NCBI GenBank assembly: GCA_945870145.1
Contig: CAMBQV010000011.1
Coordinates: 1 to 33,867 of the forward strand
Direction of reading: 5' to 3'
Origin: Akkermansia muciniphila
GTDB lineage: Bacteria; Verrucomicrobiota; Kiritimatiellia; RFP12; UBA1067
Length of the DNA stretch: 33,867 nt
Part shown: piece by piece, positions 1-33,867 of the stretch
Numbering within the stretch: the stretch's first letter is position 1
Layout of the letters: every line of letters starts with the position of its first letter
Program-made: the position numbers and the translations under genes
Notes under the pieces: model-generated
What the model was told of the DNA's origin: nothing
Databases searched by the model: none
What the model saw: the letters and a program-made list of their open reading frames with translations, nothing else

Positions 1-247
1 TGTTGAGAACCAGATCCAGTTGACCATGGATGTGGTGAAGGCTATTTTAGAGTCGCGTGGCATGAGCTGGGCAGATACAACCCGCGCCATTATGTATCTC
101 AAGAAACCGGAATATATGCCCATCTGGCAGGCATGGCTTCAGAGGAACAACCTGACAGCCCTGCCGATGGTGACCATCGAGGCAGATGTGTGCCGGGATG
201 ATCTTTTGGTGGAACTTGAATTGGATGCTGTGAAAAAGAACGTGTGA
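1..247 (+). CDS. RidA/YjgF-like protein, C-terminal part (5' end outside window)
   Basis: The reading frame is open from the window edge, so the listed TTG start at base 20 is an artefact and the gene begins upstream. The visible 80 or so residues follow the RidA/YjgF pattern: a helix ending in SRGMSWADTTRAIMYL (family: G..W.DVVK.TVYL), an aromatic-rich helix, then a strand ALPMVTIEADVCRDDLLVELELDAV (family: P...V.V..L.....VEIE..A). RidA proteins deaminate reactive enamine/imine intermediates, and some relatives are chorismatase-like. The substrate-binding Arg of true RidA (PAR.TV) is replaced here by ALPMVTI, so canonical imine deaminase activity is doubtful. The stop overlaps the next gene's GTG start by 4 nt, suggesting translational coupling with the cytochrome c genes. 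The family call is moderate because half or more of the protein may be missing. Confidence 0.6.
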   Translation, partial: VENQIQLTMDVVKAILESRGMSWADTTRAIMYLKKPEYMPIWQAWLQRNNLTALPMVTIEADVCRDDLLVELELDAVKKNV

Positions 248-1002
248 GCGTGATGAAGAGACTCTTGAACAGATTTCTGAGCCTAAGCGTTGCAGCGTGG
301 CTCTGCATCCTCCTTTCATTCGGCTCGATCGCGTTGGCGTGTCTGGGTGCGACTCGGGCAGGGGAGTGGATGTCCAGACTCCCCAATCTGATCGGTATTG
401 CAGTTTTGACCTTGGGCATTGCGATCACTAGCGTACGGGCGCTCTTCCGCAGACGTTTTGATTCTGCGCTCTTCCATGGCGGGTGCGTCTTAATTATGGG
501 GGGTTGGCTCGTGGGGCAGGTCGCCCTCCGTGTCGCCTCGCCAGAGAACCCTGCGAATGGTCTCATGGCGATGATAGATGGAGAAATGTCGGATCAGCTC
601 TTCCAAGGGGCTCGACTCGAAAAGCTTGTCGGCCGTGTTCCCTTTACAGTCAAACTTGAAAAATTCACAGTGGAACGTTATCCCGCGCGGGATCCTCAAC
701 ACGAAGCTCCTGTACGCGAGTATAGTAGTCGCGTGACTATCCAAGAGCGTAATAAACCCGCACGTGTCGAGAATATACGTGTAAACCATCCTGCCATTGT
801 CCAAGGCTTTTATATTTACCAGATGAGCTGGGGACAAACACAAGATCGTTGGGGCAATCCTGTGAATTATACGGTGCTGCAATTTAAGCGCGACCCAGGA
901 CTTCTGAGTGTTTATTCTGGCTTTGGCCTGCTCTTTGTGGGTGCGTTCTGGTTTGCTGCGCGCTGTTTCCGTCTTAAGCGAGGAGGTGTGGCATGTCTGT
1001 GA
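244..1002 (+). CDS. resB: ResB-like cytochrome c biogenesis protein
   Basis: ResB (Ccs1) works with CcsA/ResC in system II cytochrome c maturation, moving haem across the membrane and keeping apocytochrome cysteines reduced. The protein is 252 residues, shorter than classical ResB (about 400-550). It resembles the compact ResB-like forms. It has hydrophobic segments near residues 13-33, 45-65, 77-95 and a last one near 222-240, with a large soluble region between the third and the last. The segment VRVNHPAIVQGFYIYQMSWG matches the ResB pattern of a substrate domain returning to the membrane. The GTG start at 244 overlaps the upstream stop; an ATG at 253 is an alternative. The 3' end overlaps ccsA by 10 nt, and this pairing is the best support for the call. 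Confidence 0.8.
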   Translation: MSVMKRLLNRFLSLSVAAWLCILLSFGSIALACLGATRAGEWMSRLPNLIGIAVLTLGIAITSVRALFRRRFDSALFHGGCVLIMGGWLVGQVALRVASPENPANGLMAMIDGEMSDQLFQGARLEKLVGRVPFTVKLEKFTVERYPARDPQHEAPVREYSSRVTIQERNKPARVENIRVNHPAIVQGFYIYQMSWGQTQDRWGNPVNYTVLQFKRDPGLLSVYSGFGLLFVGAFWFAARCFRLKRGGVACL

Positions 1003-1799
1003 AATGGACACCCCAAGGTTTGTTAATCTATGCGACCATGGCCGCCTTCTTGTTGGCTGTCATCCTCCTCAGGACAGAGCGCAAGGCGTTAGGCCGCGGT
1101 TTTTGGTTTTCGGGTTTTGTTTTTGCAACTGCGGCGGTCGTCTTTCGCGGGATTCATACGGGCCATCCTCCGATGCAGAACCTCTTTGAGTTTTTTCTTT
1201 GCATGGCCGCCTTCCTCTGGCCCTTGGCCCAGTTGAGCCGCTATCAGACCGGCTCGGATACGGATTTTCAGGATGCGCTCTTGGGGCTCCTCATTCTCGT
1301 TCCAGCAGGCTTTGTCTTTGACGAGGAACGTCGCATGCTTCCGCCAGCGCTCCAGAGTCCGCTCTTCATCCCGCATGTGGGGAGCTATGTGGCGGCCTAT
1401 ATTATCCTCGCGCGTTCCGCCTTCATGGCCATCCCGCTCTTCAGGTGTGCTGGTCCATTGACGGAGGATCATCCGCGCTTCCTTGAGATTTCGCGGGCGG
1501 ATGCGGTCTCGCGTCAGACTGCGGCCATGGGCTTTGTGCTGATGACCGTCGGACTCTTTCTCGGCTCCATCTGGGGAAAGATCTGCTGGGGACACTACTG
1601 GCAGTGGGATCCCAAAGAGATGTGGTCGCTGGCGACGTGGTTCATGTATGCGGCTTACTTCCATCTCAGGCTCCGCAACGGCCTTCGCAATCCACTCCTA
1701 CTCGCGATTCTGCTCTGGCTCGGCTTTCTCTTTGTCGTCTTGACGCTGACCTGGATTAATGTCTCACGGCTCTTCTCAGGCATGCATACGTACGCGTGA
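993..1799 (+). CDS. ccsA: Cytochrome c biogenesis protein CcsA (ResC), haem handling membrane protein
   Basis: This is a polytopic membrane protein of 268 residues with about eight hydrophobic segments. It carries the tryptophan-rich WWD signature WGKICWGHYWQWDPKE, which presents haem at the outer face of the membrane. The conserved histidines are visible: HTGHPPMQNLFEF before the first core helix, HVGSYVAAY in the middle, and GMHTYA at the C-terminus. With ResB it forms the system II haem transporter/synthetase that attaches haem to CXXCH apocytochromes. Its start lies inside the 3' end of the resB-like gene, so the two are co-translated. The organism therefore makes c-type cytochromes. Family assignment is very secure. 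Confidence 0.93.
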   Translation: MSVKWTPQGLLIYATMAAFLLAVILLRTERKALGRGFWFSGFVFATAAVVFRGIHTGHPPMQNLFEFFLCMAAFLWPLAQLSRYQTGSDTDFQDALLGLLILVPAGFVFDEERRMLPPALQSPLFIPHVGSYVAAYIILARSAFMAIPLFRCAGPLTEDHPRFLEISRADAVSRQTAAMGFVLMTVGLFLGSIWGKICWGHYWQWDPKEMWSLATWFMYAAYFHLRLRNGLRNPLLLAILLWLGFLFVVLTLTWINVSRLFSGMHTYA

Positions 1800-1823
1800 A
1801 GCCTGCCGCCCGGGGGCGGAGAA

Positions 1824-1852
1824 GTAGCAGTAGGCAGTAGCAGTTGGCAGTT
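1824..1852. repeat. Dispersed word repeat, family A (GCAGTAGGCAGT type)
   Basis: This is a run of the words GCAGTA, GGCAGTA and GTTGGCAGT, beginning 24 nt after the ccsA stop. The same words recur at 5200-5224, 5297-5321 (inverted), 23439-23462 (inverted), 24023-24057 (inverted, inside rsmE) and 24342-24379 (inverted). The unit is quasi-periodic (6-7 nt) rather than an exact tandem. No function is evident. Confidence 0.85.
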
Positions 1853-1887
1853 AATGCCCAGGGGACAAACGAAGGAATAACTGTATT

Positions 1888-1964
1888 GCACAAAGTCACA
1901 AGGCCACAAAGTTAAGAAATGAAGCTTCAGTCTTGAATTTCTTTGTGGCTTCGTGGCTTTGTGC
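1888..1964. repeat. Imperfect inverted repeat of CACAAAG words, possible stem-loop
   Basis: The left arm (1888-1911) and right arm (1941-1964) are 24 nt each and pair with three mismatches around a 29-nt loop. Each arm is itself made of the word CACAAAG/CACAAGG. It lies between ccsA and the msr gene and could act as a weak terminator or processing site, but no T-run follows. A 13-mer just before it (1869-1881, ACGAAGGAATAAC) recurs exactly at 12689-12701, also just ahead of a different word repeat. Confidence 0.75.
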
Positions 1965-1998
1965 GAGATAATTTAGCCAAGTTATCAGCAAGGAGTCT

Positions 1999-2949
1999 AT
2001 GGGCACTTTTTCAAAATCACAAGCGACGAAGGCGATGTTGATCGTCTTGTTGGGTCTTTTTTCAGCACAAGGTGCAGAGGAGAAACGTATGGAAAAAAAA
2101 TATCGCGAGTTGACCTCGGAAGAGGCGCGTGTCATTCTTAAAAAAGGAACGGAAGCCCCTTTCACCGGCAAGTATGAGAAGGCCAAGGAGCCCGGCGTCT
2201 ATACGTGCAGACAGTGTGGCGCGGCACTTTATCGTGCCGAGGATAAGTTTGTCGCCCATTGCGGCTGGCCGGCTTTTGATGACGAGATCCCAGGCGCGGT
2301 CCGTCGCGAAGCGGATGCGGATGGCCGACGCACAGAGATTCTCTGCGCATCCTGTGGTGGCCATTTGGGACACATCTTCTTGGGCGAAGCGCTGACAAAG
2401 AAGAATGTTCGTCATTGCGTCAACTCAATATCCATGGATTTTGTTGCAGAAAAAAATCTGGATATTCCTTTTAAACGTGCTGTTTTTGCAGGAGGCTGTT
2501 TTTGGGGTGTTGAGTACTATCTGCAAAAAGCAAAGGGCGTCATTCAGGCCGTCAGTGGTTATACAGGCGGTACGGTTGAAAATCCAACCTATGAAGAGGT
2601 TTGTCGCAAGAAGACGGGCCATGTCGAGGCGGTCGAGGTTCTCTATGATCCCCAGCAGACTAATTATGAGACTCTAGCCCGGCTCTTCTTTGAGATCCAT
2701 GATCCGACCCAGGCGAATGGGCAAGGGCCTGATCTTGGCGAACAGTATCTTTCAGTCCTCTGCTACAAGGACAAAGAAGAGAAGTCGGTGGCCGAGAAGC
2801 TGATCGGTTTGCTCAAGGAAAAGGGGCTTCAGGTGGCGACACGTGTCGAGCCAGCCAAAACCTTCTGGAAGGCTGAGAGCCGCCATCAGGACTACTATTT
2901 TGTTACCGGCAAGCAACCCTACTGCCACCGTCCCGAAAAAAGATTCTAA
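1999..2949 (+). CDS. msrAB: Methionine sulfoxide reductase fusion, MsrB-MsrA order, probably exported
   Basis: This bifunctional enzyme repairs both diastereomers of methionine sulfoxide. The MsrB domain (about residues 36-155) has the zinc CxxC pairs CRQCG and CASCGGH, the CGWPAF motif and the catalytic RHCVNSISMDF. The MsrA domain (about 160-316) has the catalytic GGCFWGVE, the GY.GG motif and a HDPTQ.NGQGPD..EQY block. The order is MsrB then MsrA, the reverse of PilB-type fusions. Residues 1-26 (MLIVLLGLFSAQGA) look like a signal peptide, which fits a periplasmic role beside cytochrome c assembly. Two in-frame starts have Shine-Dalgarno sequences: AGGAG at 1991, 3 nt before the ATG at 1999, and GAGGAG at 2077, 6 nt before the ATG at 2089. 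The second start would give a leaderless cytoplasmic form. The stop touches the family B repeat that follows. Confidence 0.95.
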   Translation: MGTFSKSQATKAMLIVLLGLFSAQGAEEKRMEKKYRELTSEEARVILKKGTEAPFTGKYEKAKEPGVYTCRQCGAALYRAEDKFVAHCGWPAFDDEIPGAVRREADADGRRTEILCASCGGHLGHIFLGEALTKKNVRHCVNSISMDFVAEKNLDIPFKRAVFAGGCFWGVEYYLQKAKGVIQAVSGYTGGTVENPTYEEVCRKKTGHVEAVEVLYDPQQTNYETLARLFFEIHDPTQANGQGPDLGEQYLSVLCYKDKEEKSVAEKLIGLLKEKGLQVATRVEPAKTFWKAESRHQDYYFVTGKQPYCHRPEKRF

Positions 2950-3040
2950 ACGCTTAACGTCCAACGCTTAACGCTAAACGTTTAAGTGGATGCATTTGAT
3001 ACTTCAGCGTTGAGCGTTAAAAGTTCAGCGTTGAGCGTTC
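2949..3040. repeat. Inverted pair of AACGCTTAACG word repeats (family B)
   Basis: The left block (2949-2985) consists of AACGCTTAACG-type words and the right block (3004-3040) of AGCGTTGAGCGTT words. The two are imperfectly complementary and separated by about 18 nt, so a long hairpin could form. The left block begins on the last base of the msr stop codon. Related words occur at 14086-14121 after purH. It probably lies beyond the end of the msr transcript and upstream of the next promoter. Confidence 0.8.
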
Positions 3041-3057
3041 TAAATATAAGTTTTCGT

Positions 3058-3087
3058 TTGCAATCGCCAAGAAGAAGGGCGTATACT
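3058..3087 (+). promoter_or_regulatory. Sigma-70 type promoter of the lipoprotein pair
   Basis: TTGCAA (3058-3063) and TATACT (3082-3087) are separated by 18 nt, and a start site is expected near 3094. This lies 53 nt upstream of the ATG at 3140, which has a strong GGAGG at 3131-3135. It separates the lipoprotein and U32 genes from the upstream msr gene. Confidence 0.65.
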
Positions 3088-3139
3088 ACGCACATTATTT
3101 TTTTCATAATAACAAGCTATCAGACAAGCAGGAGGGTTT

Positions 3140-3574
3140 ATGAATTATAGTCGTGCCGGAGGGATCCTTCTTTTTCTCTTGTTACTCGGGACAGGCTGTG
3201 TCAACGTGCAGAAGACCAGCAATGCGGCTCTGTACAACCTAGAGGTTCTTGAAGCAGAGGGAAAGCCCCAAGAGGTCATCACGGTCTCCAACTATGGTTA
3301 CTACCTCTTCAATTTTTTTCCGATCTTCTGCGGCAACACCATGGAGGGACGTATCGGCAACACGGTCTGGTTTCAGAATCATGTAACACTCGAACGGACA
3401 CAGGGAGTCATGATACGAGAGATCAAGGAGCAAAAGCCTTTAGTGACCAATCTGCAGACGCACTCGTATGAAACGTGTTTCTTCAGCGTAATTCCCTATA
3501 TCGGAAACTCATTGGGAATTATCTGGTACAAACAAATCGACCTCTCCGCTGTTCTCGTCAAGGCCAAGAAATAA
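3140..3574 (+). CDS. Small lipoprotein, paralogue of the next gene (family not recognised)
   Basis: The 144-residue product has an N-terminal signal peptide with lipobox LLGTGC, so it is probably lipidated at Cys20 and held in the envelope. I do not recognise a named family. It shares with the following gene the motif NYGYYLFNFFPI, a glycine shortly after it, a VTNL segment and a C-terminal block with aromatic residues, KQ, and a short Leu/Ala-rich end. The two are therefore diverged tandem duplicates. Here the C-terminus is Lys-rich (VKAKK). Start choice is supported by GGAGG 4 nt before the ATG and by a promoter at 3058-3087. Twelve nucleotides separate it from its paralogue. No enzyme motif is visible, so a structural or envelope-stress role is only a guess. 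Confidence 0.85.
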   Translation: MNYSRAGGILLFLLLLGTGCVNVQKTSNAALYNLEVLEAEGKPQEVITVSNYGYYLFNFFPIFCGNTMEGRIGNTVWFQNHVTLERTQGVMIREIKEQKPLVTNLQTHSYETCFFSVIPYIGNSLGIIWYKQIDLSAVLVKAKK

Positions 3575-3586
3575 GGAGCCCCTCCC

Positions 3587-3982
3587 ATGAAAAAACTATT
3601 AAAGAGTGCTTTGGTCCTGACGCTCCTTCTCTGCCTCTCGGGTTGTGCAACGGTAAAGATGGCCCGTAACTTTGAAGGACTCCGCGTGGATGATGGGGCC
3701 AAACCCGTTGCCTCGGTGGCCATTGAGAATTATGGTTACTACCTCTTCGGTTTTATCCCGCTGATCGCGGGCGAACCTCGTTATCCGAATGCGCCGCTGT
3801 GTACGCTCTTCAGCGACTCAGTGACTCCACAGAACAATATGATGATGCTCGCGAAGACCGCCCAGAAGACAGGAGCTAAAAAGGTTACAAACCTGCGCGT
3901 CTATGAATCGTGGACAGGGTCCTTCTCCTTCTGGGTCGTCTGGCAAAAACAACTTTATACAGGAGCGCTCCTGACCGAATGA
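3587..3982 (+). CDS. Small lipoprotein, paralogue of the preceding gene (family not recognised)
   Basis: The product is 131 residues with a clear lipoprotein signal, MKKLLKSALVLTLLLCLSGC, and predicted lipidation at Cys20. The conserved NYGYYLFGFIPLIAG motif matches the upstream paralogue. Towards the C-terminus VTNLRVYESWTGSF and KQLYTGALL align with VTNLQTHSYETCF and KQIDLSAVL of that protein. The middle differs: this copy has a segment with several Met residues (NNMMMLAKTAQKTGAKK) that is absent upstream. The stop overlaps the ATG of the U32 gene (ATGA at 3979-3982), so the three genes form one operon. Why a tRNA/rRNA-modification type gene should be coupled to lipoproteins is unclear. Function unknown. 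Confidence 0.85.
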   Translation: MKKLLKSALVLTLLLCLSGCATVKMARNFEGLRVDDGAKPVASVAIENYGYYLFGFIPLIAGEPRYPNAPLCTLFSDSVTPQNNMMMLAKTAQKTGAKKVTNLRVYESWTGSFSFWVVWQKQLYTGALLTE

Positions 3983-5196
3983 GCTTGGAACTGCTCGCAC
4001 CCGCAGGCGACATGACCTGCCTTCAGGCGGCCCTCGATGCAGGTGCCGACGCTGTCTATCTTGGCCTCGAGTCGCTGAACATGCGCCAACTGGCCACGCG
4101 TAATTTTACGCGAGAGACTTTACCAGAGGCTTCGGCTCGCTGTCGCGCCCGAAAGGTGAAGCTCTATTTGACGCTGAACAGCATCCTCTACGAAGACGAG
4201 CTTCCCGAACTGGAGTCGCTCCTGCGTTTTGCCCAGCCCTTGATTGATGCGGCTATTGTTGCAGACTGGGCTGCCATCACTGCGTGTAAGCGTCTCGGAG
4301 TTCCCTTTCATATCTCTACGCAAATGTCCTGCTCCAACTCGGTTGCTGCGCGCGTTCTCGTCGAACAGGGGGCCAGTCGTATCGTCTTGGCACGCGAGTG
4401 TTCGCTGGACGAGGTGGCAGCCATTGCCCAGAGCGGCATAGAAGTTGAAACCTTTGTGCATGGCGCGATTTGCGTGGCCATCGCCGGACGTTGCCTGCTC
4501 TCCCATGAGGCGTATGGCTGTTCCAGCAGTCGAGGCGAGTGTCATCAACCGTGTCGGCGCGAGTTTTTGATTAAGGAGCTTCGCGAGGGAGAGAACGCGA
4601 ATGCGGAATTCATTGTGCAACCTCATACCGTCCTCTCGGCACGAGACCTCTGTTCGCTCCCCTTCATGGACAAGTTGATAGCGGCAGGTATCACCTCCTT
4701 CAAAATCGAGGGACGTGCTCGTAACCCTGAATATGTAAAGACCGTGGTGACCGCCTATCGTCGAGCCATAGAGGCGGTGCAGGCGGGCTGTTTTGATGCG
4801 CCTCTCGTGGAGACACTCTTGGCGGAGTGCGCCAAGGTCTATCATCGCGAGTTCGGCGTCGGCCTCTTTTATGGTCGTCCCGGCGCGGGCCAGTTCACCA
4901 ACACAGACCTTAATCAAGCCACCCAAAAGAAACTCTACGTCGGGTTAGTTCAGAATTACTATGCAAGAGCTCAGATGGTGCAGGTCGTGATCCAGGATCA
5001 AGCGATCACGCTCGGAGACACCCTCGCAATCCATGGCGAGACCACAGGCGTGGTGGAGGTGAGCATCACGGAGCTAAGGCGTGACGAAGAAGTCCTTGCG
5101 CGCGCTGAACGCGGCACGTGGATCACCTTCCCCTGTGAGCAGCGCGTACGCACAGGCGACAAGGTCTACGTTGTGCGAGAGAGCGGGATTGGATAG
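3979..5196 (+). CDS. trhP: Peptidase U32 family protein, TrhP (YegQ)-like tRNA hydroxylation factor
   Basis: U32 proteins such as TrhP and RlhA are not ordinary proteases; they are needed for prephenate-dependent hydroxylation of uridine or cytidine in tRNA or 23S rRNA. The N-terminus MSLELLAPAGD and the block HGAICVAIAGRCLLS followed by RGECHQPCRREF, which holds the conserved cysteine cluster, are diagnostic, as is FKIEGRARNPEYV. At 405 residues it is TrhP-sized rather than RlhA-sized (about 650), but which RNA it acts on is inferred. The track's longer start at 3910 is rejected because the ATG at 3979 overlaps the previous stop as ATGA and begins the conserved sequence. The stop TAG lies directly against a family A repeat. 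Confidence 0.87.
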   Translation: MSLELLAPAGDMTCLQAALDAGADAVYLGLESLNMRQLATRNFTRETLPEASARCRARKVKLYLTLNSILYEDELPELESLLRFAQPLIDAAIVADWAAITACKRLGVPFHISTQMSCSNSVAARVLVEQGASRIVLARECSLDEVAAIAQSGIEVETFVHGAICVAIAGRCLLSHEAYGCSSSRGECHQPCRREFLIKELREGENANAEFIVQPHTVLSARDLCSLPFMDKLIAAGITSFKIEGRARNPEYVKTVVTAYRRAIEAVQAGCFDAPLVETLLAECAKVYHREFGVGLFYGRPGAGQFTNTDLNQATQKKLYVGLVQNYYARAQMVQVVIQDQAITLGDTLAIHGETTGVVEVSITELRRDEEVLARAERGTWITFPCEQRVRTGDKVYVVRESGIG

Positions 5197-5199
5197 TAG

Positions 5200-5321
5200 G
5201 CAGTTGGCAGTAGCAGTAGGCAGTCACCTCTTGCGTCCTTTTGTCCTGCTATCCTTTTATCAAAATTAATTTGTACATTCTTAAAGGGCTCTGCCCACTG
5301 CCGACTGCTACTGCCTACTGC
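5200..5321. repeat. Inverted pair of family A repeats between convergent genes
   Basis: The 25-nt left arm (5200-5224) and right arm (5297-5321) are complementary with two mismatches. The loop contains a second word family, TCCTTTTGTCCTGCTATCC (5237-5255). The left arm starts 4 nt after the trhP stop. The right arm contains the TAG stop of the minus-strand gene, whose last residues (AAQ-stop) are written in repeat words. The structure could terminate both genes; no U-run is present in either direction. Confidence 0.85.
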
Positions 5322-6013
5322 GCTGCCACGGGCGCGAGGTCAGTCCGATGCTTCACGATCTCCTCGACGATCTGGGTGATGCCGGCGTAGTGCCAGCCAT
5401 CGAGCGTGAGCTTCTTATTGTTGGCGCATACGAGACGGACAATGCCCTTCTCTTTCCACTGGGACCAGTCAACAGAGACAATATCGGTGTAGTCAAGAGG
5501 TTGGGAACCGATGCTTGTTCCGCTCAAACCCTGCTCATCCGCACTAAACTGCCGCGTCGCCCGAAAGGCGATTACACCAAAGGCTAGAAGTCCGAAAATA
5601 AGGGTGATACCTGCTTGTACAAATTGCGTTGTGAGATCTTGCTCAGAGTAGACGGGCTTTTTAAAAAGGTCTGTCAAGTGTTTGGCTTGCGCCTCACGCG
5701 CGGCCGTGTCGTTGGCTAGCTCCTTGGACAACTTTAATTCGCCCATCTTTTTGACGAGCTTGGAGGGTGCGCTCGCGCCTTTCTTTGCAAAGAGGAGATC
5801 CAAGGGCGTCTTGCCGTCCTCGTCGCGGTCAAGCCAAGCCGTGACCGTGAGATTCGTGGCGAGTAACTCCTGGCGAACCGACTCCAGGGTTGTGTTGACC
5901 TTCGGATAGGCTTTGGCGCCGTCATAGATGGACCAGAGGCAGATGCCAACCATCATGGCACCCACACCCAGTATACGGAACGCGTACTCACGATTCAGTT
6001 TGGTTGTGATCAT
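5315..6013 (-). CDS. Uncharacterised membrane protein with two predicted transmembrane segments
   Basis: I do not recognise this 232-residue protein. Hydrophobic segments lie at about residues 12-30 (RILGVGAMMVGICLWSIYDG) and 133-152 (AGITLIFGLLAFGVIAF). Between them is a charged, probably helical region rich in Lys, Glu and Ala. The C-terminal 70 residues, with DYTDIVSVDWSQWKEKGIVRLVC and LTLDGWHYAGI, look like a small beta domain of the PH-like kind often found after paired membrane helices; this is inference. The gene ends inside a family A repeat that supplies its stop. It lies 13 nt downstream of the M20 peptidase gene, so it is probably in the same operon. Confidence 0.75.
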   Translation of the reverse strand: MITTKLNREYAFRILGVGAMMVGICLWSIYDGAKAYPKVNTTLESVRQELLATNLTVTAWLDRDEDGKTPLDLLFAKKGASAPSKLVKKMGELKLSKELANDTAAREAQAKHLTDLFKKPVYSEQDLTTQFVQAGITLIFGLLAFGVIAFRATRQFSADEQGLSGTSIGSQPLDYTDIVSVDWSQWKEKGIVRLVCANNKKLTLDGWHYAGITQIVEEIVKHRTDLAPVAAQ

Positions 6014-6026
6014 CTTGGACTCTCCA

Positions 6027-7403
6027 TTACTGTGCTAATTCCTGTACCATGAGGGATGACCACGTCATGCACTGCACCAGTTGATCAATGCCGAACGATT
6101 CGTTTGGACAGTGAATCTTGTCCTCTTCACGGCCGAAGCCGACTAAGAGAGGTGCAGCTCCTGAGACACGTTGTAAGGTGGCGACGATCGGAATTGAGGC
6201 GCCCTCCCAACGGAAAAGCGCACCACGAGAATCCATCTCGCCCAGTACCTGAGAGGCCAAGCGGAAGATCGGCGAATTGAGGGGGAGCCTAAAACCTGGA
6301 GCCCCTCGGCATGCTTCAGAAAACACAAGTTTCATGCCACGCGGACAATGGGACTCCAGATGTTTCTGCACCGCGAGATAGGTCTCGGCAGGAATTTGAT
6401 CTGGGACGAGGCGCATGCTGATCTTGGCCAAAGCTGAGGCGGGGATGACGGTCTTGGATCCTGGGCCACCATAGCCTGTGTGAATGCCGTTAATCTCGAT
6501 GGTCGGCTGAAAACTGCCGCGTAACATCATGTTGACTCCCGCTGCGCCGCCTGCAGGAGGACACCCGACCTCCTGCTCGTACTGTTCATCAGAGAGGGCA
6601 GCCTTAATCGCGTGGTCATGCTCCTCCTGACTGGGGGGACGCACACGGTCACTGAATCCTTCGACAGCAATGGAGCCATCGGGATTGTGCAAAGAGGCGA
6701 GTAACGCGGCCATGCCCTGTGCTGGATTGGGAGAGACCCCGCCATGCACGCCCGAGTGCAGATCGTGCTCAGGGCCTGTCAGGGTAATGGTGAAGTGCTG
6801 GACGCCACGAAGCCCGGCAACAATCGAAGGCTGCTTATTGGGGCCGCTCGAGGTATCAGAGACCATCAAGACATCGGCTTGAAGACGTGAGGCGATCTGG
6901 GGTGCTAAGAGAGAAAGTGCTTCGCTTCCGCTCTCTTCCTGCCCTTCGAGGAGGATTTTCAGCGTGGGCAGGGGCTTGCCTGCCTCGATCAGCGCTTTGA
7001 TACCCTGGAGAACGCCGAAGACCTGCCCTTTGTTGTCCTGCGCGCCACGCGCATAGACGCGGCCATCGATCAGCGTAGGCTCGAAAGGGGGAGTCTTCCA
7101 TTCCGGCAAGGGGTCTTCTGGTTGGACATCGTAGTGTCCGTAGAAGAGGACGTTCATGGCAGTATTCTCGCCGAGGCGTTCGGCAAAAAGTACGGGCACT
7201 GGACGCCCGGAATCGGGCGTTAGGAGCTCGACATCAAAACCGAGGGGGCGTAAAAACTGCTTGAGCCACGTCGCGCACCGCGCGCAGTCGCCCAGCCGTT
7301 TCGGATCGGTCCCGATGGTGGGAAGTCGCAAAAGTTCAAACAACTCGTCCAGAATAGTCTGGCGGTTTTTATCAAAATAGTCTTGAGCAAATTGTGCATT
7401 CAT
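6027..7403 (-). CDS. M20 family metallopeptidase (dipeptidase/deacylase)
   Basis: M20 enzymes are dizinc hydrolases that release amino acids from dipeptides or N-acyl amino acids. The metal and catalytic motifs are complete: GHYDVQP (His90, Asp92), GAQDNKGQ (Asp123), EGQEESGS (Glu156/157), SDTS and a late HCPNESF His motif. A lid domain with HSGVHGG and IHTGYGGPGSKTVIP follows, as in CNDP-type dipeptidases. The start is set at the ATG at 7403 (MNAQ), not the track's 7427, because the upstream codons lie within a well formed promoter. With that promoter the mRNA would begin 0-3 nt before the ATG. No Shine-Dalgarno is present, which agrees with leaderless translation. Exact substrate unknown. 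Confidence 0.9.
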   Translation of the reverse strand: MNAQFAQDYFDKNRQTILDELFELLRLPTIGTDPKRLGDCARCATWLKQFLRPLGFDVELLTPDSGRPVPVLFAERLGENTAMNVLFYGHYDVQPEDPLPEWKTPPFEPTLIDGRVYARGAQDNKGQVFGVLQGIKALIEAGKPLPTLKILLEGQEESGSEALSLLAPQIASRLQADVLMVSDTSSGPNKQPSIVAGLRGVQHFTITLTGPEHDLHSGVHGGVSPNPAQGMAALLASLHNPDGSIAVEGFSDRVRPPSQEEHDHAIKAALSDEQYEQEVGCPPAGGAAGVNMMLRGSFQPTIEINGIHTGYGGPGSKTVIPASALAKISMRLVPDQIPAETYLAVQKHLESHCPRGMKLVFSEACRGAPGFRLPLNSPIFRLASQVLGEMDSRGALFRWEGASIPIVATLQRVSGAAPLLVGFGREEDKIHCPNESFGIDQLVQCMTWSSLMVQELAQ

Positions 7404-7411
7404 GGTGCGTG

Positions 7412-7440
7412 AGTATACCAAAAACAATAAAGAGTCTCAA
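7412..7440 (-). promoter_or_regulatory. Sigma-70 promoter implying leaderless mRNA for the M20 peptidase
   Basis: On the minus strand, TTGAGA (7435-7440) and TATACT (7412-7417) are separated by exactly 17 nt. A start site 7-9 nt downstream of the -10 falls at 7403-7405, at or beside the ATG of the peptidase gene. The promoter diverges from valS. Confidence 0.7.
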
Positions 7441-7548
7441 GGGGACACTTTTTTACTCCAAAAGTGGGTCAATTTTTGGTTAAATACTACCTCTTCTTTA
7501 TTGAACCTTTAAAGCAGAGCTAGACAACAACAAGTCGGTGAATGGATT

Positions 7549-10245
7549 ATGGAAAAGAATTACGATCCGCAAGCAGTCGAAGCAAAATGGTATCCCTGGT
7601 GGGAAGAGAATAAACACTTCCAGGCTGACCCCTCCCAAGGGGGTCTTCCCTACACGGTCGTGATTCCACCGCCGAATGTGACAGGCATCCTCCACATGGG
7701 CCATGCTCTGAACAACACGATTCAAGATGTCTTGGTGCGTTGGCGCCGGATGCAGGGACGTAATACGATCTGGATTCCTGGAACTGACCATGCAGGTATT
7801 GCGACGCAAAATGTCGTGGAAAAGGCACTGCGCAAAGAGGGGCTCTCGCGGCGTGACTTGGGTCGCGAAAAATTTATTGTTCGCGTCTGGGATTGGAAGC
7901 AGGAGTATGGCAGCACGATTGTGCGTCAATTGCGCAAACTGGGCGCAAGCTGCGACTGGTCGCGTGAGCGTTTCACGATGGATGCAGGATTAAGCGAGGC
8001 CGTCTCAGAGGTCTTCTGTCGATTGTATGAAGAAGGTTTGATCTATCGTGGCAATTATATTGTGAATTGGTGTCCGCGCTGCCACACAGCCCTTTCAGAT
8101 GAAGAGAGCGAACACGTGGATACGCAGGGTAACCTCTGGCACATTCGTTATCCGATCCCTGGCGGCGGCGAAGTGGTGGTTGCCACGACTCGACCCGAGA
8201 CGATGTTGGGTGATACAGCCGTGGCAGTCAACCCCGCCGACGAACGCTATCAGGCACTCATCGGCAAGACCGTCACCCTCCCCTTGATGAATCGCGAGAT
8301 CCCTGTGGTTGCAGATGACTATGTCGACCGCGCTTTTGGAACAGGCGTCGTGAAGATCACGCCTGCACATGATCCCAATGACTTCCAGGTCGCCAAGCGT
8401 CATAACCTGCCCATGCTCGATGTGATGAATGGTGATGGTACCATGAATGCCGAGGCTGGCAAGTATGCAGGGATGGATCGCTTCGCCTGTCGTAAGCAGG
8501 TGATTGCCGACCTTGAGGCCCTCGGACTTCTGGTGAAGACGGATCCCCATCCGCACGCCGTCGGCCACTGCTACCGGTGCGACACGGTTGTCGAGCCACG
8601 CCTCTCGAAACAGTGGTTCGTGAAGATGAAGCCACTTGCCGCGCCTGCGATCGAGGCTGTGCGTTCCGGCAGGATCACCTTTACTCCGCAGCGCTGGGAA
8701 AAGACCTACTTTGAGTGGATGGACAATATCCGCGACTGGTGTATCTCACGCCAGATTTGGTGGGGTCACCGCATCCCAGTCTTTACGTGTGAAACCTGCG
8801 AACTCGAGTGGGCTGCTAAGTCCGTGCCGACTGTCTGTCCCAAGTGCAACGCAACGACTATCAAGCAGGACGAAGATGTTTTGGACACCTGGTTCTCCTC
8901 GTGGCTCTGGCCCTTCAGCACCTTGGGCTGGCCACATGAGAACAAGGATCTTAAGTTCTATTATCCGACTCATGACCTTGCGACTGCACCGGAAATTATT
9001 TTCTTCTGGGTGGCACGCATGATCATGGCAGGCTGCAAGTTCATGGGCGACATTCCCTTCAGCAATGTTTACATTCACGGCACGGTGCGCGATGATAAGG
9101 GTCGCAAGATGAGTAAGAGTTTGGGTAATTCGATTGACCCGCTCGACATCATCTCCACCTACAGCGCGGACTCCCTGCGCTTTAGCCTAATGCTCATTAC
9201 CTCCACCGGTATGGACGTCTATGTGAACATGGAGAAGTTTGAGATCGGTCGTAACTTTGGCACCAAGATCTGGAATGCCGCCCGCTTCATGCAGATGCAG
9301 CGTGAAAAGGTCGCGGAAGCGACCGCAGGGGCGACTTATAAGTCGTCCGCCTTATCTGGTCAAGACCTTGTACTGGATCCCGCGCTCCTGCGCGATGATG
9401 ACCGCCATCTCCTGGATTCTCTCTCTCAGACCATTACTGAGATGACTGAGCATCTGGAAAAATTCCGTCTGCAGGATGGCGCCCTTGCCATTTACAACTT
9501 CATTTGGAGTAATTTCTGCGACTGGTATCTCGAATATGCGAAGCTGGATCTCTATGGCACAGACGAAGCACGTCGCCTGCAGGTGCTGGCGGTCATGGAT
9601 GATGTCTTCTCCAAAGCGCTCAAGCTGCTGCACCCTTACATGCCTTTCATCACGGAAGAGCTCTGGCACGAAATGGGTTACGGCAAACCGGAGGAGAGCA
9701 TTATGCGCGCCGTGTGGCCCACCCCCTACGCAGAGGAACAACGTAAGGCATGGGGCTTAAGTGCTGAGACAACCGCATATGTCAACGAGAAGCGCGAATT
9801 GGTAACCGCCGGACGCGCCCTGCGTGCAGAGTCCAACGTGGCACCTTCAAAGTTTGTGAAATACGTGATTCAGGCTCTTGATGACGCGACAGCCCAGCGG
9901 TTGGTTGCGGACAGCGACAGTCTCAAGCAGCAACTTCGTGCAGAGCCGTTAGAGATTGCCTCGGGTAGTGGTGAAAAGGCCATGCCGGGAACGCTCTGCA
10001 AGCTCGGTACAATCTATCTGCCTCTCGAAGGACTCATCGATGTCAAGGCTGAGATGGCTCGCGTTAAGGCAGAGATTGAAAAGAATCAAGGCTTCCTGAA
10101 GGGTGTGAGTGCAAAGCTCTCGAACGAAGGCTTTGTTGCCAAGGCGCCGCCGGAGGTGATCGAGAATCAGCGCGCCAAACAAAAGGAGCTGACCGAGACC
10201 ATCGAACGGCTCGAGAAGCTGTACAAGACGTTCAGTGTAACATGA
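7549..10245 (+). CDS. valS: Valyl-tRNA synthetase
   Basis: This class I aminoacyl-tRNA synthetase charges tRNA-Val and edits misactivated threonine. At 898 residues it has the usual bacterial length. The HIGH motif is PPPNVTGILHMGHAL (residues 40-54) and the KMSKS motif is GRKMSKSLGNSIDP (near 520). The CP1 editing domain shows TTRPETMLGDTAVAV and GTGVVKITPAHDPNDF. DVLDTWFSSWLWPF and the CETC...CPKC zinc-type knuckle precede the KMSKS region. The C-terminal 60 residues form the ValRS coiled-coil arm (KAEMARVKAEIEKNQGFL ... LTETIERLEKLY). It is transcribed divergently from the peptidase gene, with a 145-nt gap. I could not define a convincing promoter in that gap. Assignment is certain. Confidence 0.98.
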   Translation: MEKNYDPQAVEAKWYPWWEENKHFQADPSQGGLPYTVVIPPPNVTGILHMGHALNNTIQDVLVRWRRMQGRNTIWIPGTDHAGIATQNVVEKALRKEGLSRRDLGREKFIVRVWDWKQEYGSTIVRQLRKLGASCDWSRERFTMDAGLSEAVSEVFCRLYEEGLIYRGNYIVNWCPRCHTALSDEESEHVDTQGNLWHIRYPIPGGGEVVVATTRPETMLGDTAVAVNPADERYQALIGKTVTLPLMNREIPVVADDYVDRAFGTGVVKITPAHDPNDFQVAKRHNLPMLDVMNGDGTMNAEAGKYAGMDRFACRKQVIADLEALGLLVKTDPHPHAVGHCYRCDTVVEPRLSKQWFVKMKPLAAPAIEAVRSGRITFTPQRWEKTYFEWMDNIRDWCISRQIWWGHRIPVFTCETCELEWAAKSVPTVCPKCNATTIKQDEDVLDTWFSSWLWPFSTLGWPHENKDLKFYYPTHDLATAPEIIFFWVARMIMAGCKFMGDIPFSNVYIHGTVRDDKGRKMSKSLGNSIDPLDIISTYSADSLRFSLMLITSTGMDVYVNMEKFEIGRNFGTKIWNAARFMQMQREKVAEATAGATYKSSALSGQDLVLDPALLRDDDRHLLDSLSQTITEMTEHLEKFRLQDGALAIYNFIWSNFCDWYLEYAKLDLYGTDEARRLQVLAVMDDVFSKALKLLHPYMPFITEELWHEMGYGKPEESIMRAVWPTPYAEEQRKAWGLSAETTAYVNEKRELVTAGRALRAESNVAPSKFVKYVIQALDDATAQRLVADSDSLKQQLRAEPLEIASGSGEKAMPGTLCKLGTIYLPLEGLIDVKAEMARVKAEIEKNQGFLKGVSAKLSNEGFVAKAPPEVIENQRAKQKELTETIERLEKLYKTFSVT

Positions 10246-10307
10246 ACGATGTAGACTTTTAAGAGTTTCAATTGAATCAAACAACAAGAATGTGTTAGAG
10301 TTGGGTT

Positions 10308-10628
10308 ATGGTTTTAAAACAAAACATTATGTCATTTGTTGATGGGATTGTTTCAGAATTTCATCCACGACGCATTATTTTGTTTGGCTCATATGCCAAC
10401 GGAGAGGCCAATCAATTTTCGGATGTAGACTTGTTGATTGAGATGAAAAAAGAGCCATTAAATGGGCTGGAAACAGTTGGGCTCATCATTGGAAAGCTAA
10501 AGCCTTCGTTTCCTGTTGATCTAATAGTTCATTCAACGAGGCAGGTAAAAAGCCGCTTGCGTCAAGGTGACTTTTTCTTAAGAAACATTGTTACAAAAGG
10601 CGAAAAGCTTTATGAATGCACTCGTTAA
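10308..10628 (+). CDS. MNT-type nucleotidyltransferase (MntA-like antitoxin)
   Basis: This 106-residue minimal nucleotidyltransferase belongs to the class paired with HEPN toxins, where MntA AMPylates and silences the HEPN RNase. The catalytic signature GSYANGEANQFSDVDLLIE has exact GS-X10-DXD spacing, and a third acidic position (VDLIV) follows. The fold therefore looks intact and potentially active. It overlaps the next frame by 17 nt, the usual coupled arrangement. Local base composition is AT-richer than in valS, suggesting separate acquisition. The striking point is that its HEPN partner is internally deleted, leaving this gene as an orphan or solitary antitoxin. Confidence 0.88.
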   Translation: MVLKQNIMSFVDGIVSEFHPRRIILFGSYANGEANQFSDVDLLIEMKKEPLNGLETVGLIIGKLKPSFPVDLIVHSTRQVKSRLRQGDFFLRNIVTKGEKLYECTR

Positions 10629-10836
10629 AGAATGGATTTCTAAAGCGGAAGGTGATCTTGTCTGTGTCCGTCGCGAATGTAGAGCACGTAAAGAGCAGTT
10701 ACAGTTGTTAGATGCGTATTCTGTAGCCTTCCGATATCCTGGTGCAAGTGCAAATCGAGACATTGCACTCACGGCTCAAAAATATTATCAAAGTGTGCGT
10801 ACGGCTTGCCGTATCCAGCTTCATTTACCAACCTGA
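10612..10836 (+). pseudogene. HEPN-domain toxin remnant with internal in-frame deletion
   Basis: The frame from the ATG at 10612 encodes 74 residues. It begins like a HEPN (PF05168-type) protein, MNALVKEWISKAEGDL.CVRRECRARK, and ends like one, LLDAYSVAFRYPGASANRDIAL.AQKYYQSVRTACR. The family normally has 120-135 residues. The central part, usually running through a YDAVCFHAQQCAEKYLKA helix and a THDL segment, is missing, so residue 26 or so is joined directly to the C-terminal helix. The DNA between the two parts contains no alternative-frame remainder, so this is a clean deletion of about 55 codons, not a frameshift. The four-helix HEPN fold should not form normally. I call it a decayed toxin, although a small binding peptide for the nucleotidyltransferase remains possible. 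Confidence 0.75.
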
Positions 10837-10857
10837 AACAGTGAGGAGTAGAAACCG

Positions 10858-11346
10858 ATGAGTGATAATTGTCCCTGTGGGAGTGGCTTGAATTTTGATG
10901 TCTGTTGTGAACCCTTTTTAATGGAGAAGGCTCAACCCAAGACGGCTGCGCAGTTGATGCGTTCGCGTTATTGCGCATACGCTATGGGCGTGATCGATTA
11001 TTTGTACAAGACCTCTGGACCGAGCGTGCGCAAGGAGTTCGACGCTGAGAACAGCCGCAAGTGGGCGGAGTCTGCTAAGTGGAACGGTATGGAGATTGTC
11101 AAGGCCGAGGGGGGCGCTGAGTCAGATACTGTTGGAACTGTTGAGTTCATTGCGCATTATGCCGTGAAGGAAAATGATTTCGACCATCATGAGTTAGCCA
11201 CTTTTGAAAAGATCAACAACAAGTGGTTCTTTATGGATGGCCAGATTTTCGGTGCGGAACCCCTCCGTCGCGAGACGCCAAAAATCGGTCGTAATGATCC
11301 CTGTTCGTGTGGTAGTGGTAAAAAATTTAAAAAGTGCTGTGGCTAA
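10858..11346 (+). CDS. YchJ-like protein with SEC-C zinc motifs at both ends
   Basis: The 162-residue protein matches the YchJ (UPF0225) family, with an N-terminal cysteine motif ([17 protein letters not shown]), a central NTF2-like region ([24 protein letters not shown] ... [10 protein letters not shown]) and a C-terminal SEC-C motif [16 protein letters not shown]. The SEC-C motif binds zinc and is best known from the SecA tail, where it contacts SecB. The biological role of YchJ proteins is not established. The ATG has GGAG about 11 nt upstream. It sits 21 nt after the broken HEPN gene and 13 nt before the HAD gene, probably transcribed with the latter. Confidence 0.9.
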
Positions 11347-11359
11347 CAAAGGGTGAGTC

Positions 11360-12031
11360 ATGGACGTTAAAGCCTTTATTTTTGATCTGGATGGAACACT
11401 GATTGACTCCGAGATGCTCTGGGTTGCTGCGATGGTTGCCTATCTTGCAGATCATGGCTGTATCACCTCGCGCCAGGAGATGATGAAGGTTGTGGTGGGC
11501 CACTCGTGGTTTGATATCTATCGCAAAGTAATCGCGCTCGCACCCGTGTTGGCAGCCGTCACGATTCAGGAGATGGCCCTTCAGCTACGGAGTTACTATG
11601 TGAAGCAGTGTGAGGATTCAGGAAGTATTCTCATTCCCACCTCGGTATCCTTGCTGAAGGCGCTTGCCAAGGACTACCCCGTGATTATCGTATCTGGCTC
11701 GCCACATAACGATGTGGAAAATGCTGTTCGTCTCATGGAGGCGGAGGCAAGCGTGAAGTTTGTCCTTGGCGCAGAGGATTACCCTCGAGGTAAGCCAGCG
11801 CCAGATGGTTTCCTGCTTGGTGCAAAGAAGCTTGGCGTTGCCCCTCAGCACTGTGTCGTGTTTGAAGATTCAACCGCAGGTGTTCGTTCCGCAAAGGCTG
11901 CAGGTATGTATTGTGTTGCGCTCTCGCGTCCAGTCGAGCACCCGCAGGACCTCTCGCCCGCCGACTGGATCCTTGAAGACCTCTCCGACTTCTCCGTCGA
12001 GAAGCTGATTACGCGTGGATTCAAAAAATAA
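11360..12031 (+). CDS. HAD superfamily phosphatase, beta-phosphoglucomutase-like
   Basis: This is a cytoplasmic phosphohydrolase or phosphomutase acting on small phosphorylated metabolites. All four HAD motifs are present: I FDLDGT (Asp9/Asp11), II VSGSP, III GKPAPDGF, and IV FEDSTAGVRSAKAAGM. The helical cap inserted after motif I (about residues 16-85) places it in the subfamily containing beta-phosphoglucomutase and hexitol or 2-deoxyglucose-6-phosphate phosphatases. Motifs alone do not identify the substrate. The stop codon TAA lies within the first unit of a 16-bp tandem repeat that fills the gap to the next gene. Confidence 0.9.
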   Translation: MDVKAFIFDLDGTLIDSEMLWVAAMVAYLADHGCITSRQEMMKVVVGHSWFDIYRKVIALAPVLAAVTIQEMALQLRSYYVKQCEDSGSILIPTSVSLLKALAKDYPVIIVSGSPHNDVENAVRLMEAEASVKFVLGAEDYPRGKPAPDGFLLGAKKLGVAPQHCVVFEDSTAGVRSAKAAGMYCVALSRPVEHPQDLSPADWILEDLSDFSVEKLITRGFKK

Positions 12032-12058
12032 CGCAATAAGGCAATAACGCAATAAGGC
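12027..12058. repeat. Two exact copies of a 16-bp tandem word (AATAACGCAATAAGGC)
   Basis: The copies at 12027-12042 and 12043-12058 are identical. The first includes the stop codon of the HAD gene. The second ends with AAGG at 12054-12057, 10 nt before the ATG of the next gene, so the repeat may supply its ribosome-binding site. Confidence 0.9.
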
Positions 12059-12067
12059 AATGCTGAC

Positions 12068-12685
12068 ATGATGAATAAAGTTGTATTACCGTTAGGTGTA
12101 TATGGAGCGAATTGCGTGATTCTCTGGAAGGATCCGCAGCAAGCTTGGCTTTTTGATCCGGGATATGATGCGGGGACGATCCTTGCGGCGCTGAAGAAGG
12201 AGAATTTGAAGCTTGGCGTCATCGTCCTCACGCATGCGCACTTCGACCATATCTCCGCCGTCAACAATGTTCTCGCAGATCAGCCCGCGCCAGTCTATCT
12301 CCATGCGGCAGATGTCCCGATGGCTTTCTCGCCGATGAATCAGATGCCACCTTACGCCAGCACGAAAAAACCTGCTTCTCTCGACATCACGAAGGGCGAT
12401 GGTGATATGCTGACCTGCGGCGGACTGACCGGTAGCTTTCTCCACACACCGGGCCATACTCCCGGTAGTTGGTGCATCCGCTTTGAGGCGGAGAATCTGA
12501 TGGTGACCGGCGACACGCTCTTTGCAGGCTCGATCGGACGCACCGATTTTCCGGGTGGCAGTATGGAGAAGATGGAGGCCTCCCTGGCAAGGTTGAAACA
12601 GTTGCCTGACGCGACCCGTATCATCTGCGGCCACGGCGCTGAATCCACCCTCGGGCAGGAAAAGAAGACAAATCCGTATTTGTAA
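12068..12685 (+). CDS. Metallo-beta-lactamase fold hydrolase, glyoxalase II-like
   Basis: The 205-residue single-domain protein is of the glyoxalase II/YcbL type. Metal ligands are visible: THAHFDH (His56, His58, Asp60, His61), HTPGHTPGSW, GDTLF for the bridging Asp, and CGHGAEST for the last His. The block AGSIGRTDFPGG is typical of the short bacterial YcbL-like group, which hydrolyses thioesters such as S-lactoylglutathione; the physiological substrate here is unknown. Two adjacent ATG codons (12068 and 12071) are possible starts. The only upstream purine stretch is AAGG from the tandem repeat. The gene probably belongs to the operon of the HAD protein. Confidence 0.9.
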   Translation: MMNKVVLPLGVYGANCVILWKDPQQAWLFDPGYDAGTILAALKKENLKLGVIVLTHAHFDHISAVNNVLADQPAPVYLHAADVPMAFSPMNQMPPYASTKKPASLDITKGDGDMLTCGGLTGSFLHTPGHTPGSWCIRFEAENLMVTGDTLFAGSIGRTDFPGGSMEKMEASLARLKQLPDATRIICGHGAESTLGQEKKTNPYL

Positions 12686-12688
12686 GAG

Positions 12689-12775
12689 ACGAAGGAATAA
12701 CCTTTCCCGCAGAGACGCTGAGGCGCAGAGGAGATTTTTTTCGCCTGCCCGCCGTAGCCCGGAGGGCGAAGGTGG
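12689..12775. repeat. Word repeats CGCAGAGACGCTGAGG and CCTGCCCGCCGTAGCC
   Basis: A shared 13-mer (12689-12701, identical to 1869-1881) is followed by CGCAGAGACGCTGAGGCGCAGAGG (12709-12732). Then comes CCTGCCCGCCGTAGCC (12744-12759), which recurs inverted with one mismatch at 14134-14149, so these two copies flank purH. A shorter relative, AGAGACGCAGAG, occurs at 21462-21473 after nrdJ. Confidence 0.75.
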
Positions 12776-12809
12776 GTGTGTTTCGTGGGAAAAAAAGGAG
12801 AATTAGACT

Positions 12810-14081
12810 ATGGCCATAGACCTCAAAGTAGCATATAAGACAATCATGGATGACCATTTTACACCCGAGATGGAAATTTCCTTTATCGACGGGGTGAAAC
12901 GCCAGACTCTGAAATATGAGAAGGTCTCGTGGGTGATCGATGGCGAGAACAAGGGTTTGCGTTACGGCGAGAATCCAGGGCAGGAAGCTGCCATGTACAA
13001 ATTGGTCAATGGTAACCTCGTTCTCGGCGATGTGACTGCACTGACGCCTGGACATTATCTTGCCTCTGATCCTGAATTGCTACAGTCCGGTAAGCATCCT
13101 GGCAAGACCAACCTCACGGATGCAGACAATGCCCTCAACATCCTACGCTATCTCGATGACACGCCCTGTGCCATCATCGTGAAGCACAACAATCCTTGCG
13201 GCGTGGCCAAGGCCTCCACGCTGGCCGAAGCTTATTTCCGTGCGAACAAGGCAGACCGTCTGGCCGCCTTTGGTGGCTGTATTGCGCTCAACCGTGAAGT
13301 GGATATCGAGACCGCGAAGCTTGTGGCTGAAGCGTATGCTGAAGTGGTGGTTGCCCCCGAATTTGCTCCTGGTGTGATGGAGATCTTCAACACCAAGAAA
13401 AACTTGCGTGTCATGCGCATCAACAACATGGCGAAGCTCACGAAGTTCGTAGCCCAGCGCGTTGTGGACTTCAAATCGCTGATTGACGGTGGCCTCGTTG
13501 CCCAGTGGTCCTTTGTGCCAGAAGCGCGCAAAGCTTCTCAGCTCATGCTGGCGGAGTGCACGACCAAGGATGGTGTGGTGCACAAGACCAAGCGTGCGCC
13601 GACTGCACAGGAGTATGATGATCTCATTTTCGGCTGGCTCGTGGAAGCCGGCGTGACCAGCAACTCCGTACTCTATATCAAGGATGGCGTGACGGTCGGT
13701 ATCGGCACGGGCGAACAGGACCGCGTGGGTGTCGCCGAGATCGCGCGCGACAAGGCCTATCGTAAGTTGGCCGACTGGATCGCCTGGGAAAAATATACAA
13801 CACCGTACAACGAGTTGGTGATGAAGTTCGGCGATGAAGGTAAAAAGCGCATGGCCGCGATTGATGAAGAGGTCAAGGCCAAGAACGGCGGACTGCAGGG
13901 TTGCAGCATGGTTTCCGACGCCTTCTTCCCCTTCCGCGATGGTGCGGAGGTCGGGATCCGCGAAGGTATCAGCGCAATTGTTCAGCCCGGTGGCGCGATG
14001 CGCGACTGGGATGTGATCGATTGCTGCAACGACGCCAATGTCGCCATGGTCTTCACCGGCCAGCGCAGCTTCAGGCATTGA
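12810..14081 (+). CDS. purH: AICAR transformylase, stand-alone (PurH C-terminal domain only)
   Basis: The protein catalyses transfer of a formyl group from 10-formyl-tetrahydrofolate to AICAR in purine synthesis. It has the transformylase motifs LRYGENPGQ, IVKHNNPCGVA (catalytic Lys-His pair), FGGCIALN, GVTVGIGTGEQDRV, SDAFFPFRDG and VQPGGAMRDWDVID, ending in FTGQRSFRH. The N-terminal IMP cyclohydrolase (MGS-like) domain of ordinary PurH is absent: only about 50 residues precede the RYGEN motif. In common bifunctional PurH the sequence is RYGENPHQ; here the His is Gly, as I recall for the separate single-domain group. IMP cyclohydrolase must be encoded elsewhere. The start has GGAG 9 nt upstream. 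Confidence 0.93.
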   Translation: MAIDLKVAYKTIMDDHFTPEMEISFIDGVKRQTLKYEKVSWVIDGENKGLRYGENPGQEAAMYKLVNGNLVLGDVTALTPGHYLASDPELLQSGKHPGKTNLTDADNALNILRYLDDTPCAIIVKHNNPCGVAKASTLAEAYFRANKADRLAAFGGCIALNREVDIETAKLVAEAYAEVVVAPEFAPGVMEIFNTKKNLRVMRINNMAKLTKFVAQRVVDFKSLIDGGLVAQWSFVPEARKASQLMLAECTTKDGVVHKTKRAPTAQEYDDLIFGWLVEAGVTSNSVLYIKDGVTVGIGTGEQDRVGVAEIARDKAYRKLADWIAWEKYTTPYNELVMKFGDEGKKRMAAIDEEVKAKNGGLQGCSMVSDAFFPFRDGAEVGIREGISAIVQPGGAMRDWDVIDCCNDANVAMVFTGQRSFRH

Positions 14082-14085
14082 GGTT

Positions 14086-14180
14086 AAAACTTCTGCGTTA
14101 AGAGTTCAGCGTTAAGAGTTCCACCTCTGCCAAGGCTACGGCGGACAGGTCAAACTCTCAACTTCCAAAGTTTAACTCAG
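14086..14180. repeat. Word repeats after purH (family B and CCGCCGTAGCC type)
   Basis: GTTAAAACTTCTGCGTTAAG, then AGTTCAGCGTTAAGAGTT, are family B words, followed by GGCTACGGCGGACAGG (14134-14149, inverted copy of 12744-12759). A further AACTCTCAACTTCCAAAGTTTAACTC stretch ends near 14179. No coding potential is visible. Confidence 0.7.
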
Positions 14181-14204
14181 AATGTATACCAATCCTCATT
14201 ATAT

Positions 14205-14270
14205 TGAATATTTCTTTCGCTTTTCTATTGCTTAACCTTTAAAATACTGTTAATATTCATTCTAATGAAT
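14205..14270 (+). promoter_or_regulatory. hipBST promoter with candidate autoregulatory operators
   Basis: TTGCTT (14228-14233) and TAATAT (14251-14256) have a 17-nt spacer. The ATG of hipB begins 9 nt beyond the -10, so the mRNA would be leaderless or nearly so. TGAATATT (14205-14212) upstream of the -35 and AATATTCA (14252-14259) over the -10 are exact inverted partners, 47 bp apart. A second perfect palindrome, ATTCAT-4-ATGAAT (14255-14270), covers the start codon. These are plausible HipB sites, not proven. Confidence 0.5.
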
Positions 14271-14468
14271 TTGAAAGAGATAGGTTTATTGATTAAGCAG
14301 CGTCGGAAGGAGTTGGGTTTGGACCAACGGAATCTTGCACGCCTCAGTGGGGTTTCCATCCATAGCCTAAGCGATCTTGAGGTAGGAAAAGGCAATCCCA
14401 CACATGAACGCCTTTCAAAAATTGCTGACGTACTCGGACTGGAAGTCTGTGTGAGGGTGAAGACATGA
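14265..14468 (+). CDS. hipB: HipB-like XRE family antitoxin/repressor
   Basis: The 67-residue protein is a single helix-turn-helix domain: LLIKQRRKELGLDQRNLARLSGVSIHSLSDLEVGKGNPTHERLSKIADVLGL. HipB proteins bind operator DNA and, with the other Hip proteins, repress their own operon. It is the first of three genes joined by ATGA overlaps, in the order hipB-hipS-hipT. The start codon lies within a perfect palindrome, and no Shine-Dalgarno is visible. The C-terminal tail (VCVRVKT) is short. Confidence 0.88.
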   Translation: MNLKEIGLLIKQRRKELGLDQRNLARLSGVSIHSLSDLEVGKGNPTHERLSKIADVLGLEVCVRVKT

Positions 14469-14797
14469 GTGGGCGCCAGGGAAAGGTCTATTGCCGTGGC
14501 ACATTGGCGGGATTTCTTGAAGAGTTCCCGCAGGGTTATCGTTTTGCCTATGACCCCGCCTATCTCGCTGATCCAGCTCAGCCTGCAATCAGTCTGACGC
14601 TGCCGAAACAGAAAGCATGCTTTGAGTCCTCAGCCTTGTTCTCTTTCTTTTATGGCTTGTTAGCAGAGGGTGTGCAGAAAGAGATCCAATGCTCGCTTCT
14701 CAAAATCGATGAGACGGATGATTTTGGTCGTCTGCTCCAGACAGCAGGTCAGGACACGATTGGAGCTGTGACGGTCCGCAGCGGGGAGGCCGCATGA
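14465..14797 (+). CDS. hipS: HipS-like protein (separate HipA N-terminal subdomain)
   Basis: The 110-residue protein corresponds to the N-terminal subdomain of HipA: a beta strand start (GKVYCRGTLAGFLEE), FAYDPAYL, ISLTLPKQ and the FFYGLLAEG motif (HipA: F.NLLPEG). In tripartite HipBST systems this separate HipS is the main antitoxin and binds the HipT kinase. Both ends overlap neighbours by 4 nt (ATGA), so this is a designed gene and not a frameshift product of hipA. There is no Trp in the protein; as I recall, a Trp of E. coli HipS reaches into the HipT active site, so inhibition here may differ in detail. Phe61/Phe62 occupy roughly that region. Confidence 0.85.
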   Translation: MSGRQGKVYCRGTLAGFLEEFPQGYRFAYDPAYLADPAQPAISLTLPKQKACFESSALFSFFYGLLAEGVQKEIQCSLLKIDETDDFGRLLQTAGQDTIGAVTVRSGEAA

Positions 14798-15750
14798 GAA
14801 AGCTCACCCAAGCTGAACAGCGGACCTTAGCCGGCGGCAATCGCACCTTTCCGAGCCAGCTGACCTTCTCGCGTAAAGACGTGGTGACTTTCCGACAAGA
14901 TGCTGTCACACGGATGTCTATTTCCGGTGTGCAAGACAAGATATCGTTGAAGCTGGTCCGAGGAACGCTTCTTCCGACTGATCACGACGGGGAGTACATC
15001 CTGAAGCCTATACCGTCTTCTCCTATTCCTTTCTATGCCTCAGATGTGCCCGCAAATGAACATCTGACCATGCAAATCGCCAACAAGGTCTTCGGGATTA
15101 CAACACCGCCCAATGCCTGCCTTCCCATGAGCGACGGCGAACTGGCCTACATTGTGAAGCGGTTTGACAGACAGGCTGGACAAAAAAGAAGGCAAGAGGA
15201 CTTTTGTCAGTTGTCCAATCGTACCGAGGTTACCCGGGGCCATAATTATAAATACGATGGCAGCTACGAAGAGGCTGGGCGCATTCTTAAGCAGTACTGC
15301 AAGGCGTATCGCGCAGAGATTGAAAAGCTTTTTGAACGGATTGTTTTTTGTTATGCGTTTTCAAATGGAGATGCGCATTTCAAAAACTTTTCCCTGATTG
15401 AGACCGGCTTGGGCGACTTTGTGCTCACGCCGGCGTATGATTTGCTGGCCACCTCCTTGCATTTTCAGAATGAATCTTCCTTGGCACTTAATCTGTTTGA
15501 CGATTTCGAATCCAAAGCTTATGGTGCACTTGGTTTTTATTCTGCACCTGATTTTATTGAATTAGCGCTTCGCTTCGAAATGGATCTGCAGCAGGCGAAA
15601 ACCCTTCTAAAAAGTATGTCGGCACAAAAGGCAAAGGTTGTGGAAATGATTCGTGATTCTTTGCTTTCTGAAGAGGCCAAGGGTGAATATGAACAACGAT
15701 TTCTTGAACGAGTAAAAGCAATCAACAATGGACTGGACGCATCACGCTGA
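14794..15750 (+). CDS. hipT: HipT-like serine/threonine kinase toxin
   Basis: The 318-residue protein is the HipA-type kinase core without the N-terminal subdomain. The Gly-rich loop region reads RMSISGVQDKISLKL, giving the SIS double-serine (Ser42, Ser44) typical of HipT rather than the single serine of HipA. Lys-containing EYILKP, the catalytic SNGDAHFKNFSL (Asp193, Asn198) and the metal-binding TPAYDLL (Asp216) are intact. By family knowledge, HipT phosphorylates an aminoacyl-tRNA synthetase (TrpS in E. coli) and stops growth; the target here is unknown. All catalytic residues are present, so the toxin is likely functional. It starts in a 4-nt overlap with hipS. Confidence 0.87.
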   Translation: MRKLTQAEQRTLAGGNRTFPSQLTFSRKDVVTFRQDAVTRMSISGVQDKISLKLVRGTLLPTDHDGEYILKPIPSSPIPFYASDVPANEHLTMQIANKVFGITTPPNACLPMSDGELAYIVKRFDRQAGQKRRQEDFCQLSNRTEVTRGHNYKYDGSYEEAGRILKQYCKAYRAEIEKLFERIVFCYAFSNGDAHFKNFSLIETGLGDFVLTPAYDLLATSLHFQNESSLALNLFDDFESKAYGALGFYSAPDFIELALRFEMDLQQAKTLLKSMSAQKAKVVEMIRDSLLSEEAKGEYEQRFLERVKAINNGLDASR

Positions 15751-15789
15751 AGCGTCCAATAGGGACAGCCTCACAAAGGAACACACACC

Positions 15790-16974
15790 ATGAATACACT
15801 GCATGAGCTTCAAGACAGCGGCGCACTTTTTGTCGGACCAGAGGTGCATCTCGAGCGGATCGCGCCGGATGTGGTCTTTTATCCTGGCTGCAGGATCTCG
15901 GGTGAGGAGCTTTCCATCGGCCCCGGCTGTGTGATCGGTGCAGAAGCGCCCGTCACACTCAACAACTGTCAGCTTGGCGCGCGGGTCCATCTGGCAGGTG
16001 GCTTCTTTGAGGAGTCGACCTTCCTGGATGACGCGAAGGCGGGAAGCTGTTCGCACGTGCGGCCCGGGTGTTTGCTGGAAGAGGGCGCCTCGATTGCCCA
16101 CAGCGTCGGAATTAAGCAGACGGTCTTTTTGCCCTGGGTCACGGCCGGTAGCTTGATCAACTTCTGTGATGCGCTCATGGCTGGCGGCACCAGCCGCAAA
16201 GACCATTCCGAGATCGGCTCATCCTATATTCACTTTAACTTCACCCCGCATCAGGACAAGGCGACAGCCTCGCTCATCGGCGATGTACCTAATGGCGTGT
16301 TGCTCAAACAGCCACCGATCTTCCTGGGCGGGCAGGGGGGCTTGGTAGGACCTGCGAAGATCGCCTTCGGGACAGTCATTCCCGCAGGACAGATCTGGCG
16401 TGGTAATGTCGAGACGCCTAATCAGCTTGTCGCACGTGCCGGTTTTAAGCGCGACCTCGCGATGAACTACAATCCCAATAACTTCTCAAGCATTTCGCAG
16501 ATCGTCAGAAATAATCTCACCTACATCGGCAACATCCTTGCGCTTGATGCCTGGCACCGCGTCGTGCGTTCCCGTTATTTGAGTGCGTTTGCTTTTCAGG
16601 AGGCGTGCAGGGTTGGCGCACGTAAACGTCTGGCCGATATTTTGACTGAGCGCCTCCATCGTTTGGATGAACTCTTCAAGAAGGTTGGAAAATCTTTTGA
16701 GAATGATCCGTCGCCGCAGAAGGAAAATCAAGAGCTCGTTCAGCAATGGGCTAAGACCAAAGATGCGCTCACGAAGTTTATTGAGAAGCGCGATGCTGTC
16801 GTGGTACCGAGTGAGGTCACCGCGATTGTCAACGCACTGCCTGCGAAAGAGTATCTCACGGAAGTTCAGGCGCTTTCAGATGTGGACTCCACTATCCTCA
16901 ACCTGTGGCTCACCTATCACGTCGCCGCTGTCGAAAAACTCCTCCCCTCCGAGCGTAGTTCTTGCTGTGGCTGA
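15790..16974 (+). CDS. Left-handed beta-helix (hexapeptide) protein, GlmU-acetyltransferase-like
   Basis: Residues about 15-215 show hexapeptide turns (LSIGPGCVIGAEAPVTL, SHVRPGCLLEEGASI, VGPAKIAFGTVIPAG) resembling the acyltransferase half of GlmU. A long helical C-terminal part follows (RLADILTERLHRLDELFKKVG ... LVQQWAKTKDALTKFIEKRD). The nucleotidyltransferase half of GlmU is absent. The segments GGTSRKDHSEIGSSYIHFNFTP and GDVPNGVLLKQPPIFLGGQGG are well ordered but do not let me name a substrate. It may acylate or bind a sugar nucleotide, or be a catalytically inactive relative. The C-terminus ends in SSCCG. AAGGA precedes the ATG by 11 nt. The gene is separate from the Hip operon upstream (39-nt gap). 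Confidence 0.7.
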   Translation: MNTLHELQDSGALFVGPEVHLERIAPDVVFYPGCRISGEELSIGPGCVIGAEAPVTLNNCQLGARVHLAGGFFEESTFLDDAKAGSCSHVRPGCLLEEGASIAHSVGIKQTVFLPWVTAGSLINFCDALMAGGTSRKDHSEIGSSYIHFNFTPHQDKATASLIGDVPNGVLLKQPPIFLGGQGGLVGPAKIAFGTVIPAGQIWRGNVETPNQLVARAGFKRDLAMNYNPNNFSSISQIVRNNLTYIGNILALDAWHRVVRSRYLSAFAFQEACRVGARKRLADILTERLHRLDELFKKVGKSFENDPSPQKENQELVQQWAKTKDALTKFIEKRDAVVVPSEVTAIVNALPAKEYLTEVQALSDVDSTILNLWLTYHVAAVEKLLPSERSSCCG

Positions 16975-16983
16975 CCAGCTTCA

Positions 16984-17022
16984 ATGGAAGGATGGAATGC
17001 CGGAATACTGGAATGATGGAAA
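16984..17022. repeat. GGAATG word repeat (family F)
   Basis: Quasi-periodic words GGAAGGAT, GGAATGCC, GGAATACT, GGAATGAT and GGAAAT follow each other every 8-9 nt, starting 10 nt after the beta-helix gene. The design matches the other word repeats of this window, although the sequence is unrelated. Confidence 0.8.
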
Positions 17023-17032
17023 TTATTTCATA

Positions 17033-17079
17033 AAAACCGTACTTCACAAATAGTAGTACTAATTGTAAAGTATGGTTAT
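17033..17079. repeat. Inverted repeat of 21 nt with 5-nt loop
   Basis: The arms 17033-17053 and 17059-17079 pair with four mismatches around TAGTA. The stem is AT-rich and is followed by an A-run on the + strand. It could be a transcription end signal for the gene at 15790 or a remnant of a small mobile element; neither is shown. Confidence 0.7.
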
Positions 17080-17249
17080 AAAAAAAGGAGATTCGTAGCT
17101 TCAGGCAAGCCGAGCAACACAAAAAAACAGAATAGCAAGTTATAGGGCCACCCCGTTTGGAGTTCCGCCTTTAGGCGGCAGTTTCAACACATTCGTCCCT
17201 TGCGTACTTTTCGGATGCTAAAAAAACCACCTCGTATTTATTCCCGTAC

Positions 17250-17296
17250 TTGACGGTGAGTCATAAATGAGTCATAATAAATCACAAATGAGTCAT
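17250..17296 (+). promoter_or_regulatory. vapBC promoter with three phased TGAGTCAT operator sites
   Basis: TTGACG (17250-17255) and CATAAT (17273-17278) with a 17-nt spacer make a strong promoter. TGAGTCAT occurs at 17257-17264, 17268-17275 and 17289-17296. Two of the three extend to the palindrome ATGAGTCAT. Centre spacing is 11 and 21 bp, that is one and two helical turns, so a repressor could bind one DNA face. Sites 1 and 2 lie in the spacer and over the -10; site 3 is next to the AGGAGG (17298-17303) of the antitoxin gene. Confidence 0.8.
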
Positions 17297-17310
17297 TAGG
17301 AGGAATCATC

Positions 17311-17568
17311 ATGACAACACTGACCGTCCATGCGCTGGACGCGACACTTTCACATAAGTTGAAGTCTTATGCAGCGGAGCAACAGAAGAGCTTGAACCAG
17401 TCGGTTAAGGAGCTCCTTGCCGTAGCCCTGGGAATCACAGCACCCCGAAAAAAAGATCATCGGGATGAGTTCATTGACCTCTGCGGGGTATGGTCTGATA
17501 AAGAGGTTCGTGAATTCCAAAAGAACACGGCGTGTTTTTCGGAAATTGAGGAAGGGATCTGGAAATGA
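17311..17568 (+). CDS. VapB/FitA-like antitoxin
   Basis: The 85-residue protein starts with a ribbon-helix-helix-like pattern: a strand TLTVHALD, helix LSHKLKSYAAEQQKSLNQSV and helix KELLAVALGI. An acidic/aromatic tail (EFIDLCGVWSDKEVREFQKN) follows and should bind the toxin. It is encoded ahead of a PIN-domain toxin with an ATGA overlap, the standard VapBC order. AGGAGG lies 7 nt upstream. It probably binds the three palindromic sites in its own promoter. Assignment rests on context as much as on sequence. Confidence 0.8.
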   Translation: MTTLTVHALDATLSHKLKSYAAEQQKSLNQSVKELLAVALGITAPRKKDHRDEFIDLCGVWSDKEVREFQKNTACFSEIEEGIWK

Positions 17569-17954
17569 AAACGATCCTCCTCGATACAAATGCTGTCTCG
17601 GCACTGTTTAATGGAGATCCGCAGATATTGGAGTACGCGGCAAAGGCTGAACGGGTTTTCCTGTCTACCGTTGTTATCGGGGAGTTACAGGCCGGATTCT
17701 ATATAGGTAGCAAAGTGCGGGAAAATCAGGCGCTTCTTGAAAAATTACTTTCCCGTTCCACGGTTGAGATATTGCCTGTCACATCCGAAACGGCGGATTA
17801 TTATGGACGCGTGGTGGTAGCCTTACGGAAAGCTGGACACCCTATCCCCGTGAACGATCTCTGGATTGCTGCTCAGACGCTTGAGCAAGGTGCCATTCTC
17901 ATCTCTTACGATAAACATTTCGCCCACGTCCCAGGGCTTCGCGTTAAGCCTTAG
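17565..17954 (+). CDS. vapC: VapC-like PIN-domain ribonuclease toxin
   Basis: This 129-residue PIN-domain protein has the acidic active site: Asp7 in LLDTNAVSALF, Glu40 in VIGELQAGF, the Asp of PVNDLWIAAQ and a late ISYDKHF. VapC toxins are Mg-dependent RNases that usually cut tRNA or the rRNA sarcin-ricin loop. Length and motif spacing are normal, so the toxin should be active. It is coupled to the antitoxin by a 4-nt overlap and ends only 2 nt from the stop of the convergent gluQ gene, leaving no room for a terminator between them. Confidence 0.92.
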   Translation: MKTILLDTNAVSALFNGDPQILEYAAKAERVFLSTVVIGELQAGFYIGSKVRENQALLEKLLSRSTVEILPVTSETADYYGRVVVALRKAGHPIPVNDLWIAAQTLEQGAILISYDKHFAHVPGLRVKP

Positions 17955-17956
17955 GG

Positions 17957-18952
17957 TTACACACAATTCAAATACGCTTTCACAGCGGGCGTCAGCACCG
18001 CTGGTGTGCGCGGGAGCGTGGCGAGATCGAAGCGCGGCAGAAGATCGTGCAGTGAAAGACACTCGCCCCACGCAGCCCAGCCGCACCACCACGCTAACAA
18101 GCCAATGATCTTCTCGGGCGTATTGCCTGCATCGCGCAAGGCGCAGAGACGCGTGTCGCCATGGCGTTTGGCGAGGCGACGTCCATCTTCGCTCACTACG
18201 AGCGGCACATGCAGAAATGCGGGCGGTGTAAAGCCCAGTGCTTGATAAAGCAGTAGTTGGCGTGGCGTGGCCGGCAACAAGTCGTCGCCGCGCACCACCT
18301 CGGTGATGCCCATTGCCGCATCATCCACCACGACAGCTAGCATATAGCCTGCACCGTGCGGATCACGTGCCAATACAAAGTCGCCGACAGCTTGCGAGAC
18401 ATTCTGTTCATACACGCCTGCACAGAGATCAATAAAGCTGACGCGGTTCGCATCTCCCTCCGTGCAACGGAAGCGCCATGCGGGGAGACGTCCAACAGGC
18501 AACTGCTGCGCAGCCTCTTCGTAACTTGCAAAGCGATCGCGGCAAACACTCGTATAGTAAAGGCCATCTTCGGCGTGAGGTGCTGATTGGCCTGTTTCTA
18601 CATCGCGACGTGTGCAGATGCAAGGATAAACAAGGCCCTGCTGTTGAAGCTGTGCCAGAGCTTGCGCATAATGGGCTTTGCGTTCCGTCTGCGTATAGGG
18701 CGCGCAGGGGCCGCCGACATCGGGTCCTTCATCCCAATCGAAGCCGAGCCAGCGGAGCTCCTCAAGCGCAGCCTGAGCCGCGCCTGGCTTGTTCTTTGGA
18801 TGATCAAGGTCCTCCATGCGCAAGACTAGGGTGCCACCTGCTGCCCGGACGCGGAGCCACGCAATCATAAATGTGCGTGCATTTCCGAGGTGCAAGGCAC
18901 CTGTCGGGCTCGGCGCGAGACGTCCTCGCAGGGGTGAAAAAGCGCAGTTCAT
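17957..18952 (-). CDS. gluQ: Glutamyl-Q tRNA(Asp) synthetase
   Basis: GluQ-RS is a GluRS paralogue lacking the anticodon-binding domain; it attaches glutamate to queuosine in tRNA-Asp. The HIGH region is RLAPSPTGALHLGNART and the KMSKS-like loop is DGRRLAKRHGDT. The zinc-binding region shows CIC and YYTSVCRDR. RMEDLDHPKNKPG and ITEVVRGDDLLPATPRQ are typical. At 331 residues from the chosen start it has normal length. The track's start at 19015 is rejected: its ATG lies in a TATGAT that could be a -10 element, and the extra 21 residues (MIRAFFIRLKKPRFF) do not fit the family. No clear Shine-Dalgarno precedes the ATG at 18952. Confidence 0.93.
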   Translation of the reverse strand: MNCAFSPLRGRLAPSPTGALHLGNARTFMIAWLRVRAAGGTLVLRMEDLDHPKNKPGAAQAALEELRWLGFDWDEGPDVGGPCAPYTQTERKAHYAQALAQLQQQGLVYPCICTRRDVETGQSAPHAEDGLYYTSVCRDRFASYEEAAQQLPVGRLPAWRFRCTEGDANRVSFIDLCAGVYEQNVSQAVGDFVLARDPHGAGYMLAVVVDDAAMGITEVVRGDDLLPATPRQLLLYQALGFTPPAFLHVPLVVSEDGRRLAKRHGDTRLCALRDAGNTPEKIIGLLAWWCGWAAWGECLSLHDLLPRFDLATLPRTPAVLTPAVKAYLNCV

Positions 18953-19089
18953 AAAGCAATCGTTGTCAAGAAAAAATCGAGGTTTTTTTAGGCGGATAAA
19001 GAAGGCGCGTATCATACCCCAGAGAGGCTCGGAACGAAAGTAAAAAAGGAGCTTTCAAATTCCTTGAAAATCAAGGACTTACAGAAAAA

Positions 19090-19136
19090 CCACAAAATAT
19101 AGTGGACATCAGCCCTCAGACATACTATATATAGAC
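19090..19136 (+). promoter_or_regulatory. Pair of NrdR-like boxes over the nrdJ promoter
   Basis: CCACAAAATATAGTGG (19090-19105) and CATACTATATATAGAC (19121-19136) resemble the AT-centred 16-bp NrdR box. Their centres are 31 bp apart, three helical turns, the spacing known for NrdR pairs. A promoter TGGACA (19103-19108), 17 nt, TATATA (19126-19131) is covered by both boxes, as expected for repression. NrdR itself is not encoded in the window. Confidence 0.75.
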
Positions 19137-19212
19137 CTGTTTCGGAAAACTGGAAATTATTTCTTGTGTGTGTCCAACAAGATTTTTGTCTTGGGGAAGG
19201 ATTTTTTGCGCT

Positions 19213-21447
19213 ATGAGTATTGAATCACTGAAAAATTATGTATTTACCTCAAAATACAGTCGCTACATACCCGAAAAGATGCGTCGGGAAACCTTCGAAG
19301 AGGCGGTCGAGCGTGTGATGGACATGCACCGAAAATATTTTTCAGCCAAAGGCTTGGATATTGAAGATCTCTTGAAGGTCTGTGAAGAGGCCATGAAGAA
19401 GCGCATGGTATTGGGCAGTCAGCGCGCCATGCAGTTTGGTGGCGAGCCCATCCTGCGCAAGCATGCGCGTATCTACAACTGCACCACCTCCTACTGTGAT
19501 CGGACGCGCTTCTTCCAGGAGGCACTCTGGCTTTTGCTCTGCGGCTGTGGCGTCGGCTTCTCGGTGCAGAGCCATCATGTTAAAAAGTTGCCTGACATGA
19601 AGCGTCCTATGGGGGCGAATGCGACCTTTATTGTGCCAGACACGATTGAAGGTTGGTCCGATGCGCTGGGCGTTTTACTCTCCAGTTATTTTGTCGCAGA
19701 TCAGCCCTTCCCAGAGTATGCAGGTAAGATCGTTCATTTTGACTATTCACAAATTCGCGCAAAGGGACGTCCCATTGGCTCGGGCATGGGCCGTGCACCT
19801 GGACCGGAACCGTTGCATCGGAGCATCGAGCTGATTCGGACCTTGATTGACAAACGCATTGAAGAGGGCAATACGCGCCTGCGTTCCGTGGATGCTTATG
19901 ATATTTTGATGCATGCCTCGGATGCAGTGCTTTCAGGCGGTGTCCGCCGTAGCGCGACCATCTGCCTCTTCTCGCCAGATGATGATCTGATGGCGACAGC
20001 GAAGACGGGCAACTGGTTTACAGAAAATCCACAACGCGCCCGTTCCAACAACTCCGCTATTTTGCTCCGCGACAATACCTCGCATCATCAGTTCGCTAAG
20101 CTGATGAAGTCCGTGAAGGAGTTTGGTGAACCCGGCTTCGTCTGGACTGACAGTCTGGAGATGACCTTTAATCCGTGCGGCGAAATTGGACTCTATCCGC
20201 AGATTGACAATGTCAGCGGTTTTGCCTTCTGTAACCTCTGCGAGATCAACATGGGTATTGTGGATACCGCTGAAAAATTCCGCGCCGCGTGTCATGCCGC
20301 CGCCATCCTTGGCACCTTGCAGGCGGACTACACAGATTTCCCTTATCTCGGCGACGTGAGTACGCGCATCGCCAAACGCGAAGCCCTGCTCGGTATCTCG
20401 ATGACCGGCATGATGGAACATCCGGCCATCGCCTTTGATGCCAAGCTTCAGCGCGAGATGGCGCAACATATTCTTGATGTCAACGCAATGGTGGCCAAGC
20501 GGATCGGCATCAACCCTTGTGCACGCGCCACCTGCGTTAAACCCGCCGGCACGACGAGTAGCATTCTTGGAACCTCTTCGGGTATTCATCCGCACCATGC
20601 GAAGCGCTACTTCCGTCGCGCCCAAGCCAATGAAGATGAACTCTTGGTTGACTTCTTTAAGGGACAGAACCCCAAGGCCGTTGAAAAATCAGTCTGGAAT
20701 CCGAACGGCACGGATGTGGTGCTCACCTTCTGCGTCACGGCAAGCCCGGATGCGCTCACCAAGCGCGATGTGAATGCCGTCGACCTGCTGAACAAGGTGA
20801 AGTTGACCAAGGAGAATTGGATTGATGCGGGCAAGCGCCTTGAACTCTGTGCACAACCGTGGTTGAGCCACAACGTTTCCAACACCATCTCGGTTAAGGA
20901 TGACGAGTGGGACCATGTAGAGTCCTTTATTTACGATAATCGTCATGCCTTTGCAGGCATCTCCCTCCTGCCGGAGGGTGGCGACTTGGACTATCCACAA
21001 GCTCCCTTCTGCGAAGTGCTGACAGCGGATGAGATTGTGGATTACTATGGTGTCGGAGCTCTTCTCGCCTCAGGTTTGATCGTGGATGGCATGCATGCCT
21101 TTAACGACAACCTCTGGGCGGCCTGCGACAGCGTCTTGGGACGTGGTGAAAACCTTGACACGCCCACGGCAAAAGTTTATCCTAAACGCGTTTTTGAAGC
21201 CATGGAAGAGATTCGGACGGCGAAGATGGACTGGATCCGACGAGCGCACAAGTTTGCCTCCAACTATTTTGGAGGCGATCGGATCAAGCTCACCCGTTGT
21301 CTCAAGCGCGTCAGCGCCTGTAAGCACTGGGAGGATTTGACCCGCTCGTATGCGCCAGTTGACTATACGCAATTGATCGAACGCCAGGACAATACGACGG
21401 TCACGCAGACCGTGGCCTGCGCGGGCGGTAAGTGCGAGATCATTTAG
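19213..21447 (+). CDS. nrdJ: Adenosylcobalamin-dependent ribonucleoside-triphosphate reductase (class II, monomeric)
   Basis: The enzyme reduces ribonucleotides for DNA synthesis using a cobalamin-derived radical, independent of oxygen. Key parts are visible: YNCTTSYC (Cys90, active-site pair), LSGGVRRSATICLFS, the thiyl-radical motif NPCGEIGL (Cys322), FCNLCEIN (partner Cys), KPAGTTSSILGTSSGIHP, and the C-terminal redox pair ACAGGKCEII (Cys736, Cys741). At 744 residues it is close to the monomeric Lactobacillus enzyme, but the NPCGE motif sits about 85 residues nearer the N-terminus than I recall for that protein. The ATG at 19213 (MSIESL) is preferred over the track's 19168 because GGGGAAGGA lies upstream and the extra residues look non-coding. 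Regulation by NrdR is indicated by the upstream boxes. Confidence 0.95.
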   Translation: MSIESLKNYVFTSKYSRYIPEKMRRETFEEAVERVMDMHRKYFSAKGLDIEDLLKVCEEAMKKRMVLGSQRAMQFGGEPILRKHARIYNCTTSYCDRTRFFQEALWLLLCGCGVGFSVQSHHVKKLPDMKRPMGANATFIVPDTIEGWSDALGVLLSSYFVADQPFPEYAGKIVHFDYSQIRAKGRPIGSGMGRAPGPEPLHRSIELIRTLIDKRIEEGNTRLRSVDAYDILMHASDAVLSGGVRRSATICLFSPDDDLMATAKTGNWFTENPQRARSNNSAILLRDNTSHHQFAKLMKSVKEFGEPGFVWTDSLEMTFNPCGEIGLYPQIDNVSGFAFCNLCEINMGIVDTAEKFRAACHAAAILGTLQADYTDFPYLGDVSTRIAKREALLGISMTGMMEHPAIAFDAKLQREMAQHILDVNAMVAKRIGINPCARATCVKPAGTTSSILGTSSGIHPHHAKRYFRRAQANEDELLVDFFKGQNPKAVEKSVWNPNGTDVVLTFCVTASPDALTKRDVNAVDLLNKVKLTKENWIDAGKRLELCAQPWLSHNVSNTISVKDDEWDHVESFIYDNRHAFAGISLLPEGGDLDYPQAPFCEVLTADEIVDYYGVGALLASGLIVDGMHAFNDNLWAACDSVLGRGENLDTPTAKVYPKRVFEAMEEIRTAKMDWIRRAHKFASNYFGGDRIKLTRCLKRVSACKHWEDLTRSYAPVDYTQLIERQDNTTVTQTVACAGGKCEII

Positions 21448-21490
21448 CCCCGTCCGGCGGAAGAGACGCAGAGCCCATTATTATTATCAT

Positions 21491-21533
21491 GGCTGCATGG
21501 CTATCAGGTGGATCACCTGGTGACCTTGCAGCC
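21491..21533 (+). repeat. 43-nt nested hairpin ahead of grpE
   Basis: GGCTGCA (21491-21497) pairs perfectly with TGCAGCC (21527-21533), and CAGGTG (21505-21510) pairs perfectly with CACCTG (21514-21519) around the loop GAT. A symmetrical 7 x 7 internal loop lies between the two stems. It stands 44 nt after nrdJ and 28 nt before the grpE ATG. There is no U-run, and it does not match the CIRCE element. Confidence 0.75.
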
Positions 21534-21561
21534 TACTAACGTATTGACCGTAGAATAGCTT

Positions 21562-22179
21562 ATGAGCAAACACGAGAAACATCATAAAGAAGAGAAGCCT
21601 CAGCACAATGGCGAAAAGGGTGAACAGGCTGTTCCTCTCACCCCTGAAGGCGAGGCGAACCCCGAAGCCTTGATCGTCGAAGAGCAACCGGTTGTCCAAG
21701 CAGGCGCCCCAGTGCCAGAAGTGGCCACGCCCACCCTTGAAGAAGAGCTTGTCACGATGAAGGATCGCTACATGCGATTGATGGCCGACTTTGATAACTT
21801 TCGTAAGCGCCAGATCCGCGAGCGTGAGGAGTGGATCAAGCGTGCAAACGAGGGACTGCTTGCAGACTTCCTGCCTATCGTGGATCACCTCGACATTGCG
21901 CTTGGCAAAGAGAAGGATGCAACCACGCCCTTTGTTGCGGGAATCAAGATGGTGTATGATCAATTTGTCGCCACCTTGGAGAAGAACAATGTGATTCCTG
22001 TGGATGCTAAAGGCCAGCCCTTTAATCCAGAGTGGCATGAGGCACTCTCACAAGTGCCCTCGGAGACGATTCCCGCGAATGAGGTGATCGAACAGTTTCG
22101 GCGGGGTTGGAGCCTCTCTGGCCGCCTCCTGCGTCCTGCTCAGGTCATTGTCTCCTCTGGCAAAGCAGATGCTCAATAA
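21562..22179 (+). CDS. grpE: GrpE, nucleotide exchange factor of DnaK
   Basis: GrpE releases ADP from DnaK in the chaperone cycle. The first 60 residues are charged and disordered (Lys, Glu, Pro-rich). The coiled-coil follows with LMADFDNFRKRQIREREEWIK, then the four-helix part (LLADFLPIVDHLDIALG) and the beta-wing with PFNPEWHEALSQVPSE and GWSLSGRLLRPAQVIVS. The length (205) is normal. dnaJ follows after 33 nt, but dnaK and hrcA are not in the window. There is no evident Shine-Dalgarno upstream, and a strong hairpin lies 28 nt before the ATG. Confidence 0.96.
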   Translation: MSKHEKHHKEEKPQHNGEKGEQAVPLTPEGEANPEALIVEEQPVVQAGAPVPEVATPTLEEELVTMKDRYMRLMADFDNFRKRQIREREEWIKRANEGLLADFLPIVDHLDIALGKEKDATTPFVAGIKMVYDQFVATLEKNNVIPVDAKGQPFNPEWHEALSQVPSETIPANEVIEQFRRGWSLSGRLLRPAQVIVSSGKADAQ

Positions 22180-22212
22180 TATTAGCTCCTGATTTTTAAG
22201 AGAACTCTACTT

Positions 22213-23406
22213 ATGGCAACGAAACGTGATTACTATGTCGTGCTGGGCGTGAGTAAAACAGCCAGCGCGGATGAGATTAAAAAAGCGTATCGCAAGTTGG
22301 CGATGCAGTTCCACCCTGATCGCAATCCCAACGACAAGGATGCTGCTGAAAAATTCAAGGAAGCCAGCGAGGCCTACGAAGTTTTGAGCGACGAAGCCAA
22401 GCGTCAACGCTATGATCAGTACGGACACGAGGGCGTAAAATCCTCCTTTGGTTCAGGGGGTTTTGACTTTGGACGTGACTTCACCCACATGCAGGACATT
22501 GATTTGCAGGATATTCTGGGCAGTGTCTTTGGCGGTGGACTTGGGGATATGTTTGGCGGGGGAGGCGGTGGTGGACGTCGCCGTTCGCGCAACCCGAATG
22601 AGCCCCAGCGCGGCAATGATCTGCGCTTCGACTTGGAGATTGATTTTGAGGAGGCCGTTTTTGGTTCCGAACGTCAGGTGGACCTTACGGTCAACGACAC
22701 TTGCGAAACCTGCAAGGGGGCCGGCACGGCAGAGGGTTCGTCTCGCGAGTCTTGCAAGCAGTGCAATGGACATGGCTTTGTAGTTCAAGGCAATGGCTTC
22801 TTCCAGATGCGCCATGCCTGTCCGATCTGCAACGGCGAGGGAAGCATCGTCAAGAACCCCTGTCGCAAGTGCCAAGGCACAGGACGTATCAAGGCGCCAC
22901 GCCATATCACGCTTAAGATTCCAAAGGGTGTTGAGACGGGTTCCCGTTTGCGTCTCACCGGCAAAGGTGAGAGCGGTTCACGCGGAGGCGAACATGGCGA
23001 CCTCTATGTTGTGCTCCATGTGCGCGACCATGAGGTCTTTGAACGTCATGGCGACGACCTCGCCTGTAATGTTCATGTGTCACCTGTACTTGCCACGCTA
23101 GGAGGCGACATTGATGTTCCGACCCCTGAAGGATATGCGCGCCTGAAACTTCCGGCAGGGACCGCAACCGGTAAGGTCTTCCGGTTGCGCGATAAGGGTA
23201 TGCCCAGCTTGCAAGGCGGCAATGGCGATCTCCATGTGCGCATCGAGGTTGAAGTGCCGCAGAATCTTGGCGGTGGTCAACGTAAGGCGCTCGAGGCCTT
23301 TGCTGCAACCCTCACGCCCGACAATTTCCCAGAGGCCCGCAAGTTCCAGAAGCAGACTGACCGCTTCTTTGAGCGCCGTGATGCGCTCAGGAAAGTTAAA
23401 AGTTAA
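22213..23406 (+). CDS. dnaJ: DnaJ, Hsp40 co-chaperone
   Basis: This full-length type I DnaJ (397 residues) stimulates DnaK ATPase and delivers substrates. The J domain (residues 5-70) has the HPD motif at 34-36. A Gly/Phe-rich linker follows ([11 protein letters not shown] ... [11 protein letters not shown]). The zinc-finger region has all four CxxCxGxG repeats: [24 protein letters not shown] and CRKCQGTG. The C-terminal substrate domains show [14 protein letters not shown] and the VPTPEG motif. The last residues (RKVKS-stop) are encoded by a GTTAAAA word repeat that continues beyond the stop, so the original C-terminus may have been altered. Confidence 0.97.
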
Positions 23407-23462
23407 AAGTGAAAACTTGAAACTCGAAGCTTGGTAATACTGCCCACTGCTACTGCCTACTG
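23392..23462. repeat. Word repeats at the dnaJ-rsmE junction
   Basis: AAAGTTAAAAGTTAAAAGTG (23392-23411) overlaps the dnaJ stop, and related GAAAACTTGAAACT words follow. An inverted family A copy (23439-23462) ends 8 nt before the rsmE ATG, leaving no Shine-Dalgarno for rsmE in the gap. Confidence 0.8.
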
Positions 23463-23470
23463 TTACTTCC

Positions 23471-24220
23471 ATGCACCGCCACCTTGTCAAAACAGAAGCA
23501 CTCCTCGCCGCCACCTGCGTGCTCGGCAAGGAGGAGGCGCATCATTTGCAGACGGTCCTCCGCGTCAAGCCCGGTGATGAGGTTCAGCTCTTTGATGGCC
23601 AGGGACGCACACGGCAAGCCGCCGTGGCTGATCTCGCCAAGAACGCCCTTACGCTCTCAACTATTGCGCCCGTTGTGTTTCATGCCAAACCCGCCTGCGC
23701 CTTGACCCTCTTTGCCTGTGTCAGCAAAGGGAAGCACATGGACTGGACCATCGAGAAGGCAGTGGAGTTGGGTGTCGCACGGATTGTTCCTGTTGTTTCC
23801 GCTCGCACGATCGTTCGTATTGAGTCCGAAGACCGTGACGCAAAAGTTGATCGCTGGATGCGCATTGCAGAGGAGGCGACACGGCAGTGCGGAAGCGCCT
23901 GGCTTCCTGAGATTCTTCCGCCCTGTTCGCTCACCGAAAGCCTCGCGCTGGTCAAGGCAACCACGCCGACCTTTGTCGCCGCCCTCACACCAGATGCCAA
24001 ACCTTTGCGCGAATATCTCCTACCAACTGCCAACTGCAACTGCCAACTGCCCACTGTCCAAGCAGGCTGGTTTGTCGGACCGGAAGGCGATTTCACGCCA
24101 GAGGAGCTTGCCCAGCTCTTGGAAGCAGGAGCGCTCCCCGTCAGCCTGGGCAAGAGTGTCCTCCGTACCGAGACCGCCTGTCTCTACGGCCTCTGCGTCC
24201 TCAATTGCGCCTGGCTGTAA
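23471..24220 (+). CDS. rsmE: 16S rRNA (uracil1498-N3)-methyltransferase RsmE
   Basis: RsmE is a SPOUT methyltransferase that makes m3U1498 in 16S rRNA with S-adenosylmethionine. The PUA-like N-terminus has HHLQTVLRVKPGDEVQLFDG. The SPOUT part has KGKHMDWTIEKAVELGV, IVPVVSARTIV, EEATRQCG, then the knot motifs GWFVGPEGDFTPEEL and SLGKSVLRTETA. At 249 residues the length is normal. Residues about 185-196 (PTANCNCQLPTV) are encoded by a family A repeat lying in frame just before the cofactor-binding strand. It reads through without a stop, in a surface loop by family topology. The ATG directly follows another repeat copy and lacks a ribosome-binding site. Confidence 0.95.
   Translation: MHRHLVKTEALLAATCVLGKEEAHHLQTVLRVKPGDEVQLFDGQGRTRQAAVADLAKNALTLSTIAPVVFHAKPACALTLFACVSKGKHMDWTIEKAVELGVARIVPVVSARTIVRIESEDRDAKVDRWMRIAEEATRQCGSAWLPEILPPCSLTESLALVKATTPTFVAALTPDAKPLREYLLPTANCNCQLPTVQAGWFVGPEGDFTPEELAQLLEAGALPVSLGKSVLRTETACLYGLCVLNCAWL
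24023..24057. repeat. Family A repeat inside the rsmE reading frame
   Basis: Five CAACTGC-type words in a row lie within the rsmE frame and encode PTANCNCQLPTV. Intergenic copies of the same words lie on both sides of the gene (23439-23462 and 24342-24379) in the same orientation. Confidence 0.85.
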
Positions 24221-24240
24221 GATTTGCTGTCAGGGTTCAG

Positions 24241-24379
24241 GACTTGAGACCTGAGACTTGGGACTTGCAGCACGTGACATCAGGACATTAGGATTCCAGG
24301 ACGCAAGCCAACCCTGGCGCGGCGTAGCTCTCAAGCGAAGCCGGCTGCCGGCTGCCGACTGCGACTGCCAACTGCCACT
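24241..24379. repeat. Mosaic of three or four word-repeat families between rsmE and comM
   Basis: In order: GACTTGAGACCTGAGACTTGG words (24241-24268); CAGGACATTAGGATTCCAGG words (24281-24300), related to 5237-5255; a GCGGCGTAGCTCTCAAGCGAAG stretch (24319-24340); and family A words CGGCTGCC to CAACTGCCACT (24342-24379). The whole gap between these convergent genes is made of repeats, with little or no other sequence. Confidence 0.75.
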
Positions 24380-24385
24380 TTCCCC

Positions 24386-25921
24386 TCACATCCAAATGCT
24401 GCGATCGAGGGAACGGTATTGAATCGCCTCGGAGATATGGCCGGGGCCGATCTCTTCAGCGCCCTCCATATCGGCGATGGTGCGGGCGACTTTGACGATG
24501 CGATCATACGCGCGTGCGCTGAAATGAAACTCGGTCATGGCCATTTTGAGCAACTCGGCTGCCTCCTCCGAAGGGACGCAATGGTCCTGCACATCGCGCG
24601 CTGACATCGCTGCATTACACGTGATCTTGGGATTGCGCGCAAAGCGTTCGCGTTGTCGCCGGCGACAGGTTTCGACGCGATCCCGAATCTCAGCAGAGGG
24701 CGTACCGCGACCTAAGGTGCTCATCTGGTCGTAATTCACCGGGGGCACTTCGATGTGGATGTCGATGCGATCCAGCAAGGGACCTGAAATCTTGTTGCGA
24801 TAGGCCTGTATCTTGGTTGAGGTACAACGGCACTCGCGTTTGGGGTCCCCTGCAAAGCCGCAGGGACACGGATTCATCGCAGCCACAAGCATGAAGCGGG
24901 AGGGGAAGTCGAGGGTGGCTGCGGCGCGGGAGATCGTGACATGGCCATCTTCGAGGGGCTGGCGAAGCACCTCTAAAACGTTGCGATGAAATTCAGGGAG
25001 TTCGTCGAGGAAGAGGACGCCCCGATGGGCCAAACTCACCTCGCCGGGCAAGGGATGGACACCGCCCCCCAAGAGTCCAGCATCTGAGATGGTATGGTGT
25101 GGCGACCGGAAGGGACGTTGGAAGATCAAGGCCTGATGGCTCTTGAGCGTCCCGGCGATGCTGTGGATGCGTGTAGCTTCGAGCGCCTCCTCCAAATGCA
25201 TCTCAGGCAGGATCGAGGCGATACGTCGCGCCAGCATGGTTTTGCCTGCGCCAGGCGAGCCAATCATCAGGATATTGTGGCCACCACAAACCGCGACCTC
25301 GATCGCCCGCTTGGCAGACTCCTGGCCCTTGACATCCGCGAAATCTTCGGTGTGTCCGCGCTCACGTTGGATCAGTTCGGAAAGCTCGACGCGAAAGGGT
25401 TCCAGTTTCAAGGACCCCGAGAGAAACTCGATGGCCTCTCGCAGGTGGCGGACAGGGTAGACCTCAATGCCCTCGGCAACGGCCGCCTCTTCTGCATTGT
25501 CCGCAGGTACAATGATGCCACGTTTGCCTTGCTTACGCATCTCAAGCGTCACAGGGAGTACGCCTCTGACACGACGTACCTCGCCACTCAACGCCAATTC
25601 ACCGATCAAGGCGAACTGGTCGAGATTGGGCATTTCGGCCTCTCCTGTGGCCGCTAGCAGCCCCGCCGCGATCGGCAGGTCATAGACCGGCCCCTCCTTC
25701 TTGATGTCAGCAGGGGCAAGATTAATGGTGGTACGCCCGATCATGGGACGGAACCCCGAGTTGTTCATGGCGGTGAGTACGCGGTCCTTGCTTTCGCGAA
25801 CCGCTGCATCGGGCAATCCGACAATCACAAACTGCGCTTCACCCTTGCCCGCGTTGACCTCGATCTCGACCGAATAGGCATTGACGCCATACACGGCGCC
25901 TGAATAGACACGTGATAACAT
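24386..25921 (-). CDS. comM: YifB/ComM family Mg-chelatase-like AAA+ ATPase
   Basis: ComM is a hexameric AAA+ helicase that extends branch migration during natural transformation; many bacteria carry it as YifB. The N-terminal Lon-like domain has VEIEVNAGKGEAQFVIVGLPDAAVRESKDRV. The AAA+ core has Walker A GSPGAGKTMLARR, Walker B GVLFLDELPEF and the LVAAMNPCPCGFAGDPKRECRC insert. The C-terminal Mg-chelatase segment reads FSARAYDRIVKVARTIADMEG. At 511 residues it is full length. AGAGGAG lies 8 nt before the ATG. It suggests, but does not prove, competence for transformation. Confidence 0.95.
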   Translation of the reverse strand: MLSRVYSGAVYGVNAYSVEIEVNAGKGEAQFVIVGLPDAAVRESKDRVLTAMNNSGFRPMIGRTTINLAPADIKKEGPVYDLPIAAGLLAATGEAEMPNLDQFALIGELALSGEVRRVRGVLPVTLEMRKQGKRGIIVPADNAEEAAVAEGIEVYPVRHLREAIEFLSGSLKLEPFRVELSELIQRERGHTEDFADVKGQESAKRAIEVAVCGGHNILMIGSPGAGKTMLARRIASILPEMHLEEALEATRIHSIAGTLKSHQALIFQRPFRSPHHTISDAGLLGGGVHPLPGEVSLAHRGVLFLDELPEFHRNVLEVLRQPLEDGHVTISRAAATLDFPSRFMLVAAMNPCPCGFAGDPKRECRCTSTKIQAYRNKISGPLLDRIDIHIEVPPVNYDQMSTLGRGTPSAEIRDRVETCRRRQRERFARNPKITCNAAMSARDVQDHCVPSEEAAELLKMAMTEFHFSARAYDRIVKVARTIADMEGAEEIGPGHISEAIQYRSLDRSIWM

Positions 25922-25971
25922 GGAACGACTCCTCTTTTAATGTGATTTTTTTTGATACTTAACCATTTGGT

Positions 25972-26010
25972 TTAACGCAAAAACCGCAAAATTTGCGGTT
26001 TTTGCGTTAA
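25972..26010. repeat. Perfect 19-bp palindrome with one-base centre
   Basis: TTAACGCAAAAACCGCAAA is followed by A and its exact complement. As RNA it forms a 17-18 bp hairpin with a tiny loop. It lies between the giant gene and comM and may end the giant transcript, but neither strand has a U-run right after the stem. A further small inverted repeat (AACCATTTGGTT) adjoins it on the left. Confidence 0.85.
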
Positions 26011-26175
26011 GAAACCCTATTCGTCATTAATGACAAAAGACAACCTATTTACCGAAAAATGACAAGGGGGAAACGAAACCCACTTGTTCACTTCGGTGTT
26101 GTCTTCCAACCCTGAATCAACTAAACTTAGAGCTTCATTATGAAGCTTGACCCTCGACTTCGACCCTCACTAACG

Positions 26176-26202
26176 ACACAGGAGCGCACTGCGCTCCTGT
26201 GT
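26176..26202. terminator. Perfect 13-bp hairpin after the giant gene, possible terminator
   Basis: ACACAGGAGCGCA and TGCGCTCCTGTGT flank one base. The hairpin is GC-rich and lies 48 nt beyond the giant gene's stop on the minus strand. No U-run follows, so classical intrinsic termination is uncertain; it may instead be a dispersed repeat. Confidence 0.45.
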
Positions 26203-26249
26203 ACCACCGCCCTCTTTATCCTTGGACTCCTCGTCCGGCTATTTTCCCA

Positions 26250-29200
26250 TTAAGGAACAAAAAGCGAGTTGGTGTTGTTGATTAGCTCTTGCGTAGCAAT
26301 AAATTGGTTGTTATGGTCTAAAAACAACTTGAATAGGCCTGCGCTATTTGTAAAGCCATTGATAAATGTACGCGCGTGGAAGTTGGCGTCGAAGGAGTTC
26401 GCACCTATTGAATATTGCCGGATGGATTTCAAGGGCTTAAACGGATCCGTATCCTTTAGCCAGATACTGACAGCCGCGTCGCCACGCAAGAAAGTGACAC
26501 GATTGGTGTATCCACTGCCATCGATTGTTGCCATTTCCAAGGTCAACCATAAACCAAACGGAGGATTAGGCACAGGAGTCATTAGGTTGAAAATGAAGCG
26601 ATTGGTTTGGGTTGGATCCATGTTTAGCCAATACTCCTCCTGAAGTCCAAGCGTGCTAGTTTCAAAATAGCTGGGCGCAAGAGGCTTGTCATTATACTGC
26701 CGTAACCAAGCGATCTGGTCTGCGGTTTGTACAAAATTGGTCACATGAGGGGCGAGCCACAATTCAGCGACCAACGTGGTGTTGGTCTGGACATCCACCA
26801 ACGAGATCGTATAGTTTGTGATCGCTTTCTGATCGGTCGGCGAGAGGAGTTGCACATTGTTAGAGAACACGTTGTAGAAGCGGAACCAAGAGTCGGCAAC
26901 ATAATTGAAATTAGTGGCTTGCCCTTTTTTCATCTTAAACATAAGTGGATTCTTTTGCGCGCCATTTTGCCAACCGTGCGTCAATCGATCTTTCGAGAGA
27001 AGCGTGGAAATAATCAGCACATTCGAGCCCCCGGGCATTGGGGCTACAGGGAACTCTTGTCCTAGATTTCTCTCACCAGGCGTCCAGTTGAGCGGTCCCA
27101 CCCCCTGTTGCCAAGAGTTTGTGTTATCTGTACGCTCGTAGCGACCTGCTGTGACATTCACTTTCCCCGTGTAAGCGAGCGAACCATTGAAGTCTTCACG
27201 TCCCACATAACTAAAAGAGGGCGCCGCGTTTGTAAAGTGAACACCTGTAACCCATGAGACGACTTGACGATTGTAATCGTAGGCGATCGACTGCTCATAC
27301 ATGCCCATCGGACGCTTCAGACGATAGCCTCCCGGATAGAATTGGGCAGCCGTACTCCCTGGATAGAAGCTTTCTTTCCCTTGCATATACCACACGGCCT
27401 TATGCACAACGCAAGTGGTAGAGAGCGGCGGATAGGAGGGTCTGTTATTGATGGCCTCGAGGTCGGGGGCCCCTATCACAAAGAGCCCATACTTACTTCC
27501 ATAGTCCAGCACAGGCGAGACAATTGTAGAGGAGTTTAAGAGATCGGTCCGCCATATATAACGATCCTTGTTCAACACTTCTACCGTCCACCCCTGCAAG
27601 CTCATCCATGCGGGCTGAGCAATTTCAACGTAGGGGTTCATGAAGACCTTGTGGTTCTGTGCCAGAAGCGCGTCATCCTCGTTCAGGTTCAGCTCATTGA
27701 TCCAGACCGCTCCAGGAGGTACATCATAGACGATATAATAGGGCGACCACGTCGTCTTGAGCGCGCCTGTAGAGGTGTTACCCACCCTGTTAAAGTCAAC
27801 AGGGAAGTACCACGAGGGATTCACAAAGTGATCCGAGGTTTCCGGAGACTGGGAGATAACATATTTAGTCGAACTACCTGCTCTGTTATACTCTGCCCAG
27901 ACTATGTATTGGACAACCGAGTACTTCTCCTGCTCGGGAATACCCGTAATCATAAAATCGCCAGTTATACGGTAAATTTGATTGGGCACATCCACACAAT
28001 CCAAAGTCTTTTCAACATGGGTTGGGACATTTGTTACGCCTCCCCACGTGTTGGTCCCCACGACGTAAGCGACCTTGACTACAATATTTTTCGGATCCAG
28101 CAAGATGTTGGTGAGTTGAGCCTCTATGCCAATATCCTCGCCTTCAAGAGGCTGTTTAGTCTCTGTGGGGCCAAGAGACGTGGGTACAAGCAACTTCACG
28201 CCAGTGATATCGAAGCGAGGGTAGATCGCCTCGGTCAAGACGATTTCATCAATACCGATGCGCTGAGGGGTGCCAATTAGAGGGGCCACACCATCGACCA
28301 CCAACTTGACTGCCTTGATGGTATTCGGCAAATTGGTATAACTATAGGAGAAGGGACGGTAAAAGGCATTGGTAATATTGGGAAATGTCGCGAGCCATGT
28401 CCATTCTCCGTCGGGTTTATCTCTATTCCACGTATCCGTCGTAACATAAAGTGAGATTGAGGGGGTGGGGAGCCCTGCTGCATAGTTGGCTGTAAAGGCG
28501 CGAGCAAGGAAGGAGATGGTTCCGAGTCCACGGGTCAGACGTGGTGCCATGATATAGGGATTGTGGTTCGTCATCGGCCGATCCGGATGGGTTCCGATTG
28601 TCATGCGGTTGTTCATGTATCCCGAGATATTTGTATCCAACCACCAGTTGTTGGTCTCCGCGGACGTGATCTTCATGTTGTAAGCAACCCAGTCCTTCGG
28701 CGAATTGGTGGGGTTGTTCCAAATCGTAATATTGTCCAAGTCGATGACCGACTTGTTCGTGTGGGTGAGATCATTGATCAACCGTACGTAGATATTAGTC
28801 TCGGCCAGAATCCCGAGGTATAAGTTGACGTTCACCCAACCACTGGTGACATCAAAGGTTAAGTTGGTTATATCAACCCATCCGACGAGAGTATCTCCAG
28901 GAGAAACGCTTTGCGTGTATTGAATCTTCAATTTCGCAGGTCCGTCTGTTACGCGGTAGCCAAAGAGAATCGAGCCAATACCCTCCACCTGTTCGGAACG
29001 GACACCTTGAATCCGAGTTGGATCGGCCTGGGAAGAATCCAGATGGGCATACCACTGGTTGGTCGTATCATAATTCACCCAGCCCTCAGTGATCTTCCAC
29101 TCATCGGCGGTGATGGGGTCGGTCTTCGCACGCCAGCTCGTCACATGAATACCATCCAGGGCAATATCATCATCATCATCCACCGCGATTCGGATAAGAC

Positions 29201-32200
29201 GGTCCCTCCAGTCATTGGTTGTTGCTGAAAACGTCTGGAAGTTATAGTCGGTGATCGTGTGGGTCGCAAATTGAGTCCATTCACCGGTTGTTGTGCCGGT
29301 ATAGAGCTTCACCTGTGTTGATGTACTTGCGGACAAGAAATTGGTGGTCGCTACATATTTATTGGGCATCACGAACCATTCAGTACTGTTTATACCTATC
29401 GAACTAAAGGTGTTGGTCGCCCATGTAGAGGGGGTAAGATCCGCGATCTCTATTTTGGGGACTCTAAGAGCACAATCTGCAGAATGAAAACCATACGAGC
29501 CATACTGAATGGGCGAGTTTGGGTCCATTACAACAGCACCAACATTCGTTGCGCCATTTGAGAGTGTCCAGCCTGTAATATCCGTCTGATTGAAGTTAAC
29601 CTGTATAGCTGTCTCCGTGGAAGACGGATTGTACACATGAAACTTCGTGGGATAGGTAGCAGCGTCCAACGTCGTCAACTGAGCATCCCAGTTTATTTCA
29701 GCTCCAGTTGCTGTCCGAACGACAGAGGCAAGCAGCTTAGGAGTCAATGTCCCGTCCCATTTCCATATTTCATGTTTGATACGCTTATTAAAGTTAGTAT
29801 CAATGGTGCTCGTGCCCACAGGAGTATCACGACTGTCTGTCGTCTGGGTAATCCGGTATTCATAGAACATCAACATGCTTCGATAATAAGCGATCATAGA
29901 CATCGAGGGCGCCTCCGGTGACATAGAATCCACCTTCATCGATGATCGTATAACATAATTCGAGCGGAGCATGTCAGTCATACGCCATATTGCGTTCATG
30001 CTATAATCAAGCATGTTTTGGGGGAGCGGTCGACTTAAACGCGCCTCATAGGTTAAGGTTCCAATGCCGTGGAGGTTCGGCCACTGAGCGGCGTCATTTT
30101 GTAAATAACCATCGCCTGCGGGTGCGCTTTTGCCAAAGAGTCGGACTGCTAGATTTCGGCGCTGGTTCTCGGTGCCTATATAGTTGGGTTCCGTATTTCC
30201 CGCGGTTCGCTCCACCACATATTGAAAGACACCCGCGTACCATTCGGAATAGTTTAAAATTGGCTCGGGACCTGTTCGCAAAGCAGAGGTTTCAACGGGT
30301 GTATAAATAGAGCCTTGCTTAAAATAATTACTTTTGGCAGAAGCAAAACTTTGCGACCAACCATTCGAGAAGGATTGCGAAAAGGCGGTCTTGGGATACT
30401 TGTCTGCTGAGTCGGTAAAGTAATTCTTTGGAGTGTCCCCCGCGTTCCACCCATTAAAATTCTGGTATTCACCCCGGCCTGCGATATAGTTCGTCTTCTC
30501 GGTGTCGAGCGTAAAGAGGACATAGCTGGACTCCCCTGGAACCGTGGTTACGCCGAACCAGTCATTTGTCCGGCTCGTGATGGTGGCGTTGGTGAGTCCG
30601 CAGTTATCCCCGTACGGGAGAGACCCGTTCTGGATACGGGTGGTACTCATATTCTGCCAGTAAACTTTGTTCGTGGTCGTCTGAAAGGCATTGGTATAAG
30701 CGCCGGTCGCCTCAAAATACCAGAGGAGATTCGTCACCCCTGGGTGATTCACAATGTCGTACTTGGCCTGCCACCGGTTGGTGTTGCTGAGCTCCATTTC
30801 CAAAATCTGATTTGTGGATGAACCATTGACGAAGAGAACCGTTTTGACCTTGTCATGGCTCGACGGGAAGAGACGCAAGGAGAAGACAAAGGGGGTGTTT
30901 GTTGCGCTACTTCCCGAGGTCATCCCTGCAGCAGAGTAGACCCGAGGCGATTTTTTTTCGGACACGGTGTTAGTCACTGCCGGATAGACGGTATAATCCT
31001 TTGACTGGTAGTAAGCACCGTAAAAATGGCATACAAAGAAATATTCAAGATTCCCGGCGTCAGAATAGGCGCGCAGGGCGCTCTCCGGTTGCCAGAGTTC
31101 GCCGTTCCCGAGCCCGTCCCCTATATTGACGCAGGTCATCTTATTGGTCACCCAGGGGGTAACTTGATTGAGATAGTTCCAACGTGAGACCATCAGGACA
31201 TTGGTCCGCGTCTCGCTTATTGTAATATGAGGCCCCGGCATATTGTCAATCCTGATCTGAACTTCCATATTCGTGTTCACGCTTGGATAGGCGTTGAAGG
31301 GAGAGAGCCCATGGGACATGATCACGTCAGCCGGCGGCTCAGAGACACGGAGGTTATCAACCGCTACCATCGGTACATCACGATTGCTGCCTTGGTTGTT
31401 CATTCTTTGAATTCGGATGGCAATCGGCCCCCTACAATTGATTTCTTGTTGATACCGATTCGTCGCAACGGAACCGAGGCTTAAAGAGCTTATCTCCACC
31501 CATGACCACGAATCTGGAGGTATGGGTAACAAAAATTCAGCACTATTTGTTGCAATATAGACTTTAATAATGGCCGCTGGGCTAATAGTCGCGACAGGAG
31601 CTATATCAAAATAGAGCGTACCCACGCCGTTAGTTAAAATAGGCGACGCCATTTTCGATCCAATCAAATTCTGAAAATAAGCACAATAATTTGTGTTGGG
31701 CACATACGTGTTACCATTTAAAACCGGCCCAATGCTCGAGCCTGATGTTAAACGGCCCATACGAATATCAGAAAAGACCCATCCTGATATATGAAGATGG
31801 TTGGTTCCTTTTTGTGAGCCTGCTGTATTATTAGTCCCAATATGCTGCCATGTGGGCGTCGCTCCATTTGTCTGATTATAGTCATCAAATGAAAAATATC
31901 TCCCTTCATTCGGATTCAGATCATAGATCGGTGCTGCAAAAGACCAGTCCGGCGGTGGCTCCAAGGCCTGGACGTTGTCAATAACCACATAAGGCAAATC
32001 CGGATTGCTGCCGAGGGTGTTCATTCTTTGAATTCGAATGGCGATTGAGCCCACATAGTTAAGGTTTGTCTGATAAGTTATCTGATTGGTTGAACTGATC
32101 GCTAAAGACCCTATTTCTACCCATGCGTTGGTGGGTATGGGGCTCACAACATTTGTCGCAATATAGACTTTAATACTGGCCGCTACGCCCAAAGTAGAGG

Positions 32201-32621
32201 CCGCCACAATATCAAACGAGAACGTAGTAACACCATTTGTAAAAATGGGCGACTCCATTTTCGCTCCAGACAGATTCCGAAAATAGGCACAATAATTGAT
32301 GTCAGGGACATACGTGTTGCCGTTTAAGGCCGGCGCGATGCTCGTCCCTGCTGTTATACGGCCCATACGCATCTCCTCAAGGGACCATCCTGATTTATGT
32401 TGATGGTTGGTACCCTCTTGGGATCCGTTATATGTTGTAGCCCCGGTATGCGTCCATGTGCCGTCCGCTGTCAAACTATAGTCATCAAAAAACAGATCAC
32501 GACCTTTATCAGCAGCCGAGGCAGCGCCTTGCGCTACAAGCACAGGAAAACTCAGGAGGGCTAGGCACACAATAAGCCAACCGCTCCAGCTAGGTTTAAA
32601 AATTGGGTTGAGTATATTCAT
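26250..32621 (-). CDS. Giant secreted multi-domain beta-sandwich protein (2,123 residues)
   Basis: I do not recognise a named family. Residues 1-34 form a signal peptide (WLIVCLALLSFPVLVAQGAASA). Two N-terminal modules, about 42-224 and 241-430, are close duplicates sharing LNGNTYVP.(I/T)NYCAYF, KVYIATN and IAIRIQRMN.(L/Q)GSN. Similar jelly-roll signatures (G-hydrophobic-G-[ST] strand ... ID[NE] strand) recur, as in GIGSILFGYR, GLGTISFLAR, VIDLDNITIW and GIDEIVLTEA, up to about residue 1455. Near 1637 VWINELNLNEDD and EIAQPAWMSLQGWTVEVL resemble a lamin-tail domain. The protein is Asn/Thr-rich and has no visible C-terminal sorting anchor. It follows a pilin-like gene by 25 nt in the same operon. 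Inferred role: surface or extracellular adhesion or polymer binding. Confidence 0.85.
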   Translation of the reverse strand: MNILNPIFKPSWSGWLIVCLALLSFPVLVAQGAASAADKGRDLFFDDYSLTADGTWTHTGATTYNGSQEGTNHQHKSGWSLEEMRMGRITAGTSIAPALNGNTYVPDINYCAYFRNLSGAKMESPIFTNGVTTFSFDIVAASTLGVAASIKVYIATNVVSPIPTNAWVEIGSLAISSTNQITYQTNLNYVGSIAIRIQRMNTLGSNPDLPYVVIDNVQALEPPPDWSFAAPIYDLNPNEGRYFSFDDYNQTNGATPTWQHIGTNNTAGSQKGTNHLHISGWVFSDIRMGRLTSGSSIGPVLNGNTYVPNTNYCAYFQNLIGSKMASPILTNGVGTLYFDIAPVATISPAAIIKVYIATNSAEFLLPIPPDSWSWVEISSLSLGSVATNRYQQEINCRGPIAIRIQRMNNQGSNRDVPMVAVDNLRVSEPPADVIMSHGLSPFNAYPSVNTNMEVQIRIDNMPGPHITISETRTNVLMVSRWNYLNQVTPWVTNKMTCVNIGDGLGNGELWQPESALRAYSDAGNLEYFFVCHFYGAYYQSKDYTVYPAVTNTVSEKKSPRVYSAAGMTSGSSATNTPFVFSLRLFPSSHDKVKTVLFVNGSSTNQILEMELSNTNRWQAKYDIVNHPGVTNLLWYFEATGAYTNAFQTTTNKVYWQNMSTTRIQNGSLPYGDNCGLTNATITSRTNDWFGVTTVPGESSYVLFTLDTEKTNYIAGRGEYQNFNGWNAGDTPKNYFTDSADKYPKTAFSQSFSNGWSQSFASAKSNYFKQGSIYTPVETSALRTGPEPILNYSEWYAGVFQYVVERTAGNTEPNYIGTENQRRNLAVRLFGKSAPAGDGYLQNDAAQWPNLHGIGTLTYEARLSRPLPQNMLDYSMNAIWRMTDMLRSNYVIRSSMKVDSMSPEAPSMSMIAYYRSMLMFYEYRITQTTDSRDTPVGTSTIDTNFNKRIKHEIWKWDGTLTPKLLASVVRTATGAEINWDAQLTTLDAATYPTKFHVYNPSSTETAIQVNFNQTDITGWTLSNGATNVGAVVMDPNSPIQYGSYGFHSADCALRVPKIEIADLTPSTWATNTFSSIGINSTEWFVMPNKYVATTNFLSASTSTQVKLYTGTTTGEWTQFATHTITDYNFQTFSATTNDWRDRLIRIAVDDDDDIALDGIHVTSWRAKTDPITADEWKITEGWVNYDTTNQWYAHLDSSQADPTRIQGVRSEQVEGIGSILFGYRVTDGPAKLKIQYTQSVSPGDTLVGWVDITNLTFDVTSGWVNVNLYLGILAETNIYVRLINDLTHTNKSVIDLDNITIWNNPTNSPKDWVAYNMKITSAETNNWWLDTNISGYMNNRMTIGTHPDRPMTNHNPYIMAPRLTRGLGTISFLARAFTANYAAGLPTPSISLYVTTDTWNRDKPDGEWTWLATFPNITNAFYRPFSYSYTNLPNTIKAVKLVVDGVAPLIGTPQRIGIDEIVLTEAIYPRFDITGVKLLVPTSLGPTETKQPLEGEDIGIEAQLTNILLDPKNIVVKVAYVVGTNTWGGVTNVPTHVEKTLDCVDVPNQIYRITGDFMITGIPEQEKYSVVQYIVWAEYNRAGSSTKYVISQSPETSDHFVNPSWYFPVDFNRVGNTSTGALKTTWSPYYIVYDVPPGAVWINELNLNEDDALLAQNHKVFMNPYVEIAQPAWMSLQGWTVEVLNKDRYIWRTDLLNSSTIVSPVLDYGSKYGLFVIGAPDLEAINNRPSYPPLSTTCVVHKAVWYMQGKESFYPGSTAAQFYPGGYRLKRPMGMYEQSIAYDYNRQVVSWVTGVHFTNAAPSFSYVGREDFNGSLAYTGKVNVTAGRYERTDNTNSWQQGVGPLNWTPGERNLGQEFPVAPMPGGSNVLIISTLLSKDRLTHGWQNGAQKNPLMFKMKKGQATNFNYVADSWFRFYNVFSNNVQLLSPTDQKAITNYTISLVDVQTNTTLVAELWLAPHVTNFVQTADQIAWLRQYNDKPLAPSYFETSTLGLQEEYWLNMDPTQTNRFIFNLMTPVPNPPFGLWLTLEMATIDGSGYTNRVTFLRGDAAVSIWLKDTDPFKPLKSIRQYSIGANSFDANFHARTFINGFTNSAGLFKLFLDHNNQFIATQELINNTNSLFVP
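31332..32498 (-). repeat. Tandem duplication of the N-terminal module in the giant gene
   Basis: DNA encoding residues about 42-224 (32498-31950) and 241-430 (31901-31332) is similar at the nucleotide level too, for example the shared TTCATTCTTTGAATTCG near 32023 and 31401. The duplication is therefore fairly recent, unlike the diverged later modules. Confidence 0.85.
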
Positions 32622-32646
32622 AGCTCGCTCTTTCTCACAAAAAGGG

Positions 32647-33606
32647 TTACATCATCTTTTTGCGAATATCGATAGCAATTTCTTCTCCGTTGCACATCTG
32701 CTTGGTGAGATTTATTAGGTCGGCGACATCGACTTTTGCTTTACCGTCTGAACCCCGCACAGCAGGCTGAACCACGCCGTCCACATGACCATCTGCAAAC
32801 GCGACGTTGGCAACCCACCGGTTGCTGACCCTATGATTAAAGCCAAAGTATTCATCTTTATTCGTGTCAGGGGCCAAATTACTGTCGCCAGGATTCAAAA
32901 CACTGTCACCCCATGTTTCTCCAGTGAAGACCCCTTTTTGATCTTTTTGCCCAGGTAACTCTGCGAAGAGGACCCGAATAGCTGCGGTGCCGGATTGATT
33001 TATGCTCCCCAAGTTCCTGTGATGATGATGCTTGTATTTGGGTTTATTAGGCTTGTCATGATAACCAAAGTAGTAGTTCATCACATAGGAGCGATAAACT
33101 CGCTTTACCGGAGCAGCCTCCAAAACTTTTTTGTGAGTTCCGCAGAAATAAACACTCGCATCCCCTCCGATGTAAGACCAGAGCACCCCGTTCGTGATGG
33201 AGAAAAAGGCAAGCGTCGTGTCGGCGAAGGTGGAAGCGTTCATGGAGTCTTCCTTTGATTCTGTCAAGCCAGGTTTGTAGGGCCATTCGCCGCCACCCGC
33301 TGGAGTCCAAGAGACCCAAGCGGCTGAGGAAGAGAAATAGACTGTCTCTAGGTCGCTCCCGAGGTGACTGGTTTCGAAGGATCCTGCTGTAGGGATGTGC
33401 TGGTCATCGTCATCGCCAGACTGACTCGTGGTATAGCTGGAGACGGCTTGAGCAAGGTTCTTGAGGTTTGCCATGCATTTCAACTTCTGCCCCCCAGCGA
33501 TGCCACTCGTCATGTTTGTAATCAAGGCAGCGGCCAAGAGGCCGACAATCCCAATGACCATCAGCAACTCGATTAAAGTAAATCCTTTTTGTAGATTTTC
33601 TTTCAT
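32647..33606 (-). CDS. Type IV pilin-like/pseudopilin protein with H-X-DG C-terminal signature
   Basis: The prepilin signal MKENLQKG-FTLIELLMVIGIVGLLAAALI has the Gly cleavage site and Glu at +5, followed by the hydrophobic assembly helix. The large C-terminal domain ends with VANVAFADGHVDGV, the signature of the PVC-type prepilin family with a processing-associated H-X9-DG domain. Such genes occur in many copies in planctomycetes and relatives; their roles are largely unknown, perhaps type II secretion or surface filaments. The ATG at 33606 is chosen over the track's 33630 because the class III signal must be short and AGGTG lies just upstream. The next gene, 25 nt downstream, encodes the giant secreted protein. 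A HHHH stretch occurs near the middle. Confidence 0.92.
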   Translation of the reverse strand: MKENLQKGFTLIELLMVIGIVGLLAAALITNMTSGIAGGQKLKCMANLKNLAQAVSSYTTSQSGDDDDQHIPTAGSFETSHLGSDLETVYFSSSAAWVSWTPAGGGEWPYKPGLTESKEDSMNASTFADTTLAFFSITNGVLWSYIGGDASVYFCGTHKKVLEAAPVKRVYRSYVMNYYFGYHDKPNKPKYKHHHHRNLGSINQSGTAAIRVLFAELPGQKDQKGVFTGETWGDSVLNPGDSNLAPDTNKDEYFGFNHRVSNRWVANVAFADGHVDGVVQPAVRGSDGKAKVDVADLINLTKQMCNGEEIAIDIRKKMM

Positions 33607-33679
33607 AATAAGCACACCTAAAATAAACACCCTTTTTAGCGTTCAATATTTTGCGCTTTATTCAGGAAAAAGGCAAGCA

Positions 33680-33703
33680 GGAAGTGGAAGTGGACGTGGA
33701 AAG
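33680..33703. repeat. GGAAGT/GGACGT word repeat upstream of the pilin-like gene
   Basis: GGAAGTGGAAGTGGACGTGG is a short run of near-identical 6-nt words, of the same general design as the other word repeats in this window but different in sequence. Confidence 0.7.
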
Positions 33704-33716
33704 GTAAAAGTGAGGT

Positions 33717-33867
33717 GTACGGGCGTCCCCGCCCGTACTTTGCGCAGGCGCGGACGCCTGCGTACCGTGTGCGTGGCGTACGGGCGTCCCCGCCCGTACT
33801 TTGCGCAGGCGCGGACGCCTGCGCACCGTGGGCGTGGCGTACGGGCGTCCCCGCCCGTACGTTGCGC
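33717..33867. repeat. 61-bp tandem repeat with internal palindromes (cut by window end)
   Basis: Copies start at 33717, 33778 and 33839, an exact 61-bp period. Each unit holds GTACGGGCG-TCCC-CGCCCGTAC (9-bp stem) and GCGCAGGCG-CGGA-CGCCTGCGY (8-9 bp stem). In copy 1 the outermost pair of the second stem is G-T and in copy 2 G-C. The third copy has one change (GTACGTTGC) and is truncated by the window edge. Confidence 0.92.

Follow-up and report, generated by a model that had tools for sequence, protein, structure and literature searches.

A conserved pilin gene paired with a giant modular protein gene in Kiritimatiellia: a candidate surface partner of a type 4 filament machine

In the window, by which we mean the whole 33,867-nucleotide stretch of DNA analysed here, a prepilin gene lies directly before an open reading frame for a giant protein, and the pairing of these two genes among relatives is conserved, neither random nor universal. 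We lean towards reading the giant as a surface-exposed partner (a surface or tip protein) that is no pilin itself and belongs to a type 4 filament (T4F) machine, with the pilin connecting the two. The pairing, the co-occurrence of the two genes and their membership in gene clusters of class-level relatives are observed, and from these we infer display, a tip position and binding. Type 4 filaments are nearly universal, and to our knowledge few large non-pilin partners of them are known. A limited literature search found nothing on the pilin-giant pair, which is no proof that it is undescribed.

The window is the entire contig C11 of a genome (G000) of 2.43 Mb that is 79% complete. Read on the minus strand from the right contig end, the order is the prepilin gene, a 25-nt gap and an open reading frame of 2,123 aa. 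As read from the sequence, a terminator would not fit into this gap, and the GC content of the two genes is equal (48.7%). The features of the locus are the following:

32647..33606, minus strand: prepilin, 319 aa, likely start ATG at 33606, reading frame open to GTG at 33630
32788..32835, minus strand: H-x13-DG motif of the pilin, HRVSNRWVANVAFADG, C-terminal, spacing of 13 in 14/14 orthologs
32622..32646, minus strand: intergenic gap from the stop codon of the pilin to the start of the giant, 25 nt, with a purine-rich possible ribosome site
26250..32621, minus strand: open reading frame of the giant protein, 2,123 aa, about 237 kDa
32514..32621, minus strand: putative signal peptide of the giant, Sec type, about residues 1-36, read by eye
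31962..32504, minus strand: first module, copy 1, residues 40-220 (module HMM, iE 7e-38)
31338..31904, minus strand: first module, copy 2, residues 240-428 (module HMM, iE 2e-52)
28212..29306, minus strand: predicted jelly-roll region, about residues 1106-1470 (AlphaFold and Foldseek: reelin, MAM, CBM22)
27462..27716, minus strand: stretch once called lamin-tail-like, about residues 1636-1720, lamin-tail not confirmed, low model confidence
26253..27344, minus strand: conserved C-terminal region, residues 1760-2123 (alignment conservation)
24386-25921, next gene after the giant: ComM-type Mg-chelatase-like ATPase (Pfam)

ComM is linked to natural transformation, and a gene of this type is found 3' of the giant in the window and in L034 and one gene further on in L035. 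Elsewhere in the window (19168-21447), a 759-aa ribonucleotide-reductase-like protein has a weak Pfam match to the RNR barrel (E 1.7e-8), which points to a possibly divergent enzyme of class II.

The N-terminus of the prepilin consists of a GFTLIEL leader with Glu5, matched by N_methyl (PF07963, E 1.5e-6) and, above its cut-off, by TIGR02532 (E values from 1e-6 to 1e-7), and its C-terminal domain is long. Glu5 and three cysteines are invariant across 14 aligned orthologs, and sequence matches in the PDB are pilins and GspG, aligned essentially over the N-terminal helix. In a profile search of 144 relatives, each genome of the order usually gave a single strong match to an ortholog of full length. 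The protein shares the prepilin leader and the C-terminal H..DG motif with the H-X9-DG/DUF1559 (PF07596) pilin-like proteins of PVC bacteria, but its spacing is 13 and not 9, and it has no PF07596 match, while 8/14 orthologs match this family at E<0.01. The description of the gene in an earlier note on this DNA, a prepilin with an H-X-DG signature directly before the giant, is thus borne out for adjacency, leader and motif, whereas the signature deviates in its spacing, and its TIGR04294 (H-X9-DG) score of 13.1 bits falls below the cut-off of 19.

The giant begins with a charged start, a hydrophobic core and an AxA-like site, and the N-termini of its homologs are similar. No Pfam or NCBIfam match was obtained at E<=1, and PDB sequence searches with the giant and with its alignment gave no match. 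A contig scan with the single protein likewise returned nothing, but a scan with the giant alignment did find relatives. Homologs were detected in 60 of the 144 relatives, and in a phylum sample of 388 genomes all giant homologs among the matches listed belong to the same class (71 genomes). The named relatives are Kiritimatiellae MAGs, the others lake, rumen, gut and digester bins. In agreement with the earlier note, Pfam and NCBIfam gave no match to an autotransporter beta-barrel, an LPXTG/sortase or a T9SS domain in the giant, and none is visible in its C-terminus. There was also no NCBIfam match to the Verru_Chthon cassette TIGR02600.

The two copies of the first module share 70% nucleotide identity over 572 bp and 56% amino acid identity, so that the duplication noted before is real, although not as recent as had been proposed. 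Since each copy is only 38-41% identical to the single copy of a genome of the same genus, the doubling, judged from these identities, appears to be lineage-specific or homogenised and not fresh. Two copies occur in many relatives as well, and in several of them each copy is closest to its own partner. Structure prediction by segments, as the earlier note had suggested, yielded beta-rich jelly-roll modules at modest confidence, with a mean pLDDT of 59 for residues 225-1105 and 64 for residues 1106-2123 (mostly 75-88 within residues 1866-2115). The fold matches of the models in the PDB comprise reelin repeats, MAM, CBM22, CBM4-2, the cleaved adhesin domains of gingipain Kgp and the Epf adhesin. 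They are mutually consistent, with E values from 1e-10 to 1e-2, and none is an enzymatic domain. At this model confidence the matches are indicative only, and they point to jelly-rolls of adhesin type. The region around residues 1106-1470 is the part of the giant conserved farthest from the window, to class level. At least five related beta-sandwich modules had been claimed; a BLASTP self-comparison of the giant gave no off-diagonal match at E<=1 that would attest their relatedness. The lamin-tail-like domain could not be confirmed, as Pfam found no PF00932 match in the giant of the window or in 16 homologs (E<=0.1).

The orthologous pilin gene lies immediately upstream of the full-length giant, on the same strand, in 19/19 family genomes in which the 5' end of the giant gene is readable (16 including the window, plus G005, G003 and G026, the rest being cut by contig ends). 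The distance between the two genes ranges from -41 to +71 nt across relatives, and the genes flanking the pair vary (ComM, LeuRS, a YggS-like gene and others). That the pilin precedes every one of these giants while the flanks change argues for a filament partner. The downstream genes (LeuRS, YggS-like, ComM and others) were considered as partners of the pair and rejected, since they are unrelated to each other. Seven genomes have unpaired giant paralogs, and most of those measured end near profile position 1534; because their profile coverage stops there, these short paralogs apparently mostly lack the conserved C-terminal region (residues 1760-2123). One unpaired homolog, of at least 3,465 aa, is found in L198 1-19501 (G006), followed 15 nt later by an open reading frame of >3,000 aa.

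The pair also recurs in other genera (L086, L094, L144, L145) and in family f3 (L055, L113), where the giant measures about 3,900 aa. Mapped onto a tree of 61 pilin rows, adjacency to the giant changes 6 times compared to 18.6 times after shuffling, i.e. it is clustered. This clustering and the recurrence in other genera and in f3 likewise speak for a filament partner. A pair nearly identical to that of L043 is carried by L139 (JAFZPB010000156.1), a contig labelled Muribaculaceae (Bacteroidota) that is probably mis-binned.

Weighing against a filament partner, the pilin ortholog of families f2, f4, f5 and f6 is located directly before the primary sigma factor gene rpoD (L099-L112; 11 rows, the identity of rpoD being checked by Pfam on two), and many giants lie apart from this pilin in these families and also in genera g6 and g14. 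In much of one branch of the window's own family (f1), comprising some of its genera, the pilin precedes unrelated genes. The earlier note had named random pairing across genomes as the outcome that would remove the functional link; the survey gave an invariant pairing within the clade, with rpoD or unrelated genes behind the pilin elsewhere. The distribution would fit an old pair that was broken in several lineages, with regain as the alternative. A stand-alone two-gene system was rejected, since it is common for pilin orthologs to have no giant beside them; the proposal of a dedicated export or display pair therefore holds for the pairing and the class-wide co-occurrence described below and fails as regards self-sufficiency.

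A further component may be encoded beyond the contig end. The window ends with a 61-bp tandem repeat (33717-33867) containing the palindrome GTACGGGCGTCCCCGCCCGTAC, and contig C26 of the same genome starts with the same repeat (L207 1-59, 97%). Judged by this repeat, C26 probably adjoins C11 at the pilin end, a join that is only inferred because the genome has fragments of the REP-like repeat at about 14 sites. The relevant gene of C26 is:

L207 151-1440 (G000 contig C26), minus strand: 429-aa secreted LamG/MAM-like protein, third-component family

If the contigs adjoin, the third component would come first, then the pilin and the giant, an order also seen in G018, G030 and G016, where a LamG/MAM-like homolog lies just upstream of the pilin. 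As the secreted LamG/MAM-like proteins are a multi-copy family, its membership is suggested by position only.

When the class is examined beyond the order, 13/14 genomes with a strong giant also have a full-length pilin ortholog versus 1/33 of the others, with a strong giant defined by E<=1e-40 and the pilin match having to extend beyond profile position 140. The Fisher p of about 1e-9 refers to genomes that are related and not independent and to cut-offs set after seeing the data. In G402, the sole exception among the 33, a weak giant match starts 18 bp from the pilin in divergent orientation. In seven genomes, G402 among them, pilin and giant share a contig and lie no more than about 13 kb apart. 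This co-occurrence and the shared contigs again favour a filament partner.

In G332, G445, G411 and G382 the order runs from the giant through a secreted protein of 400-500 aa to a divergent pilin. Next after the pilin, G332 has an Amuc_1102-like gene and PilM and G445 a similar gene pair, and a GspK-like gene lies on the far side of the giant in G332, G411 and G382, the last also with pseudopilins. The neighbours of the giant in G385 are a GspK-like gene, six pilin genes and GspF, with G135 and G337 being similar; in L184, L188 and L051 the giant is located beside GspF, minor pseudopilins and a GspK-like gene, and in L179 and L177 beside pilin, Amuc_1102-like and PilM genes. PilM (E 1e-43) and GspF (E 1e-66) were confirmed by Pfam, the Amuc_1100 and Amuc_1102 neighbours rest on NCBIfam matches below the curated cut-offs, and for the remaining cluster members the assignment relied only on similarity or appearance. 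In L180, the GspK-like neighbour scores 22 bits against the TIGR02600 cut-off of 332. Several T2SSE ATPases and secretins are encoded in each of 20/20 genomes tested. The presence of this machinery and the position of the giant next to filament genes in class relatives provide further support for a filament partner.

A run of Amuc_1102-like, PilM and Amuc_1100-like genes, a further gene and a secretin is present in the order members examined (L197, L201, L205 and others); L177, L179, L184, L188, L051 and the L197-L206 set together cover this type of run in Kiritimatiellota and the GspF-pseudopilin-GspK-like cluster beside the giant in class relatives. In G117 the pilin-giant pair follows 3.4 kb after the secretin of such a run. 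Against a filament partner, however, the pair lies away from the PilM/secretin operon in most f1 genomes, and the operon, while present in G001 of the same genus, was not found in the window's genome at 79% completeness. The Amuc_1098-1102 cluster of Akkermansia codes for proteins that are abundant in the envelope, and Amuc_1100 has been observed at the cell surface, which would agree with pili-like structures (PMC5332112). The relatives of the order and class share the gene kinds and the gene order of this cluster, but their NCBIfam matches lie below the curated cut-offs, and in the phylum sample the homologs of the giant among the matches listed all fall within the class.

The main rival explanation, which we consider rather unlikely, is that the giant is plain type II secretion cargo, released or loosely attached and no structural part of a filament, with the pilin acting as an ordinary pseudopilin. 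The GspF, GspG-like, pseudopilin and GspK-like genes beside the giant in class-level relatives suit such cargo, as does the contact of T2SS substrates with the minor-pseudopilin complex described in a review, and the carbohydrate-binding-like folds of the models would be appropriate for a secreted protein. However, a single giant tied to one specific pilin throughout the class is unusual for a general-secretion substrate, and the adjoining PilM and Amuc_1100-like genes are of pilus type. Quite improbable, in our estimation, is the absence of any mechanical link, i.e. that the giant is an independent surface protein, the pairing an inherited neighbourhood and the pilin a servant of the general machine. 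Pilin orthologs in 138/144 relatives (E<=1e-10), many of them away from a giant, and the arrangement with rpoD in four families agree with this, but the pair is kept while its flanks change, it persists in scattered lineages and in f3, and proximity recurs in other families in divergent arrangement together with the class-wide co-occurrence. A pilin-like protein working outside any filament as a membrane-tethered chaperone or anchor would account for a very large giant that has no recognised sorting domain and for the long, conserved C-terminal domain of the pilin, but is highly improbable given the classic prepilin leader and conserved Glu5, which suggest polymerisation with other pilins, and the position of both genes among filament-assembly genes in class-level relatives.

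A precedent for the giant as a filament partner is PilY1, a large modular non-pilin protein at the tip of type 4a pili in complex with minor pilins (PMC10191384, PMC7541494). The giant resembles PilY1/PilC in being encoded next to a pilin gene in all readable family cases and, as far as sequence and models tell, in its size, modularity, Sec-type signal and adhesion-type modules. It differs in that no PilC beta-propeller match was found by Pfam at E<=1, nor any other Pfam family, with none listed for any of the 16 homologs, and in that the window's clade has a single pilin gene instead of a minor-pilin set. While PilY1 is located at the pilus tip, a corresponding place of the giant is proposed from genes and models. 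The giant would thus work in a PilY1-like manner but is not a PilY1 homolog. The modular pilins PilB and PilC of Streptococcus sanguinis offer another parallel, a pilin-based filament presenting adhesive modules (PMC10191384), as we would expect here; in those proteins pilin and module are fused, whereas here the genes are separate. The PilY1 precedent, the invariant Glu5 and the adhesin-type folds add to the case for a filament partner, from which the low to moderate confidence of the structure models detracts.

If the giant is a filament partner, the most plausible direction is that the pilin helps to export or present it. Sec would export the giant by means of its putative signal peptide, and the prepilin would be inserted and cut by the prepilin peptidase, as leader and Glu5 suggest. 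The large C-terminal domain of the pilin would then bind the giant in the periplasm, probably helped by minor pseudopilins and the GspK-like subunit. The extension ATPase, GspF and a PilM-type platform, the genes of which occur in relatives, would push the complex through the secretin, and the string of jelly-rolls would end up exposed outside, either at the tip of the filament or on the surface, where, going by its folds, it may bind glycans or other cells.

More tentatively, and with less confidence than we place in the partnership itself, Kiritimatiellia could possess a distinct T4F lineage built on an Amuc_1100-like PilM/secretin machine, in which a class-specific family of giant adhesins, unrelated to PilY1, forms the tip or surface and a dedicated pilin, often together with a LamG/MAM-like third protein, serves as the docking subunit. 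The Amuc_1100-like counterpart outside Akkermansia merits a study of its own. The giant family is class-wide, novel in sequence and tied to one pilin. If our reading is true, the giant would give the Kiritimatiellota version of the Amuc_1098-1102 cluster a candidate function, the surface presentation of adhesion modules, and would represent a PilY1 counterpart of independent origin in bacteria that inhabit lakes, the rumen, termite guts and digesters.
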